Below are positions 1-64,000 of a DNA stretch of 64,000 nt, in pieces. Source of the DNA: Flavobacterium sp. N2038 (lineage in GTDB: Bacteria; Bacteroidota; Bacteroidia; Flavobacteriales; Flavobacteriaceae); contig NZ_CP110001.1 in assembly GCF_025947185.1 (NCBI RefSeq), positions 4,526,001-4,590,000 on the forward strand, in the 5' to 3' direction. The translations under genes were made by a program, and so were the position numbers. The number at the start of each line of letters is the position of its first letter. The first letter of the stretch is position 1. The notes below the pieces were generated by a model. It saw only the letters and a list, made by a program, of their open reading frames with translations, had not been told where the DNA came from and searched no databases.

Positions 1-83
1 ACGTGATATCCTACTCCGCCACAATCAATTACAACTTCTGTGGGGTTCTTTTCAACTAATTTCCCCTGCAAATGTGCTATCAT
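1..83 (-). CDS. ruvA: Holliday junction branch migration protein RuvA (5' part only)
   Basis: The reverse strand from 83 reads MIAHLQGKLVEKNP, then TEVVIDCGGVGYHV, which is the typical opening of RuvA (OB-fold domain). RuvA tetramers bind four-way DNA junctions and load the RuvB motor. Only about 27 codons are inside the window; the rest continues past base 1. It starts 65 bp after the stop of maeB on the same strand, with no obvious terminator between, so readthrough is possible. The partner ruvB is not adjacent but lies at 19.1-20.1 kb. In F. johnsoniae ruvA is followed by the gliding/secretion gene sprA; whether that holds here cannot be seen. Confidence 0.9.
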   Translation of the reverse strand, partial: MIAHLQGKLVEKNPTEVVIDCGGVGYH

Positions 84-148
84 AGTTTAATTTATATTAT
101 CAAATATAATAAAAATAAGATTGATTATCCGATTCTTACGATTTCTAA

Positions 149-2440
149 CTATTTAGCTAATTTATTTTTTTTAATTTCTTTTTCCTGTGCATCAATAACA
201 GCGATTGCAGCCATGTTTACCATTTCTTCCACGCTTGCGCCCAATTGGAAAATGTGTACAGGTTTGTCTAATCCCATCATGATTGGACCAATAGAACTAG
301 ATTTATTTAATTCTTTCATTAGCTTATAAGTAATATTTGCTGACTCCAGGTTAGGGAATACCAGTGTATTTACTTTTTTACCCGCTAATTTAGAGAATGG
401 GAATTTCTCTTTAAGTAACTCTCCATTTAATGCAAAATCTGCCTGAATCTCTCCGTCAACAATCATTTCAGGATGATTTTTATGCAGGTAAGCAACTGCT
501 TCTCTTACTTTTGAAGCATTTTGATGTGTAGATGACCCAAAATTAGAATAAGAAACCATTGCAATAACTGGCTCAATACCAAACATTTTAGCTGTTTTAG
601 CTGTCATGATAGCAATATTTACCAAATCTTGTGCAGATGGATTAATGTTTATCGCTGTATCTGATAAAAACATTGGTCCGCGTGAGGTAAGCATCATGTT
701 TGTTGTTGCTATTAAAGAAGCTGCAGGTGCTTTTTCTATTAATTGCATCATTGGTTTTACTACACTTGGATAACTTCTTGAGTGTCCGGTAACAAGAGCA
801 TCTGCATCGCCTTCGTTTACCATCATAGCCGCAAAATAGTTTCTTTCGCGCATAAATTTCTGAGCGTCAAGTAACGAAACACCTCTGCGCTCTCTTGTTT
901 CCCAGTATGAATTTGCAAATCTGTTACGTCTTGCTTCTTCTTCATTTGTTTTAGGATCGATAATTTCAAGATCAGCATCAAAACCTAATTCGGCTTTTAA
1001 TTCTAAAATGATTTCTCTGTTTCCTAACAAAATTGGCACACCAATTCCGTCTTCATGAACAATTTGAGCTGCTTTTAAAACATTTAAATGATCCGCTTCG
1101 GCAAAAACAATACGTTTTGGGTCTAATTTAGCACGGTTCGTAATTAAACGTACCATTTTATTATCATTCCCCATACGCTCACGAAGAGCATCCTCATAAG
1201 CTGCCCAGTCTGTAATTGGTTGTTTTGCCACTCCAGATTCCATTGCTGCTTTTGCAACTGCAGGCGCTACAATAGTAATTAATCTAGGATCAAATGGTTT
1301 TGGGATAATATATTCCTGACCGAAACCTAATTTTGTTGCACCGTAAGCCACGTTAACTTGCTCCGGAACCGGTTCTTTTGCCAAAATAGCCAACGCTTTT
1401 ACAGCGGCCATTTTCATTTCTTCATTAATTTTTGTCGCTCTTACGTCTAGTGCTCCTCTAAAAATATATGGAAAACCTAAAACGTTATTCACCTGATTAG
1501 GAAAATCTGAACGTCCTGTAGCCATAATAACGTCTTTACGCGTTTGAACAGCCAGGTTATAATCGATTTCCGGATTTGGATTTGCCATTGCAAAAACAAT
1601 CGGATTGTCTGCCATTGTCAATAACATTTCTGGCGATAAGATATCTCCCGAAGATAGTCCGATGAAAACATCTGCACCTTTTACAGCATCTGCCAAAGCA
1701 ATTTGAGCACCATCAATAGCATATTTCAATTGTAATTTTGATAGTGAAGGATTATCTTTTGTTAAAAGTCCTTTACTATTGTACATTTTAATATTCTCTA
1801 CTTTTACGCCTAGCGAAACATACAAATCAGTACAAGCGATTGCAGCAGATCCTGCACCCGAAACTACCATTTTTACATCTCCGGCTTTTTTTCCTGCCAA
1901 TTCAAGTGCATTGATTAAAGCTGCAGAAGAAATAATTGCTGTTCCGTGCTGATCATCATGCATTACCGGAATATCCAATTCTTCTACCAGTCTTCTTTCG
2001 ATTTCAAAAGATTCAGGCGCTTTAATATCTTCAAGGTTAATTCCTCCAAAAGTTGGAGCAATATTTTTAACCGTCTGAATAAATTCTTCTATGTCTTTTG
2101 TATTAACTTCAATATCAAAAACATCAATATCAGAGAATATTTTAAACAATAAACCTTTTCCTTCCATTACTGGTTTTGAGGCCTCAGGACCAATATCTCC
2201 TAATCCTAAAACAGCAGTACCGTTTGAGATTACGGCAACTAAATTTCCTTTTGCTGTATACTTATAAACGTCATCAACGTTTGCTGCGATTTCTAAACAC
2301 GGTTCTGCAACACCCGGCGAATAAGCCAGTGACAAGTCTCTTTGGGTTGCATATTTTTTTGTTGGAACTACCTGAATTTTTCCTGGAGTCGGCTCTGCGT
2401 GGTACACTAAGGCCTCTCTTTTTTTACTCTCTTTGTTCAT
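149..2440 (-). CDS. maeB: NADP-dependent malic enzyme with C-terminal phosphotransacetylase-like domain
   Basis: A 763-residue protein of the MaeB type. Residues 1 to about 430 are a malic enzyme (malic N-domain with [12 protein letters not shown], metal/substrate region [14 protein letters not shown](P)-binding domain with [12 protein letters not shown]). Residues about 430-760 resemble phosphate acetyl/butyryltransferase. It decarboxylates malate to pyruvate with reduction of NADP; in characterised MaeB proteins the PTA-like domain is thought to be regulatory (acetyl-CoA inhibition) rather than catalytic. Length matches the family. The ATG at 2440 is preceded by a -7-like element TATCTTTG (complement of 2466-2473), so it probably has its own promoter. 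ruvA follows downstream. Confidence 0.95.
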
Positions 2441-2540
2441 TGTTTTTAGCTTTTATTCTAGCTTACAAAGATATAAGTCTTAGTTTAAAATGGCATGTTT
2501 TTACTGCTTTCTTTTGTTAAAATAACAATTTGAGATAGTC

Positions 2541-2573
2541 AAAAAAAAATAGTCCGCAATAATTGGGACTATT
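2541..2573 (-). terminator. Rho-independent terminator of the CBS gene
   Basis: Arms AATAGTCC (2548-2555) and GGACTATT (2566-2573) form a perfect 8-bp stem. On the minus strand it is followed by a run of about nine T. It lies 27 bp after the CBS gene stop. Confidence 0.75.
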
Positions 2574-2599
2574 TTAAGAATGTTTTTTTAAGTTCTTTA

Positions 2600-3025
2600 T
2601 TATTGAGAAATATAAGAGTTTAAATGATTTATAGTATCTTTTTGAACTTCTATAATTGCTTTTACAACATCGCTAATCGAGATTATTCCTACCACAATTC
2701 CGTCTTCTATAACAGGTAAATGTCGTATTCTTTTGGTACTCATCAGCTCCATACAATCCTCGATATTGTTTGAAAGGTTTATCGAAAAAACGTTGCTTTC
2801 CATAATTTCATGTACAAAAGTTTCTTTTGATGATTTGTCTTTTAAAACGATTTTTCGAGCATAATCTCTTTCAGATAATATCCCTTTTAAGTCGGTTCCA
2901 TCGATTATCAGGATAGCCCCAATGTTTTTTTCGCCCATTACTTTCAATGCTTCATAAACGGTTGTAGTCGAAAGTACAGAGTAAACATTTTTTCCTTTTG
3001 CGTTTAGTATTTGATTTACAGTCAT
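2600..3025 (-). CDS. Tandem CBS-domain protein
   Basis: A 141-residue soluble protein made almost only of two CBS domains (about residues 8-65 and 73-130). Visible signatures are AILIIDGTDLKGILSERD and HLPVIEDGIVVGIISISD, with the usual R-H/D pattern for adenine nucleotide binding. Stand-alone CBS pairs usually sense AMP/ATP or SAM and regulate partners. No partner is fused here, and the neighbour maeB is separated by a terminator, so no target can be named. Function beyond nucleotide sensing is unknown. Confidence 0.85.
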   Translation of the reverse strand: MTVNQILNAKGKNVYSVLSTTTVYEALKVMGEKNIGAILIIDGTDLKGILSERDYARKIVLKDKSSKETFVHEIMESNVFSINLSNNIEDCMELMSTKRIRHLPVIEDGIVVGIISISDVVKAIIEVQKDTINHLNSYISQ

Positions 3026-3625
3026 ATCTGAAAAATTTTAGATTTATAAAGTTATAAAAAAACAAACACAATTTGTTGCAAAAAGCATTTTTTTAAAAAC
3101 CTAACACATTCATTTTAAACAAAATACACCGTTTCACGAACTTTAGAAATTATCCATCAAAGAACAAATCCATTTACAACCCTTTTTTGCGAAAAATTTG
3201 ATTTTTTAACTTTTAGCCGAAACAATTCCGAAAGCTCTTTAATGATGTAAAATTATACTCAGATTTCAACCATAACCCACAATTTCAACCGTGGGATAAC
3301 AATTGTAAATATGTATTGGGTTCATATATTGCGTTCCAATGGTTGAAACCATTGGCTATGTTTTATGCTGTAAATGCAAATATTTAATTGCTATTAAATA
3401 GCTCTTTTCTAACAAAAAAAACAACGCGACATATATGTCGTACTATTATTTCTGACCTTTTTATAGATTTGATTTTTGAAAAATTTGTTATTTATAAGAA
3501 AAACACCTACACATACTGTAGTATGTGAGAAGTAACAATTAGAAATCTGAAATTGCAATAATTAAAAGCAAGAACTAAGAAAAACAAAAAAATTAATCAT
3601 ATAACAATCTAAAATCACTTCTTTT
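3026..3625. other. 600-bp gene-free gap with several palindromes
   Basis: No credible ORF. It holds a REP-like stretch at about 3265-3360 with CAATGGTT/AACCATTG (3337-3354, 2-nt spacer) and CCCAC...GTGGG. It also holds a 14-bp perfect palindrome CGACATATATGTCG (3427-3440) and CACATAC-TGTA-GTATGTG (3510-3527). The upstream end should contain the promoter of the CBS gene and the downstream end that of the small gene at 3626, but neither was clear by eye. Confidence 0.6.
3337..3354. repeat. REP-like palindrome (ggttgaaacc core)
   Basis: Perfect 8-bp arms CAATGGTT and AACCATTG around GA. Together with TTTCAACCGTGGG about 50 bp upstream and GGCTATG directly downstream, it looks like the short 'tggttgaaacca...ggctat' palindromes scattered through Bacteroidota genomes. 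Those are generally attributed to REP-type elements mobilised by RAYT transposases. No transposase is nearby. Confidence 0.4.
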
Positions 3626-3967
3626 ATGGAAACCAATGAAATTAAAAATTCAGAAAATCTTAGAAAATTAGCAAGTCGATATTTCACAACTTTAAAACCG
3701 GCTGATCATAAAACAAAAGAGAATGTGGTCGAAATTAAGTTTCAGAATTATCTGGAACTGGGCTGTGTTATTACTGATATGCTAAAACTATGCGTTTTGG
3801 CTCTGAATGACGATGCACCAAAGCTTCCTGACGCCAAAAAAAGTGACGAAATTAATGTAGGTCTTATTTTAGAAACAGTGCTGCAAATGATTCCGTTAGA
3901 TGAATTTGAGTTTTTAAGCGAAATTAATTATAAGCTTATGACAGATTCTCAACATGTCAATGAATAA
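3626..3967 (+). CDS. Hypothetical protein, 113 aa
   Basis: Not recognised. A small soluble acidic protein (pI probably near 5) with no signal peptide, membrane segment or cysteine motif; a single Cys pair near residues 47 and 56. Its middle part (NYLELGCVITDMLKLCVLAL) and C-terminal part look helical. It is isolated, with a palindrome-rich gap upstream and a strong terminator 5 bp after the stop. That, and codon use like its neighbours, support it as a real gene. No function is proposed. Confidence 0.6.
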   Translation: METNEIKNSENLRKLASRYFTTLKPADHKTKENVVEIKFQNYLELGCVITDMLKLCVLALNDDAPKLPDAKKSDEINVGLILETVLQMIPLDEFEFLSEINYKLMTDSQHVNE

Positions 3968-3971
3968 ATAA

Positions 3972-4007
3972 AAAAGACCTTTACTAAAATTTAGAAAGGT
4001 CTTTTTG
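3972..4007. terminator. Bidirectional terminator
   Basis: AAAAGACCTTT and AAAGGTCTTTTT form a stem with A/T runs on both sides. It sits between the + strand gene ending at 3967 and the - strand OmpA gene ending at 4021, so it can serve both. Confidence 0.8.
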
Positions 4008-4020
4008 TTATTGTATAAAA

Positions 4021-6021
4021 TTACAAACTCGTAATTATAAACTCACTTCGTCTGTTCTGTTGGTGTTCTTTTTCTGTACATTTTACACCATCGGCACATC
4101 GGTTTACTAATTTTGTTTCTCCGAAACCTTTTGCATTTAATCGGGTTTCATCAATTCCTTTACTTACTAACCAGTCTTTTGTAGACTTTGCTCTTTTATC
4201 GGATAAGATCTGATTACTTTCTGCTGAAGAACGACTGTCTGTATGCGAACGAATATCTAATTTTATAGCCGGATACTGAATTAAAACATCTACTAATTTT
4301 TGTAATTGAGGTTCTGATGTTTTCTTAATTGTAGCTTTGTTTAAATCGAAAAAGTTCATAGGAAGGTGAAGCAGTTTTGCCAAATCTGTTCCCACTTTTA
4401 TTGGCCCTATTTTTACCGGTTTTACCGTTACTTTATTTACTGCAATTGCTTTTGCTGCAATTGGTTTAAAAATCTTTTGTAATGTAATTGGTAATGTTGT
4501 TGTTCCCTGTGCTTTCTTTATAGTAACCGAAGCATCTTTGATATTATAATCGTTTTTAGAAATTCGTAAGGCATATTTTTTACCACATTTTACTTTAGAG
4601 AAAGTATAATTTCCTTTTTCGTCTGAATTGATTGTCGATACAACGGTCCAGTTTTCGTCAAATAATGTAATAGCTGCATTTGGCAGGATTTCGTTTGATT
4701 CAACATCGCTTACTGTTCCTGTCAAATCCTGTTCGCAAATCAGTCTTTTGGTTTCGGTAAATCGATAGATATCATCTACACCATGTCCGTTTTCTCTATT
4801 CGAAGAAAAATAACCATTTCTGTTTTTACTGTTAATGATAAACCCAAAATCATCTTGTTTGCTATTTATAGGTTCCCCGACATTCTGGATATCATCCAGC
4901 GTTCCGTTTTCATTTATTTTGGTAACAAATACATCTAATCCTCCTAAACCCGGACGGCCGTCTGAAGCAAAATACAATTCGTTGTCTCCGGAAATAAACG
5001 GAAACGTTTCGCGCCCTTCTGTATTAATTGCAGTCCCTAAATTTTCGGGCGTTCCAAAAGTTCCATCAGCATTTATTTTTACTTTATACAAATCAGATTG
5101 TCCCAAAGTTCCCGGCATATCTGATGCAAAATATAAAGTCTTTTCGTCAATGCTTAATGCAGGATGTGCTGTGCTGTATTGATCACTATTAAAAGGAAGC
5201 TCCTTTACGTTCTCCCATTGTCCTTCGATTAAATCTGCTTTATACAATTTAAGAAGCGTTATTTTATTGTCGCTTTTTCCTCTTTTACCATCTATAAAAT
5301 TATTTCTGGTAAAATACATAGTTCGTCCGTCTTTTGTAAAAACAGGCGTAGATTCGTTGAATTTTGTATTTTCTTTTTTTCTAAAAAGCTTTGGTTCTCC
5401 AACACTTCCATCTGGCATTAATTCGGCAAGGTATAATTTTGAGAATGCTTTATTTGTCCATTTAAAATTACTTTTACCTACTCCGCCCGTATCTCGTGCA
5501 GAAGTAAAGATTATTTTATTCTCATAAATTGCGCTTCCGTAATCTGAATATTGCGAATTGACTCCGGCATCTGCAATTTCAAAACGGCCTGAATTTGATT
5601 TTATTTCTTCTAAATAATTCTTCTCGTTTCTAAATAATGCTGCTCTTTTTTCTGTTTCTGCTTTTTGAATGAATTTTTCCAGAATCTCATCGGCTTTTTT
5701 ATAATTACCCGAAGATTTTAAGCATTGTGAATATCGGTACAAATATTCGGATTGCTGATTTTCGTTTATACTGAATAAATCATCGTAATACTTTAAAGCA
5801 CTTGGCAATTCTCCCATAAAATAATACGAGTTACCCAGCTTTTGCATTATTTTTTCATCCTTAACACCTTTGCTAATAATGTTTTCATAAGCAACTATGG
5901 CATCTGCATAAGCGTAATCATCGTACTTTTTATCGGCATAATCTGTATTTATTGTCTGAGCGTTTGATTTGAAAAAGAAACACAGGAATAAAATAATATA
6001 AGTTAAGTTTTTTGTTGGCAT
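4021..6021 (-). CDS. OmpA-family outer-membrane protein with TPR and WD40-like (PD40) repeats
   Basis: 666 residues from the ATG at 6021; a longer frame opens with TTG at 6030. Order of parts: signal peptide (hydrophobic, ending near SNAQ, about residue 22); TPR-like helices to about residue 140; PD40 beta-propeller repeats (about 150-425) with recurring LYFASD and YFSSNRENG; a carboxypeptidase-regulatory/CNA-like beta domain (about 435-515); and a C-terminal OmpA peptidoglycan-binding domain (about 560-666) with LDIRSHTDSR and the R-rich end NRRSEFII. The family anchors outer-membrane machines to peptidoglycan. It lies 11 bp after the PorP/SprF gene and is the last gene of the adhesin cassette, so a role in assembling or holding that adhesin is the natural inference. 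Confidence 0.85.
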   Translation of the reverse strand: MPTKNLTYIILFLCFFFKSNAQTINTDYADKKYDDYAYADAIVAYENIISKGVKDEKIMQKLGNSYYFMGELPSALKYYDDLFSINENQQSEYLYRYSQCLKSSGNYKKADEILEKFIQKAETEKRAALFRNEKNYLEEIKSNSGRFEIADAGVNSQYSDYGSAIYENKIIFTSARDTGGVGKSNFKWTNKAFSKLYLAELMPDGSVGEPKLFRKKENTKFNESTPVFTKDGRTMYFTRNNFIDGKRGKSDNKITLLKLYKADLIEGQWENVKELPFNSDQYSTAHPALSIDEKTLYFASDMPGTLGQSDLYKVKINADGTFGTPENLGTAINTEGRETFPFISGDNELYFASDGRPGLGGLDVFVTKINENGTLDDIQNVGEPINSKQDDFGFIINSKNRNGYFSSNRENGHGVDDIYRFTETKRLICEQDLTGTVSDVESNEILPNAAITLFDENWTVVSTINSDEKGNYTFSKVKCGKKYALRISKNDYNIKDASVTIKKAQGTTTLPITLQKIFKPIAAKAIAVNKVTVKPVKIGPIKVGTDLAKLLHLPMNFFDLNKATIKKTSEPQLQKLVDVLIQYPAIKLDIRSHTDSRSSAESNQILSDKRAKSTKDWLVSKGIDETRLNAKGFGETKLVNRCADGVKCTEKEHQQNRRSEFIITSL

Positions 6022-6032
6022 AAGGAGCAATA

Positions 6033-6944
6033 TTAGAAGAATCTTGGAGATGTCATTTTATTGTAATTTTTTAAGAACTCAAAACGAAGGAAAATTTCAT
6101 GTGATCCCGAATTGTACTTTCTTAAATTGGTTGTTTCATGATCGTAGCCATACCCAAGGTACAAACCATCTGTAACCTGAAAACCGGCCATTGCACTCAC
6201 AGAGGCACTCCATCGATAGGCAACACCTACAACAAATTTATCATTAAACATAAAGTTACCCGAAACGTCTACTTGCAAAGGAGCTCCCTGAACCATCTTA
6301 GTTAGCAATGCAGGTTTGAACTTTATGTATTGCAAATGATCTAAATTAAATACATAACCTGCCATTAAGTAGTAATTGATTTTATCTTTAAAAATAGCTA
6401 CATCGTTATTATCATAACGATTGGTTTCTATAAAATTAGGAACTGAAAATCCTATATAAGCTCTGTCTGAATGCCAGTAAACTCCAGCCCCGATATTGGG
6501 TGAAATTTTATTATCAAGATCCTGAAATTGAGGATCACCCTGATCTTCAAAACTTAACTTGCTTGCATCAAGATTAAAGATATTTAATGATCCTTTTATT
6601 CCGAAGGAAAGCTGAAAACTCTCAGAAGTTGGGATACTATATGACAAGTCTGCCGATAAATTGTTTTCGTTTGTTGGTCCGATTTTATCGTTTACCAAAG
6701 AAACTCCTAACCCCAGCTTACTATTGTTTAAAGGTGTGTTTATAGAAAAGGTACTCGTTTCGGGCGCTCCGTCAAGTCCTATCCATTGCGTACGATACAA
6801 ACCAAAAACACTTAATGCTCCTCGAGAACCTGCATAAGCAGGATTAACAGAAATGGTATTGTACATATATTGTGTAAACTGTGCGTCCTGCTGCGCGGAA
6901 CACACAACGGAAAAAAACATAAAAACAATAACTAATTTTTTCAT
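6033..6944 (-). CDS. PorP/SprF family type IX secretion system membrane protein
   Basis: 303 residues with a signal peptide (ending near VCSAQ) followed by QDAQFTQYMYN and VNPAYAGSRG, the hallmark start of PorP/SprF proteins, and then beta-barrel-like alternating strands to the C-terminal FLRFEFL. In F. johnsoniae SprF is needed specifically for secretion of the adhesin SprB. Paralogues sit next to other large proteins with the 'type B' C-terminal domain. This gene lies 48 bp downstream of such a giant adhesin, so it is very likely the dedicated outer-membrane partner for it. The gene symbol is left empty because several paralogues exist in these genomes. Confidence 0.9.
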   Translation of the reverse strand: MKKLVIVFMFFSVVCSAQQDAQFTQYMYNTISVNPAYAGSRGALSVFGLYRTQWIGLDGAPETSTFSINTPLNNSKLGLGVSLVNDKIGPTNENNLSADLSYSIPTSESFQLSFGIKGSLNIFNLDASKLSFEDQGDPQFQDLDNKISPNIGAGVYWHSDRAYIGFSVPNFIETNRYDNNDVAIFKDKINYYLMAGYVFNLDHLQYIKFKPALLTKMVQGAPLQVDVSGNFMFNDKFVVGVAYRWSASVSAMAGFQVTDGLYLGYGYDHETTNLRKYNSGSHEIFLRFEFLKNYNKMTSPRFF

Positions 6945-6992
6945 TTAATAAGTTTTAAAACGGTTTGGCTAACACTAAACCGTTTGTCATTT

Positions 6993-9900
6993 TTATTTAT
7001 TAATATATAGATATCCTGATTTTTCGTGCTGATTTGATTCACTGTCTCTATATTTCAGAACATAGAAATAAGTTCCAACAGGCAATCCGTCTGCTTGTGT
7101 TACAGTTGCACGACCGGCAGAGATTCCAACAAAGACTCTGTCTTCGTTATTATAACCATTAATATCAAATACAAGAACTCCCCAACGGTTGTAAATTTCT
7201 ACTGTATTATCAGGATAACATTCCAGACCCTGAATATAGAATCTTGCATTTTTAGAATCTCCGTTTGGTGAAAATGCATTGAATACTTTAATCTGACAAC
7301 CATTTAAGTCCAATACAGTTGGCTGATCTCCATCTACACCTGCCTCATCAGAAATATCCTCTACTTTAACACCTCTTACACTACTTCCGCTAACGCTGGC
7401 CTGATTACTTACTTTTCCTGTGTTTATATCACTTTGTTTTATGGTGTAATACGCAATAAAGTTTGTACTGTTTGACTCATGAACAGCTAAATCTATTGGC
7501 TGCCCTGAAACTACCACTCCCGGTAAAGGATCAGTAACTTTTACATCAACCAATGGTACATTTCCTGTGTTTGTTACTACAAAGTTGTATGTAATTGTTT
7601 CACCTGCATTTGCAATTCCGTTTTTATTTTCATCATTAAACGTTGCTGTTTTAACAATTGCAATAGCTGGAACTTCTACAAAAACATTTAAGGTTGCGGT
7701 AGTACAATTGCCTGCACTTGCTTTTTGACAAATTTCATACGTTAAAGCATAATTTCCACCCGGTGTATTCGGTTTTACACTTACGGTTCCGTTTGGATTA
7801 AATTCAAAATAAGGACTTGGTGAATTATTTGTAATGGTAATATCCGTTAATTTAATTGGCAATCCGTCTAAAAGATCATTATCTAAAACATTAACAAATT
7901 CAATTTCTCCATTAATTCCATCTACCGAAATATCTAAATCATCTTTTGCAATAAGAAGCAGTTTTGGATCTACAGAATTTAATACTGTTACTTTTACTAC
8001 TGCCTGACTGCAATTTGAAAGATTTGAAGCTTCACAAATTTGATACGTCAACTCGTAAGCTCCAGATGGGGTTCCAGATTTTACATCTACTGTTCCATCT
8101 GCATTTAAAACTAAGTTTGAATTAGGTACAATTGTAGTCAAAACAACATTTGCCGCAGTAATTAATGTTCCGTTTAAAAGATCATTTTTAAAGATGTTTA
8201 ACGTTAAATTGGCTCCTTTATTTAAATCTATCGGGCCATCTGTATCGTCGTTTGCCTGAATTGTAAATGTTGGTCTGGCATTACATTGCGGGGTCGCCGG
8301 AGGATAATTTACAATTACATTTACTGTAGGGTTTAATGAGAACTCCATCGTAACATTTGTTCTTGTATTTTCAAATCCGTCTGTTCCTTCAAGCCATTGG
8401 TTATTTTGCAATAACCATCCCGGCCAGTCCACTCCATTTCCGTTGTTATCAACTACAGCACCTGGCCATAAAAGATCTCCACTCAATGGTAGATTAGTCT
8501 GAGTCGCTACTACATTATTTGCACTATCAATCCATTTTATAGTCAATAAGTTATTTGGAGTAAAATTATCTGGTTCTACATTGTATGTTACATACGGAAC
8601 ATTGTTTGAGCAATAACTAGTCGCCGTTACTCTCATTGTTGGCGCTGTAACAGTAACTGTTACTGTATTTGATTTACAATTTGACAGATTTAATACTTCG
8701 CAAATTGTATAGGTTAACTCATAATCCCCTGCTGGTGCATTTGGTGCAAGTGTTACGGTTCCGTCCGGATTCAATATTAAATATCCTTTTGGATCTGGTG
8801 TTGAATTGGTCAGTTTTACATCTGCCGGATTTAACGGAAGTCCATTTTTAGTATCATTTGTAAATACATTGACAACAGTTTGTGCAATGTTTATTCCAAC
8901 TACTGAAGTAACAGAATCCGGATTGGCAACAAGATCACCTGCCGTAACAGTTACAACTGAAATTACTGAATCGCAATTTGTTGGGTTGCTTCCTGTCTCG
9001 CATATAATATATTCAACATTATAATCTCCTTTTGGAGTTCCGGGACTTACTGTAATCGTTCCGTTTGCATTTAGCGTTAAGCCTGTTGGTAAAGTCCCTA
9101 CAATGTTTAAAGTAACTTCTCCCGGATTATTTCCAATTACAACCGGATTTCCATTTAAAATATCATTCGCTGTTAATGCTACCGTTGTTCCTCCAATGTT
9201 TCCATTAATAGGAAGAGTAGTTTCGATTACCGCTTTTATTTCATTTTTAACCACAACTGTCGCCGTTGCACTATCACAGTTTACAGAAGCTGAACCTTCT
9301 TCACAAATTTGGTAGATAATAGAATAGGTTCCGGAAGCAGTGTTAGCTGCCAAAGTTAAAATTCCGTCATCATCAACACTTAATGGCCCCGTTATTTTTG
9401 GTGTGACATTAGTATTTGTGGTTGTAACTGCCAAACCGTTTAATTTATCGTTTGAAGTTACATCCCCTAAATTTACTGATGTTGCTCCCGAAATTTTAGT
9501 TCCGAAGTCATCTGCATTAGCACAAATTTTAGAATCAATAACTACAGTTGAAATTCCAGATGTACAATTATTTAAGGTTGCTGTTATATTATAAGTCCCA
9601 ACTTGTGCAGTCACAACTCCTGTTGATACATCGAGAGTAGCTCCTGAAGGTGTAATAGTATAAGTATATAAATTATTATAATTTGATATTGTAAAACTTC
9701 CAGTATTTACACTACATGTTAATTGATTTATGGAAGCTATTGTAGGTACATCCGGAATTATCAACTTAGCTGCATTGCTAAATGAAGCTGAAGCCACAGA
9801 AGTACAAGTTGCATTTCCTGCTGTAACCGTATAAGAAGTTCCAACGATCATTCCGCTTATTAATCCTGAAGTAGCAACACTTGGACCAATCGGATCAAAA

Positions 9901-12900
9901 GTATAGGTTACACCTGAAACGTAATTTGATATTTTAGAAATTCCGTCTGCTGAACAAGTCGTTGCTGTCGAAGCTATTGTTGGTACAGCTGGAGTGACCA
10001 ACTTCGCTGCATTGCTAAATGAAGCTGAAGCCACAGAAGTACAAGTTGCATTTCCTGCTGTAACTGTATAAGAAATTCCAACGGTCATTCCGCTGATTAA
10101 GCCTGAAGTATCAACACTTGGGCCAATCGGATCAAAAGTATAGGTTACACCTGAAATGTAATTTGATATTTTAGAAATTCCATCTGCTGAACAAGTCGGA
10201 TCTGTCAAAGCTATTGTCGGTACAGCTGGCGTGACCAACTTCGCTGCATTGCTAAATGAAGCCGAAGCGACAGAAGTACAAGTTGCATTTCCTGCTGTAA
10301 CGGTATAAGAAGTTCCAACGATCATTCCACTAATTAATCCTGAAGTAGCAACACTTGGGCCAATCGGATCAAAAGTATAGGTTACACCTAAAATGTAATT
10401 AGATATTTTAGAAATTCCGTCTGATGAACAAGTCGAATCTGTCGAAGCTATTGTTGGTACAGCTGGAGTGACCAACTTCGCTGCATTGTTAAATGAAGCT
10501 GAAGCCACAGAAGTACAAGTTGCATTTCCTGCTGTAACCGTATAAGAAGTTCCAACAATCATTCCGCTAATTAAGCCTGAAGTATCAACACTTGGGCCAA
10601 TCGGATCAAAAGTATAGGTTACACCTGAAACGTAATTTGATATTTTAGAAATTCCATCTGCTGAACAAGTCGAAGCTGTTGAAGCTATTGTTGGTATAGC
10701 TGGCGTAGCTAACTTCGCTGCATTACTAAATGAAGCGGAAGCTACAGAAGTACAAGTTGCATTTCCTGCTGTTACTGTATAAGAAGTCCCAACGATCATT
10801 CCACTGATTAGTCCTGAAGTAGCAACACTTGGACCAATCGGATCAAAAGTATAGGTTACACCTGAAACGTAATTTGATATTTTAGAAATTCCATCTGCTG
10901 AACAAGTCGAAGCTGTTGAAGCTATTGTTGGTATAGCTGGCGTAGCTAACTTCGCTGCATTACTAAATGAAGCGGAAGCTACAGAAGTACAAGTTGCATT
11001 TCCTGCTGTTACTGTATAAGAAGTCCCAACGATCATTCCACTGATTAGTCCTGAAGTAGCAACACTTGGACCAATCGGATCAAAAGTATAGGTTACACCT
11101 GAAACGTAATTTGATATTTTAGAAATTCCATCTGATGAACAAGTCGGCGCTGTTGAAGCTATTGTTGGTACATCTGGTGTTATCAACTTCGCTGCATTGC
11201 TAAATGAAGCTGAAGCTACAGAAGTACAAGTTGCATTTCCTGCTGTAACTGTATAAGAAGTTCCAACAATCATTCCGCTGATTAAGCCTGAAGTAGCAAC
11301 ACTTGGGCCAATCGGATCAAAAGTATAGGTTACACCTGAAATATAATTTGATATTTTAGAAATTCCATCTGATGAACATGTTGCTGCAGTCGAACCTATT
11401 GTTGGTACATCTGGAGTTATCAACTTCGCTGCATTACTAAATGAAGCTGAAGCCACAGAAGTACAAGTTGCATTTCCTGCTGTAACTGTATAAGAAGTCC
11501 CAACGATCATTCCGCTGATTAATCCTGAAGTAGCAACACTTGGACCAATCGGATCAAAAGTATAGATTACACCTGAAATGTAATTTGATATTTTAGAAAT
11601 TCCATCTGCTGAACAAGTCGGATCTGTCGAAGCTATTGTTGGTGCATCCGGAGTTATCAACTTAGCTGCATTGCTAAATGAAGCTGAAGCTACAGAAGTA
11701 CAAGTTGCATTTCCTGCTGTTACTGTATAAGAAGTCCCAACGATCATTCCACTGATTAGTCCTGAAGTAGCAACACTTGGACCAATCGGATCAAAAGTAT
11801 AGGTTACACCTGAAATGTAATTAGATATTTTAGAAATTCCGTCTGATGAACAAGTCGGATCTGTCGAAGCTATTGTTGGTACAGCTGGAGTGACCAACTT
11901 CGCTGCATTGTTAAATGAAGCTGAAGCCACAGAAGTACAAGTTGCATTTCCTGCTGTAACCGTATAAGAAGTTCCAACAATCATTCCACTGATTAGTCCT
12001 GAAGTAGCAACACTTGGACCAATCGGATCAAAAGTATAGGTTACGCCTGAAATGTAATTTGATATTTTAGAAATTCCGTCTGATGAACAAGTCGGAGCTG
12101 TTGATGCAATAGTAGGAACTGCCGGAGTTGGCAACATTGTCGCATTGCTAAATGAACCTGAATCTACAGAGGAACAACCACCATTAACAGATTTTACTTT
12201 ATAAGAAGTGCCAACAGTCATTCCGCTTATTAAACCCGTAGAACTTATTGTGATTCCAGCTGTGGCCGGAGTGAATGTATAAGTATTAGACGAACTGTAA
12301 TTGCTAATTTTACTTGTCCCGTCTGATGAACAAGTTGCTGCTGTTGATGTAATAGTAGGAACTGTCGGAGTTGGCAACATTGTCGCGTTGCTAAATGAAC
12401 CTGAATCTACAGAGGAACAACCACCATTAACAGATTTTACTTTATAAGAAGTGCCAACAGTCATTCCGCTTATTAAACCCGTAGAACTTATTGTGATTCC
12501 AGCTGTGGCCGGAGTGAATGTATAAGTATTAGACGAACTGTAATTGCTAATTTTACTTGTCCCGTCTGATGAACAAGTTGCTGCTGTTGATGTAATAGTA
12601 GGAATTGCCGGAGTTGGCAACATTGTCGCATTGCTAAATGAACCTGAATCTACAGAGGAACAACCACCATTAACAGATTTTACCTTATAAGAAGTTCCAA
12701 CAGTCATACCGCTTATTAAACCCGTAGAACTTATTGCGATTCCAGCTGTAGCCGGAGTGAATGTATAAGTATTAGAAGAACTGTAATTGCTAATTTTACT
12801 TGTCCCGTCTGATGAACAAGTTGCAGCTGTTGATGTAATAGTGGGAACCGGAATTGTTGTAATCGTAACAGTTCCTGTTTTAAAATCTTCTGTACAAGGT

Positions 12901-15900
12901 GCTGTATGACCAACTGTTGTTATTGTATAAGTACCTCCTGTTGTAGGAGTTCCTGAAATCGTTACTGTTTTTGCATTAAGATCTACTGATGATGTTAATC
13001 CAGCCGGCAAGTTTGATATTGTGGCATTTGTAGCACTACCACCAAAAGTATAAACAGCATTAGGAATTGCTGTTCCGTTACAAACCGTTGGATTTTGTGC
13101 ACCGCTTGAAAATACAATTGTAGAGGCATTGTTTATAACTGCAGCAACCGCAATCCTCGAAGCTGTATTACAACCTGCTGTAGAAGTTGCTCCCACGTAG
13201 TAGGTAGTTGTAACCGATAAACTTGAGGTAGTAAAATTCGCTCCTGTGTATAATGGTGTTCCTCCTGTCGGATCAGCATACCAATTGATCGTTGCTCCTG
13301 CAGATGCCGTTGCTTTTAATGTTAATGATCCTGCACCGCATCTCGAGTCTTCTGTTGTAGAGTTTATTGTTGGTGATGTATTTACTGTTGCTGTAACAGC
13401 TGTTCTGCTTGCAGTAGTACATCCATTACTCGTAGCATCTACATAATAAATAGTAGTTGCAGAAAGACTTGGAGTTGTAAAACTTGGCCCTGATCCTAAT
13501 GACGGACCGCCATTTGAAGCTGCATACCAATTAATTGTTCCTGTTGATGCTGTAGCTCCCAAAGTAACAGTTCCTGTATCACATCGTTCAGCTGATGATG
13601 TTCCTGTAATTGTTGGTATCGCATTAACAACAAAATTAACCGCTGCTCTACAATCTGAATCTCCGGAACAAGCTGCATAATAAGTCTTAGTTATCGCTGT
13701 ACTAGTGTTTGACAAACCTGAATTAGCAACTCCCACTGGATTGAAAGAAGTACCTGTATATATTACACTCCCTCCTGAAGCCACTGTATACCAAACTATG
13801 CTACCTGAACATGTTGAAGAGGCTGTTAAAACTCCTGTCCCTCCTTGACAAATAGTAACTCCTGTAGTTGTTGGCGCTCCGGCAACGGTATTAATTCTAA
13901 TATTTGACGTTGGAAGCGAAATACAACCTTCTGCATTCGTTGCTATTATTGTATAATCATTGGGTACTAATCCGGAGAAAACTCCAGTTGAGTTGGTAAC
14001 TGATGCTGTTGCAGGATTTGATCCTTTTATAGTATAACTTATACCACTAACTGGATTATTCACTGTTATTGTTCCTGTTGGCGCTTCACAGCTTGATTGT
14101 GTAGTCGTTACTGTTGGAGTAGCCGGTAGAGCCAAAATTGTTATATCATCTGCTGTTACAGATGAAAGTGTTCCATTAAAATTTGTTCCGGGAACATCTC
14201 CCTGACTAGCTCCTTCATATTTTTTTAGAGCACTTCCAAAAGCATTTGTAGCTGCCGTAATTTTTCTATTAGAATTTACATTTGTACGTGTTGGGTCAAG
14301 ATATAATGCTTGTGCTTTTGAACTGTATGTTCCTGCTGAAATAGATGCTGCAACCTTACCTGTTAAAGTTATCGTAACCACACCGTTTTGCGCAATATTA
14401 AACCCTCCAAACGTAGGATTATTTGCTGTAGCTGTATTTGGTAATGCTCCGGAAGGTCCGGTAGCATCTGCATTATATGCTGCCGTAGCCGAATCAAATT
14501 CTATACCTGCCGGGAAACTGTAGTCTAAAACTACTCCGGCAGCATTTCCACCACCTGTGTTTTTTATCTGAATCTCATAAGTAACCTTTTCTCCAATTGA
14601 ATTACACGCTTTTGCAGTAGGTAAAGCTTTAATATTTGTTTCAAGAACCGGAAAACAGTTTGAGTTAATCTGTAAGTTTTGAGGTATATCCTGAGTGGTA
14701 AATTTTGACACATAACCATTTTCACCATCTTTAGCACCATGATTATTTCCTTTTCCTGCATTAGATTTACCAGCTAAACCACCATTTACACTAGATGTTA
14801 TTGTTACTGTACTGGAAAGATTATGGCTAACTATTCCACCACCACCACCACCACCTGGTCCGTGTTCATTAGCATCATCATTTTCTGTATTTCCGCCATT
14901 TCCTCCATTTGCTTCTACTGTAATATTTGCGGTACTATTATTCGCTACATTCAATAATACAGTTCCTCCGGCTCCTCCACCTCCGGCTCCGTCAGGTGAA
15001 CCAGAATAAGTTCCAGGTGCTCCTTTTCCTCCATTGGCATAAATATAACCATTGCCTAAAACCGTACCTGCATTAACAAGAATTATGGCTCCTCCTACAC
15101 CTCCTTTTACACCAGACGACGCATTATTTGCATCACCGGCGCCACCACCGCCTCCCATAACAAGTCTTGGAAACGGAGTAGAAGTAATATACGATCTGAA
15201 ACCTGGTCTTCCGCCTCCGGTAAAGTTAGGATATAGATCACCACCGTTACCTTGCCATCCGGCTCCGCCTAAACCTCCATATCCACCATTACCACCACCA
15301 CCGCCTCCGGTATTATGGTCATTTCCTCCACCACCGGCATTAGCGGGAGCTCCTCTACCAGATGATCCGCCAGGCAATCCTTCAACAGAATTCTCTACCT
15401 GATTAAAACCATCCCACATATATTTAGGTGTTCCGGCGATTCCTTCTCCTTTGCCCGAAATCTTATCACTTGTTGATAATCCCACATAAATAGTAGAGGT
15501 ATTTGCATTCGAGTCTGCTTTCGGACTATATCCCCCTCTAAATCCTCTGGCAGTTCCATTAATACTAAATCCGCCAAAATTGAAAGTTCCGGAAACATTA
15601 AAAGCAATAACACCACCAGCAACACCATTAAAAGGCGGTGTTGTAATATTAGAAGTTAAGCTTAAATTAGAATATTGAGGAACTCTTACAATTTGAAATG
15701 TTCTTTTACCTCTTGTTGTAGTTGCATCTGCATTATAAAAACTATTTAGTACTCCTCCACCGGAACCTGTACCTTTAAACGTTAAATTTCCTCCTGTTAA
15801 TGGTACATTATTGGTCGCAATAACATATTCAAAAATACCAGTATTACCCAAAGACGTAAACCCAGTACCTCCCAAATTATCTAATCCACTCTTTGAGGTA

Positions 15901-16238
15901 CCAGACCCATAACTAGTAGTATTTGTATAGTCTATCGTAGCATCCTGCATTTGGATAATCAAAATTAGATCTCCTGCAGAAATTTGAATTGCACCAAAAT
16001 TGTTATTATAACTATCTGTTGCCGGTACGCTGCCTAACAATATTGATTGTGCGCCCGCATTCAACGTAATATTACCTGCTATAGGATAATAAGTATTTAT
16101 AGAGTTTGATACCGTAACTGGTCCATCAACTCCTGGTGTTCCGCATACTTGCGCAAATGAAGATATTGATGTTATTATAAATAAAATAAGAGTGATTTGT
16201 TTAAATAAATTAAACATTCTAAAAGTAGAATTACGCAT
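6993..16238 (-). CDS. Giant repetitive type IX-secreted surface adhesin (SprB-like architecture)
   Basis: 3081 residues from the ATG at 16238; the longest frame begins at a TTG two codons earlier. Parts in order: signal peptide ending near SISSFAQ; a unique N-terminal beta-rich region; a very Gly-rich segment (about 280-475); a DUF11-like domain (about 540-660); several Ig-like domains with WY(A/T)..(G/N)G cores (about 760-1050); three 81-residue modules (1131-1373); ten 79-residue modules (1374-2163); about six Ig-like modules with TYxICE cores (about 2240-2830); a second DUF11-type domain with TYNFVVTNTGNVPL; and the last ~100 residues, a gliding-motility-type C-terminal domain (FNAFSPNGD, VEIYNRWG, YFYVLKYRD). 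That domain marks export by type IX secretion and use of a PorP/SprF partner, which is the next gene. Probable role: cell-surface adhesion or gliding-associated attachment; the ligand is unknown. Confidence 0.9.
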   Translation of the reverse strand: MRNSTFRMFNLFKQITLILFIITSISSFAQVCGTPGVDGPVTVSNSINTYYPIAGNITLNAGAQSILLGSVPATDSYNNNFGAIQISAGDLILIIQMQDATIDYTNTTSYGSGTSKSGLDNLGGTGFTSLGNTGIFEYVIATNNVPLTGGNLTFKGTGSGGGVLNSFYNADATTTRGKRTFQIVRVPQYSNLSLTSNITTPPFNGVAGGVIAFNVSGTFNFGGFSINGTARGFRGGYSPKADSNANTSTIYVGLSTSDKISGKGEGIAGTPKYMWDGFNQVENSVEGLPGGSSGRGAPANAGGGGNDHNTGGGGGGNGGYGGLGGAGWQGNGGDLYPNFTGGGRPGFRSYITSTPFPRLVMGGGGGAGDANNASSGVKGGVGGAIILVNAGTVLGNGYIYANGGKGAPGTYSGSPDGAGGGGAGGTVLLNVANNSTANITVEANGGNGGNTENDDANEHGPGGGGGGGIVSHNLSSTVTITSSVNGGLAGKSNAGKGNNHGAKDGENGYVSKFTTQDIPQNLQINSNCFPVLETNIKALPTAKACNSIGEKVTYEIQIKNTGGGNAAGVVLDYSFPAGIEFDSATAAYNADATGPSGALPNTATANNPTFGGFNIAQNGVVTITLTGKVAASISAGTYSSKAQALYLDPTRTNVNSNRKITAATNAFGSALKKYEGASQGDVPGTNFNGTLSSVTADDITILALPATPTVTTTQSSCEAPTGTITVNNPVSGISYTIKGSNPATASVTNSTGVFSGLVPNDYTIIATNAEGCISLPTSNIRINTVAGAPTTTGVTICQGGTGVLTASSTCSGSIVWYTVASGGSVIYTGTSFNPVGVANSGLSNTSTAITKTYYAACSGDSDCRAAVNFVVNAIPTITGTSSAERCDTGTVTLGATASTGTINWYAASNGGPSLGSGPSFTTPSLSATTIYYVDATSNGCTTASRTAVTATVNTSPTINSTTEDSRCGAGSLTLKATASAGATINWYADPTGGTPLYTGANFTTSSLSVTTTYYVGATSTAGCNTASRIAVAAVINNASTIVFSSGAQNPTVCNGTAIPNAVYTFGGSATNATISNLPAGLTSSVDLNAKTVTISGTPTTGGTYTITTVGHTAPCTEDFKTGTVTITTIPVPTITSTAATCSSDGTSKISNYSSSNTYTFTPATAGIAISSTGLISGMTVGTSYKVKSVNGGCSSVDSGSFSNATMLPTPAIPTITSTAATCSSDGTSKISNYSSSNTYTFTPATAGITISSTGLISGMTVGTSYKVKSVNGGCSSVDSGSFSNATMLPTPTVPTITSTAATCSSDGTSKISNYSSSNTYTFTPATAGITISSTGLISGMTVGTSYKVKSVNGGCSSVDSGSFSNATMLPTPAVPTIASTAPTCSSDGISKISNYISGVTYTFDPIGPSVATSGLISGMIVGTSYTVTAGNATCTSVASASFNNAAKLVTPAVPTIASTDPTCSSDGISKISNYISGVTYTFDPIGPSVATSGLISGMIVGTSYTVTAGNATCTSVASASFSNAAKLITPDAPTIASTDPTCSADGISKISNYISGVIYTFDPIGPSVATSGLISGMIVGTSYTVTAGNATCTSVASASFSNAAKLITPDVPTIGSTAATCSSDGISKISNYISGVTYTFDPIGPSVATSGLISGMIVGTSYTVTAGNATCTSVASASFSNAAKLITPDVPTIASTAPTCSSDGISKISNYVSGVTYTFDPIGPSVATSGLISGMIVGTSYTVTAGNATCTSVASASFSNAAKLATPAIPTIASTASTCSADGISKISNYVSGVTYTFDPIGPSVATSGLISGMIVGTSYTVTAGNATCTSVASASFSNAAKLATPAIPTIASTASTCSADGISKISNYVSGVTYTFDPIGPSVDTSGLISGMIVGTSYTVTAGNATCTSVASASFNNAAKLVTPAVPTIASTDSTCSSDGISKISNYILGVTYTFDPIGPSVATSGLISGMIVGTSYTVTAGNATCTSVASASFSNAAKLVTPAVPTIALTDPTCSADGISKISNYISGVTYTFDPIGPSVDTSGLISGMTVGISYTVTAGNATCTSVASASFSNAAKLVTPAVPTIASTATTCSADGISKISNYVSGVTYTFDPIGPSVATSGLISGMIVGTSYTVTAGNATCTSVASASFSNAAKLIIPDVPTIASINQLTCSVNTGSFTISNYNNLYTYTITPSGATLDVSTGVVTAQVGTYNITATLNNCTSGISTVVIDSKICANADDFGTKISGATSVNLGDVTSNDKLNGLAVTTTNTNVTPKITGPLSVDDDGILTLAANTASGTYSIIYQICEEGSASVNCDSATATVVVKNEIKAVIETTLPINGNIGGTTVALTANDILNGNPVVIGNNPGEVTLNIVGTLPTGLTLNANGTITVSPGTPKGDYNVEYIICETGSNPTNCDSVISVVTVTAGDLVANPDSVTSVVGINIAQTVVNVFTNDTKNGLPLNPADVKLTNSTPDPKGYLILNPDGTVTLAPNAPAGDYELTYTICEVLNLSNCKSNTVTVTVTAPTMRVTATSYCSNNVPYVTYNVEPDNFTPNNLLTIKWIDSANNVVATQTNLPLSGDLLWPGAVVDNNGNGVDWPGWLLQNNQWLEGTDGFENTRTNVTMEFSLNPTVNVIVNYPPATPQCNARPTFTIQANDDTDGPIDLNKGANLTLNIFKNDLLNGTLITAANVVLTTIVPNSNLVLNADGTVDVKSGTPSGAYELTYQICEASNLSNCSQAVVKVTVLNSVDPKLLLIAKDDLDISVDGINGEIEFVNVLDNDLLDGLPIKLTDITITNNSPSPYFEFNPNGTVSVKPNTPGGNYALTYEICQKASAGNCTTATLNVFVEVPAIAIVKTATFNDENKNGIANAGETITYNFVVTNTGNVPLVDVKVTDPLPGVVVSGQPIDLAVHESNSTNFIAYYTIKQSDINTGKVSNQASVSGSSVRGVKVEDISDEAGVDGDQPTVLDLNGCQIKVFNAFSPNGDSKNARFYIQGLECYPDNTVEIYNRWGVLVFDINGYNNEDRVFVGISAGRATVTQADGLPVGTYFYVLKYRDSESNQHEKSGYLYINK
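9750..12119 (-). repeat. Ten tandem 237-bp modules (79 aa each) inside the adhesin
   Basis: 2370 bp divides exactly into ten 237-bp units. Each codes for a module starting (V/I/A)PTIAS and containing DGISKISNY, YTFDPIGPSV, SGLISGM and YTVTAGNATCTSVASASF, with two conserved Cys. Units 10698-10934 and 10935-11171 differ at only about four positions by eye, which points to recent duplication. An eleventh, degenerate copy follows on the C-terminal side. Confidence 0.9.
12120..12848 (-). repeat. Three tandem 243-bp modules (81 aa each) inside the adhesin
   Basis: 729 bp equals three 243-bp units, each coding PTITSTAATCSSDGTSKISN, then YTFTPATAGI and VKSVNGGCSSVDSGSFSN. They are related to the ten 79-residue modules (shared CSSDG.SKISNY and SGLISGM) but form a distinct subfamily, so the array arose by at least two rounds of amplification. 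Confidence 0.9.
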
Positions 16239-16784
16239 AGACAACTGAGGTTTGTGGAACTAAAAGATCAAAAGCCGATATACTCGTTACGAGTTTCAGC
16301 TTATATTCGAAATACGAAAAAATGGAAAGATTGGTTTTAGTAATTTCAATAATGATCCGGACAGGATCTTCTGAAGAACTAAATAGCGTTTGGACCATAG
16401 TCATGATAGGTTCAAGACACAAAATGTGTTTTTAGGTTAAAAGTAGTTTTGGAGGTGCGAAAATATACAAAGCCCTCAATACTAGCTACATTACTCGATA
16501 AACTACAAGGAAATTCGTTGAAATGCACATTCACATAGAATAAACAAGCTTAATCCTATCTAAAAACCTGCTGATTCAACAATAATAGAGGGAAAATATC
16601 TTAATTTTTTAAACAAAAGTTATAAGATCCGAAAATTGACACCTAAAAACGCAAAATTATCCTACAACAGAATGCTGCAACAATTAACAAACTAAAATAT
16701 AACAATTTGAAATACAAATCATTACAAACTAAAAACGAATTTTAATCTGTTCTTCTTAAAATACTTAAAAAAAGTTTTTTATAA
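16239..16784. other. 546-bp gap upstream of the adhesin gene
   Basis: Very AT-rich on the queG side. It contains short inverted repeats ACTCGT-T-ACGAGT near 16282-16294 and GATCC-TGTCC-GGATC near 16354-16368, and ACACAAAATGTGT near 16419. It should carry the adhesin promoter and 5' leader, but no -7 element was convincing. A 63-codon reading frame on the minus strand here was rejected. Confidence 0.5.
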
Positions 16785-17711
16785 CTATTTTAAAAAATTA
16801 ATGTTTCTTTTCAATCCATCAAATTTTGTTCTCTTAATAGGTGAATTTTTGAAAACAGCACGAAAAGTTTCTTCTGTAATTTCTTCCCAATCCTGTTTAG
16901 AAAAAGAAAGCAAATCAGGATTTGGATTAAATAATGGTTCTGAATGTGCTTTTGAAAATCGATTCCACGGGCAAACATCCTGACAAGTGTCACAACCAAA
17001 CATCCATTCATCAAATTTCCCTTTCATTTCGTTAGGAATATTCTCTTTTAATTCGATAGTGTAATAGGAGATACACTTACTTCCGTCAACAATATATGGA
17101 GCAAGAATTGCTTGTGTAGGACAAGCGTCAATACAAGCTGTACATGAGCCACAATGATCCGTAACAGCATGATCATACTCCAGTTCAATGTCAATAATTA
17201 GTTCAGCAATAAAGTAAAAAGAGCCTACTTTTTGAGTTATCAAATTACTGTTTTTACCAATCCAGCCTAAACCACTCTTTGCTGCCCATGCTTTGTCTAA
17301 AACCGGAGCGGAATCAACAAAAGCTCTTCCTGACACTTCTCCAATATTTTCCTGAATTGAATGAAGTAATTCTTTTAGTTTTTCTTTTATAACGAAATGA
17401 TAATCCTGACCGTAAGCATATTTAGAGATTTTAAAACTCTCCTTATTCTGAGATTCCGAAGGGTAATAATTAAGCAGTAGAGAAACAACACTTTTACCAC
17501 CGTCAACCAATAAAGTAGGATTTAAACGCTTATCAAAATGATTCTCCATATAGCCCATTTGGCCATTATGATTTTTATTCAGCCACTTTTCTAATCGTGG
17601 AGCTTCCTGTTCTAAAAAACCAGCCTTAGATATACCACAAGAAAGAAATCCAAGACGCTTAGCTTCGGATTTTATAAATTTAGAATATGTTTCTTTTGAA
17701 TTAATGGTCAT
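16785..17711 (-). CDS. queG: Epoxyqueuosine reductase QueG
   Basis: 308 residues. Two [4Fe-4S] clusters of bacterial ferredoxin type are visible: [12 protein letters not shown] followed by a lone C in the DGSKCISYY segment, and [11 protein letters not shown]. The N-terminal part carries the cobalamin-binding reductase fold with [15 protein letters not shown] and the [15 protein letters not shown] segment typical of QueG. It catalyses the last step of queuosine synthesis in tRNA (epoxyqueuosine to queuosine, B12-dependent). The start ATG overlaps the stop of the P450 gene by 4 bp (ATGA), so the two are translationally coupled. Length is at the short end of the family (about 310-380), so the C-terminal HEAT-like extension is lacking. 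Confidence 0.93.
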
Positions 17712-19054
17712 CTCTTAGAAAATAAAACTTCAATTCCCACTGGCTTTAAAGTAATCAACGGATTAAACTGAATATCCTCTTTCGTTGATATAATATTGAA
17801 CTGTTTCACGATATGCGCAATTGTTAAACACATTTCATAAATTGCAAATCCGGCACCAATACACATTCTAGGTCCGGCACCAAAAGGATAAAAATATTGC
17901 ATCGAATGTTTCTTTTGCTCTCCGAGAAATCTTTCGGGATCAAACTTATCAGGGTCTTCCCAATATTTAGGATTTCGATGTAATTCATAAAATGAAACTC
18001 CAATCAAAGTACCTTTTTTCAAATGATAAGCACCAATACTATCATCTTCTACATTCTGTCTGTCTGTAATCCAGGCGGGAGGATAAAGACGCATAGATTC
18101 GTTTAAAACAGCATTTGTATAAGTCATTTTTTGAAGCTGTTCTACAATACTACTCGTTTCTGACTCTATTTTTACTATCTCCTCCAGGACTTTCTGTTGT
18201 ATTTCAGGATTTCTTCCCAGAAGAAAAAGTGTAAAAGTTAAGGCATTTGCGGTTGTTTCGTGTCCGGCAATAAAAAGAACTTTAATCTCATCTATTAGCT
18301 GTTCTACAGACATTCCTTCACCAGTATCTTCATATCTGGTTTCCAAAAGCATATTAAGCAAATCATTAATTTCTTCTTTAGATGAAATTCGTTCCTCAAT
18401 AATTTCCTGGATAATACTGTTATTTTCTTTTGCTAATTCCAGATGCTTTTTGACCTGGCCACTTATAGAAAACCACCACGCTTTATGTGGAAGTCTAATC
18501 TCTTTTATCAGGAAGTTTTGAACCTCCTCAATAATTACTTTAATTCGGGTTAATTTTTCTTCAGAGATTGAGAGTTCAAATAAAGATTTAGCTACAACAT
18601 TAAAAGCTAATTGACTCATAACCGGAAAAAGATCTATCGATTTATTTTCTACCAGATCATCCAATTCTGAAACAATAGTCCTGTTCATATTCTCAACCAG
18701 CTGATTCATTTTTTGTTTATGAAATGCCGGTTGAATAAGTCTTCTTTGCTTCAGCCAAAAATCACCATCAACTGTCAAAAGTCCATTTCCTAAATATTTA
18801 GAAAGATAAACAGACTGAAACTTTGATTTATGATATTTTCTTTGATTCTTTTGTAAAATATGCTGCGCAATTTCATTGTCTCGCGACAACATTAAATGCT
18901 TTGTGAAACCAATTTTCAAAGAAAAAGAATCCCCTAATTTTTCAAAATATCTTTTATGAAACGGAATTGGATTTCTACGTACTCCTTCAGCATCCAGAAA
19001 AAATCTAAAAATCGAAAGTTTATTGGGATAGTTGTATTTTCTATTTTCAGACAT
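17708..19054 (-). CDS. Cytochrome P450
   Basis: 448 residues with all the marks of a P450: oxygen-activation I-helix AGHETTA, K-helix ESMRL (ExxR), the meander with PERF, and the heme loop [12 protein letters not shown] with the axial Cys at residue 398. No N-terminal membrane anchor or fused reductase, so it is a soluble class needing separate redox partners, none of which is encoded nearby. The [15 protein letters not shown]-helix and overall pattern resemble bacterial P450s related to CYP4/CYP102-type fatty-acid or terpenoid hydroxylases, but the substrate cannot be told. It sits in an operon-like row ruvB-P450-queG (9-bp gap to ruvB, 4-bp overlap with queG), an odd setting for a monooxygenase. 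Confidence 0.93.
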
Positions 19055-19063
19055 TGATTCAAA

Positions 19064-20086
19064 TTAAAATAATCCGCCCTGAATGTTTGTATTAATTTTT
19101 CCTAAATGTTTATAAGCTTTATCTGTAACTTCACGTCCACGAGGTGTACGCATTATAAACCCCTCCTGAATTAAAAATGGCTCATAAACTTCTTCGATAG
19201 TCTCACTACTTTCAGATACGGCTGTAGCCAAAGTAGAAAGTCCAACCGGACCACCTTTAAACTTATTAATAATGGTTAACAAAATCTTATTGTCCATCTC
19301 ATCAAGACCATGTGCATCAACATTCAATGCTCTTAAAGCATAACGTGCAATGTCAATATCAATAGTTCCATTTCCTTTTATTTGAGCAAAATCACGAACT
19401 CTTCGTAGTAAAGCATTAGCAATACGAGGTGTACCACGACTTCGCCCGGCAATTTCGATTGCAGCATCTAACGAAATAGGCATTTTTAGTATAGAAGCAC
19501 TTCTTTCAACAATGGTTGTTAAAAGCTCTGTAGTATAATATTGCAAACGAGATGAAATCCCAAAACGCGCACGCATTGGCGCTGTTAATAAACCGGAACG
19601 TGTAGTAGCACCGATTAAAGTAAAAGGATTTAAATTGATCTGAACCGTTCTTGCATTTGGCCCTGACTCAATCATGATATCAATCTTAAAATCTTCCATC
19701 GCAGAATACAAGTATTCTTCAACGATAGGGCTTAAACGGTGAATCTCGTCAATGAATAAAACATCTCTTTCATCAAGATTAGTAAGCAATCCTGCTAAAT
19801 CTCCAGGCTTATCCAATACAGGCCCTGATGTAATCTTGATACCGACTTCCAGTTCATTTGCTAAAATGTTAGCTAAAGTAGTCTTTCCTAGTCCCGGAGG
19901 CCCATGAAAAAGAGCATGATCAAGCGCTTCACCACGCTGATTAGCTGCGGCCACAAAAACTTTTAAGTTCTCTAAAACCTGATCTTGTCCAGCAAAATCA
20001 TCAAATGACAATGGACGTAATCTTTTTTCAAGATCTAACTCTTCCGGATTGTACCCTTTTGTCGTGGGATCTAAATTTTCATTCAT
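19064..20086 (-). CDS. ruvB: Holliday junction branch migration ATPase RuvB
   Basis: 340 residues, the standard length. Walker [10 protein letters not shown], Walker B DEIHR, sensor 1 GATTR, arginine-finger region MRARFG and the C-terminal winged helix ([13 protein letters not shown]) are all present. It is the hexameric DNA translocase that works with RuvA. First gene of a probable operon with the P450 and queG. Confidence 0.97.
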
Positions 20087-20148
20087 TTTACAAAGATAGG
20101 TAAAGTAATCAGTTTGTAAAATAGATAAATTCCGAATAAAAGAAAACC

Positions 20149-20280
20149 AAATTCCAATTTTCTAAAATTCCAAATTCCAATAAAAATGATAACCATTTTT
20201 TCTAATAATCAAAGAAGAATCTTTTAATCATAACCTAAATTCAATAAGTTGGAATCTGGAATTTTAGAAAATTGGAATTT
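20149..20280. repeat. Long imperfect inverted repeat (AAATTCCAA family, copy 1)
   Basis: The arm 20149-20180 pairs with 20249-20280 over 32 bp with one mismatch, leaving a 68-bp AT-rich spacer. The arms are built from AAATTCCAA-like words. A related but more diverged structure lies at 59540-59633. The element is between the ruvB start and the terminator of ctaD. It codes for nothing and could form a very long hairpin in DNA or RNA. Confidence 0.7.
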
Positions 20281-20298
20281 ATCTCCATATACCATAAA

Positions 20299-20325
20299 AA
20301 AAGACCATCTTTTCAGATGGTCTTT
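20299..20325 (-). terminator. Terminator of the act-cta operon
   Basis: AAAGACCATCT / AGATGGTCTTT stem with a 4-nt loop. On the minus strand it is followed by a run of seven T, 13 bp after the ctaD stop. Confidence 0.85.
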
Positions 20326-20337
20326 CTTATACTATTT

Positions 20338-22140
20338 TTAGTGGTGTAAAACTTCTTCACCTTCTTTCATTGGTACATTTTGCGGTACAAAATCTACATC
20401 ATGATTTGGGTTACTGTAGTCATACGGCCAACGGTATACATGAGGAATTTCACCTGGCCAGTTACCGTGAATATGCTCTACAGGAGTAGTCCACTCTAAA
20501 GTTGTAGATTTCCATGGGTTCTGAACCGCTTTCTTACCGTAGAAAATACTACTAAAGAAATTGTATAAGAATACTAATTGGAAAGCTCCACCAACTAAAG
20601 CGAATGTTGTAATCAAAACGTTCACATTTTGCAAATCGTCAAATAATGGGAAGTTTGTGTTTGTATAATAACGTCTTGGTAAACCAGCTAATCCAATAAA
20701 GTGCATTGGGAAGAAAACTCCGTAAGCACAAACCGCTGTTACCCAAAAGTGAATGTAACCTAAGTTTTTATTTAACATTCTTCCGTACATTTTAGGGAAC
20801 CAGTGATAAATACCAGCAAACATTCCGTAAAGTGCAGAGATACCCATTACTAAGTGAAAGTGAGCAATTACGAAGTAAGTATCGTGAACGTTAATATCTA
20901 AAGTACTATCTCCTAAAATGATTCCAGTTAAACCTCCAGTGATGAAAGTAGAAACCATACCAATAGAGAATAACATTGCAGGGTTGAATTGTAAATTACC
21001 TTTCCATAAAGTTGTAATCCAGTTGAACGCTTTTACAGCAGAAGGAATTGCAATCAATAAAGTAGTAAAGGTAAATACAGATCCTAAGAAAGGATTCATA
21101 CCTGAAATAAACATGTGGTGACCCCAAACAATTGTAGATAAAAATGCAATTGCAAGAACTGACATAATCATCGCTCTGTAACCAAAAATTGGTTTACGAG
21201 AGTTTGTTGCCATAATTTCAGAAACAAGACCCATTGCAGGTAAAATTACAATATAAACCTCAGGGTGTCCTAAGAACCAGAATAAGTGTTCGAACAATAC
21301 TGGAGATCCACCTTGGTAATGTAAAACCTCACCAGCAATATAGATATCAGACAAAAAGAATGAAGTACCAAAACTTCTGTCAAAAATCAATAATAATGCT
21401 GCAGATAATAATACCGGGAAAGAAATAACACCAATAATAGCTGTTACGAAAAATGTCCAGATAGTTAAAGGAAGTCTGGTCATAGACATACCTTTTGTTC
21501 TTAAGTTAATTACAGTTACAATGTAATTTAAAGATCCCATCAATGAAGATGCGATAAAGATAGCCATAGAAACTAACCATAAAGTCATACCAGTTCCAGA
21601 TCCAGGGATCGCTTGTGGTAAAGCACTTAATGGAGGATAAATTGTCCAACCTGCAGAAGCTGGTCCAGCTTCAACAAATAAAGAAGACAACATCACTACA
21701 GCAGATAAGAAAAACAACCAGTATGAAATCATATTCATAAATCCAGATGCCATATCTCTTGCTCCAATTTGAAGCGGAATAAGTAAATTACTAAAAGTAC
21801 CACTCAGACCTGCCGTCAGTACAAAGAATACCATGATGGTACCGTGAATTGTAACTAAAGCCAAATAGATATCATTTGCCATTACACCATCAGGTGCAAA
21901 TTTATCTCCTAATAATACATTAAAGATTTTGAAAGACTCTTCTGGCCAAGCCAATTGCATTCTGAAAAGCAAAGACATTGCAATACCAATTACTCCCATT
22001 ACAATACCTGTAATTAAGTATTGCTTAGCAATCATTTTATGATCAATACTAAAAATATATTTAGTAATGAACGTGTCTTTATGATGATGTTCGTGCTCGT
22101 GATCGTGTCCGTGATCGTGACCGTGCGCTTCTGCTGACAT
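20338..22140 (-). CDS. ctaD: Cytochrome c oxidase subunit I (aa3/caa3 type)
   Basis: 600 residues, about twelve membrane helices. Visible parts include the Cu_B/heme a3 region HPEVYI followed by WGHHMF, and the heme ligands in HDTYFVIAHFHLVMG. It is the catalytic core that reduces oxygen and pumps protons. The extreme N-terminus is a His/Asp/Glu-rich tail (HGHDHGHDHEHEHHH). Last gene of the operon, 30 bp after ctaC. Subunits III and IV and assembly factors are not in this window. In F. johnsoniae a supercomplex of alternative complex III with an aa3 oxidase has been solved, and this operon order fits it. Confidence 0.96.
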   Translation of the reverse strand: MSAEAHGHDHGHDHEHEHHHKDTFITKYIFSIDHKMIAKQYLITGIVMGVIGIAMSLLFRMQLAWPEESFKIFNVLLGDKFAPDGVMANDIYLALVTIHGTIMVFFVLTAGLSGTFSNLLIPLQIGARDMASGFMNMISYWLFFLSAVVMLSSLFVEAGPASAGWTIYPPLSALPQAIPGSGTGMTLWLVSMAIFIASSLMGSLNYIVTVINLRTKGMSMTRLPLTIWTFFVTAIIGVISFPVLLSAALLLIFDRSFGTSFFLSDIYIAGEVLHYQGGSPVLFEHLFWFLGHPEVYIVILPAMGLVSEIMATNSRKPIFGYRAMIMSVLAIAFLSTIVWGHHMFISGMNPFLGSVFTFTTLLIAIPSAVKAFNWITTLWKGNLQFNPAMLFSIGMVSTFITGGLTGIILGDSTLDINVHDTYFVIAHFHLVMGISALYGMFAGIYHWFPKMYGRMLNKNLGYIHFWVTAVCAYGVFFPMHFIGLAGLPRRYYTNTNFPLFDDLQNVNVLITTFALVGGAFQLVFLYNFFSSIFYGKKAVQNPWKSTTLEWTTPVEHIHGNWPGEIPHVYRWPYDYSNPNHDVDFVPQNVPMKEGEEVLHH

Positions 22141-22170
22141 ATATGTGTACTTTAAATTTTCTTAATAATA

Positions 22171-23367
22171 TTACTTAATCGCAACTTTAGCTACAGTTGC
22201 TTTTACAGTATCTATAACCGCTTTTACAGTATCAATTACTTTTGAAGTTGAATCTGTTGTCGGAGCAGTTGCTTCGGCTGCTTTTGCTTTTTCAGCATCT
22301 GCTGCTACCTTAATATCCTGAGCTAAAGTAGTTTTTTCGCTTAACCATTTTTTATAATCTTCAGGAGTATCAACAATAACTTTCATTTGCATGTTGTAAT
22401 GAGAAGCTCCACAAATTTTATTACATAATAATAAATAATCAAATGTATAAGGATCTAAAGCTGTTCCACCTTTAGCAACTAGTTCAGTGCTTTTTTCAGC
22501 TCTTAACTTATTAATGTTTGCTACTTTTTCAACCATGAAAGGTAACTCTCTGTATTCAGCAGTTGTGTAAGTAGGAATGAACGCAAATTCAGTAACCATA
22601 CCAGGAACACAGTTCATTTGCGCTCTAAAGTGAGGCATATAAGCTGAGTGTAATACGTCTTGAGAACGCATCTTAAAGTGTACTTTTTTTCCTTTAGGAA
22701 TATGTAATTCAGTAACTACAATATCGTCCTGAGCATTAGGATCTGACATATCAACACCTAAAGTATTAATACCTTCGATCAAACGAACGTTTGCTTTTCC
22801 TAAAACATTATCTTGTCCGGCATATCTTGCAGTCCACTTAAATTGTTGAGCATATAATTCTATTTCAACAACATCTTCATCCTTGTCAACAAACATAATG
22901 TTGTTCCAAGCATATAATCCGTAAAGAATTAAACAAGCTAAAACTACAGATGGAATAATACTCCAAATTGCCTCTAATTTGTTACTATCAGCAAAAAATA
23001 ATGCTTTTTTATCTTTGTGTCCTCTATTTTTAAAAGAAAACCAGTATAGTAAACCTTGTGTAATAAACTGAACTACAAAAATTAAAACCCAAGTAATATT
23101 CATTAAGTTATCTACTAAAAGACCATGCTCAGAAGCTGGAGTATGAAGTGCTAAACCACCCCATTTTAGTAAACCATAAATCGTAAATATATATATGAAT
23201 GCCAAGAAGCCAAACATAACATATCCTTGAATATTATTATCATTATCTGATGCAACCTGAGAATCGTCCGAAGAAGACCCTACTTGTGTAAGATCAAATA
23301 TCTTGGTCAATTGCCACAATGCAACTGCTAATAAAACTAAAACTATAATTACCAACAAACTTGTCAT
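22171..23367 (-). CDS. ctaC: Cytochrome c oxidase subunit II
   Basis: 398 residues. Three hydrophobic segments (residues 3-20, about 48-66, and two closely following around 90-145 that form the usual hairpin), then the periplasmic cupredoxin domain with the Cu_A site: H in VLHSAYMPHF and CNKICGASHYNM. It accepts electrons from cytochrome c/ACIII and passes them to subunit I. A low-complexity tail (about residues 350-398) repeats VIDTVKA. The first hydrophobic segment is not a cleaved signal by appearance and gives an extra N-terminal helix compared with textbook subunit II, as in other Bacteroidota. Confidence 0.95.
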   Translation of the reverse strand: MTSLLVIIVLVLLAVALWQLTKIFDLTQVGSSSDDSQVASDNDNNIQGYVMFGFLAFIYIFTIYGLLKWGGLALHTPASEHGLLVDNLMNITWVLIFVVQFITQGLLYWFSFKNRGHKDKKALFFADSNKLEAIWSIIPSVVLACLILYGLYAWNNIMFVDKDEDVVEIELYAQQFKWTARYAGQDNVLGKANVRLIEGINTLGVDMSDPNAQDDIVVTELHIPKGKKVHFKMRSQDVLHSAYMPHFRAQMNCVPGMVTEFAFIPTYTTAEYRELPFMVEKVANINKLRAEKSTELVAKGGTALDPYTFDYLLLCNKICGASHYNMQMKVIVDTPEDYKKWLSEKTTLAQDIKVAADAEKAKAAEATAPTTDSTSKVIDTVKAVIDTVKATVAKVAIK

Positions 23368-23386
23368 CTGTTTACTTCTTTAAATA

Positions 23387-24784
23387 TTAATAATGAAAAT
23401 GTTTACTTTCTTCAATGAAAGGATTTCTTTTTGCTAACAAAGGAGCCTTAGTTAATGCAGTAAATACAACAAAAATAAACAAACCTAAGAAGAAAAGTAT
23501 AGATGCAATTTCAGGAACTCCAATAAACCATTTGTCTCCTACTGTACCAGGCATAACCATATTAAAGAAATCAACATAATGTCCTAATAAGATAACAATA
23601 CCTGCCATTACAATAACCCAACTTAGACGTTTAAAATCTGTATTGATTAATATTAACAATGGGAAAACAAAGTTCATAACTACAGCACCAAAGAATGGTA
23701 AATTGTACAATTGAATTCTTGTCACAAAGTAAGTAACCTCTTCCGGAATATTAGCGTACCAGATTAACATGAATTGAGAGAACCATAAATAAGTCCAGAA
23801 TACACTAATACCAAACATAAATTTAGCTAAATCGTGTATATGACTTGTATTTACATACTCTAAATACCCTTTTGATTTTAAATAAATCGTTACCAAAGCA
23901 ATAGCTGTAATACCACTTACAAAGAAAGAAGCAAATACATACCATCCGAATAATGTACTGAACCAGTGTGGATCAAATGACATAATCCAGTCCCAAGACA
24001 TAATAGACTCAGATACGATGAAGAAAACTAAGAATCCGGCAGATAACTTAAAGTTCTTTTTGTAATTTAAATCATCATTAGCTTCGTCCTGAGCTAAACA
24101 ATTTTTTCTAGAATAAATACGATATAAGTTCCATCCTAATAAAAAGATAGCAGCTCTTGCAATCCAGAAACCAAAATTTAAATAACCTGATTTTCCAGCT
24201 ATAATCGCATCGTAATTTGGGCTTTTAGGATCTGTAACTCCTTCACCTAACCATACAAAAATATGATTAAAGTGTAATCCGCATAAAACTAAGATTATGA
24301 AGAAAATTACTGACCCAACTGGCAAATAAGCCGTTATACCTTGCATAACTCTAAACAAAACAGGAGACCAACCTGCCTGAGCAACTTGTTGAATAGCATA
24401 AAATGCTAAAACTCCCATAGAAAGCAGTAAAAAGAAAATACAAGCAACATATAATGCTGACCAAGGTTTGTTTTGTAATTGGTGCAACACGTGAGTTAAA
24501 TGCTCTTCATGCTCATTTGCACCAGTAACTTTTGCATGTTCTCCACCTTTATGTGAATCATGCGAAGCTTCGGCAGCAGCTTCATGATGCCCAGCTTCTT
24601 TGTGAGAAGCTTCTGCACCTTCTTCATGCGTAGCTCCATGAGATCCATGAGCATCCGCAGCTAGTATTTTTTCAACTTCTTGAATATCTTTAGGTGCACT
24701 TAAAAAACCATACCCAATTCCTAATAAACCAACGGCCATTAGGATGATAGAAAAAGTTTTTAATTTACTTGAAAATGTATACAT
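23387..24784 (-). CDS. actF: Alternative complex III subunit ActF (quinol:cytochrome c oxidoreductase membrane subunit)
   Basis: 465 residues from the ATG at 24784. The longest frame starts at a TTG (24811) directly against the actE stop, and the ATG version puts the usual Lys-rich start before the first helix. About ten membrane helices, NrfD/PsrC-like in layout and related to ActC. An unusually His-rich stretch (HGSHGATHEEG, SHKEAGHHEAAAEASHDSHK) follows the first helix. ActF is one of the two large integral subunits of the quinol-oxidising complex that replaces bc1 in this phylum. Spacing to neighbours is short (27 bp from actE, 19 bp to ctaC). Confidence 0.9.
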   Translation of the reverse strand: MYTFSSKLKTFSIILMAVGLLGIGYGFLSAPKDIQEVEKILAADAHGSHGATHEEGAEASHKEAGHHEAAAEASHDSHKGGEHAKVTGANEHEEHLTHVLHQLQNKPWSALYVACIFFLLLSMGVLAFYAIQQVAQAGWSPVLFRVMQGITAYLPVGSVIFFIILVLCGLHFNHIFVWLGEGVTDPKSPNYDAIIAGKSGYLNFGFWIARAAIFLLGWNLYRIYSRKNCLAQDEANDDLNYKKNFKLSAGFLVFFIVSESIMSWDWIMSFDPHWFSTLFGWYVFASFFVSGITAIALVTIYLKSKGYLEYVNTSHIHDLAKFMFGISVFWTYLWFSQFMLIWYANIPEEVTYFVTRIQLYNLPFFGAVVMNFVFPLLILINTDFKRLSWVIVMAGIVILLGHYVDFFNMVMPGTVGDKWFIGVPEIASILFFLGLFIFVVFTALTKAPLLAKRNPFIEESKHFHY

Positions 24785-24811
24785 ATCTATTACGATCAGT
24801 TTGTTCAACAA

Positions 24812-25357
24812 TTATAATTGGCTTCTTAGTTTTAGAACATAGTCAGCAACTAACCAACGTTCGTGGGCGCTTAATTGATTTGCATGCGAACCCATCGCAT
24901 TTAAACCATAAGTTTCTACGTGAAAAATACTTCCTTCAGTAATTTCTCTGTCTTTATAGCTAGGTACTCCAAGAAATTTCTCTCTTTCAACCAATTTACC
25001 TTTACCGTTACCAGTTGCACCGTGACAACTGATACAATAAATTTCGAAAAGCTCTTTTCCTTTACCAGAATTTCTATCTGCTTCAGTCAAAGGAGATTTT
25101 AAATTAGCCTTAGCCAATTCATAACCTGCAGTCGAATTTTCATACTCATAAGGTTCAAAACCTCTATTGATAGTTCCTGTAACAGGAAGCTGACCTTCTT
25201 TTCCACCTTTAAATACTTTTGCTTCTGCATATGGTTCATACCCTACAGACTCATACATATTTGGGAAATACTGATAGTTTGGTGCCGAATTATTGTGGCA
25301 AGATGAACCTAAAATAGTTATACCAACTAAAAGTGTTATTTTATATATCCTTTTCAT
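24812..25357 (-). CDS. actE: Alternative complex III subunit ActE (monoheme cytochrome c lipoprotein)
   Basis: 181 residues. Lipoprotein signal with lipobox ILGSSC (Cys20), one heme c motif CISCH and a distal Met likely in the AMGSHA segment. It carries electrons at the periplasmic face of ACIII. Eight bp separate it from actD upstream, and actF follows. Family-typical length. Confidence 0.92.
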   Translation of the reverse strand: MKRIYKITLLVGITILGSSCHNNSAPNYQYFPNMYESVGYEPYAEAKVFKGGKEGQLPVTGTINRGFEPYEYENSTAGYELAKANLKSPLTEADRNSGKGKELFEIYCISCHGATGNGKGKLVEREKFLGVPSYKDREITEGSIFHVETYGLNAMGSHANQLSAHERWLVADYVLKLRSQL

Positions 25358-25365
25358 AGCTACAA

Positions 25366-25890
25366 TTAATTCTTTTCAATTACTTTAACTTCAACTGCTC
25401 CTGTTCCTTCGAAAAAAGAAACAAGTTCTGCCTCGTTATCATTTACAGCAACTTCCATTAAGAAATGGTCATCTGTTGTTCTTACATCAGGATTTTCTGC
25501 TTGCTTAAATGGCCAAAGTCTACTTCTCATGTAAAAAGTAATAACCATTAAGTGAGCTGCAAAAAATACAGTCATTTCAAACATAATTGGCACAAAAGAT
25601 GGCATATTCTGAATGAAACTAAAACTTGGTTTTCCTCCAATATCTTGTGGCCAGTCATGAATCATGATATAACTCATCATAAATGTTGCAACAGAAATTC
25701 CAACACATCCATAAAGGAACGCACAAATTGCTAATCTTGTTGGTGCTAAACCCATAGCTTTATCCAATCCGTGAACTGGGAATGGAGTAAAAACCTCTTC
25801 AATATGATGATGAGCAGCTCTTGTTTTCTTTACTGCATCCATCAAAATATCATCGTCATTATAAATGGCGTATATTACTTTATTACTCAT
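25366..25890 (-). CDS. actD: Alternative complex III subunit ActD (DUF3341)
   Basis: 174 residues with a short soluble N-terminus (YAIYNDDDILMDAVKKTR), then FTPFPVHGLDKAMG, the conserved DUF3341 loop, and two membrane helices (about 55-77 and 95-120). Small membrane subunit of ACIII. Its start overlaps actC by 8 bp, so the two are coupled. Confidence 0.92.
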   Translation of the reverse strand: MSNKVIYAIYNDDDILMDAVKKTRAAHHHIEEVFTPFPVHGLDKAMGLAPTRLAICAFLYGCVGISVATFMMSYIMIHDWPQDIGGKPSFSFIQNMPSFVPIMFEMTVFFAAHLMVITFYMRSRLWPFKQAENPDVRTTDDHFLMEVAVNDNEAELVSFFEGTGAVEVKVIEKN

Positions 25891-27286
25891 GATGTGAATC
25901 TTTACTATTTGCTCTTTCTCTAATGTAATTATCTCCTGTTCCTTTCAAAATTGTTTTAACCTCTGCCTGAGCAATTACAGGGAATGTTCTAGAGTATAAT
26001 AAAAACAATACGAAGAAGAAACCAATTGTTCCGATGAAAATTCCAATATCAACAAATGTTGGTGAGAACATTGTCCATGAAGATGGAAGGTAATCTCTAT
26101 GTAAAGAAGTAACAATAATTACGAATCTTTCAAACCACATTCCGATGTTTACAACGATCGAAATAATAAATGAGAACATGATACTTGTTCTTAGTTTCTT
26201 AAACCACATAAATTGCGGAGAGAAAACGTTACAAGTCATCATCGACCAATATGCCCACCAGTAAGGTCCGGTAGCTCTGTTTAAGAATGCATATTGCTCA
26301 TACTCTACTCCTGAATACCAAGCCACAAATAACTCAGTGATATAAGCCACACCAACGATAGAACCAGTAATCATAATAATGATATTCATTAATTCAATAT
26401 GTTGTAATGTGATGTATGCTTCAAGATTAGAAACTTTTCTCATAACGATCAACAATGTGTTTACCATCGCAAATCCTGAGAATACCGCTCCTGCAACGAA
26501 GTAAGGAGGGAAAATTGTTGTATGCCATCCTGGAATTACAGAAGTAGCAAAGTCCATAGATACAATCGTATGTACAGAAAGTACAAGAGGAGTAGCCAAA
26601 CCAGCTAATACTAAAGATACTTCTTCAAAACGTTGCCAGTCTTTAGCTCTACCGCTCCATCCGAAACTTAAGATAGAATAAACTCTTTTATTAAATGGAG
26701 TTATAGCTCTATCACGAAGCATTGCAAAGTCAGGTAACAAACCAGTCCACCAGAAAACTAATGATACTGAAAGATACGTTGAAATCGCAAATACGTCCCA
26801 AAGTAATGGTGAGTTAAAGTTTACCCATAGAGATCCAAATTGATTTGGAATAGGCAATACCCAGTATGCTAACCATGGACGACCCATGTGAATAATTGGG
26901 AATAAACCTGCTTGTACTACTGAGAAGATAGTCATAGCTTCTGCAGAACGGTTAATAGCCATTCTCCAACGTTGACGGAAAAGTAATAATACCGCAGAAA
27001 TTAATGTTCCGGCGTGACCAATACCAACCCACCAAACGAAGTTAGTAATATCCCAAGCCCAGCCAACTGTTTTATTTAATCCCCATGTTCCGATACCGGT
27101 AGATACGGTGTAAATTATACAACCTAACCCCCAAAGGAAGGCTATTAATGCGATTGAAAATACAATCCACCATTGTTTATTTGCAGGTCCTTCAACAGGC
27201 GCTGCCACATCTACAGTTACATCGTGATAAGATTTATCACCAATAACTAAAGGTTTTCTAATGGGTGCTTCGTAGTGAGACGACAT
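25883..27286 (-). CDS. actC: Alternative complex III subunit ActC (NrfD-like)
   Basis: 467 residues, about ten membrane helices, polysulfide-reductase NrfD family. Conserved VWWVGIGHAGTLISA, HMGRPW and VHTIVSMDF are the quinone-site region in the family. It is the integral subunit that contacts the Fe-S subunit ActB and oxidises menaquinol. It lies between actB (33-bp gap) and actD (8-bp overlap). Confidence 0.94.
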   Translation of the reverse strand: MSSHYEAPIRKPLVIGDKSYHDVTVDVAAPVEGPANKQWWIVFSIALIAFLWGLGCIIYTVSTGIGTWGLNKTVGWAWDITNFVWWVGIGHAGTLISAVLLLFRQRWRMAINRSAEAMTIFSVVQAGLFPIIHMGRPWLAYWVLPIPNQFGSLWVNFNSPLLWDVFAISTYLSVSLVFWWTGLLPDFAMLRDRAITPFNKRVYSILSFGWSGRAKDWQRFEEVSLVLAGLATPLVLSVHTIVSMDFATSVIPGWHTTIFPPYFVAGAVFSGFAMVNTLLIVMRKVSNLEAYITLQHIELMNIIIMITGSIVGVAYITELFVAWYSGVEYEQYAFLNRATGPYWWAYWSMMTCNVFSPQFMWFKKLRTSIMFSFIISIVVNIGMWFERFVIIVTSLHRDYLPSSWTMFSPTFVDIGIFIGTIGFFFVLFLLYSRTFPVIAQAEVKTILKGTGDNYIRERANSKDSHHE

Positions 27287-27319
27287 AATCCTTTATATTG
27301 TTTCTTATTAATAATTTTA

Positions 27320-30300
27320 CTAAGTATTTCTAACTTTAACGTGGTACACCACATTAGGTTTTGTTCCTACATGCTCCAATAAGTGATATGATCTTTCATC
27401 AGCAGCTAATTTTGCTACCTTACTATCAGCGTCATTTACATCACCAAATATCATTGCTCCAGAAGAACAAGCACTTGAACAAGCAGTTTGGAATTCACCA
27501 TCTCTAACTGGGCGACCTTCGTTTTTAGCTTTTAATTTAGTAGCTTGTGTCATTTGAATACACATAGAACATTTTTCCATTACTCCACGAGAACGAACGT
27601 TTACGTCTGGATTTAATACCATACGACCTAAATCATCATTCATGTGATAATCGAATTCACTGTTTTTATTATATAAGAACCAGTTAAAACGACGTACTTT
27701 ATAAGGACAGTTGTTTGCACAATAACGAGTACCAACACATCTGTTGTATGCCATGTGGTTTTGACCTTCACGTCCGTGAGAAGTCGCTGCAACAGGACAT
27801 ACTGTTTCACAAGGTGCGTGATTACAGTGCTGACACATTACAGGTTGGAAGGCTACTTGTGGGTTATCTCCAGGTTTTTCCATTTCATTGAATGTAGACA
27901 ATGAACTAGATAAACCAGCAATTCCTTCTTTTCTTTTATTATCACCTTCAAAAGTGCTTTCAGAAGAATAATATCTGTCAATACGCAACCAGTGCATATC
28001 ACGGCTTCTTCTAACTTCAGCTTTACCAACTACAGGTACATTGTTCTCTGCGTGACATGCAATAACGCAAGCTCCACATCCAGTACAAGCATTTAAATCA
28101 ATAGAAAGATTAAAATGATGACCAGTTGAACGATCAAATGATTCCCATAAGTCAACAGTTGTAGCTTCAACTTCCTGGTGGTCTAAAGATACCATTGGTT
28201 TTTCATTCCAATGCTCAGCATCTTCACTATTAAATACTGTAAGAGTAGTTTCTTTAATGATATCTCCTCTACCCATTAACGTTTTCTGTCCTTGAACACA
28301 AGCGAACTCATGAACACCATTAGCTTTTGCTAAAGTAATAGACTGAACACCGTTAAAGTTTTTATATAAAGCGTAAGCATTTAAACCTACTTGCATTTCT
28401 TCTTTTAAAGCCGCTTTACGACCATATCCAAGTGCTAAACCAATAGTTCCAACAGCTTGTCCAGGCTGAACAATTACAGGAACATTTTCTAATTTAACTC
28501 CATCAGCAGTTGTAATTGTAGCATAACTACCGTTTAAACCACCATTTGCAACGATCTCATTTGATAAATCATATTTTTTAGCATCACTATTTGATACTGT
28601 AATATAGTTATCCCATGAAACTCTTGTAATTGGATCCGGAAACTCTTGTAACCAAGGGTTATTTGCATGCTGACCATCTCCTAATCCAGTTTTAGTATAA
28701 AGAACTAATTCAAGACCTCCAACAGATTTTGATTTAGAAAGTGCATTTGCAGCACCAGCATAATCAAAAGATCCACCAGCTAAAGCCGTAGAACCAATTA
28801 CTACTACACCATCATGTAATACTTTGTTCCAAGAAGAACCAGCAACAAAACCAGCAGCATTAGCTTTAAGGTAATCGTAGAAAGTTCCACCAACACCATT
28901 TAAAGACAATAAAACATCTTGAAATTGTTTCGTATTAAATATAGGACGAATAGTAGGTTGTGTTAAACCGTAAGTTCCTTTAGTGATTACCACATCTCCC
29001 CAAGACTCTAAATAATGAGGTGCCGGAGCAGCGATTGTAGCAATAGAAGCAGTTTCATCATCTTTTAATGCGAAAGCTACTGAAGTATTTACTTTTTTCA
29101 ATCCAGAAACAAACGAAGCAGAATCTGCTAAAGTGTAAACAGGATTAACTCCACTCATAATTAAAGTATGAACAGAACCTGCATTCATATCTTTCAATAA
29201 CTGAGATACAACTGCATTAGATCCTTTTCTAATTTGTCTTGTACCAACTGTACTAAAAGACTCACTAGCTAATGCCTGATTAATAGCTAAAACTAATAAC
29301 TGAGCATTTTTATCTTCAATTCCAGATACTAAAACCCCTTTTGAACCGGCTGCTTTTAACTGCTGAGCTGCTTTTACAACTTCAGCTTTAAAATTACCTT
29401 CCAAAGTAACAGGAACAGAAGCACCTACAACTATATTATATATTTGAACTAAAGCTTGTTTTTGATCCGCTCCAGTCATTGGAACACGCTTATCAGCAGC
29501 AGCTCCGGATAATGTCATATTAGATTCAAACTGAAAATGACGAGACATTTTTCCATTTTGAGGAATACGTCCTTTTGCATATCCAGAATCATATCCACCA
29601 CCTTGCCAGTCTCCTAAGAAATCAGCTCCAACAGATACAATTAAAGAAGCTTTTGAAAAATCATAATCAACCAAAGCTCTTTCACCGTAAACAGCTTCAA
29701 AAGCATCTAAAGCTTCTGATGAAGAAACAGCATCATAAACAACATGCTTTGCATTTGGATTCTTAGCGATAAACTCACCAATTAATTTCTCAGTAGATGG
29801 ACTTGCCAAAGTATTCGTTAATAATACTACCTGTCCACCTTTTGCTTTCGCTTCAGCTAAACTTGATTTAATTTTCAAATCAACAGCAGACCAGCTGCTA
29901 TTTTTTCCATCCAATTTAGGTTCTTTTAAACGAGAACTATCATATAATCCTAAGATAGATGCATGAATTCTAGCATTAGCAGAAAATTTAGCACCCTCGA
30001 TAGTATTGTTTTCAACTTTAATTGGACGACCCTCACGAGTTTTTACCAAAAGATTTGCAAAATCAAAACCGTCAAAAACAGTAGTTGCATAATAATCTGC
30101 AACACCAGGAATAATTTGCTCTGGTTGTAAAACATAAGGGATAGACTTGTGCACAGGACCTTCACAAGCAGCAAGTGTAACCGCTGCAGTACTAAATCCT
30201 ACGTACTTTAAAAAGTCACGACGTGAAGTTCCTGATGAAGCCAAAGCCTCAGCATTTCCTAAGAATTCATCAGTAGGAATCTCTTCAACAAATTCGTTAT

Positions 30301-30373
30301 TTCTAAGCGCCTCAACAATAGAACCATTCTCTAGTTCTTCAACACTTTTCCAGTATTTTTTGTTTGATGACAT
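27320..30373 (-). CDS. actB: Alternative complex III subunit ActB (molybdopterin-oxidoreductase-like plus Fe-S domain)
   Basis: 1017 residues. A Tat-like signal sits inside an unusually long leader: SRRDFLKYVGF near residue 50, with AACEG after it. The large middle part resembles complex iron-sulfur molybdoenzymes but in ACIII it binds no molybdopterin. The C-terminal part carries four cluster motifs: CTGCGACVIACHAENN, CQHCNHAPCETVCPV, CANNCPYK and CSMCIQMT plus a later C pair (ACSSACSSGA). It gives the electron wire from ActC quinol site to the hemes of ActA. It follows actA with a 32-bp gap. Confidence 0.94.
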   Translation of the reverse strand: MSSNKKYWKSVEELENGSIVEALRNNEFVEEIPTDEFLGNAEALASSGTSRRDFLKYVGFSTAAVTLAACEGPVHKSIPYVLQPEQIIPGVADYYATTVFDGFDFANLLVKTREGRPIKVENNTIEGAKFSANARIHASILGLYDSSRLKEPKLDGKNSSWSAVDLKIKSSLAEAKAKGGQVVLLTNTLASPSTEKLIGEFIAKNPNAKHVVYDAVSSSEALDAFEAVYGERALVDYDFSKASLIVSVGADFLGDWQGGGYDSGYAKGRIPQNGKMSRHFQFESNMTLSGAAADKRVPMTGADQKQALVQIYNIVVGASVPVTLEGNFKAEVVKAAQQLKAAGSKGVLVSGIEDKNAQLLVLAINQALASESFSTVGTRQIRKGSNAVVSQLLKDMNAGSVHTLIMSGVNPVYTLADSASFVSGLKKVNTSVAFALKDDETASIATIAAPAPHYLESWGDVVITKGTYGLTQPTIRPIFNTKQFQDVLLSLNGVGGTFYDYLKANAAGFVAGSSWNKVLHDGVVVIGSTALAGGSFDYAGAANALSKSKSVGGLELVLYTKTGLGDGQHANNPWLQEFPDPITRVSWDNYITVSNSDAKKYDLSNEIVANGGLNGSYATITTADGVKLENVPVIVQPGQAVGTIGLALGYGRKAALKEEMQVGLNAYALYKNFNGVQSITLAKANGVHEFACVQGQKTLMGRGDIIKETTLTVFNSEDAEHWNEKPMVSLDHQEVEATTVDLWESFDRSTGHHFNLSIDLNACTGCGACVIACHAENNVPVVGKAEVRRSRDMHWLRIDRYYSSESTFEGDNKRKEGIAGLSSSLSTFNEMEKPGDNPQVAFQPVMCQHCNHAPCETVCPVAATSHGREGQNHMAYNRCVGTRYCANNCPYKVRRFNWFLYNKNSEFDYHMNDDLGRMVLNPDVNVRSRGVMEKCSMCIQMTQATKLKAKNEGRPVRDGEFQTACSSACSSGAMIFGDVNDADSKVAKLAADERSYHLLEHVGTKPNVVYHVKVRNT

Positions 30374-30405
30374 TGTATATAAATATTAAAATCTTAATAA
30401 TTCGA

Positions 30406-31734
30406 TTAATAGTGGCATTTACCGCATTCTAAACCTCCCATTTGCGCTGCAGTTAATTTCTCTACACCGTATTTTTTAGAAAGTTCAGCATGAATTTTAT
30501 CATAATATGCATTTCCTTCCATCTTAACATCAGTTTTTCTATGGCAATCAATACACCATCCCATTGTTAATTTAGAATATTGCTTCATGATTTCAAATTC
30601 CTGTACCGGTCCATGACAAGTTTGACATTCAATTCCTGCAACAGAAACGTGTTGAGAGTGATTGAAATATACAAAATCAGGAAGATTATGAATACGAACC
30701 CATTTTACAGGCTGCGTTTTTCCAGTATAAGCTTGTTTAGTTTTATCCCAACCAACAGCATCATATAATTTTTGAATTTGAGCATCGTAAAATGCTTTGC
30801 TGTACTCAGGAGTAGCAGTTGTTTCAGCAACTTCAGAGATGTTTTTATGACAGTTCATACAAACATTCAAAGAAGGAATACCTGCAGTTTTACTTACACG
30901 AGCAGCAGAGTGACAATATTTACAATTGATCTCATTATCACCAGCGTGAATTTTGTGAGAATAATGAATTGGCTGAATTGGCTCATAATTCTGATCTACA
31001 CCAACTTGCATTAAATATCCGTATACAAAATAACCACTAGCCAAAAGTAAAAAGATAGAAGTAACTAATACTAAAAATTGGTTTTTAGCAAAAGCTTTCC
31101 AGATTGGAGTTCTTCCTTCTTTAGGAGCAACCTCAATTCCATTATTACTAGCAACTTTAGTCAAAACTTTGTTCACCATGAACAACATTACAACCAAAAT
31201 AGCCATTACAAGAGCAAGAGCTCCTAAAATAACATTGTTTGAAATTCCACCGCCTTCAACTTTTTGTCCTGGAGGAACAGTTCCAGGAGTCGTAGCAACT
31301 TCAACCTTTTTCTCGGAAGTATAAGCTATAATATTATCAATATCACCCTCAGATAATTGAGGAAAAGAAGTCATTACTGCTTTGTTGTTTTCTTCAAAAA
31401 GTTTAACAGCAACAGCATCTCCTGACTTAATCATGTCAGAACTGTTATGCACCCACTTGTAAATCCAAGCCATATCATGCTTATCAGCAACTCCTCGAAG
31501 AGCCGGACCAGTTGATTTAGCATCTAATTTGTGACATGCAGCGCAATTTGCATTAAAAAGTTCTTTCCCTTTTACTGGATCACCACCAGATGTCGCAGCC
31601 GGAGCCGCAGCTTCAGGTGCCGCAGGAGCTGCAGCAGGATCTTGAGCAAATGAAGTTAGGGAGAAAATTAGCGTTAGCGATAAGCTAAGCAGCAATTTTC
31701 TGGAGATCGAATTATGGTTACCCACCTTTTTCAT
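30406..31734 (-). CDS. actA: Alternative complex III subunit ActA (multiheme cytochrome c)
   Basis: 442 residues and the first gene of the operon. Signal peptide ending about residue 30 (SFAQ), an Ala/Pro-rich linker, an N-terminal monoheme cytochrome c domain (CAACH at residues 64-68), a membrane helix (about 165-185), a second helix (about 215-235), then a periplasmic multiheme domain with CKYCH, CMNCH, CQTCH, CIDCH and a last CGKCH one residue before the C-terminus. That gives six CxxCH motifs. The Rhodothermus marinus ActA has five, so the N-terminal cytochrome domain is the extra one. It transfers electrons from the complex to the oxidase. Confidence 0.93.
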   Translation of the reverse strand: MKKVGNHNSISRKLLLSLSLTLIFSLTSFAQDPAAAPAAPEAAAPAATSGGDPVKGKELFNANCAACHKLDAKSTGPALRGVADKHDMAWIYKWVHNSSDMIKSGDAVAVKLFEENNKAVMTSFPQLSEGDIDNIIAYTSEKKVEVATTPGTVPPGQKVEGGGISNNVILGALALVMAILVVMLFMVNKVLTKVASNNGIEVAPKEGRTPIWKAFAKNQFLVLVTSIFLLLASGYFVYGYLMQVGVDQNYEPIQPIHYSHKIHAGDNEINCKYCHSAARVSKTAGIPSLNVCMNCHKNISEVAETTATPEYSKAFYDAQIQKLYDAVGWDKTKQAYTGKTQPVKWVRIHNLPDFVYFNHSQHVSVAGIECQTCHGPVQEFEIMKQYSKLTMGWCIDCHRKTDVKMEGNAYYDKIHAELSKKYGVEKLTAAQMGGLECGKCHY

Positions 31735-31821
31735 ATAGTATAATAATTATCTACTAATTTTTGGTATGATTTTTTCTGTAGTAAATCAGACAAAAATTAA
31801 TACCTTCTTTTAAAACTTGCA

Positions 31822-31851
31822 CAAAAATACGACTTATGAACTATTCTCAAA
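31822..31851 (-). promoter_or_regulatory. Promoter of the act-cta operon
   Basis: On the minus strand TTTG (31848-31851), an 18-bp spacer, then TATTTTTG (31822-31829) fits the Bacteroidota -33/-7 consensus TTTG-N19-TAnnTTTG. It predicts a leader of about 80 nt before actA. Confidence 0.55.
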
Positions 31852-31953
31852 ACCTTAAAATAGTCTTAAATATCAATTTATATCAATTCTAAATAATATT
31901 AAAATTTTACACTCAAAGTTTAAATAGTATTTTTGCACAAAAACCATCACATT

Positions 31954-32343
31954 ATGAGAATTTTAACCCCATCGAAAAGATTTTTCTTAACACTAACAAT
32001 GTTTACATTAGCTTATAACATTCAAGCTCAGGACCAAAATTTAACACTAAATCAAGATCCAAAATTTGAGCAGTTACTGAACGACAAACGCAAAATTAAC
32101 ACGTCAATAAACACAAACGACACTTATAGAATTCAAATTTTTAGCGGTAAAAGCGAGGAAGCTAAAAAAACACTATCCGATTTCAAGAGAGAATATTCAA
32201 ATATTGACGGAACGATTATTTTTAACACCCCAAACTACAAAGTAATCGTTGGAAATTTTAAAACAAGAATTGAAGCAGAACGAAATTTAGCTGACATCAG
32301 AAAAAAGTACAAAAGTGTATTTTTACTTAAGCCGGGAAAGTAA
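31954..32343 (+). CDS. SPOR-domain envelope protein
   Basis: 129 residues from the ATG at 31954. The frame opens earlier at a TTG (31933), but that TTG is the end of a -7 element TATTTTTG (31928-31935). Signal peptide ending near NIQAQ, a short linker, and a SPOR domain (about 60-129; YRIQIFSGKSEEAKK, NYKVIVGNFKTRIEAE). SPOR domains bind denuded glycan strands of peptidoglycan. A one-domain periplasmic protein; its partner is unknown. It is divergent from actA and followed by a strong terminator. Confidence 0.85.
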   Translation: MRILTPSKRFFLTLTMFTLAYNIQAQDQNLTLNQDPKFEQLLNDKRKINTSINTNDTYRIQIFSGKSEEAKKTLSDFKREYSNIDGTIIFNTPNYKVIVGNFKTRIEAERNLADIRKKYKSVFLLKPGK

Positions 32344-32371
32344 AAATTACAAACACTTAAACAACAAAAAA

Positions 32372-32403
32372 GGTAACTCTAACCGTGAGTTACCTTTTTT
32401 TTA
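32372..32403 (+). terminator. Terminator of the SPOR gene
   Basis: GGTAACTC (32372-32379) and GAGTTACC (32387-32394) with a 7-nt loop, followed by a long T run; 29 bp after the stop. Confidence 0.85.
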
Positions 32404-32476
32404 TTTTGACATAGCCCATACAAGACAGCCTGTCACATTACCAAATACTTTTTTTTAAACTTAATCTCTCTCAGGT

Positions 32477-33268
32477 TCAATTACCCTCCTTCTCACCTCT
32501 AACTTCGGCCAGTATCTCAACCACCTCCTTTTTCACTTCTTCTAAATCTTTCTGAAAACTCGCGTTCACAAAAAGACATTCAGCAGTGGCTTTCCCCATA
32601 ATTCTTCCCATCTCTACATCGCTATGCCAATGCGCATTACAAATAATACGGCTTTCTCCAAAATCGCGTCCTCTTTTTAATATCACCTCTCTATTATGCG
32701 GAAAAATTTCAATTAAAATCAATGACCACGCACAGCCAACAGCTGCATGACCAGATGGAAAAGAACCAACCTTTTTCAATATTCCTTCCTGATCAGGTGT
32801 ACAGGTTTTTTCGCTATTAACAACAAATGGACGCACACGATTATAATAATTCTTCGCCGCATATGTTGACAATCCAGCATCTGTCATTACCCTACGCATA
32901 AGTGTATAAAGTTTAGGCGTTTTTTGTTCGTCAATCTCAATTTCCAAAACAGCTTCAAAATTTTTAGCAGCAAAAGGAAATGACAAATCTGCATCGCTGG
33001 CTGCTTTCAGAAATCGAACCTTATCACTAGATTCAACAGCCCTTTTCGCATATTCCAAATCAATTCCATACGCCCGGGAAGTCATTTCCGGCGGCGGCGA
33101 TAACAACTCCAAACTATTTGGCATTTCTTCTTCAGACAAATATCCATGCAACAAACCAGGCATAATTGCCCTAAGCTGTTCAACGGTAGTAAATTTAGAA
33201 ACAACATCATTACGCTTAAAACTTTTACGTACAAACTTATTGACAATATGAATTATTTTTAACCCCAT
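32477..33268 (-). CDS. Class A acid phosphatase-like PAP2 superfamily protein
   Basis: 263 residues from the ATG at 33268. Motifs of the PAP2/haloperoxidase phosphatase site are complete: KNYYNRVRP, GSFPSGHAA (catalytic His), and GESRIICNAHWHSDVEMGR. The last has the class A non-specific acid phosphatase form, and the LSPPPEMTSRAYGIDL segment also matches PhoN-type enzymes. Those enzymes are periplasmic, but no clear signal peptide is visible here: the first 25 residues are basic and only weakly hydrophobic. It may be cytoplasmic or have lost its leader. Likely reaction: phosphomonoester hydrolysis; substrate unknown. Stands alone. Confidence 0.8.
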   Translation of the reverse strand: MGLKIIHIVNKFVRKSFKRNDVVSKFTTVEQLRAIMPGLLHGYLSEEEMPNSLELLSPPPEMTSRAYGIDLEYAKRAVESSDKVRFLKAASDADLSFPFAAKNFEAVLEIEIDEQKTPKLYTLMRRVMTDAGLSTYAAKNYYNRVRPFVVNSEKTCTPDQEGILKKVGSFPSGHAAVGCAWSLILIEIFPHNREVILKRGRDFGESRIICNAHWHSDVEMGRIMGKATAECLFVNASFQKDLEEVKKEVVEILAEVRGEKEGN

Positions 33269-34129
33269 ATCCAACTTCCATACAAACCATTAAAACTATT
33301 GTTTGATCTTAATTTTAAAACAAAGGAATAAATAATTCAGGAATCAAAACACATCTGTTTTTCGGCATTATGTTTCATATTACAAAATGCAACATGTTTA
33401 TTTATTAAATCCCAAAATACACCAATGAGTAGTCCTGAAAAAGACCAACTCAATTAACACTATAAAATTAGTTCGATCAGAACAAAATTATTTCCGTTTC
33501 GATTTATATTTCCATCTTTTTACCCCTTTTAACTCTGTAAATAATGTTGATTTGGAGTTAGTATACTCTTTACCTCAATACCAAAGACTCCTATCAGAAT
33601 GATGCACGGGACTCTCATTTTTTCTTCTATTAATAACATCCCTTGTAGAACTAATATGTAGAAGACGCTATTAAATTATCAGAATAAATTACACCCTACA
33701 ATTTTCTTTGAATAATCATCAGTTAGTAAATCCAGACAATGTATTTATCTATCGTTCTTTAATTAAAACTTCCACTCACACAGCCACCTTATAGTACCTT
33801 CTAATCTTTAGAACTAATAAATATTCATCTCTTATAATTCAAATCATTTATCTTTTCCAATTTTCATTTTATATCTCATAAAATAAAAACCATCTTTTAA
33901 CACAATAAAGATTTCCTCTTCTTGCTTTTAGGATTTTTTTTGACATACAGACATCATTAAAGATCCATCGCCCGCTCTTTCAAAGTTTAATTTCAGTTGA
34001 GTTGATTTTCAACAACTACCCTACTGAAAATTTTGCCATAAGTTTATCAAGGAGGTAATATCCCCAATTCTTTTCCTTTTATTGATATAACTTTTCAAAT
34101 TACAGTCACTCTTTTTTAGGATAAGACAT
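33269..34129. other. 860-bp gap without genes
   Basis: No ORF of useful length in any frame, and stop codons are dense on both strands. Very AT-rich with pyrimidine-rich tracts on the + strand. No tRNA, RNase P, tmRNA or SRP signature was seen. A short inverted repeat GTTGA-TTT-TCAAC lies near 34000. It could be a decayed gene or an unannotated RNA; nothing firm can be said. Confidence 0.5.
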
Positions 34130-34158
34130 AAACAAAAAAAATCCCGATTGCTCGGGAT
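34130..34158 (-). terminator. Terminator of the rimP-nusA-infB operon
   Basis: ATCCCGA / TCGGGAT stem with TTGC loop (34141-34158). On the minus strand it is followed by a T run (complement of 34134-34140). Lies 26 bp after infB. Confidence 0.85.
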
Positions 34159-34183
34159 TTTATATTTGAAAAAGTATTTCAAT

Positions 34184-37081
34184 TTATTTCAATTTTTTCT
34201 TAATTGCAACTTCATGGTATGCTTCAATAACATCTCTTTCTTCGATATCGTTAAAACCTTTGATCTGAATACCACAATCGTAACCTTTAGAAACCTCTTT
34301 AACATCATCTTTGAAACGTTTCAATGCTACAAGTTCACCTGTATGCACTACAACACCATCTCTGATAACTCTAATTTTAGAAGCTCTCATGATTTTTCCG
34401 TCTGTTACCATACAACCTGCAATTGAACCAACTTTAGAAATTTTGAAAATCTCACGGATTTCAGCAGTTCCTAAAATTTCTTCTTTCATCTCCGGTGCCA
34501 ACATTCCTTCCATTGCATCTTTCAAGTCATCGATAGCTGCGTAGATAATAGAGTAGTAACGGATATCGATTTCTTCTTTATCAGCAAGTTGTCTTGCATT
34601 TCCAGCAGGACGAACGTTAAATCCAATAATGATTGCATCTGACGCAGAAGCCAACATTACGTCAGTTTCTGTAATTGCACCAACTCCTTTATGTATGATA
34701 TTAATTTGAATTTCTTCAGTAGAAAGTTTAGAGAACGAATCTGATAATGCCTCAACAGATCCATCAACGTCTCCTTTAAGGATTACGTTTAATTCTTTAA
34801 ACTGACCAAGAGCGATACGACGACCAATTTCGTCAAGTGTAATATGACGTTGAGTACGTACAGATTGTTCACGCATTAATTGAGAACGTTTAGATGCAAT
34901 TTGTTTTGCTTCTTTTTCATCTTCAAACACGTTAAACTTATCACCCGCTGTTGCAGCCCCATCTAAACCTAGAACAGATACAGGAGTCGAAGGACCAGCT
35001 TCTAAAACAACATGCCCTCTTTCATCATGCATCGCCTTAACTTTACCATGGTGTTTTCCTGCCAACATGTAATCTCCAACTTTAAGAGTTCCATGTTGAA
35101 CTAAAATTGTAGACACATATCCTTTTCCTTTATCTAAGAAAGCTTCAACAACAGTTCCCTGAGCCGCTTTATTCGGATTAGATTTTAAATCTAAGATTTC
35201 TGCTTCTAATAAAACTTTTTCCAATAATTCTTTTACTCCTGTTCCAACTTTTGCAGAAATATCATGTGACTGAATTTTTCCACCCCAATCTTCAACAAGT
35301 AAATTCATACTAGCCAAACGCTCTTTGATTTTCTCAACATTAGCATTTGGTTTATCAATTTTATTGATTGCAAATATAATTGGCACTCCCGCAGCTTGTG
35401 CGTGAGAAATTGCTTCTTTTGTTTGTGGCATGATATCATCATCCGCCGCTACTACGATAATAGCAATATCGGTAACCTGAGCTCCACGTGCACGCATCGC
35501 TGTAAACGCCTCGTGACCCGGTGTATCTAAGAATGCGATTTTTTGACCACTATCTAAAGTTACTCCATATGCTCCAATGTGCTGTGTAATACCTCCAGAC
35601 TCACCAGCGATAACATTTTCTTTACGAATATAATCCAGTAAAGATGTTTTACCGTGATCGACGTGACCCATTACAGTAACAATTGGTGCTCTAGTAACTA
35701 AATCTTCTTCTCTATCTTCAACCACTTCGATAGCCTCTTCGATATCAACTGTGATGAACTCAACTTCATAACCGAACTCATCAGCTACAATCGTTAATGT
35801 TTCAGCATCCAGACGTTGATTCATGGTAACCATGATTCCAAGCGACATACAAGTTCCGATAACTTTAGTAATCGGCACATCCATCATGATTGCAATTTCA
35901 CCTACAGTAACAAACTCAGTAACCTTAATAGTTTTACTTCCTTCGTCAAGCGCTCTTTGCTCATCATCAGATTTCTGACGGTGTGTTTCTCTTTTATCTC
36001 TTCTGTACTTAGCAGCTTTTGATTTACCACCTTTCCCTTGAAGTTTTTCAAGAGTTTCTCTAATTTGATTTTTTACTTCCTCTTCAGTAGGCTCTACTTT
36101 TGCAACAATTGCAGGACGGTTTCCTTTTACAAAACCAGGTCTTGAACTTCTGTTAGCATTAAAACCTCCACCTCCGGTATTTGGAGTTATTTTATTAGGA
36201 TTTGGTGTTCCCGGCGCATTACCTGTTGCAGGTTTTGGCGCACCAGGAGTTCCTGGCTTAGGAGCAATTCTTTTACGCTTATTTTTATTAGCATTATTTC
36301 CGGCTCCCGGAGCTCCAGGTTTATTAGGAGTAATCTTTGGATCTTCTTTCTTTTTCTTAGGCTTATTAAATTGAGATAAATCAATTGTTTGACCTGTAAG
36401 AGTAGTTCCAGATAATTTTTGATATTGAGTAGTGATAATCTCCTCTGCAGTAGTTGGATCAGTTGAAACAATTGGCTCCTGTGCTACTTTAGAAGTTTCT
36501 GCTTTCACTTCTTTCTTCTCTATCTCTTTCTTTTCTGTAATAATAGGTTTTTCAACCTTTTTCTCTTCAGAAACTACAGGAGCAGTTTGCTCAGGCTGTA
36601 CAATTTCTTTTTGAACAGGTTTTTCTGGCTGAACTGGAGTAGTAATAACTGTTTTAGGTTCTTCAACCTTAACTGGCTCCTCAACAGGAGGAGTAGCAAC
36701 AACTGCAGGCTTCTTAGGATTTAAATCAATTTTACCAACTTGAACAGGTCCGGTTACAACAGCTCTCGCTTTTATAATCTCCTGCTGTTTTTGGCGCTCC
36801 TCATCTTGTCTGCGTTTGTCTTCAATTTCTTTCTCACGTTCAACACGTAATGCTTCTTTCTCTTTTCTTTTCTCTTCTCCTACCTCTTTAGAAGCTTCCT
36901 TATTCCCCTTATCGCCCGCAAATTGGCTTTGCAGGATATTAAATTCACTGTCAGAAATTTTAGCATTTGGATTTGCATCAATAGCAATTCCCTTATCTTT
37001 TAGATAATCAACAGCTCTTTCTAACGAAATATTTAATTCCCTTAAAACCTTGTTTATTCTTATTACTCTCTCTTCAGACAT
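34184..37081 (-). CDS. infB: Translation initiation factor IF-2
   Basis: 965 residues. N-terminal IF2-N helix bundle (1-55), a long charged and Pro/Ala/Gly-rich linker (about 60-340), a second IF2-N domain (about 385-430), then the GTPase domain with GHVDHGKTS (near residue 473), DTPGHEAF and NKID, followed by domains II, III and the C-terminal fMet-tRNA-binding domain. It brings initiator tRNA to the 30S subunit. Third gene of rimP-nusA-infB, 59 bp after nusA. Confidence 0.97.
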
Positions 37082-37140
37082 ATAACCTTTTTATTATTAC
37101 CTTTTTCGTTGTGTTGTTAGAGCAGACGTTCAGCTATTGC

Positions 37141-38394
37141 CTAGCTATCAAACTCCTCTTTTAGTATCTTCATAACATCCAGAATTGTTTCCTCTTCTAA
37201 ATCTGTTCTTCTTACTAAATCTTCTACTTCTTGTTTCAAAATACTTTTTGCAGTATCCAAACCTATCTTAGCAAATTCTTCTATAACCCATTCTTCGATT
37301 TCATCTGAAAACTCTGTTAATTCAACATCATCTTCATCTGCAACTGTTCCTGCCACATCTCCTTCACGGATAACATCTAATTCATAACCTGTCAACTGAC
37401 CTGCTAATTTAATATTGTGACCACCTCTACCAATTGCTTTAGAAACTTCTTCTAATTTCAAGAACACTTCGGCTCTTTTAGTTTCTTCATCAATTTTGAT
37501 AGAAGAAACTTTTGCCGGACTTAAAGCTCTTGTTATAAATAACTGAATGTTATTTGTATAGTTAATTACGTCAATATTTTCGTTTCCTAATTCACGAACA
37601 ATTCCGTGAATACGAGAACCTTTCATACCAACACAAGCTCCTACAGGGTCAATTCTGTCATCATAAGAATCTACCGCTACTTTTGCTTTTTCACCAGGAA
37701 TACGTACTACATTTTTTACTGTAATTAATCCGTCGAATACTTCCGGAATTTCCTGCTCAAACAATTTTTCTAAAAACTTCTCAGAAGTTCTAGACATAAT
37801 AATTTGAGGTTTGTTTCCTTTTAATTCAACGCTTTCAATAATTCCACGAACATTATCTCCTTTACGGAAAAAGTCAGATGGAATTTGTTTTTCTTTCGGA
37901 AGTACAATCTCATTCCCTTCATCATCAACTAAGATAACAACTCTAGGACGTACGTGATGTACTTCTGCTGTATAAATATCACCAATAATATCTTTAAATT
38001 GCTTGTAAAGATTTGTATTATCGTGTTCGTGAATTTTAGATATTAAGTTTTGACGCAATGCTAAAATAGCTCTTCTTCCTAAATCAATCAATTTAACCTC
38101 TTCAGAAACTTCTTCACCAATTTCAAAATCCGCTTCGATCATTCTTGCTTCAGTCAAGGTAATTTCTTCGTTTTCAAAATCCAGATCCTCATCAGCAACG
38201 ATTACTCTTCTTCTCCAAATTTCCATATCTCCTTTATCAGGATTTATAATAATATCGAAGTTATCATCAGAACCGTATTTTTTCTTTAATGCATTTCTAA
38301 AAACGTCTTCTAAAATTGCCATAAGCGTTACACGATCAATAAGTTTATTATCTTTAAACTCTGAGAATGAATCGATTAATGCTAAATTTTCCAT
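37141..38394 (-). CDS. nusA: Transcription termination/antitermination factor NusA
   Basis: 417 residues: N-terminal RNA-polymerase-binding domain (about 1-125), S1 domain (about 130-205), and two KH domains (VGACVGMKGSRIHGIV and AIGRGGHNIKLAGQLTG). The acidic C-terminal repeats of the E. coli protein are absent, as usual in this phylum. It follows rimP with a 13-bp gap. Confidence 0.97.
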   Translation of the reverse strand: MENLALIDSFSEFKDNKLIDRVTLMAILEDVFRNALKKKYGSDDNFDIIINPDKGDMEIWRRRVIVADEDLDFENEEITLTEARMIEADFEIGEEVSEEVKLIDLGRRAILALRQNLISKIHEHDNTNLYKQFKDIIGDIYTAEVHHVRPRVVILVDDEGNEIVLPKEKQIPSDFFRKGDNVRGIIESVELKGNKPQIIMSRTSEKFLEKLFEQEIPEVFDGLITVKNVVRIPGEKAKVAVDSYDDRIDPVGACVGMKGSRIHGIVRELGNENIDVINYTNNIQLFITRALSPAKVSSIKIDEETKRAEVFLKLEEVSKAIGRGGHNIKLAGQLTGYELDVIREGDVAGTVADEDDVELTEFSDEIEEWVIEEFAKIGLDTAKSILKQEVEDLVRRTDLEEETILDVMKILKEEFDS

Positions 38395-38407
38395 GCGAAT
38401 TCTTTAA

Positions 38408-38872
38408 TTAAAATGTTACTGTAACAATTGCCTCTTTAATTTCTGTATAAGGTATTTGTTGCTCTTTTTGAACTGTTTCTTTTCCTTTTCCTACTTTTTT
38501 CGGTTCTCTTGCTTCCCAAGACAAAATTATAAAAACATCGTTAGCTTCAACCAATTCTGCTTCAATTTTTTCAGTATTTGTAGTAACAATCAATGTTCTA
38601 CCAATATTTTTCTTGTATTGTCTTGTCATTTTCAAAGGTGATCCTACTCCAACCGATGCTACTTCAAGCGAAAAATCCTGCTCTTCACGATCCAGATTAT
38701 TCTCGATTGCACGACTAATATCAATACAATCCTGCAGCGCCACTCCATTATCACCGTCTAAACCAACACTAATTTTAAAAGAATCTGAAACTGCCAGGTC
38801 AATCAAAAAGATCGATGGCTTTTCCAGAAGAGCTTCTGTAATTAATCCGTTTACTTTTTCTTTAAATGTCAT
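38408..38872 (-). CDS. rimP: Ribosome maturation factor RimP
   Basis: 154 residues from the ATG at 38872 ([11 protein letters not shown]). The longest frame starts 12 codons earlier, inside a GC-rich hairpin, and is less likely. The N-terminal alpha/beta domain has the family features ([35 protein letters not shown]), followed by the C-terminal SH3-like domain. It assists 30S maturation. First gene of the rimP-nusA-infB operon. Confidence 0.93.
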
Positions 38873-38885
38873 AATTTTATAAAAA

Positions 38886-38906
38886 GAGGGGACACTTAGT
38901 CCCCTC
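38886..38906 (-). promoter_or_regulatory. Terminator-like hairpin in the rimP leader (candidate attenuator)
   Basis: GAGGGGAC / GTCCCCTC, perfect 8-bp GC-rich stem with a 5-nt loop. On the minus strand it is followed by TTTTT and then, 13 nt after the stem, the rimP ATG. It lies between the predicted promoter (38935-38962) and the gene, so it would be in the mRNA leader. No upstream minus-strand gene needs a terminator here. Confidence 0.6.
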
Positions 38907-38934
38907 ATTATTTAGATTTTAATAAATAACGGTG

Positions 38935-38962
38935 CAAATATAGTGTTTTTTTTATAAATCAA
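38935..38962 (-). promoter_or_regulatory. Promoter of rimP-nusA-infB
   Basis: On the minus strand TTG (38960-38962), a 17-bp spacer and TATATTTG (38935-38942), matching TAnnTTTG. The predicted start of transcription near 38930 gives a leader of about 58 nt. Confidence 0.6.
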
Positions 38963-38968
38963 AATAAA

Positions 38969-38999
38969 TTGATTGCTCTAATAATATTTCTTATCTTTA
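38969..38999 (+). promoter_or_regulatory. Possible promoter of the universal stress gene
   Basis: TTG (38969-38971), a 20-bp spacer and TATCTTTA (38992-38999), one base off the -7 consensus. It is divergent from, and next to, the rimP promoter. Confidence 0.4.
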
Positions 39000-39047
39000 T
39001 AGAAGCAATAAAACAACAGATTACTCAATAATTTAACCCAAAAAATT

Positions 39048-39872
39048 ATGAAACGAATTTTAGTTCCTACTGACTTCTCAGAACATGCAGAAGACGCCTT
39101 GAAAGTTGCTGCGCAAATTGCAAAAAAAAATGATTCAGAGATCATCATTTTGCATATGCTGGAATTGCCGCACCAAATGAATGACGCCATACTTGGCGGC
39201 ACCAGTATTCCGGAAACAATGCTATTCATGAAAAAGGCCAACGAAATGCTTGATGGAATATCATCAAAACCCTATTTAGATGGAATTTCGGTAACTGAAA
39301 TCGTAAAAATGGACAAACCAATTCACGGAATCACTCAAGTAAGCAAGGATTACGAAGTTGATTTAATCATAATGGGATCACACGGCTCTTCTGGAGTTGA
39401 AGAACTCCTAATTGGCTCCAATACCGAAAAAGTAGTTCGAAATTCGGAAATTCCGGTTTTAGTCATAAAAAAAGAAATTCCAAATTTTAATGCTGCAAAT
39501 ATTGTTTTCGCTTCTGATTTTTCAGAAGAAACCAAAAAACCTTTTGAAAAACTATTAAACTTTACACAATTCTTCAATTCAAAAATACACTTGGTTACCA
39601 TTTGCACACCCAACAGCTTCAAACCAACTCATGCTCTTGAAAAAGCAATGAACGATTTTATAGATCATTTCAAACTCACCAATTATACTAAACAAATATA
39701 CAACGATACTAATATTGAAAAAGGAATCCTAAATTTCTCCAATAGCATAAATGCCGACACTATTGGAATGTGCACACACGGAAGAACTGGTTTTGCTCAC
39801 TTTTTCAACGGAAGCATCAGCGAAGGACTGGTAAACCACTCCATTAAGCCCGTAATTACTTTTAAGATTTAA
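39048..39872 (+). CDS. Universal stress protein, two UspA domains
   Basis: 274 residues with two tandem Usp domains (about 1-140 and 148-274). The first starts KRILVPTDFSEHAEDAL and ends with an ATP-binding loop MGSHGSSGVEELLIGSN. The second starts IVFASDFSEETKKPFEKL and has CTHGRTGFAHFFNGS. Both loops keep the G-x2-G-x9-G(S) pattern, so nucleotide binding is likely. Role in stress survival is inferred from family. Monocistronic, with its own terminator. Confidence 0.9.
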   Translation: MKRILVPTDFSEHAEDALKVAAQIAKKNDSEIIILHMLELPHQMNDAILGGTSIPETMLFMKKANEMLDGISSKPYLDGISVTEIVKMDKPIHGITQVSKDYEVDLIIMGSHGSSGVEELLIGSNTEKVVRNSEIPVLVIKKEIPNFNAANIVFASDFSEETKKPFEKLLNFTQFFNSKIHLVTICTPNSFKPTHALEKAMNDFIDHFKLTNYTKQIYNDTNIEKGILNFSNSINADTIGMCTHGRTGFAHFFNGSISEGLVNHSIKPVITFKI

Positions 39873-39920
39873 AGCAAAACACCAATACAAACAACTTAGT
39901 TCAGTTTACCCCATAAAAAA

Positions 39921-39944
39921 AGCCTCTCGATTGAGAGGCTTTTT
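39921..39944. terminator. Bidirectional terminator (usp and tRNA-Gln copy 1)
   Basis: AGCCTCTC / GAGAGGCT with GATT loop. T run on the + strand, and an A run on the left gives a T run on the minus strand. It serves usp from the left and the tRNA gene from the right. Confidence 0.85.
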
Positions 39945-39947
39945 ACG

Positions 39948-40018
39948 TTGGTCTACTAGGACTCGAACCTAGAAAGACTGCACCAAAAACAGTTGTGTTA
40001 CCATTACACCATAGACCA
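39948..40018 (-). tRNA. tRNA-Gln (anticodon UUG), copy 1
   Basis: 71 nt. Acceptor arms TGGTCTA and TAGACCA pair fully, with discriminator A and CCA not encoded. The D arm has GTGT/ACAC with the AATGGTA loop. The anticodon arm ACTGT-TTTTGGT-GCAGT places TTG in the anticodon. The T arm CTAGG-TTCGAGT-CCTAG is complete. It has its own promoter and terminator. Confidence 0.95.
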
Positions 40019-40038
40019 GCAATGCTGTTAAGCGGGTG

Positions 40039-40069
40039 CAAAATTAGAACTTTATTTAGATTATGCAAA
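40039..40069 (-). promoter_or_regulatory. Promoter of tRNA-Gln copy 1
   Basis: On the minus strand TTTG (40066-40069), exactly 19 bp, then TAATTTTG (40039-40046). A full match to the Bacteroidota consensus, about 20 bp upstream of the mature tRNA. Confidence 0.75.
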
Positions 40070-40093
40070 CTTTTAATATATTTTTTTTTGCAT

Positions 40094-40123
40094 AAAAAAA
40101 GCCTCTCATTTCTGAGAGGCTTT
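40094..40123 (-). terminator. Terminator of tRNA-Gln copy 2
   Basis: GCCTCTCA / TGAGAGGC with TTTC loop. On the minus strand a T run follows. It begins a few bases after the end of tRNA copy 2 and shares the GCCTCTC stem with the terminator of copy 1. Confidence 0.85.
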
Positions 40124-40126
40124 ATG

Positions 40127-40197
40127 TTGGTCTACTAGGACTCGAACCTAGAAAGACTGCACCAAAAACAGTTGTGTTACCATTACACCATAGACCA
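40127..40197 (-). tRNA. tRNA-Gln (anticodon UUG), copy 2
   Basis: 71 nt and, by eye, base-for-base identical to copy 1 at 39948-40018. The flanks are similar but diverged, so the duplication took in promoter, gene and terminator (a unit of about 179 bp). Confidence 0.95.
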
Positions 40198-40217
40198 GCA
40201 GTGCGGTTAAGCGAGTG

Positions 40218-40248
40218 CAAATTTAAGGCTTTATTTAGTTTACGCAAA
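40218..40248 (-). promoter_or_regulatory. Promoter of tRNA-Gln copy 2
   Basis: On the minus strand TTTG (40245-40248), exactly 19 bp, then TAAATTTG (40218-40225). Same layout and distance to the tRNA as in copy 1. Confidence 0.75.
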
Positions 40249-40444
40249 CTTTTTGCCAAAAAAAAATCATTTTTTTTGCTTTTTTTAACTTTGAAACACC
40301 TTGCAATTTCAGAAACACCTCATAAACAATACATTACTTTTTACTGACTTGTTTTATAGAATTTTTTGTTAATGCTCGTTTCTTTACATAAAAAAACATT
40401 TTCTTTGTAGGATTGAAAAACATACAAAATTTTAACACCTAAAT

Positions 40445-43400
40445 ATGGCACAATTCAATTTCAATAAATGGAATACTATTATTGGTTGGTTTGCATTTGC
40501 AATCGCTTTAATTACTTACACATTAACTGTTGAACCAACAATGAGCTTTTGGGATTGTGGTGAATACATCGCTACAGCCGCTAAACTTGAAGTTGGACAC
40601 CCTCCCGGAGCACCTTTATTCCAAATGATGGGAGCGTTTTTTGCCATGTTTGCAACAGATGCACAGCATGTGGCACTAATGGTAAATATGATGTCTGTTT
40701 TCTCCAGTGCATTTACAATTCTGTTCATGTTTTGGTCTTCGTCAATGATTTTAAAGAAAATCGTTGCTCGTTTTACCGAAATTGATCAAAACAATTCTAT
40801 CGTAATTTTAGGTAGTTCATTTGTTGGAGCACTTGCCTACACTTTTTCTGATAGTTTTTGGTTTAATGCCGTAGAAGCAGAAGTTTATGCGATGGCTTCT
40901 TTATTAATTGCTTTACTTTTCTGGCTTGGTCTTCGTTGGGAACAAGATATGGACAAACCAAAAGGAAACAAATGGCTATTAATCATCTCTCTTGTTGTAG
41001 GGCTTTCTTTTGGAGTTCACTTCATGGCTTTATTAACAATTCCATCGATAGGGTTTCTTTACTATTTCAAGCATTACGAAAAAGTAACAATTAAAAACTT
41101 TCTTATAGCCAATGTAGTAGTAATTGGAATTCTATTATTTATTTTCAAGTTGCTTTTACCATTAACAATGGCTTTCTTTGGAAAAACAGAAGTATTCATG
41201 GTAAACAGCATGGGACTTCCTTTTAACTCAGGAACTATTTTTGTCGCTTTACTTTTGGTTGCTTTTTTCTATTTTGGATTAAAATATACGAAGCAAAAAG
41301 GGCTAATTTTTTACAATACTATTCTACTTTGTATTTTATTTATTCTGATTGGTTTCTCAACCTGGATGATGCTACCTGTTCGTGCGAATGCCAATACGGT
41401 AATTAACGAAAACAAACCATCTGATGCTACAGAGGTTTTAGCTTATTACAATCGTGAACAATATGGTGTAAACCCATTATTCTATGGCCCTCAATACACG
41501 GAGGTTTTTTCAGGTCTTGACGAAAAAAACCCATATTTAGACAAAAAACCTAACTACGAAAGAGACTATAAAACTGGTAAATACGTTATTACCAATAATT
41601 ATAAAAATGCAGAACAGAACTCAGATGACAATCAAAAAACAATTCTGCCAAGAATGTGGAGCACTGAAACTGGACACATTCAAAACTATATCAGTTTTAC
41701 TAATCCTCCTAAATTTAAAATAAACCCAAATTATCCATATGAGGAAGATTTAGCAAAATACGGAATTGATGCAAGTCAATTAACCGAAGATGAGTACAAT
41801 AAAGCAACATCTCAATTGAGAAACGAGGTCGAAAAAACTGTTTCTGAATTCAGAAAAGCATACGCACAAAAGCAAATTGATAACGAAGGTTATGTTAAGT
41901 TCTTAAATAGCTATAAAGATTATTTAATTATCGAAAAACCATCAACTATAGATAATTTCAGCTTTATGTTTGAATATCAATTTGGATATATGTACTGGAG
42001 ATATTTGATGTGGAATTTTGTTGGACGTCAAAGCGATGTCCAGGGGAAATACGATAACTTAGACGGGAACTGGATTAGCGGCATCAAACCTCTTGATTCT
42101 GTTCATTTAGGCTCTCAAAACAACTTACCAAGTGATGTTTTAAACAACAAAGGTAGAAATGTTTACTTTTTCCTTCCGTTTATCCTAGGACTTATAGGAA
42201 TAATGTACCATGCTAATAAAGATCTTAAAAGTTTTTATGTGCTTTTGGCTTTATTCTTATTTACAGGAATCGCTTTAAAAATCTATTTGAATGAAAGGCC
42301 ATTTGAACCTAGAGAAAGAGATTATGCCCTTGTAGGATCATTTTATGTCTTTGCAATCTGGATAGGCTTTGGAGTTTATTCTCTTTACGAAAGTATTAAA
42401 AATTATATTGCTCCAAAAATTGCCGGACCAGTTATCATTGCTGCAAGTTTACTGGCTGCTCCAATTTTGATGGCATCTCAAAACTGGGATGATCACGACA
42501 GATCAAACAGATATACTGCCGTTGCAATGGCAAAAGCATATTTAAGCTCTTGTGACAAGAACGCAATCTTATTTACAATTGGTGACAACGACACGTTCCC
42601 GCTATGGTATGCGCAGGAAATTGAACATTTTAGAACCGATGTGAAAATCGTTAATACAAGTTTATTTATGACAGATTGGTACATTGATCAAATGAAAGCC
42701 AAAGCTTACGAATCTGATCCTTTACCAATATCTTTCAAACACGAAGAATATGTAGGAGATAAACTAGATTATGTTGCCCATATTCCAAAAATAGAAACTC
42801 GTTGGAACCTTACCGATTTTATTGATTTTATCAAAAACCCAAAATCAACGGTTGGTTTACAAAACGGCCAAACGATTCATTTTTTTCCAACAAATAAAAT
42901 CAGAGTACCTATTGATAAAAATGTTATCATCAAAAACAAAGTGGTAAATCCGAAATACAATGATTCTATTGTTCCTTATATAGACATAGACATCAAAGGA
43001 AGCGCGATCTACAAAAATCGTTTAATGATGCTTGATATTTTAGCCAATAACAATTGGAAACGTCCAATTTACTTTAGTGGTGGTGCTTTTGACGATGAAG
43101 ATTATTTATGGCTAAAAAACTATCTTCAGTTAGATGGAATGGTTTACAAATTAGTTCCTGTTAAAAATGTTCCATCGAAAGATGGAGGACCAATGGATAT
43201 GGGACAAATTGATGCTGATAAATCTTATGACATTGTAATGAAATGGGATTGGGGTAACAGTGAGAGCGACAAGATTTATCACGATCCTGAGACTAGAAGA
43301 AACAGCATTACGTACCGTACAAACTTATCGCGTTTAATGAACGAACTTATCGCTGAAGGTAAAATCGACAAAGCCAAAAACGTAATCAATTTAGCTATTA

Positions 43401-43726
43401 CAAAAATGCCTTTGGATAAATTTGGATATTACTCATTAGTAGAACCATTTACCGAAGGGTATTATAAAGTTGGTGAAACTGCAAAAGCACAAGATTTGCT
43501 TAATAAATTAGTTAAAAAGTACAACGAAAGCTTAAACTATTATTCAACATTACCGACTAACGACCAGACTGATCTTGCAATGGATATTATTACAGATATT
43601 GAGCGATACAGAAGTCTTTTACAGGTTATGGACAGAAATAACGACAAAGCCTTTTATGAAAAACACAAAAAGACATTTAACACTTATGTAAATGTTTTTG
43701 AACGTTTTGGACGTGAAAAAGAATAA
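40445..43726 (+). CDS. DUF2723 multi-spanning membrane protein, candidate protein O-mannosyltransferase (TMEM260-like)
   Basis: 1093 residues. N-terminal half with about ten to twelve membrane helices. The first loop has MSFWDCGEYIATAAKLEVGHPPGAPLF in two parts (FWDCGEYIA, VGHPPGAP), the DUF2723 signature whose acidic residues are typical of GT-C glycosyltransferases. Further helices lie around residues 570-680. The C-terminal periplasmic part has a conserved GDNDTFPLWYAQE segment and ends in TPR-like helices. The eukaryotic relative TMEM260 is a protein O-mannosyltransferase, and many Bacteroidota O-glycosylate envelope proteins, so a role in protein O-glycosylation is inferred. Alone in its transcription unit. 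Confidence 0.85.
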   Translation: MAQFNFNKWNTIIGWFAFAIALITYTLTVEPTMSFWDCGEYIATAAKLEVGHPPGAPLFQMMGAFFAMFATDAQHVALMVNMMSVFSSAFTILFMFWSSSMILKKIVARFTEIDQNNSIVILGSSFVGALAYTFSDSFWFNAVEAEVYAMASLLIALLFWLGLRWEQDMDKPKGNKWLLIISLVVGLSFGVHFMALLTIPSIGFLYYFKHYEKVTIKNFLIANVVVIGILLFIFKLLLPLTMAFFGKTEVFMVNSMGLPFNSGTIFVALLLVAFFYFGLKYTKQKGLIFYNTILLCILFILIGFSTWMMLPVRANANTVINENKPSDATEVLAYYNREQYGVNPLFYGPQYTEVFSGLDEKNPYLDKKPNYERDYKTGKYVITNNYKNAEQNSDDNQKTILPRMWSTETGHIQNYISFTNPPKFKINPNYPYEEDLAKYGIDASQLTEDEYNKATSQLRNEVEKTVSEFRKAYAQKQIDNEGYVKFLNSYKDYLIIEKPSTIDNFSFMFEYQFGYMYWRYLMWNFVGRQSDVQGKYDNLDGNWISGIKPLDSVHLGSQNNLPSDVLNNKGRNVYFFLPFILGLIGIMYHANKDLKSFYVLLALFLFTGIALKIYLNERPFEPRERDYALVGSFYVFAIWIGFGVYSLYESIKNYIAPKIAGPVIIAASLLAAPILMASQNWDDHDRSNRYTAVAMAKAYLSSCDKNAILFTIGDNDTFPLWYAQEIEHFRTDVKIVNTSLFMTDWYIDQMKAKAYESDPLPISFKHEEYVGDKLDYVAHIPKIETRWNLTDFIDFIKNPKSTVGLQNGQTIHFFPTNKIRVPIDKNVIIKNKVVNPKYNDSIVPYIDIDIKGSAIYKNRLMMLDILANNNWKRPIYFSGGAFDDEDYLWLKNYLQLDGMVYKLVPVKNVPSKDGGPMDMGQIDADKSYDIVMKWDWGNSESDKIYHDPETRRNSITYRTNLSRLMNELIAEGKIDKAKNVINLAITKMPLDKFGYYSLVEPFTEGYYKVGETAKAQDLLNKLVKKYNESLNYYSTLPTNDQTDLAMDIITDIERYRSLLQVMDRNNDKAFYEKHKKTFNTYVNVFERFGREKE

Positions 43727-43749
43727 TATACGAAAAATATACTGATTAA

Positions 43750-43788
43750 AAAAATGCAGCGCTTTTAGATAAATAGCGCTGCATTTTT
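43750..43788 (+). terminator. Terminator of the DUF2723 gene
   Basis: AAAAATGCAGCGC / GCGCTGCATTTTT, a 13-bp perfect stem with a 13-nt loop and T run; 23 bp after the stop. Confidence 0.85.
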
Positions 43789-43818
43789 TAATTTTACATA
43801 TCTCTAAATCATTTCAAA

Positions 43819-44457
43819 ATGAAACCTTATTGGGTAAAAACGAATTTATTTATAAAAACGGTGTTTTCTAAATATTGTTGGGATATTCCAAACAAAGAAA
43901 AGAAAATATACCTGACGTTTGATGATGGACCAACCCCAGAAGTTACTGATTGGGTTTTAACTGAGTTAAAAAAATTTGATGCAAAAGCTACCTTTTTTTG
44001 TATCGGTAAAAATATAAACGCAAATTCGTCTTTATTTGAACGCTTAATTGCCGAAGGTCACGCCATTGGAAACCATACCATGAATCATATAAATGGATGG
44101 AAAAGTCAAACAAATGACTATATTGAAAATGTAAAAAATTGTGCCTCAATTTTAGCAGAGGAGAAAAAACTGAATGGTTTATTATTTCGTCCGCCTTACG
44201 GAAAAATAAAAAAAGCACAATCTAAAATCCTAAGAAGTCTTGGTTATAAAATAGTAATGTGGGATGTTTTAAGCGCAGATTTTGACCAGTCTATAACTCC
44301 TGAAAAATGTCTTGAAAATGTTACTAAAAATGTAACATCAGGAAGTGTAATTGTTTTTCATGACAGCATAAAAGCATCGCAAAATCTTAAATTTGCGTTA
44401 CCTAAAACATTACATTTTTTAAAAGAAAATGGATATGCATTTGATGTTATTCACTAA
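43819..44457 (+). CDS. Polysaccharide deacetylase (NodB homology domain)
   Basis: 212 residues that are nearly all NodB domain. Motif 1 YLTFDDGPTP (Asp35 general base, Asp36 metal), motif 2 GHAIGNHTMNH (the two metal His), motif 3 FRPPYGK, motif 4 VMWDVLSADFD and motif 5 VIVFHDS are all present, so it should be active. No clear signal peptide or anchor. Probable substrate is an N-acetylated glycan such as peptidoglycan or chitin oligosaccharide; which one is not visible. Confidence 0.9.
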   Translation: MKPYWVKTNLFIKTVFSKYCWDIPNKEKKIYLTFDDGPTPEVTDWVLTELKKFDAKATFFCIGKNINANSSLFERLIAEGHAIGNHTMNHINGWKSQTNDYIENVKNCASILAEEKKLNGLLFRPPYGKIKKAQSKILRSLGYKIVMWDVLSADFDQSITPEKCLENVTKNVTSGSVIVFHDSIKASQNLKFALPKTLHFLKENGYAFDVIH

Positions 44458-44478
44458 ACAACATCAGCTAAGTAGTTT

Positions 44479-44784
44479 TTATTGATTATTAAATTGTTCC
44501 TGAACAATTCCTATAATAGTATTGGCATCAAGTTCACCAGATTGCCTCCAGATCATTTGACCTTCTTTATAAATCATTAGCGTCGGAAGCCCTTTAATAC
44601 GAAGCGCCTCAGCCAGTTCCTGATTTTTATCAACATCAATTTTGATTACTTTGGCTTTATCACCAAGTGCAGCCGCAACATCCTTAATTACAGGATGCAT
44701 AGAAACTGACGATTCATTCCAATCTGTGTAAAAGTCAATTAACACAGGGACTTGAGCATTTATTAGTTCTCCAAATTTTGACAT
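44479..44784 (-). CDS. Thioredoxin-fold protein lacking the CxxC active site
   Basis: 101 residues, a single thioredoxin domain with no signal peptide. The region that should read WCGPC is WNESS (residues 22-26), so both redox cysteines are replaced (Asn23, Ser26) and the protein has no cysteine at all. The rest of the fold is kept: FYTDW strand, KVIKIDVDKN, and the cis-Pro loop GLPTL (Pro67). It cannot act as a disulfide reductase. A binding, scaffold or chaperone-like role is possible. Convergent with the deacetylase gene, 21 bp apart, without a clear terminator. Confidence 0.85.
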   Translation of the reverse strand: MSKFGELINAQVPVLIDFYTDWNESSVSMHPVIKDVAAALGDKAKVIKIDVDKNQELAEALRIKGLPTLMIYKEGQMIWRQSGELDANTIIGIVQEQFNNQ

Positions 44785-44858
44785 AAAACCAAAAATTTAA
44801 AATTTATTAATCTACTTAAAAGAGATAAATATTCTACAAATGTAGCATTTTTAACGAA

Positions 44859-46094
44859 TTAAGCCACATTGTTGCCTTTTTTTAGTTCAATGACTGTGAT
44901 TTCCGGCATGATTCCAACTCTTCCCGGATAGGCGTGAAAACCAAATCCGCGGTTAACATAAACGTATCTTCCAGCGTTTTCATATAAGCCAGCCCATTGT
45001 TTATAAATATATTGTGCAAGACTCCATTTAAAATATCCCGGAATTTCAATTCCAAACTGCATTCCGTGTGTATGGCCTGCCAGCGTTAGATGAAACTTTT
45101 TAGGATGGTCTTTGATTTCGGCATCCCAGTGACTTGGATCGTGGCTCATTAGGACTTTAAAATCATTCTGATCTACATTTTGTGAAGCCTTATTTAAATC
45201 TCCGGCTTTCTTAAAATTTACACCCCAGTTCTCTACTCCAATCAAAGCAATTTTATCATTCCCTTTCTCAATGTAGGTATGTTCATTCAGCATTAACTTA
45301 AAACCGATCTTTCCGTAAAGACTTTTAATTTCCTCAAAATTTTCATCTTTCTGTTTCTCAGATGGCCAGGTAACATATTCACCATAATCATGATTTCCTA
45401 AAACAGAAAACTTTCCATACTTATAATCTTTAATTCGACTAAATGTTTCCAGCCAAGGATGCATTTCTTTTGCATGTGTATTTACGATGTCACCGGTAAA
45501 CAAAATCATATCGGATTCTTGTTGGTTTATTAAGTCAATCGCATAATTTATTTTTTCAGGATTATCAAAACTCCCACTGTGAACATCAGAAATCTGAGTG
45601 ATTTTAAAACCATCAAAAGCATCCGGAAGATCCGGAAAAAAAACCGTTTGTTTGATGACTTTAAAATTATATTTTCCTTCAAAAATTCCATAAATCAAAG
45701 ACAAAAAAGGTACGGCAGCCAATCCCAATGCAATCTGACTGACAAATTTTCGTCGATCTGGCATCATTTCTTTTCTTGGAGTATTGTAAATAAAATAATT
45801 TAAAATACTTGCACCTATTCTAAAAATATCTTCGCCAAATAAAATCAGTGTCATTACAATCTTTGGAACGTATATAAGCAGCATCAAACCTGTTGTAAAC
45901 ATAAACTGTTTGGTTTGACCAACTGATCGGTCCACCTGAGAAAAAGAGTACAGAATAAATGCTAACAGCAAAAAACTAATAATCTGGTAGCTTATTAAAA
46001 TCCATCTTAATTTTATAAGGGTACGAACAGCTTGATAGGAATAAAACTCGAGAAGCAGAAAAAGGACACAAAGAATTATAAATTTAAGGATCAT
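44859..46094 (-). CDS. Membrane-anchored metallophosphoesterase (calcineurin-like)
   Basis: 411 residues. Three to four membrane helices (about 3-20, 32-52, 68-90 and 118-135) followed by a metallophosphatase domain with the full metal set: ISDVHSG, FTGDIVN, VLGNHDYG, SHDPSHWD and AGHTHGMQFG. It resembles YaeI/YkuE-type enzymes. The domain is probably periplasmic after a Tat- or Sec-like segment RRKFVSQIALGLAAVPFL. Substrate unknown (phospho- or pyrophospholipids are common in relatives). Confidence 0.88.
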   Translation of the reverse strand: MILKFIILCVLFLLLEFYSYQAVRTLIKLRWILISYQIISFLLLAFILYSFSQVDRSVGQTKQFMFTTGLMLLIYVPKIVMTLILFGEDIFRIGASILNYFIYNTPRKEMMPDRRKFVSQIALGLAAVPFLSLIYGIFEGKYNFKVIKQTVFFPDLPDAFDGFKITQISDVHSGSFDNPEKINYAIDLINQQESDMILFTGDIVNTHAKEMHPWLETFSRIKDYKYGKFSVLGNHDYGEYVTWPSEKQKDENFEEIKSLYGKIGFKLMLNEHTYIEKGNDKIALIGVENWGVNFKKAGDLNKASQNVDQNDFKVLMSHDPSHWDAEIKDHPKKFHLTLAGHTHGMQFGIEIPGYFKWSLAQYIYKQWAGLYENAGRYVYVNRGFGFHAYPGRVGIMPEITVIELKKGNNVA

Positions 46095-46174
46095 TAATTA
46101 TAGTTTTAAGCAAAGTAACAAAGAATGAAAATTTTATTGCTTTTTATTATCAAAAATTTAACTCAAAAAACAGC

Positions 46175-46206
46175 AAAAAGCCGATGGATTTCTCCATCAG
46201 CTTTTT
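46175..46206. terminator. Terminator downstream of the first small basic protein gene
   Basis: AAAAAGC-C-GATGGA / TCCATC-A-GCTTTTT, a long stem with one internal mismatch and TTTC loop. On the minus strand it ends in T. A second hairpin without T run (ACAACATAG / CTATGTTGT, 46239-46270) sits right after the stop codon. Confidence 0.7.
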
Positions 46207-46271
46207 CTCTACCAAATTTTTAAAACCTTCTATAAACCACAACATAGTTTATTAGGCAAACCTATGTTGTT

Positions 46272-46457
46272 TTATTTTTGAGCTTTTGCAGCTTCTGGCT
46301 TAACAGCCTCTGTTTTTTTAGCTTTTTTATCTGCTTTTTTGTCTTTTTTAGGAGCTTTAGCTTCTTTTACCGGAGTAGTTTGTGCTGGAGTTGTTTGAGC
46401 ATTTACCATTGCAGTTGTTCCTAGAACCGCCACTGCTAACATTACTAATTTTCTCAT
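46272..46457 (-). CDS. Small secreted Lys/Ala/Pro-rich protein (Asr-like in composition), paralogue 1
   Basis: 61 residues. Signal peptide MRKLVMLAVAVLGTTAMVNA, then a disordered basic tail with TTPAQTTPVKEAKAPKKDKK and further Lys/Ala repeats, no cysteine or aromatic residue after the signal. It shares the start M(R/K)(K/N)L...AVLGT(T/S)AMV.A and the P(V/A)KE.K pattern with two proteins at 48.8-49.2 kb. The promoter at 46502-46509 has a direct repeat also found before paralogue 3. Composition resembles the enterobacterial acid-shock protein Asr; homology is not claimed. Function unknown. Confidence 0.75.
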   Translation of the reverse strand: MRKLVMLAVAVLGTTAMVNAQTTPAQTTPVKEAKAPKKDKKADKKAKKTEAVKPEAAKAQK

Positions 46458-46501
46458 GATTGTAGTTTTTATAAATTGTTATTATTTCAATTATTATACA
46501 T

Positions 46502-46538
46502 CAAAGATAGAATCAGTAAATGAAGATAAAATGAAGAT
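46502..46538 (-). promoter_or_regulatory. Promoter and 11-bp-period direct repeat of paralogue 1
   Basis: The -7 element TATCTTTG is the complement of 46502-46509. Ten bp further upstream, + strand ATGAAG occurs at 46520-46525 and again at 46531-46536 (11-bp period), overlapping the -33 region. The same arrangement stands at 49287-49321. Confidence 0.65.
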
Positions 46539-46563
46539 AAAACCTATCTCAGAAAATTAACTT

Positions 46564-47901
46564 TTAATTATGTTTTGGCGCCTCAGGAAGCAATAACATA
46601 AACACAGTGCCTTCGTTTAAAACGGAAGTGACTTTTATTTCTATATGATGAAAAGAACCAATACTCTCAGCAATCGCAAGTCCCAAGCCCTGACCATCCT
46701 GATCTGAACTGATACGGGTAAACCGGTTAAATATTTTTTCAAGTTGAGATTCACTCAATCCAACGCCTGTATCCGAAATAGAAACAAAATACCTTTCATC
46801 TGCAAAACCATCCGCAACTGTAATTGTACCATTTGGTTTATTGTATTTTATCGCATTGGTCACCAAATTATAAAACAAAATATGAATCAGCGTTTTATTC
46901 CCCGTAAAACTATAATGATGCTGCATATTGTTCAAAAACCGTATTTCCCTATCCTCTATTCTATCCTGTAAATCTTCCTGCAGTTCATTTACTATTTCAG
47001 AAAAATCAATAGCTTCGTTTGCTTCATATTGATTGTTTTCAATTCTGGAAATCAGTAACAAATTATTAATTATCTTCTTCAACATATCTAATGTTTTTAA
47101 CGAACCTGCGATTTTATCAAAAGCATTATCATCTAAAGAATCATTCTGCAGTAAATTCTCGAATTTATTTTTTAGCAAAGCAATTGGCGTCAGCAATTCA
47201 TGAGAAACATTTGAAATAAATTGCTTTTCTTTTTTGAAAAGCTCAGCAATTCGATCCATCATTTGATTTAAAACCAGATCGAGCTCACGAAAATCTCTCG
47301 ATTTTGCATTAATCGGCGTATGATCAAAGGCTTCTGGCTCATTGACTCGCCTTATTTTGGTATCAATAATTTTATAAAATGGCTTAAGAAGATATTCAAT
47401 GTAAACCGTATCGGCCAGAAAAGTAACTAACAGAATAACCACCAAAACTATAATAATAAAAAACCTGATGATAAAGGTAAGATCATTTACTTCACTAAGA
47501 CTACTGCCTATTTCTAGTTGATAATCTTCTCCTTCATAGGTAAAATGATATTGCAGAATTCTATATTCGTTTTCCTCCCCCTCTATCGTTCGATATTCAT
47601 TGCTAAAAGTTGTCTTTTTTTGCTTGGGTTTGACAGGCATTCTCGAAAGTACAAGAAATTCGCTGTGCAAGGTAGAAAACTGCGAATATGTTTCGGTCGA
47701 ATCATCAGAGTTCTCGATAAAATCATTAATTTCATTTTTATCCAGATGATCAATAAATTTTTTCTTTTTTTCAATAAGGCCATTATTAATATGCCTGTAG
47801 ACTACATTTTCTACCAAAATAGGAAGCATTAACCATAAAATCAAAATCACCAACAATCTTGTCAGTGCATTAAAAATGGCTAATTGATGTTTTATTTTCA
47901 C
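46564..47901 (-). CDS. Two-component sensor histidine kinase
   Basis: 445 residues starting at GTG (47901); no ATG is placed before the first membrane helix. Membrane helix about 15-32, a periplasmic sensor region of about 110 residues with many charged residues, second helix about 143-165, HAMP-like linker, HisKA with FISNVSHELLTP (phosphorylated His234), and HATPase with N box (HILFYNLVTNAIKYN), G1 (ISDTGVGLSE), F box and G2 (GQGLGLAIAES). It should phosphorylate the response regulator encoded 10 bp upstream. The signal is unknown. Confidence 0.93.
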   Translation of the reverse strand: MKIKHQLAIFNALTRLLVILILWLMLPILVENVVYRHINNGLIEKKKKFIDHLDKNEINDFIENSDDSTETYSQFSTLHSEFLVLSRMPVKPKQKKTTFSNEYRTIEGEENEYRILQYHFTYEGEDYQLEIGSSLSEVNDLTFIIRFFIIIVLVVILLVTFLADTVYIEYLLKPFYKIIDTKIRRVNEPEAFDHTPINAKSRDFRELDLVLNQMMDRIAELFKKEKQFISNVSHELLTPIALLKNKFENLLQNDSLDDNAFDKIAGSLKTLDMLKKIINNLLLISRIENNQYEANEAIDFSEIVNELQEDLQDRIEDREIRFLNNMQHHYSFTGNKTLIHILFYNLVTNAIKYNKPNGTITVADGFADERYFVSISDTGVGLSESQLEKIFNRFTRISSDQDGQGLGLAIAESIGSFHHIEIKVTSVLNEGTVFMLLLPEAPKHN

Positions 47902-47911
47902 AGAAATTTAT

Positions 47912-48586
47912 TTACTCGTTAATACGATATCCCACGTTTCTAACGGTTTCAAACCAATCTATTGAAGTGTGTTTATCTAATTTTTTTCGAAGGTTTCGAA
48001 CATGCACATCAATAAAGTTTGAATCTGAATTCACCTCCAGGATATCTCCCCAAATATGTTCTGTTAATTGTAATCGGGTAATAACTCTGTTTTTATTTAA
48101 AACCAGATATTGAAAAATATCAAATTCTTTTTTAGTCAGATTGATCGGGATTCCATCATAACTCACTTTATAATCCTGAAGCTGCAACAAAAAACCATTA
48201 ACACTTAAACTATTCACCGTAAAGCCATGAATCCTGCGTATTACAGCAAACAATCTCGCGCTCAGCTCTGTAAGCGCAAAAGGTTTAGTCAAATAATCAT
48301 CGGCTCCTAAATGCAGGCCATTTATTCTATCGTCTAATTCTCCTCTGGCTGTAAGTACGATTACTGCCATTTTTGACTGCGTTTTTCGAACCGTTTGAAG
48401 CACTTCAAATCCATCTCCGTCCGGCAAACCTAAATCCAGCAACATAGCATCATAATCATTGCTTCCAAATTCTTCCAAGGCATCTTCGCAGGTATTAGCA
48501 ATCTTACAGATATACCCCGCATTACAAAGAAAATCGTAGATTTCTACTGCCAGTTCTTTATTATCCTCTACAATCAAAATATTCAT
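47912..48586 (-). CDS. OmpR/PhoB-family response regulator
   Basis: 224 residues from the ATG at 48586 (MNILIVEDNKEL); the longer frame adds seven unlikely residues. Receiver domain with acidic pocket E7/D8, phosphoacceptor Asp51 (LLDLGLPDGDG), T in VLTARGE and K in LTKPFAL. The C-terminal winged-helix DNA-binding domain (about 130-224) has the recognition helix NFIDVHVRNLRKKL. This family binds direct repeats with an 11-bp period. Such repeats stand in front of the small-protein genes on both sides of this operon, making them its best candidate targets. Confidence 0.94.
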   Translation of the reverse strand: MNILIVEDNKELAVEIYDFLCNAGYICKIANTCEDALEEFGSNDYDAMLLDLGLPDGDGFEVLQTVRKTQSKMAVIVLTARGELDDRINGLHLGADDYLTKPFALTELSARLFAVIRRIHGFTVNSLSVNGFLLQLQDYKVSYDGIPINLTKKEFDIFQYLVLNKNRVITRLQLTEHIWGDILEVNSDSNFIDVHVRNLRKKLDKHTSIDWFETVRNVGYRINE

Positions 48587-48663
48587 AAGAAATACATTTA
48601 AGTACAATTAAAATTAATCAATTATCAAAAGCTTCGATATCTATTATTAAAAAATTAACGAAT

Positions 48664-48695
48664 AAAAAAAGCTGACAAATTACTTCATCAGCTTT
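48664..48695 (-). terminator. Terminator of the paralogue 3-2 operon
   Basis: AAAGCTGA / TCAGCTTT stem with a 12-nt loop. On the minus strand it is followed by a run of seven T. Lies between the small-protein gene at 48773 and the response regulator. Confidence 0.75.
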
Positions 48696-48772
48696 ATTCA
48701 ACCGCATTCTCATAATCATTATTCCTGTTTTGTCTCCCTTACAATGCTTTGAAAACAAAACAAAAACAAACA

Positions 48773-49006
48773 CTATTTTTTCACACTTGCTGTTGCCGGA
48801 GTTTCAGTTGCAGCCGATTTCGCTTTTTTAGAAGCTTTGTGTTTAGAATGTTTTGCAGTTTTAGATTCTTTTGCCGGAGCAGCTTTGTCATCTTGTACAG
48901 GTGTAGATTTAACCTCTTTTGCAGGTGTTTTTTTAATTGGAGCAGGAGCTGCAATCATTACACTTGTACCTAAAACTGCTGCTAATACTAAAAATAAATT
49001 TTTCAT
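48773..49006 (-). CDS. Small secreted Lys/Ala/Pro-rich protein, paralogue 2
   Basis: 77 residues: signal peptide MKNLFLVLAAVLGTSVMIAA, then a basic tail with KKTPAKEVKSTP, AKESKTAKHSKHKASKKAK. Clearly related to the product of the next gene upstream (49048-49245), from which it is separated by 41 bp without a terminator, so both are probably on one mRNA. No Cys or folded domain visible. Confidence 0.75.
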   Translation of the reverse strand: MKNLFLVLAAVLGTSVMIAAPAPIKKTPAKEVKSTPVQDDKAAPAKESKTAKHSKHKASKKAKSAATETPATASVKK

Positions 49007-49047
49007 GATTTCTTAATTTTAAATTACTTTTTCAATAGTTTCTTTGC

Positions 49048-49245
49048 TTATTTTTTCACTTTTGCTGTTTCAGCTTTTGGAGCTTCACTTTTTTCTGATT
49101 TTGTTTTTTTATCAGATTTGTGTTTAGGATGTTTTGTTGCTTTAACTTCTTTTGCAGGAGTTGCTTTTGGATCTTTTGCAGGAAATGCATGAACCATTGC
49201 ACTTGTACCTAAAACTGCTACTAATAACATCAATAAATTTCTCAT
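49048..49245 (-). CDS. Small secreted Lys/Ala/Pro-rich protein, paralogue 3
   Basis: 65 residues: signal peptide MRNLLMLLVAVLGTSAMVHA, then FPAKDPKATPAKEVKATKHP and a Lys/Ser/Glu-rich end. Shares VAVLGT(S/T)AMV and PAKEVK.TKH.KHK with the paralogues. First gene of a two-gene operon; the promoter carries the same direct repeat as paralogue 1. Confidence 0.75.
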   Translation of the reverse strand: MRNLLMLLVAVLGTSAMVHAFPAKDPKATPAKEVKATKHPKHKSDKKTKSEKSEAPKAETAKVKK

Positions 49246-49286
49246 GATTTCTAAAATTTTAAATTAATACCTTTTATTTTACAGAT

Positions 49287-49321
49287 CAAAATTACCTCTG
49301 TAACATGAAGCCAAAATGAAG
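49287..49321 (-). promoter_or_regulatory. Promoter and 11-bp-period direct repeat of paralogues 3 and 2
   Basis: The -7 element TAATTTTG is the complement of 49287-49294. Ten bp upstream, + strand ATGAAG occurs at 49305-49310 and at 49316-49321 (11-bp period), exactly the geometry found at 46502-46536. Confidence 0.65.
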
Positions 49322-49374
49322 AAATCCCTGAACAAAAATTTTTAACTTGATATTAACGCTTTGTGGGTTTTTGA

Positions 49375-49493
49375 ACCATATAAGTAATATAAGTTCATTT
49401 TAGCAGAGGCGCACAGCAGTGCGTCTCCACATTTTAATATGTAACGATTAGTTGCGTCCTATATATTAAATGAACTTATATTACTTATATGGT
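49375..49493. mobile_element. MITE-like palindromic element, 119 bp, 26-bp perfect terminal inverted repeats
   Basis: 49375-49400 and 49468-49493 are perfect inverted copies (ACCATATAAGTAATATAAGT then TCATTT). The 67-bp centre contains a second hairpin GAGGCGCAC-AGCA-GTGCGTCTC with one G-T mismatch. No coding capacity. No clear target-site duplication is visible at the edges, so it may be a REP/MITE-type element or a large structured RNA element. Confidence 0.65.
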
Positions 49494-49579
49494 AAAAAAA
49501 ATTTATGGTGGAAAAAAAATCCTGTTAGTCTAATTTTTGAGAACCCAATTGTTTATTTTTACAGACTAATATTTTTAAT

Positions 49580-52420
49580 ATGTCAACTCAAAAACGCCTT
49601 TTTCTTCTAGATGCTTATGCATTAATTTTTCGTGGTTATTATGCCTTCATAAAAAACCCGAGAATCAACTCAAAAGGAATGGATACATCTGCAATTATGG
49701 GTTTTATGAACTCGCTTTTGGATGTTATTAAAAGAGAAAAACCAGATCATCTTGCTGTTGCTTTTGACAAAGGCGGAAGTCAGCTGCGAAATGAAATATT
49801 CCCGGAATACAAAGCAAATCGTGATGTTACGCCAGAAGCGATAAAAATTGCCGTACCTTATATTTGTGAATTATTAAAAGCAATGCATATTCCTATTATT
49901 GAAGTAGCCGGTTTTGAAGCCGATGATTTAATTGGAACTATTGCAAAACAAGCTGAAAAACAAAACTATAAAGTTTTTATGGTGACTCCCGATAAGGATT
50001 TTGCCCAATTGGTTTCTGAAAATATTTTCATGTACAAACCGGCCCGAATGGGTAATGGAATCGAAATTTGGGGTGTTCCTGAAGTTTTAGAGAAATTTGA
50101 AATCGAAAGACCTGAACAAGTAATAGACTTTTTGGGAATGATGGGTGATGCTGCCGATAATATTCCAGGACTTCCGGGAGTTGGTGAAGTGACCGCCAAA
50201 AAACTTCTAAAAGAATTTGGTACAATGGAAAATCTTTTGGCAAATACAGATAAGCTAAAAGGGAAGATGAAAGAAAATATCGAAGCCAATAAAGAAAAAG
50301 GGTTGCTTTCTAAAACACTGGCCACTATTTTACTAGACTGTCCTGTAACTTTTGACGAGACTGATTATGAATTAACACGTCCGGATATTGAAAAAACGGA
50401 TGCTATTTTCCAGGAACTGGAATTTAGAAGAATGGCGGAACAGTTTGATAATTTGTTCAAAACAGATGGAACCCAAACTGCCGCACCAGAAGTTTCTGAT
50501 GCCAAATTATATAAAAAAGCACAACCTAAAAATGACGATCAGTTTGATCTTTTTGGAGGCGCTACTACAGATGAAGGAACAGAAACACAGAGAACTTCTT
50601 TCTACAATACATTATCAGACACACCTCACTCCTACCAGACTATTCAGGGAGATTTAGGTATAAAATTGCTTTTACAAAATTTACAGAATCAGCCTTCAGT
50701 TTGTTTTGATACTGAAACAACAGGAATTGATGCTTTGCATGCAGAACTTGTTGGAATGTCTTTTGCCTTCGAAAAAGGAAAAGCATTTTACGTTCCGTTT
50801 CCTGAAAGCCGAGAAGAAGCACAAGCTTTAGTCGATAAATTTATTCCGTTTTTTGAAAATGAAAACATCGAAAAAATTGGACAGAATTTAAAATACGATT
50901 TGAAAATTCTTTCAAATTATGGTGTTACGGTAAAAGGAAAACTTTTTGACACGATGATTGCACATTATCTGATCAATCCGGATATGCGTCATAATATGGA
51001 TATTTTAGCCGAAACTTATTTAAAATATTCTCCAAAACCAATTGAAGACTTAATTGGTAAAAAAGGAAAAAATCAGCTTTCGATGCGTGATGTTCCTTTA
51101 GAAGATATTAAAGAATATGCCGCCGAAGATGCCGATATTACTTTACAATTAAAAGAAATCTTCACAACCGAATTAGACAAAACAGAAACTAAAAAACTTT
51201 TTGATGAAATCGAAATTCCGTTAGTAAGTGTTTTGGCTGCAATGGAAACTGAAGGAATTCGTCTGGATGTTGATTTCCTTAGCGCTATGTCTAAAGAAAT
51301 GGATGTTGAAATCAAATCTTTAGAGCAACAAATTTATGAAACAGCTGGCGAGAAATTTAATCTTGCTTCTCCAAAACAATTAGGGGACATTCTGTTTGAT
51401 AAAATGAAAATTGGCGGTGCAAAACAAAAGAAAACCAAAACAGGTCAATATGCAACCGGAGAAGAAGTCTTAACTTATTTAGCCAACGATAATCCAATCG
51501 TAAAACAAATTCTGGACTGGCGCCAAATGGTAAAATTACAAAGTACTTATATCTTGGCTTTACCAGAACAGGTGGACAAAAAAACATTAAGAGTACATAC
51601 GGATTACATGCAAACTGTTGCTGCAACAGGGCGTTTAAGTTCCAATAATCCAAACTTGCAAAATATTCCAATTCGTACTGAAAGAGGACGTCAGATTCGT
51701 AAAGCTTTTGTGGCTCGCGACGAAAATCACACTTTAATCTCTGCCGATTACTCGCAGATTGAATTAAGAATTATTGCTGCCCTAAGTGGTGAAGAAAACA
51801 TGATTAAAGCTTTTCAGGACGGAGAAGACATTCACAGGTCTACCGCTGCAAAAGTTTTTGATGTTGCGCTAGAGGATGTAACTCGTGAACAAAGAAGTAA
51901 TGCTAAAACAGTAAACTTCGGAATTATATATGGTGTTTCTGCTTTTGGACTGAGTAACCAGACTTCATTATCAAGAAGCGAAAGCGCTGCTTTAATTGAA
52001 GCCTATTACAAAACATACCCAAGATTAAGATCTTATATCAATGAACAAATTGAATTTGCCCGCGAGAAAGGATATGTACAAACTATTTTAGGCCGTCGTC
52101 GTTATCTAAAAGACATTAATTCTGCAAATGCCGTAGTAAGAAGTGCAGCCGAACGAAATGCGGTTAATGCCCCAATTCAGGGAAGTGCTGCCGATGTGAT
52201 TAAAATCGCAATGATCAACATTCATAAAAAATTACAGGAAGAAAACTGGAAATCTAAAATGCTTCTTCAGGTTCATGATGAGCTTGTGTTCGACGTTCAC
52301 AATGATGAACTCGAAAAAATTCAGCCAATGATTAAACACGAAATGGAAAATGCTTTCAAAATGGCAGTTCCATTAGAAGTTGAGCTTGGTTTAGGGAAAG
52401 ACTGGCTGGAAGCGCATTAG
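49580..52420 (+). CDS. polA: DNA polymerase I
   Basis: 946 residues. 5'-3' exonuclease domain (about 1-290; FDKGG, EADDLIGT, GDAADNIPGLPGVG), 3'-5' exonuclease domain with its acidic residues kept (FDTETTG, NLKYDLK, YAAEDADIT), so proofreading is likely, and the polymerase domain with motif A SADYSQIELR, motif B RSNAKTVNFGIIYG and motif C QVHDELVFDV. It fills gaps and removes RNA primers. The next gene starts 10 bp after the stop, so cotranscription is likely. Confidence 0.97.
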   Translation: MSTQKRLFLLDAYALIFRGYYAFIKNPRINSKGMDTSAIMGFMNSLLDVIKREKPDHLAVAFDKGGSQLRNEIFPEYKANRDVTPEAIKIAVPYICELLKAMHIPIIEVAGFEADDLIGTIAKQAEKQNYKVFMVTPDKDFAQLVSENIFMYKPARMGNGIEIWGVPEVLEKFEIERPEQVIDFLGMMGDAADNIPGLPGVGEVTAKKLLKEFGTMENLLANTDKLKGKMKENIEANKEKGLLSKTLATILLDCPVTFDETDYELTRPDIEKTDAIFQELEFRRMAEQFDNLFKTDGTQTAAPEVSDAKLYKKAQPKNDDQFDLFGGATTDEGTETQRTSFYNTLSDTPHSYQTIQGDLGIKLLLQNLQNQPSVCFDTETTGIDALHAELVGMSFAFEKGKAFYVPFPESREEAQALVDKFIPFFENENIEKIGQNLKYDLKILSNYGVTVKGKLFDTMIAHYLINPDMRHNMDILAETYLKYSPKPIEDLIGKKGKNQLSMRDVPLEDIKEYAAEDADITLQLKEIFTTELDKTETKKLFDEIEIPLVSVLAAMETEGIRLDVDFLSAMSKEMDVEIKSLEQQIYETAGEKFNLASPKQLGDILFDKMKIGGAKQKKTKTGQYATGEEVLTYLANDNPIVKQILDWRQMVKLQSTYILALPEQVDKKTLRVHTDYMQTVAATGRLSSNNPNLQNIPIRTERGRQIRKAFVARDENHTLISADYSQIELRIIAALSGEENMIKAFQDGEDIHRSTAAKVFDVALEDVTREQRSNAKTVNFGIIYGVSAFGLSNQTSLSRSESAALIEAYYKTYPRLRSYINEQIEFAREKGYVQTILGRRRYLKDINSANAVVRSAAERNAVNAPIQGSAADVIKIAMINIHKKLQEENWKSKMLLQVHDELVFDVHNDELEKIQPMIKHEMENAFKMAVPLEVELGLGKDWLEAH

Positions 52421-52430
52421 AAAAACAGAA

Positions 52431-53558
52431 ATGAAACAAAAAACGATAACGTATTCTCTTGTAACAATAGTTGTCTTATTTATAATCTATCAAATCAATG
52501 TTAGCCTGGCTTTAGGTTTGGATACTTTTGTAATAAATCTTTTGCCCCGCAAAAAACTGCCAGGTGAATTTGTGACTTATAAAAATTTATCTGAAGTTAA
52601 AAAATTTGGTGATCATGATATATCATTATTTCAGAAAGGGGCTGAGTATTGTTATACTTTTCAGATACTCGAGATTTCAAATGATAAAATCATGGTTAAA
52701 GTGATTACCAAATCTGAACCTTATGATCACGGGGGAGGAAATACAGGTGATAATTACAGCAATACATTATTTAAAATGGATTCCTTTGGAAAAGTTTTAG
52801 ACACAATAAACTTTAAAACTTCCTCGTCTGATCAATCTGAGTTTGGCGATATCGTTTTGCTTAACAAACAAATAGTAAACAAAGGCCTGCTTTATTACCA
52901 AACCTGGCCCACAGATGGAAACAAAACAAAAAAAGATTTTATTCCAGTAAACAAAGATTTAACCTGGTCTGTTGAAAAATTACATCAATATTATTACGAT
53001 ACTATTATACCAAATTGCACTTACTTAGAATCTTTTTATAGCTGGAGAAATCACTCCATACCTTCTGAAAAAAGAGAATCTATAATATATTACGCAAATA
53101 ATCAATGGTATGTAGTTTATGGCGTAGGTGAAGACATATATAGTAATGCCCGGGATCTAAGCTCGAAGCAGCATAAAAATATTATTAATGAAGATGTACG
53201 TGATAATATACCAAACGATAAAATAAAGGTTAGATATTATCAAAAATTAGATTATAATTCAATTATGATAGGGCAAACCCAGTCCAACAGCCCTTATACT
53301 TCTTATTACTGGGATGGAATTGCTTATGTCGATATACCTTTTGCAGAAGACACACTAAAATTCAAAAAAGAAGATATTTACTTGGATGATTATGATACTG
53401 AGGAAAAGACAATACACAGCACCAAAAAAGGCAACCAAATAAAAATGGAAAACTCTTTGAAAAAAAAATACAGTTATTATTCTAATCCAAATTTGAAGTT
53501 TACCTTAATTTCTGACGATGAAAGCAAAAACTTGTACATTGTCAAAAACACAAAATAA
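52431..53558 (+). CDS. Hypothetical membrane-anchored protein, 375 aa
   Basis: Not recognised. One N-terminal membrane segment (about residues 8-30, uncleaved by appearance), then an exported domain rich in Tyr, Asp, Asn and Lys, with many aromatic pairs (YYQTWP, YYDTI, TSYYWDG). No catalytic motif seen. It follows polA by 10 bp and precedes another exported unknown by 24 bp, so the three may be one transcription unit, though a functional link with polA is unlikely. Confidence 0.7.
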   Translation: MKQKTITYSLVTIVVLFIIYQINVSLALGLDTFVINLLPRKKLPGEFVTYKNLSEVKKFGDHDISLFQKGAEYCYTFQILEISNDKIMVKVITKSEPYDHGGGNTGDNYSNTLFKMDSFGKVLDTINFKTSSSDQSEFGDIVLLNKQIVNKGLLYYQTWPTDGNKTKKDFIPVNKDLTWSVEKLHQYYYDTIIPNCTYLESFYSWRNHSIPSEKRESIIYYANNQWYVVYGVGEDIYSNARDLSSKQHKNIINEDVRDNIPNDKIKVRYYQKLDYNSIMIGQTQSNSPYTSYYWDGIAYVDIPFAEDTLKFKKEDIYLDDYDTEEKTIHSTKKGNQIKMENSLKKKYSYYSNPNLKFTLISDDESKNLYIVKNTK

Positions 53559-53582
53559 TATTGCATTTTAAAATTGGTTATC

Positions 53583-54701
53583 ATGAAAAAAGTTCTTTTA
53601 TTTCTATTTATAATGTACTCAGCGATTTCATTTTGTCAGGACAAAATATATTATCTCGAAGGAACTTTGGGCAAAAGCACCATTTTTATGACTCTTCAGG
53701 TTTATAAATCAGCTAATGAAACTAATCTGACTGCAGTTTATTTCTATAAGAATTCATTAAAAGATATTAAGCTGGAGGCAAAATTAAAAGACAGCAATAA
53801 TTATACTTTCTATTTTAAGCCCGGCGATATTATCACTGAAAAATTTTATTTAAAAAAATCAGGCAATAATTTCGATGGTTTTTGGTATGATGCTAAGGAT
53901 AAACAATTGACTGTTCATCTTGAACCTGTAAATTTTGATCATTACAAATCAAATCTCAAAATTAGATTTGAAGACGAGCGCTTAAATCTGGTGAAATATA
54001 AGTTCCTTGAATTTAAAAAACAGAAAACCACACTTTACAATAACAAAGAATTTGTCTGGTATTCTGAAAAACATTGCGATTCTGATTTCTTTAGATTAGG
54101 AACTGGTTTTTCTGAAAAAAATAAAGCTGTGATTAATCCAATTTTAGAACAAATACATATCCAAAATACATTAAACCAGCTTAATTGTTCATCTAGTTTT
54201 GAATATAGTAATGGACAGGGAATAGAAAGTACAACGACAATAAATTTTCTTAATTCAAACTTATTAGGCTTTCAAACTTTTGATTCTTGGTTTTGTGGAG
54301 GTGCTCATCCCGATTTTGGCGGCAGCGGTTATCTGATTGACCTAAATAATGGAAAACAATATGGAATTGACGACATTCTGGCTTTTGACAAAAGTGTGAC
54401 GGGTGATAGTGAAAATAATTTTGATGCTTTTTCTAAATACCGAAGTGATTACTTTGCTCCAAAACTTCTCGAACTTCTTAAAATCGAACATCATTTTGAA
54501 AAACCAAAAAACGACGACGACGATCCTTGTGACTATACAAATGAAGAATATTGGGATTTTCCTTCCTGGAATTATACAGAAAAAGGAATTGAATTTACTC
54601 CCAGTTTTTACAGAGCAGCAAGAGCCTGTGAAGAATCTTTCTTAGTTCCTTTTGAAAAATTAAAGAATTACAAAAATCCAAAATTTCCATACGCTTTTTA
54701 A
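53583..54701 (+). CDS. Hypothetical secreted protein, 372 aa
   Basis: Not recognised with certainty. The ATG at 53583 gives a clean signal peptide (KKVLLFLFIMYSAISFCQ); the longest frame adds a TTG start. An N-terminal beta-rich part (about 20-120) is followed by a second domain. The phrase SWFCGGAHPDFG and the following YLIDLNNGKQYGIDDIL resemble the GGAHP and 'D..tG....l.dl' features of the DUF3298/RsiV-type periplasmic domains, a weak match. Several Cys (WFCGG, DPCDY, RACEES) may form disulfides. Followed by a strong terminator. Confidence 0.7.
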   Translation: MKKVLLFLFIMYSAISFCQDKIYYLEGTLGKSTIFMTLQVYKSANETNLTAVYFYKNSLKDIKLEAKLKDSNNYTFYFKPGDIITEKFYLKKSGNNFDGFWYDAKDKQLTVHLEPVNFDHYKSNLKIRFEDERLNLVKYKFLEFKKQKTTLYNNKEFVWYSEKHCDSDFFRLGTGFSEKNKAVINPILEQIHIQNTLNQLNCSSSFEYSNGQGIESTTTINFLNSNLLGFQTFDSWFCGGAHPDFGGSGYLIDLNNGKQYGIDDILAFDKSVTGDSENNFDAFSKYRSDYFAPKLLELLKIEHHFEKPKNDDDDPCDYTNEEYWDFPSWNYTEKGIEFTPSFYRAARACEESFLVPFEKLKNYKNPKFPYAF

Positions 54702-54707
54702 ACAAAA

Positions 54708-54735
54708 AACCATCCGCTGCTACGGATGGTTTTTG
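54708..54735. terminator. Bidirectional terminator
   Basis: AACCATCCG / CGGATGGTT, perfect 9-bp stem with 6-nt loop, A run before and T run after. Between the secreted unknown (+) and the lacI-type gene (-). Confidence 0.85.
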
Positions 54736-54741
54736 TTTTAT

Positions 54742-55770
54742 TTATTTAACTTTTCTAGTCGATTCTCTTTCTTTCAAAACCGTCTTAATAACGATTGTTT
54801 CGTAATCTGAAGTTTCTTCTTCGTTTTCTTCTAATCTTTTGATTAACCTCTTGGCAGCAACTTCACCAATTTCAATTCCGTGCTGGCTTACTGTTGTTAA
54901 ACTTGGTGACAAACGTCTAGAAGCTAAAATTCCATCAGCAAAACCAATTATCGAAATATCTTCAGGAACCTTGTATCCTTTTTTCAAACTAACTCTTAAC
55001 GCTGCAACTGAATCATTTTCGTCTAATGCAAAAATTCCATCGATTTTGCTATCAAAAATTCCATCAATTTTAGCTTTCATATCTTCTTCAGAATCGGTAC
55101 GAAGGATAATTTTTTCGTTTACCGGAATATTATTGTCTTTTAAAGCTTTCAAATATCCATCAGCTCTTAATTTTCCAACACTTAAATTATCTACAGAAGA
55201 AATTAAGGCAATGTTTTTACATCCTAAATTAATTAAATGCTGTGTAGAATTTAAAGCAGAATCAAAATCGTCTACTACTACTTTATCACATTCTACTTCG
55301 TCAGCAATACGATCAAACATTACAATTGGAGTTCCGTCATTTATAATGGCAGAAAAATGATTGTAATCCTGAAGTTTTTGAGCTTCTTCTGAAACCGAAA
55401 GTATAAAGCCATCAATAGTTCCGTTACTTAACATTTCAAGTGTATGAACTTCTTTTTCTAAAGACTCATTAGAAATACAAGTGATTACATTATATCCTTT
55501 TTTATCGGCTACTTTTTCGATACCGCTAAAAACCTTAGCAAAAAAGGAGTTTAATATATTAGGTATAATTACACCAATTGTTTTAGTCTTACGGTTTTTT
55601 AAGTTCAGACCAATAACATTGGGTTTATAATTTTTGAGTTTGGCATACTCCTTAATCTTCACCTTCGTTTGCTCACTAATTTCCGGACTGTCATTCAATG
55701 CTTTAGACACTGTAGACACAGAAACACCAAGTTCCTTCGCAATTTGTTTTAGAGTTGCTTTAGCTTTCAT
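54742..55770 (-). CDS. LacI-family transcriptional regulator
   Basis: 342 residues. N-terminal helix-turn-helix TLKQIAKELGVSVSTVSKAL with the hinge KNYKPNVIGLNLK, then a periplasmic-binding-like effector domain (TIGVIIPNILNSFFAKVFSG, DNLSVGKLRADGYL, ISIIGFADG). Family-typical length. It usually represses sugar-use genes, but no such gene is adjacent: the divergent neighbours are ferritin-like proteins. The operator is not identified, though a 9-bp palindrome lies in the shared gap at 55918-55944. Confidence 0.92.
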   Translation of the reverse strand: MKAKATLKQIAKELGVSVSTVSKALNDSPEISEQTKVKIKEYAKLKNYKPNVIGLNLKNRKTKTIGVIIPNILNSFFAKVFSGIEKVADKKGYNVITCISNESLEKEVHTLEMLSNGTIDGFILSVSEEAQKLQDYNHFSAIINDGTPIVMFDRIADEVECDKVVVDDFDSALNSTQHLINLGCKNIALISSVDNLSVGKLRADGYLKALKDNNIPVNEKIILRTDSEEDMKAKIDGIFDSKIDGIFALDENDSVAALRVSLKKGYKVPEDISIIGFADGILASRRLSPSLTTVSQHGIEIGEVAAKRLIKRLEENEEETSDYETIVIKTVLKERESTRKVK

Positions 55771-55795
55771 CTAATAAAATTTTATGTAATTAATA

Positions 55796-55828
55796 CAAAT
55801 ATAGTAGAATTACCTAAAATAAAACAAA
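55796..55828 (-). promoter_or_regulatory. Promoter of the lacI-type gene
   Basis: On the minus strand TTTG (55825-55828), 21-bp spacer, TATATTTG (55796-55803). About 25 bp upstream of the ATG. Confidence 0.55.
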
Positions 55829-55917
55829 AAAGACCTGGTACTATTTAAAAATCACACGGACTTTCAAAATAAAACAAAGAAACATCGATTTTCAAAAACC
55901 ATTTCTCTTAAAATCTC

Positions 55918-55944
55918 GTTAATAACTTAATACACGTTATTAAC
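55918..55944. promoter_or_regulatory. Palindrome upstream of the ferritin-like genes
   Basis: GTTAATAAC and GTTATTAAC, perfect 9-bp arms around a 9-nt spacer, 20 bp before the ATG at 55964. It could be an operator or a 5' UTR hairpin. Confidence 0.45.
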
Positions 55945-55963
55945 CTAATAAAAGACCTTGATT

Positions 55964-56710
55964 ATGAAAAACGAAGTTAAAATTCATGAAGTTGATCCTT
56001 CACTGAATAACAGAAGAAGCTTTCTTAAGCTTAGTGGCTTAACATTAGTTGGTGCAGGTTTGGTTCTGGCTGGTTGCAGCGACAATAATAATGAAGACAA
56101 TATGCAGGACAATTCCCTGCCCGGAATAAAAAACGGAGTATTTGACTTAGGCTCCGGAGATTTTGGCGTACTTACCTATGCCTATGCTTTAGAACAACTT
56201 GAAGCTGATTTTTATACAAAAGTTGTAAATTCTACAAATTTCAATGCTACTTTCAGTGATATTGAACGTCAGGTTTTAACTGACTTATATTATCACGAAG
56301 TAATTCATCGTGATTTTTTTAAAGCTGCTTTAACAGGAGCTCTTCCTGACCCAAGTTCACAATTGCTTCCCTCCTTAGCATTCAATTACGGTTCTTTAAA
56401 CTTTAGCAGCCGCAATGAAGTTCTAGCCACTGCAAAGGCTCTTGAAGACACTGGAGTTGCCGCATACAACGGTGCGGGCAGACTAATTAAAAGTGCTGAC
56501 TATTTATTATTAGCCGGAAAAATAGTTTCTGTTGAAGCCCGACACGCTTCTGCGATTAGAAGTTTAATTAACCCAAATTCTAAAGATTTTGCTGGTGACG
56601 ATATTATAAATACATCAACCGGACTAGATGTTGCAAAAGATCCATCTAAAATTCTGCCAATTGCAGGAGGATTTATTACTACAAAATTTACTGCTCAATA
56701 CCTACCTTAA
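55964..56710 (+). CDS. Tat-exported ferritin-like lipoprotein
   Basis: 248 residues from the ATG at 55964 (a TTG lies two codons earlier). NRRSFLKLSGL is a Tat motif and the segment ends in a lipobox LAGC, so a membrane-anchored lipoprotein is expected. The body is a ferritin-like four-helix domain: E in EQLEADFYT, ExxH in HEVIHRD, E in LEDTGVAAYN and ExxH in VEARHAS give a complete diiron ligand set. Paired with a paralogue 26 bp downstream. Iron handling or an oxidase-like role is possible; unproven. Confidence 0.85.
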   Translation: MKNEVKIHEVDPSLNNRRSFLKLSGLTLVGAGLVLAGCSDNNNEDNMQDNSLPGIKNGVFDLGSGDFGVLTYAYALEQLEADFYTKVVNSTNFNATFSDIERQVLTDLYYHEVIHRDFFKAALTGALPDPSSQLLPSLAFNYGSLNFSSRNEVLATAKALEDTGVAAYNGAGRLIKSADYLLLAGKIVSVEARHASAIRSLINPNSKDFAGDDIINTSTGLDVAKDPSKILPIAGGFITTKFTAQYLP

Positions 56711-56736
56711 TGTTAACTAGCTAAAACTTAGAAATT

Positions 56737-57549
56737 ATGAATATTTTAAAATTTATAGAAACCTTCACAGATGATAGTTTAATGAGAAGTACCGGTTCCA
56801 GAAGAGACAGTTTTAATCAGTTTGGAAATATCGGTAAAAATTTGGCACTGGCATCAATTCCTTTCGGATTATCTGCAATGGCAAATAAAGCACTGGCAAA
56901 AGACATCACTCCTACTCCGGCTACTCCAATTGGGGCTTTGCAATTTGCTTTAACATTAGAATACCTTGAAAATGAATTCTATGCCATGGCACTAGATTCA
57001 GGAGTAATTCCGGCATTAGAAAATGGCGGACGTGATTTAAAAGTTTTTCAACAAATTGCAGATCATGAAGCAGACCACGTAAAATTTTTAATTGCGGGAC
57101 TAGGCGGTACAATGAGTGCCAATTTTGTTCCGAAACCAACTTTTGATTTTACTGTAGGAGGAGCATTTGATCCTTTTAATGATTATGCAACCTTTTTAGC
57201 ATTGGCTCAGGCATTTGAAGATACAGGAGTGAGAGCTTACAAAGGACAGGCTGCCAATTTAATTTCAGCACCCGATTTATTAACGGCTGCCTTGCAAATA
57301 CATTCTGTTGAAGCACGACACGCATCTGAAGTCAGAAGATTACGCGGCTTAAAGGGATGGATTTCTAATGCCGAGAGAGGAGCCGGAATGCCGGCAGCAA
57401 CGCAAGCCGTATATGCTGGAGAAGATGTTATTATGCAGGCAGGGTATAATACTGCCGGTTTATTTGGAGCTGCCGCTGGATCAGAAGCTTACGACGAGCC
57501 TTTAACAACACAACAAGTTGTAGACATTGCAAATTTGTTTATTGTTTAA
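56737..57549 (+). CDS. Exported ferritin-like protein, paralogue
   Basis: 270 residues. An N-terminal SRRDSFNQFG followed by a hydrophobic stretch to NKALAKD is a Tat-like signal placed about 20 residues in. The ferritin-like domain repeats the ligand pattern of its neighbour: E in LEYLENEFYA, ExxH in HEADHVKF, E in FEDTGVRAYK, ExxH in VEARHASEVR. A C-terminal extension of about 60 residues (GEDVIMQAGYNTAGLFGAA) is not in the first protein. The same operon, with a terminator right after. Confidence 0.85.
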   Translation: MNILKFIETFTDDSLMRSTGSRRDSFNQFGNIGKNLALASIPFGLSAMANKALAKDITPTPATPIGALQFALTLEYLENEFYAMALDSGVIPALENGGRDLKVFQQIADHEADHVKFLIAGLGGTMSANFVPKPTFDFTVGGAFDPFNDYATFLALAQAFEDTGVRAYKGQAANLISAPDLLTAALQIHSVEARHASEVRRLRGLKGWISNAERGAGMPAATQAVYAGEDVIMQAGYNTAGLFGAAAGSEAYDEPLTTQQVVDIANLFIV

Positions 57550-57569
57550 CAAAAAAACTCAAAATATTG

Positions 57570-57607
57570 AACCACCTTCGCGTTATTGTGAAGGTGGTTT
57601 TTTTTTA
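57570..57607 (+). terminator. Terminator of the ferritin-like operon
   Basis: AACCACCTTC / GAAGGTGGTT, perfect 10-bp stem, 10-nt loop, long T run. Confidence 0.9.
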
Positions 57608-57667
57608 TTGATTTAAATGCAAAACTGACAGCCTGATTTTCAGCAGATAAAATATTCTTTTCAGGTA

Positions 57668-57698
57668 TTTGGTTTTAAAATAATTAATTGTACTTTTG
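57668..57698 (+). promoter_or_regulatory. Promoter of rplM-rpsI
   Basis: TTTG (57668-57671), exactly 19 bp, TACTTTTG (57691-57698): a full consensus promoter. Transcription should begin near 57702. Confidence 0.75.
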
Positions 57699-57718
57699 CA
57701 TCCCCTTTATTGGGGATG
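57699..57718 (+). ncRNA. Hairpin at the 5' end of the rplM mRNA (candidate L13 leader)
   Basis: CATCCCC / GGGGATG, 7-bp arms with a 6-nt loop, beginning at the predicted transcription start and 24 nt before the rplM ATG. Many ribosomal protein operons, including L13, have autoregulatory leader hairpins. If transcription starts within the first bases, the stem would be shortened. Confidence 0.45.
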
Positions 57719-57741
57719 GAATGTTTAATTAAAATAATATT

Positions 57742-58197
57742 ATGGACGCATTAAGCTACAAAACAGTTTCAGCTAGCAAAGCCACTGTAACTAAAGAGTG
57801 GATTGTTGTTGACGCTGAAGGTCATAACTTAGGACGTCTTGCTTCAAAGGTTGCAATGATCTTAAGAGGTAAGTACAAACCAAGTTACACACCGCACGTT
57901 GACTGTGGAGATAACGTAATTGTTATCAACTCAGAAAAAATTAACCTTACAGGTACAAAAATGAATGACAAAATTTACATGCGTCATACAGGTTACCCAG
58001 GAGGACAAAGAACTTTAACTGCTAAAGTATTGCAAGCTAAAAACCCTGCATTATTAGTAGAAAAAGCTGTAAAAGGAATGTTACCTAAAAACAAATTAGG
58101 AGCTGAACTTTTTAGAAATCTAAATGTTGTTGTAGGTGCTGAGCATACTCACGGAGCTCAAAAACCTAGAACTGTTAACCTAAACGATCTTAAGTAA
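57742..58197 (+). CDS. rplM: 50S ribosomal protein L13 (uL13)
   Basis: 151 residues. Characteristic WIVVDAEGHNLGRLASKVA, RHTGYPGG and AVKGMLPKNKLG segments. The stop overlaps the rpsI start (TAATG), so the two are translationally coupled. Confidence 0.98.
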   Translation: MDALSYKTVSASKATVTKEWIVVDAEGHNLGRLASKVAMILRGKYKPSYTPHVDCGDNVIVINSEKINLTGTKMNDKIYMRHTGYPGGQRTLTAKVLQAKNPALLVEKAVKGMLPKNKLGAELFRNLNVVVGAEHTHGAQKPRTVNLNDLK

Positions 58198-58583
58198 TGG
58201 GAGTTATTCACAAAATCGGTAGAAGAAAAACCGCTGTTGCACGTGTATATGTTTCTGAAGGAACAGGAAAAATCACTGTAAACAAAAAAGAATTCGCAAC
58301 TTACTTTCCAACTGCAACTTTACAATACAAAGTTTTACAACCAATGTCTATGACAGAAAATGTAAACAACTTTGATGTAAAAGTAAACGTTTACGGAGGT
58401 GGTTCAACTGGTCAGGCAGAAGCTGTAAGAATGGCATTAGCTCGTGCAATGTGCGAAGCTAACATCGAAAACAGAGCTATCCTTAAACCAGAAGGTTTAT
58501 TAACAAGAGACCCAAGAATGGTTGAACGTAAGAAATTCGGTCAGAAGAAAGCTCGTAAGAGATTCCAATTCTCTAAACGTTAA
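58197..58583 (+). CDS. rpsI: 30S ribosomal protein S9 (uS9)
   Basis: 128 residues. IGRRKTAVARVY start, VYGGGSTGQAEAVRMALARA, and the basic tail KKFGQKKARKRFQFSKR that reaches the P-site tRNA. A strong short hairpin TGTCTTGT / ACAAGACA (58591-58615) follows the stop and may be a weak terminator. Confidence 0.98.
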   Translation: MGVIHKIGRRKTAVARVYVSEGTGKITVNKKEFATYFPTATLQYKVLQPMSMTENVNNFDVKVNVYGGGSTGQAEAVRMALARAMCEANIENRAILKPEGLLTRDPRMVERKKFGQKKARKRFQFSKR

Positions 58584-58590
58584 TATTACC

Positions 58591-58615
58591 TGTCTTGTTC
58601 AAATGGGACAAGACA
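58591..58615 (+). terminator. Hairpin after rpsI (possible terminator)
   Basis: TGTCTTGT and ACAAGACA, perfect 8-bp arms, 9-nt loop, followed by AT-rich sequence but no clear T run. Confidence 0.5.
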
Positions 58616-58629
58616 TTATCAATTATTTA

Positions 58630-58657
58630 TTGAAATTAAAAAACACAGTTATTGTTG
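58630..58657 (+). promoter_or_regulatory. Possible promoter of rpsB-tsf
   Basis: TTG (58630-58632), 17-bp spacer, TATTGTTG (58650-58657), one base off the -7 consensus. The predicted start lies at the small hairpin CCTACCGAGGTAGG (58662-58675). Confidence 0.45.
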
Positions 58658-58661
58658 CTCT

Positions 58662-58733
58662 CCTACCGAGGTAGGAAATAGTTTAGCATCTAAATATATA
58701 AAGCCAGGGAAACCGCCATTTATATATTGCTAA
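58662..58733 (+). ncRNA. Structured leader upstream of rpsB (candidate S2 leader)
   Basis: A first hairpin CCTAC-CGAG-GTAGG at 58663-58674 is followed by a long stem: TTAGC (58683-58687) pairs with GCTAA (58729-58733) and AATATATAAA (58693-58702) with TTTATATATT (58719-58728), leaving a one-sided 5-nt bulge and a GC-rich 16-nt loop (GCCAGGGAAACCGCCA). The structured RNA ends 25 nt before the rpsB ATG. S2 is known to autoregulate rpsB-tsf in other bacteria. Confidence 0.55.
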
Positions 58734-58758
58734 TCAACAGAACGTAAACTAGTACAAA

Positions 58759-59526
58759 ATGGCAAACAAAATAGAAGTAAAAGAATTACTAGAAGCAGGT
58801 GTTCACTTCGGACACATGACTAGAAAATGGGATCCTAATATGGCTCCTTACATTTATATGGAGCGTAATGGAATTCACATTATCAATCTATATAAAACTG
58901 CAGCTAAAATTGAAGAAGCTAATGAAGCTTTGAAAAAAATCGCTGCATCAGGTAGAAAAATCTTATTCGTAGCTACCAAAAAACAAGCAAAAGACATCGT
59001 TGCTGATAAAGCAAAAGCTGCAAACATGCCTTACATCACTGAAAGATGGCCAGGTGGAATGCTAACTAACTTCGTAACTATCAGAAAGGCAGTTAAAAAA
59101 ATGTCTTCTATTGATAAAATGAAGAAAGATGGTACTTTCATGACGTTATCTAAAAAAGAGCGTTTGCAAGTTGATCGTTTACGTGCTAAATTAGAGAAAA
59201 ACTTAGGTTCAATTGCTGATATGTCTAGACTACCTGCAGCATTGTTCGTAGTAGATATCAAAGCTGAACACATCGCAATAAAAGAAGCACAAAAATTAAA
59301 CATTCCAGTTTTCGCAATGGTTGATACTAATTCTGACCCAAGAGAGGTTGATTATGTAATTCCAGCAAATGATGATGCTTCTAAATCAATTGACAAAATT
59401 TTATCTTTAGTAACTACTGCAGTAATCGAAGGTCTTTCTGACAGAGGTTCTGAAAAAGAAGTTGAAGTAGCTGAAGAAGCTGCTCCTGCTGCTGAGGCTG
59501 AAGCTGCTCCTGCAACTGAAGAATAA
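58759..59526 (+). CDS. rpsB: 30S ribosomal protein S2 (uS2)
   Basis: 255 residues. LLEAGVHFGHMTRKWDPNM, ITERWPGGMLTNF and VFAMVDTNSDP are diagnostic. The C-terminal tail is a low-complexity Glu/Ala segment common in Bacteroidota. Cotranscribed with tsf. Confidence 0.98.
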   Translation: MANKIEVKELLEAGVHFGHMTRKWDPNMAPYIYMERNGIHIINLYKTAAKIEEANEALKKIAASGRKILFVATKKQAKDIVADKAKAANMPYITERWPGGMLTNFVTIRKAVKKMSSIDKMKKDGTFMTLSKKERLQVDRLRAKLEKNLGSIADMSRLPAALFVVDIKAEHIAIKEAQKLNIPVFAMVDTNSDPREVDYVIPANDDASKSIDKILSLVTTAVIEGLSDRGSEKEVEVAEEAAPAAEAEAAPATEE

Positions 59527-59539
59527 ATCAAATTTTAAA

Positions 59540-59633
59540 TTCCAAATTTTAAATTCCAAACTCCAAATACAAAATTAAAAACGTTATGTTGATAATTTAA
59601 TAAAATTGGAGTTTGGGATTTAGAAGATGGAAT
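59540..59633. repeat. Imperfect inverted repeat (AAATTCCAA family, copy 2)
   Basis: Located between rpsB and tsf. The left arm, AAATTCCAA-like words ending ...CCAAACTCCAA near 59567, pairs with TTGGAGTTTGGGATTTAGAA and following bases (59607-59636) over about 30 bp with roughly four mismatches. Same word composition as the element at 20149-20280. Confidence 0.6.
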
Positions 59634-59664
59634 TTTTACTTTTAACATTAAAATTCAAAATATT

Positions 59665-60627
59665 ATGGCAACAATTACTGCTGCAGACGTAAATAAATTA
59701 AGACAATCTACAGGTGCCGGAATGATGGACTGTAAAAAAGCTTTAGTTGAAGCTGAAGGAGATTTCGATAAAGCGATACAAATCCTTAGAGAAAAAGGAC
59801 AAAAAGTTGCTGCTAATCGTTCTGACCGTGAGTCTTCTGAAGGAGCTGCTGTTTCTTTCATTAATGCTGACAACACTAAAGGAGCTATCATCACTTTAAA
59901 CTGTGAAACTGACTTCGTAGGTAAAAATGAAGCTTTCGTAACTTTAGCTAAAGATTTAGTAGAAAAAGCTATCAACTTCTCTTCTAAAGAAGAGTTTTTA
60001 GCTTCAGATTTCAACGGACTTACTGTTGCTGAAAAATTAATCGAGCAAACTGGAGTTATCGGTGAAAAAATCGAAATCGGTGGTTTTGAAATTTTAGAAG
60101 GTGCTTTCGTTGGATCTTATGTTCACGTTAACAAAATTGCTGCATTAACTGCAATTTCTGCTGCAATTCCTAACGCTGACGTTTTAACTAAAGATGTTTC
60201 TATGCAAGTTGCTTCTATGGGAGCTGATACATTATCTTACAAAGATTTTGATCCTGCTTTCGTTGAATCTGAACTTGCTGCTCGTATTGCTGTAATCGAA
60301 AAAGATAATGAAGAAGCAAAACGTTTAGGAAAAACTTTAAAAAATGTTCCTAAATATATTTCTTACTCTCAATTGACTGAAGAAGTTTTAAAACAAGCTG
60401 AAGAAGATGCTAAAGCTGAATTAAAAGCTGAAGGTAAACCAGAACAAATTTGGGACAAAATTATTCCTGGAAAAGTTCAACGTTTTATCTCTGACAATAC
60501 TACATTAGATCAAGAGAAAGCTTTGTTAGATCAAAACTTTATCAAAGACGATAGTAAAAAAGTTGGTGATTACGTTAAAGGATTCAACGTTGAAATCACT
60601 GGTTTCAAAAGAGTTACTTTAGGTTAA
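59665..60627 (+). CDS. tsf: Translation elongation factor Ts
   Basis: 320 residues. UBA-like start with KLRQSTGAGMMDCKKAL, then the core with TLNCETDFVGKNEAF. Nucleotide exchange factor for EF-Tu. Family-typical gene order rpsB-tsf, here separated by 138 bp holding an inverted repeat. Followed by a strong terminator. Confidence 0.97.
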   Translation: MATITAADVNKLRQSTGAGMMDCKKALVEAEGDFDKAIQILREKGQKVAANRSDRESSEGAAVSFINADNTKGAIITLNCETDFVGKNEAFVTLAKDLVEKAINFSSKEEFLASDFNGLTVAEKLIEQTGVIGEKIEIGGFEILEGAFVGSYVHVNKIAALTAISAAIPNADVLTKDVSMQVASMGADTLSYKDFDPAFVESELAARIAVIEKDNEEAKRLGKTLKNVPKYISYSQLTEEVLKQAEEDAKAELKAEGKPEQIWDKIIPGKVQRFISDNTTLDQEKALLDQNFIKDDSKKVGDYVKGFNVEITGFKRVTLG

Positions 60628-60645
60628 TATATTATTTCAATATTT

Positions 60646-60680
60646 AAAAAGCCCGAATATTTATTTATTCGGGCTTTTTT
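60646..60680. terminator. Terminator of tsf (bidirectional)
   Basis: AAAAAGCCCGAATA / TATTCGGGCTTTTT, 14-bp stem with A and T runs. It lies between tsf (+) and the M3 peptidase gene (-). Confidence 0.9.
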
Positions 60681-60687
60681 ATTTTAG

Positions 60688-62778
60688 TTAGCTACATTTT
60701 ACAACAGGAAAATTTCTCGCACGCATTAATGCATCAGATTCGGGAGCATGCCCTCTAAAATTCTCATACATTTTTTCATTGTCAATTTTATTACCAACAC
60801 TCAAAACAGTATCATAAAGACGTTTTGAAACCTCTTTATCAAAAGTCCCTTTGCCTTCCAGAAAAGCTTCATACGCATCTGCATTTATAACATCTGCCCA
60901 TAAATAGCTGTAATATCCCGCAGCATAACCATCGCTGGAAAATATATGAGCAAACTGAGGAATTCTGTGACGCATCACAATTTCAGACGGCATATTAATT
61001 TCAGCCAAAACACCTTTTTCAAATTGATGTGGATCAACGGTTTCTGTCGTTAAATGCAATTTCATATCAACAAAAGAACTTGAAATAGTTTCTACAGTTG
61101 CAAAGCCTTCATTAAAATTTGCCGCTTTTCCAATTCTATCCACCAATGACTGCGACAAAGGTTCATTTGTTTTATAATGAAGAGCAAATCTGTTTAACAC
61201 TTCCGGAGTCGCAAGCCAATGCTCTAATAATTGTGATGGAAATTCAACATAATCACGAGCAACAGAAGTCCCGGACAAACTTGGGTAAGTAACATTTGAA
61301 CACAAACCATGAAGTGCATGTCCGAATTCATGAAACAATGTCGTCGCATCATCCCAGGAAATCAAAACTGGTTCTCCAGAGTTTCCTTTTATGAAATTAC
61401 AGTTATTAGACACAATAGGAAGCACATTTCCGGCTATCTTCTGCTGATCTCTATGCGAGTTCATCCAGGCTCCCGAACGCTTCCCTACACGCGCAAAAGG
61501 ATCAAAATACCAAAGACCAATTACCTCGCCAGTATTTTTATTATTAACTTCCCAAACACGAACATCTGCATGATAAACCGGGACATCCAATAGTTGTTTA
61601 AAACCTAAATCAAACAATTCGCCGGCAGTCCAAAACATTCCCTCACGCAAATTCTCTAATTGTAAATATTGTTTTATTTCGTTTTGATCTAAATCGTATT
61701 TTGCTTTTCGAACTTTTTCGGCATAAAAACGATAATCCCAAGGCTCAATTTTAAATCCTCCGTTTTCCTTATCTACTATTTCCTGCATTGCAAAAACGTC
61801 GTTTTTTACTTTTTCAATTGCCGGATTCCATACAGACTCCATTAAATCTAAAGTCTTCTGCGGATCTTTTGCCATTTTATTTGACAAGCTCCATTCTGCA
61901 AAATTATTAAAACCTAAAATTTTAGCCTTTTGAGCTCTTAATTGTAAGATAGCAACCAGAACCTCATTTGTATTATTTTTATTATCATTATCTCCACGTT
62001 TTACAAAAATATCAAACGCCTTTTCTCTTAAACTTCTATTATTAGAAAAAGTTAAAAAAGGTTCGATTGAAGACCTTGTATTCCCGATACAACCTAAAAC
62101 AGTCAGATTTCTTTCTTTTGCCTCAGCAATTGCAGCATTTTTAAACTCTTCAGGAAGACCACTAAAATCCTCTTCAGACTTTAATTCTAAAAATTGATCG
62201 TTCTCTTCTGCCAGCAATTTTTGACTAAATGAAGTAAAAAGACCTGCAAGTTCCTGATTAATCTTAGCTACTTCTTTTTTATCATCTTCATTTAATTCAG
62301 CACCTTCACGAACAAAATTTGTATAATAAAGCCAAATTAATCTTTGTTGTTCGCTACTTAGTTCTTTGCTTTCTTCTGATTTGTATATCGTTTCAATTCT
62401 TGCAAACAGTTCTTTATTTTGATACATCCTATCCTCTATCTCAGCCAGCTTAGGAGACATTTCTGTATCAACTGCACTAAATTCAGGAGTGCTTAAATTA
62501 GATCTGTAAATTCCATAAACAGCCTGAATCCTTTCAATTGTTAATCCTGAGAGCTCAAGAGCCACAATCGTATTGCCGAATGTAGGTTGCTCTGAATTAT
62601 TTGCAATAGCATTAATTTCATTCCATTTTTCCTGTATGGCAAATTCAATAGCCGGTTTGAAATCAGAAACTTTGTAATCTGCAAAATTCGGAATTCCTCC
62701 GTAAGGACCTTTCCACTCTTTAAGCAAAGGATTGTCAGAATTATTATTTATAGTAGGTGTAAAAGAGCTATTATCCAT
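60688..62778 (-). CDS. M3-family zinc oligopeptidase (Dcp/OpdA type)
   Basis: 696 residues from the ATG at 62778. The longest frame opens 19 codons earlier at a TTG that is itself the end of a -7 element TAATTTTG (complement of 62833-62840), so it is unlikely to be the start. The zinc site LFHEFGHALHG (HExxH) and downstream VEFPSQLLEHWL glutamate are typical of M3 peptidases, as are the N-terminal NPLLKEWKGPYGGIP and the C-terminal GYAAGYYSYLWADV. No signal peptide, so probably cytosolic breakdown of short peptides, dipeptidyl carboxypeptidase or oligopeptidase A-like. Confidence 0.92.
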   Translation of the reverse strand: MDNSSFTPTINNNSDNPLLKEWKGPYGGIPNFADYKVSDFKPAIEFAIQEKWNEINAIANNSEQPTFGNTIVALELSGLTIERIQAVYGIYRSNLSTPEFSAVDTEMSPKLAEIEDRMYQNKELFARIETIYKSEESKELSSEQQRLIWLYYTNFVREGAELNEDDKKEVAKINQELAGLFTSFSQKLLAEENDQFLELKSEEDFSGLPEEFKNAAIAEAKERNLTVLGCIGNTRSSIEPFLTFSNNRSLREKAFDIFVKRGDNDNKNNTNEVLVAILQLRAQKAKILGFNNFAEWSLSNKMAKDPQKTLDLMESVWNPAIEKVKNDVFAMQEIVDKENGGFKIEPWDYRFYAEKVRKAKYDLDQNEIKQYLQLENLREGMFWTAGELFDLGFKQLLDVPVYHADVRVWEVNNKNTGEVIGLWYFDPFARVGKRSGAWMNSHRDQQKIAGNVLPIVSNNCNFIKGNSGEPVLISWDDATTLFHEFGHALHGLCSNVTYPSLSGTSVARDYVEFPSQLLEHWLATPEVLNRFALHYKTNEPLSQSLVDRIGKAANFNEGFATVETISSSFVDMKLHLTTETVDPHQFEKGVLAEINMPSEIVMRHRIPQFAHIFSSDGYAAGYYSYLWADVINADAYEAFLEGKGTFDKEVSKRLYDTVLSVGNKIDNEKMYENFRGHAPESDALMRARNFPVVKCS

Positions 62779-62999
62779 TTCAATCTGTTTTAAATTATTT
62801 GGGCTCTTATTTTTTAGAGCTTCCAGTACTTTCAAAATTACCTAAAAAATAGGAATTAAAATTAAATCTGAACATAACAGAAAAGAATAAAAATACCTCA
62901 ATTAAACATTGCAAAAAACTTCACATTTTTTTTAAGAAAAACCTTTATAATAAAACAAAGAAATCTTAAATTCACGAACAATACCAGAGCAATCCATTT

Positions 63000-63007
63000 T
63001 ATATTTG
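63000..63007 (+). promoter_or_regulatory. -7 element before the TraB/GumN gene
   Basis: TATATTTG matches TAnnTTTG and would give a leader of about 24 nt before the TTG start at 63035. No matching -33 TTTG is seen. Confidence 0.4.
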
Positions 63008-63034
63008 TTTATCAAAACCATTAAATCTTTTCCA

Positions 63035-64000
63035 TTGAAAAAATTACTATACATTTCATTGTTAATAAGTTCAGTTATTCACGCGCAAAACAAAAGTTTA
63101 TTTTGGGAAATATCAGGCAATGGTTTAACCAAAAACTCCTATTTGTACGGAACGATGCATGTTAATGAAAAAGTTTCTTTTCATTTATCTGATTCTTTCT
63201 TTAAGAATCTTCTTGGATCTGATATTGTTGCGAATGAAAGTAATCCTGAAACCTGGGGAGAACTTAATGATCTGATGAAAAACAATGATTATAATCTTTA
63301 TTCAAAATTCTATACAGCGTTTTATTTATTTCCTGCAAGCAAGGAGACTATCAAAGATATTTTTACCAATGATAATAGTAAATACTTTAAAAATATGTTG
63401 TCCGGAGCAGAAGGAGATCAAGCCGATTTTCAGGAGAATACTGTTCTGGATATGTTTATTTTTCAAACCGGAAAAAAATATAAAAAAAGAATTGCAGGAC
63501 TAGAAAATGCAAAACAATCCATGATTTCCATTCTTGAAGTAATAGATGATGAAGCAAAACCAAAAGATGAGAATAAAATTGCTTTAATGAAGATCCTGAA
63601 AAACAGAAATCCAACAGAAGTTCTCAAAGAGTATTACCGAGAAAAAGACATTGTAATGCTGGACTCTATTTATAAATTACTTTTCTCAAAAAAAGCGCAC
63701 GATGCACTGATTGTAAACCGAAATAAAGTAATGACCAAAAGCATTGATTCTATTGCCAAAACAGGAAGTTTGTTTTCTGCTGTTGGAGCAGCTCATTTGG
63801 GCGGAAACGAGGGTATCATCGAGCTTTTAAGACAAAAAGGATACAACGTAAAACCCATAATAGATAACTTTACTGAAACGGGAAAGAACCAGAAAAAAAC
63901 AATCGAAGCTTATTTTCCAAATCCTAATTTTACTATTACTTCTACAAAAGATAAAATGCTGCAATTGCCGTTGTATAAAACGACAATCGAAGATAATGTA
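63035..64000 (+). CDS. TraB/GumN family protein (3' end outside window)
   Basis: An open frame of 322 codons runs from 63035 to the end of the window. No in-frame ATG lies near, but a TTG start gives a good signal peptide (KKLLYISLLISSVIHAQ), and the reading continues SLFWEISGNG, SYLYGTMHV and later FSAVGAAHLGGNEGIIELLR with a KGYNVKPI end: the TraB/GumN hallmark with GTMH and GxxH motifs. Members are proposed metalloproteases or polysaccharide-related; activity is mostly untested. The part after residue 290 looks like a further domain or linker. Confidence 0.8.
   Translation, partial: MKKLLYISLLISSVIHAQNKSLFWEISGNGLTKNSYLYGTMHVNEKVSFHLSDSFFKNLLGSDIVANESNPETWGELNDLMKNNDYNLYSKFYTAFYLFPASKETIKDIFTNDNSKYFKNMLSGAEGDQADFQENTVLDMFIFQTGKKYKKRIAGLENAKQSMISILEVIDDEAKPKDENKIALMKILKNRNPTEVLKEYYREKDIVMLDSIYKLLFSKKAHDALIVNRNKVMTKSIDSIAKTGSLFSAVGAAHLGGNEGIIELLRQKGYNVKPIIDNFTETGKNQKKTIEAYFPNPNFTITSTKDKMLQLPLYKTTIEDNV

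Follow-up and report, generated by a model that had tools for sequence, protein, structure and literature searches.

The PmrA-like response regulator encoded in a five-gene cassette of Flavobacterium sp. N2038 probably binds a tandem-repeat box, CTTCAT-N5-CTTCAT-N10-TAnnTTTG, and switches on the small exported lysine-rich peptides encoded beside it. The box, its fixed spacing, its conservation and its co-occurrence with the regulator are documented below across the genus. Sequence comparison argues strongly that this regulator is the one that reads the box, and activation rather than repression is the likely outcome.

Two operator-promoters in a five-gene cassette

The cassette lies within the window, the 64,000-nucleotide stretch of DNA that was analysed, with polA on one side and a metallophosphoesterase gene on the other; in 30 genomes lacking the cassette, these two flanking genes are at most 1.5 kb apart in 20. 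All features described here are on the minus strand. Small basic protein gene A (49048..49245) encodes 65 aa with a signal peptide and a mature part that is 33% lysine with a net charge of about +9. Gene B (48773..49006; 77 aa) follows 41 bp behind gene A without a box of its own, and the two are probably co-transcribed as one operon behind one box. The gap between gene B and the regulator holds a terminator-like hairpin (48668..48695), and a perfect-stem hairpin with GCTGA occurs at the same spot in at least 16 of 41 orthologous loci (strict scan, first match only). The response regulator (47912..48586, with its ATG at 48586) joins a receiver to an OmpR/PhoB-type winged helix, and is followed by a membrane histidine kinase (46564..47901) with a GTG start, two hydrophobic segments and a periplasmic domain of about 110 aa that is acidic, as the sensor domain is in 40 of the 41 loci. 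Gene C (46272..46457; 61 aa), 59% identical to A, completes the cassette and is followed by a second terminator-like hairpin (46175..46206). There are thus three small basic paralogues, A, B and C, where the preliminary description counted two genes.

The domain make-up of the regulator is that of the OmpR/PhoB family (PF00072, 89 bits; PF00486, 80 bits; both above cut-off). Its best NCBIfam model is PmrA, at 183.6 of 330 bits and below the equivalog cut-off; the kinase likewise stays below cut-off for PmrB (130.4 of 314 bits) and for its best NCBIfam model, PorY (NF052314; 261.5 of 350 bits). The small peptides, comprising the three in the window and the orthologues tried, match no family model at cut-off. 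They are rich in lysine and alanine, and visual inspection shows free variation in length and sequence except in the signal peptide and the short core KEVKA. A colistin-stress family, NF051864, was rejected as too weak a match (gene B only, E 0.34); its reference gene has a logFC of 6.4 in a colistin multi-omics paper (PMC5319971).

Two operator-promoters were located by motif match in genome and genus scans. Operator-promoter A (49287..49321) reads CTTCATTTTGGCTTCAT-N10-TAATTTTG, and operator-promoter C (46502..46536), which lies 28 bp past the kinase stop codon, reads CTTCATTTTATCTTCAT-N10-TATCTTTG. On the coding strand both conform to CTTCAT-N5-CTTCAT-N10-TAnnTTTG, and on the plus strand both appear as a reversed -7 box, 10 bp, ATGAAG, 5 bp and ATGAAG, the arrangement that had been reported at these positions. 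The two had also been called identical, which is accurate for the half-sites and spacings but not for the 5-bp spacers (TTTAT and TTTGG). The full motif occurs twice in the window versus 0.01 expected from window shuffles, and sites A and C are the only exact CTTCAT-N5-CTTCAT repeats in the whole 4,673,854-bp genome. Relaxing the repeat to one mismatch brings it to background (36 one-mismatch sites genome-wide versus 35 matches of the reversed pattern at no more than one mismatch). Four two-mismatch sites were counted in this genome, and the three among the matches listed gave no convincing further regulon member: one precedes a gene that could, at a guess from its sequence, encode an FAD-oxidoreductase-like protein, and two lie antisense within reading frames. 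A two-mismatch scan over the 40 regulator-bearing genomes described below, counted from the matches listed, gave per-genome counts above the reversed control, in part through sites already known.

Conservation of the box and its regulator in Flavobacterium

We sampled 150 Flavobacterium genomes, with the reversed motif as control. An orthologue of the response regulator is present in 40 of them (about a quarter), and the full motif, a search for which had been proposed, was found in all 40 and in none of the 110 regulator-less ones; the reversed motif had no match in the 150. Altogether 73 full sites were recovered, 72 within the locus of the regulator and one upstream of mprF. Because the box belongs to the cassette, part of this co-occurrence among genomes reflects the inheritance of a single locus as a unit.

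A repeat that was not conserved at orthologous promoters would have refuted the preliminary description; the repeat is conserved there. At the downstream promoter, that of the gene behind the kinase, all 41 loci share the half-sites, the TA, the TTTG and the exact N10 spacing without variation. In the 16 divergent loci, identity is 80% in the 5-bp spacer, 51% in the N10 and 45-66% in the neighbouring DNA. The upstream repeat is retained in 37 of 41 loci, with half-sites exact or carrying one T to C change; the 39 upstream boxes include one with 11 bp (L147) and another whose -7 box is broken (L161). The 41 loci contain 74 full boxes, of which 70 precede a small basic gene, two a PepSY-like gene and two the regulator. 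In the latter two loci the full box begins 152 bp before the regulator ATG, so that the statement that the regulator's own promoter lacks the repeat holds for the N2038 genome but not for every orthologous locus; in two further loci a PepSY-like gene adjoins the regulator on its upstream side and has the box in front of it. Only 41 of 80 boxes have a TTG in the -33 region.

When the loci were read directly, all 41 proved to have a small basic gene following the kinase; our small-protein search (E <= 1e-4), which recovered peptides in 34 of the 40 regulator-bearing genomes and in G137, therefore undercounts them. One isolated gene resembling the small-peptide genes, in a regulator-less genome, has no box (the best match has 8 mismatches of 18). 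The recognition-helix region of the regulator, SDSNFIDVHVRNLR, is invariant across the 41 orthologues. Ten further regulators, inspected from among 79 listed, differ in this region, and their loci contain neither the box nor CTTAAT-like variants. Beyond the genus, a search of 237 genera at E <= 1e-60 found the regulator in one, a count that may miss diverged orthologues since seven candidates were scored per genome. Among the best 80 matches of a contig scan, F. tagetis (L001) supplies the single clear orthologue, at 92%; the others are at most 41% identical.

Candidate members outside the core cassette

The single unlinked full site, in genome G094, has its start 68 bp ahead of an mprF gene. 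The product of this gene has the LPG synthase C-terminal and TM domains, exceeding the cut-offs for PF09924 (190 bits) and PF03706 (69 bits), and falls just short of that for NCBIfam MprF (579 of 600 bits). As a general member mprF was rejected, with the box at one of nine promoters and best matches of 6-8 of 18 mismatches at the other eight.

The PepSY-like gene is a weaker candidate for membership. Homologues occur in 28 of the 40 regulator-bearing genomes; in two loci (L144 and L145, in G065 and G110) the order is box, PepSY-like gene, regulator and kinase, and outside these linked cases the homologue lies elsewhere or was not found. One homologue that is not a regulator-linked copy (L217) scores 24 of 28.3 bits for PepSY_like. 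Half-sites with at most 3 of 12 mismatches beside a TAnnTTTR box are present at 17 of the 28 promoters, or 15 of 26 once the two regulator-linked copies are set aside, and are missing from 11, among them the degenerate N2038 promoter (5 of 12 mismatches). A search of 69 of the 110 regulator-less genomes gave 12 homologues, of which 11 were alignable and seven had an anchoring box; one of these seven, in G060, carries CTTCAT-N5-ATTCAT in the expected position, which shows that such sites can occur where the regulator is missing. With 11 failing promoters and this counter-example, the gene was rejected as a core member. The promoter of a kdsA-like gene carries CTTCAT-N5-ATTCAT in a subset of relatives, its second half-site not being CTTCAT.

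Proposed circuit, alternatives and related systems

In the circuit that we propose, the acidic periplasmic domain of the kinase would sense a change in the envelope, most likely polycation or outer-membrane stress, and the kinase would phosphorylate the regulator. A head-to-tail pair of regulator molecules would then occupy the two CTTCAT half-sites (from about -39 to -23, with a period of 11 bp), stand in for a strong -33 element and bring RNA polymerase to the -7 box TAnnTTTG. The result would be three exported, probably disordered, lysine-rich peptides (mature length about 44 aa, net charge about +8) that may coat or neutralise an anionic envelope surface. Tandem repeats with an 11-bp period are usual for OmpR-family regulators, and the earlier suggestion of an OmpR/PhoB-type regulator acting on such a repeat over the -35/-33 region, in a compact regulon of secreted basic peptides, fits these data. 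The likeness to PmrAB and DbfQRS suggests envelope or polycation stress as the trigger; both this signal and an electrostatic-shield role for the peptides are offered tentatively.

The peptides could instead belong to an acid-shock response, in which low pH is the signal for the kinase and the basic products buffer or protect periplasmic proteins. RstBA and PhoBR of enterobacteria regulate Asr, an acid shock protein, and the cassette resembles these systems in placing a small exported Lys/Ala-rich protein under two-component control; five homologues among the UniRef matches listed are named 'Acid-shock protein'. The likeness does not extend to a sequence match at cut-off. The Asr model (NF033636) has no match to the three window peptides or to six of seven orthologues, and the seventh, a gene-B-type peptide at 16.5 of 50 bits, scores higher for an HHHH-motif protein model (21.3 of 40 bits). 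We regard an acid-shock function as unlikely, though worth keeping in mind.

It is also conceivable, if doubtful, that the exported peptides or the PepSY-like protein are not effectors but bind the acidic sensor and set the kinase/phosphatase balance. The near-universal acidity of the sensor accords with such feedback, as does the gene order of the two PepSY-linked loci, which is that of dbfQRS in Vibrio cholerae: there DbfQ binds DbfS with a Kd of 30 nM and outer-membrane stress activates dbfQRS (PMC12714742). The envelope theme is common to both systems, and autoregulation, suggested for DbfQRS, is possible in the cassette. However, the neighbours in the other 39 loci are lysine-rich peptides, which are not PepSY proteins; their freely varying length and sequence are unlike those of a specific binding partner, and their several copies suggest output rather than control.

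That a different OmpR-family regulator encoded elsewhere reads the box, leaving the adjacent pair to control something else, seems improbable: 11-bp tandem repeats are common to the family and the G060 promoter keeps a one-mismatch repeat, but the full motif accompanies this regulator without exception and 72 of 73 full sites flank it. That the box arose by chance, or was simply inherited with a duplicated promoter and regulates nothing, is hardly credible. The paralogy of genes A and C means that their promoters could share ancestry, but this reading is already contradicted by half-sites and -7 letters that stay invariant against diverged flanks and N10 in 41 loci, and by the same box before regulator, PepSY-like and mprF genes.

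The proposed circuit is closest to PmrAB (BasRS), with its OmpR-family regulator. The PmrA box consists of two CTTAAG/CTTAAT-type half-sites 5 bp apart (PMC3973317); the cassette box does not match the CTTAAG-N5-XTTAAT type but has the same layout, each half-site one base off CTTAAT, and the specificity residues proposed for PmrA are only partly shared by the cassette regulator. In one genome the mprF site ties the box to another surface-charge gene. The outputs differ, being exported lysine-rich peptides; across the 41 loci, not one of the 74 full boxes is followed by a lipid A modification gene. The kinase is closer to PorY of the Bacteroidota PorY/PorX system, albeit below cut-off, and the regulator is of the winged-helix OmpR type, which to our knowledge PorX is not. 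No paper listed in our literature searches describes such a circuit and the peptides tried match no family model at cut-off, so the cassette appears to be undescribed.

One speculative reading, to which we give limited credence, is that this is a PmrAB-type cationic-stress circuit that exports its own polycations rather than modifying lipid A. The probably disordered lysine-rich peptides would cover anionic envelope sites, so that hostile cationic peptides or metals would then find nothing to bind, and mprF, recruited once behind the same box in one species, would reach the same end enzymatically through lysyl-lipid. We know of few descriptions of polycation responses in the phylum Bacteroidota. 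The cassette offers a small, experimentally accessible Flavobacterium regulon, with a sensor, a regulator and an operator that can be written letter by letter, whose outputs are secreted Lys-rich peptides, a class with a poorly understood role; if the shield reading is true, they would be a protein-based counterpart of lipid A modification.

Layout of the cassette and its two boxes

Read on the minus strand, the cassette opens with box A (49287-49321), behind which lie gene A (65 aa), gene B (77 aa), which has no box, a terminator-like hairpin, a response regulator with receiver and winged-helix domains, and a histidine kinase with HisKA and HATPase domains. Box C (46502-46536) starts 28 bp past the kinase stop and precedes gene C (61 aa), after which comes a second terminator-like hairpin. 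The same operator had been claimed for both sites in the preliminary description, and both indeed carry CTTCAT-N5-CTTCAT-N10-TAnnTTTG (the full motif, or box) on the coding strand. The bare repeat CTTCAT-N5-CTTCAT occurs twice in the window versus 0.01 expected from window shuffles, and the two window sites are its only zero-mismatch copies in the 4.67-Mb genome; one-mismatch copies there are at background level (36; the reversed pattern, searched with up to one mismatch, gave 35). TAnnTTTG is the flavobacterial sigma-A -7 box, situated at -12 to -5 (PMC9723704), which places the repeat at about -39 to -23, over the place of the -33 element. Just 41 of 80 orthologous boxes have a TTG there, consistent with a promoter that depends on an activator.

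Genes A, B and C encode paralogues (C versus A 59%; B versus A 63% over 37 residues). Small frames that begin with a hydrophobic stretch and exceed 13% Lys were collected across 41 loci, with cleavage sites placed by a simple A-x-A rule. The mature part of the 86 frames obtained has a median of 44 residues, a net charge of +8 (range 5-14) and 31% Lys; in the pooled mature parts Ala makes up 21%, and Cys, Trp and Tyr are each zero to three decimals. The sensor domain of the kinase is acidic in 40 of the 41 loci.

Conservation and co-occurrence in Flavobacterium

By computation, the operator and its spacing are conserved among the regulator-bearing Flavobacterium genomes and linked to the regulator. 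A regulator orthologue (E <= 1e-60) is present in 40 of 150 sampled Flavobacterium genomes, N2038 counted, and a search of all 150 for the full motif, allowing 9-11 bp ahead of the -7 box, found it in 40 genomes, identical on comparison of the two lists to those with the regulator, and in none of the 110 without it; the reversed control pattern was absent from all 150. By contig and position, 72 of the 73 full sites adjoin the regulator. Across the family, the regulator reached E <= 1e-60 in two of 397 genomes, both Flavobacterium (one of 237 genera).

Orthologous promoters were compared in 41 loci, comprising 39 regulator-bearing genomes, the window and a named record (L001) that may duplicate a species. 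The repeat first described from the window proved conserved there: the downstream box, before the small gene after the kinase, is exact in 41/41 with N10 to the -7 box every time, and in 37/41 the upstream region has a repeat that is either exact or altered by a single T to C change. Two loci have two, giving 39 upstream repeats, and L143, L146, L149 and L175 have none. The distance from upstream repeat to -7 box is 10 bp in 37 of the 39 and 11 bp in L147, and the -7 box is broken in L161. The 74 full boxes over the 41 loci comprise 41 downstream and 33 upstream, the latter preceding a small basic gene (29), a PepSY-like gene (2) or the regulator (2). Among 16 divergent loci, with regulators less than 88% identical, identity in the downstream promoter is 100% for the half-sites, TA and TTTG, 80% for the 5-bp spacer and 51% for N10; it is 45% in the 20 bp before, 54% in the 20 bp after and 66% in the next 20 bp further upstream, near the kinase gene end. 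No locus was dropped from this downstream set through motif selection; the upstream set was picked by the motif itself, so half-site identity there is partly by construction.

The cassette is located between polA and a metallophosphoesterase gene; the stretches of L145 and L147 yielded no polA, and those of L144 and L145 no phosphoesterase gene. We analyzed polA plus 1.5 kb upstream from 30 of the 110 regulator-less genomes. The phosphoesterase gene lies within the stretch in 20 of 30, at 125-329 bp from polA in 18 of these 20 (1,000 bp in L300, with L297 outside the measured set), and none of the 30 stretches contains a regulator or kinase match. On the expected strand, even the best box candidate in these stretches departs from the motif at 4 or more of 18 positions. 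A lone look-alike small gene occurs in one regulator-less genome, G137 (E 3.8e-5), with no box in the 250 bp upstream (best 8 mismatches of 18).

A near-perfect inverted repeat (49376-49494; arms of about 26-28 bp, ACCATATAAGTAATATAAGTTCATTT, 119-bp span; DNA fold z = -9.8) lies between box A and polA and looks like a MITE-like or fold-back element. Several close relatives have similar arms with variable loops at the matching place, about 45-60 bp ahead of the box. Arms of at least 20, one mismatch allowed, were found in 12 of 39 scanned loci; the longest arms in L157 are a different sequence, and no such arms were seen in the divergent species.

Boxes on other genes

Part of the co-occurrence is accounted for by co-inheritance of one locus, which makes boxes on other genes informative. 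Within the regulator locus, L148 and L150 have an additional full box starting 152 bp ahead of the regulator ATG, and in L144 and L145 (G065, G110) a full box precedes a PepSY-like gene immediately upstream of the regulator. The 73rd full site, the sole one outside the regulator locus in the 150 genomes, is perfect and starts 68 bp ahead of mprF in G094 (L210:333-2957), whose product exceeds the Pfam cut-offs for LPG_synthase_C and TM and scores 579 versus a cut-off of 600 bits for NCBIfam MprF. Of the nine mprF genes compared, the remaining eight have no box. In 15 of 26 genomes an unlinked PepSY-like gene carries the repeat at up to 3 of 12 mismatches, its half-sites often reading CTTAAT or ATTCAT; under this criterion it was not found at the N2038 gene. 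The PepSY-like gene of G060 (C24; L276, L288), which is without the regulator, has a one-mismatch repeat; polA adjoins the phosphoesterase gene there, so there is no cassette, and the repeat would be either a vestige or a similar site readable by another regulator.

Several looser matches were also recorded. CTTCAT-N5-ATTCAT-N10-TAnnTTTG (L226, G006:C11:20507-20541) lies ahead of a kdsA-like gene (name guessed from sequence and checked in L226 only), with near-identical strings in several other regulator-bearing genomes; the site may mark a weak target related to LPS, or plain promoter conservation. The string CTTCATCTAATCTTCAT lies 115 bp ahead of a gene whose 126-aa product looks exported in L213 and L216 (G006, G108), the two loci in which the gene was checked, with no -7 box at 10 bp; the string recurs in G057 and G063. 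A degenerate ATTCAT-N5-CTTCAT is located about 195 bp ahead of a 915-931-aa membrane protein gene in L222 and L223 (G101, G008), and a similar protein is encoded next to mprF in G052, G102 and G120.

Relation to known systems and possible function

We recognised no description of this cassette among the matches listed from the open-access (PMC) literature. The best NCBIfam models are PmrA for the regulator (184 bits, cut-off 330) and the PorY family for the kinase (262 bits, cut-off 350), scores under the cut-offs, so by those models the regulator is not PmrA and the kinase not a PorY family member. The PmrA box has two half-sites of the CTTAAG/CTTAAT type, separated by five bp, on which two regulator domains sit head-to-tail (PMC3973317); the same paper gives His193, His195, Asn196 and Glu199 of PmrA as likely specificity residues. 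CTTCAT is one base away from CTTAAT and, in an alignment read by eye, the cassette regulator keeps the first and third of these positions (H, N) and has R and K at the others; the layout is thus PmrA-like, but the letters are not. All 41 regulator orthologues share the recognition-helix region SDSNFIDVHVRNLR without variation. It is different in 10 further regulators that were inspected (out of 79 other loci, among the best matches listed), whose loci have neither the CTTCAT box nor CTTAAT-like variants. Taken with the conserved operator, we infer that the regulator binds the box and activates.

The identity of the kinase signal can be suggested less firmly. Clues come from the regulator's resemblance to PmrA, from mprF as a target and from the gene order PepSY, regulator, kinase in L144 and L145, which equals that of the dbfQRS operon of V. 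cholerae. In that system the PepSY protein DbfQ binds the sensor, activation follows outer-membrane stress, and the kinase gene was implicated in polymyxin B resistance (PMC12714742).

For the peptides, feedback on the sensor is a live explanation, as is Asr-like acid protection: some homologues are named 'Acid-shock protein' in UniRef, although none of ten peptides tried reached the cut-off of an Asr model. The favoured reading is that these exported polycations electrostatically shield or buffer the envelope.
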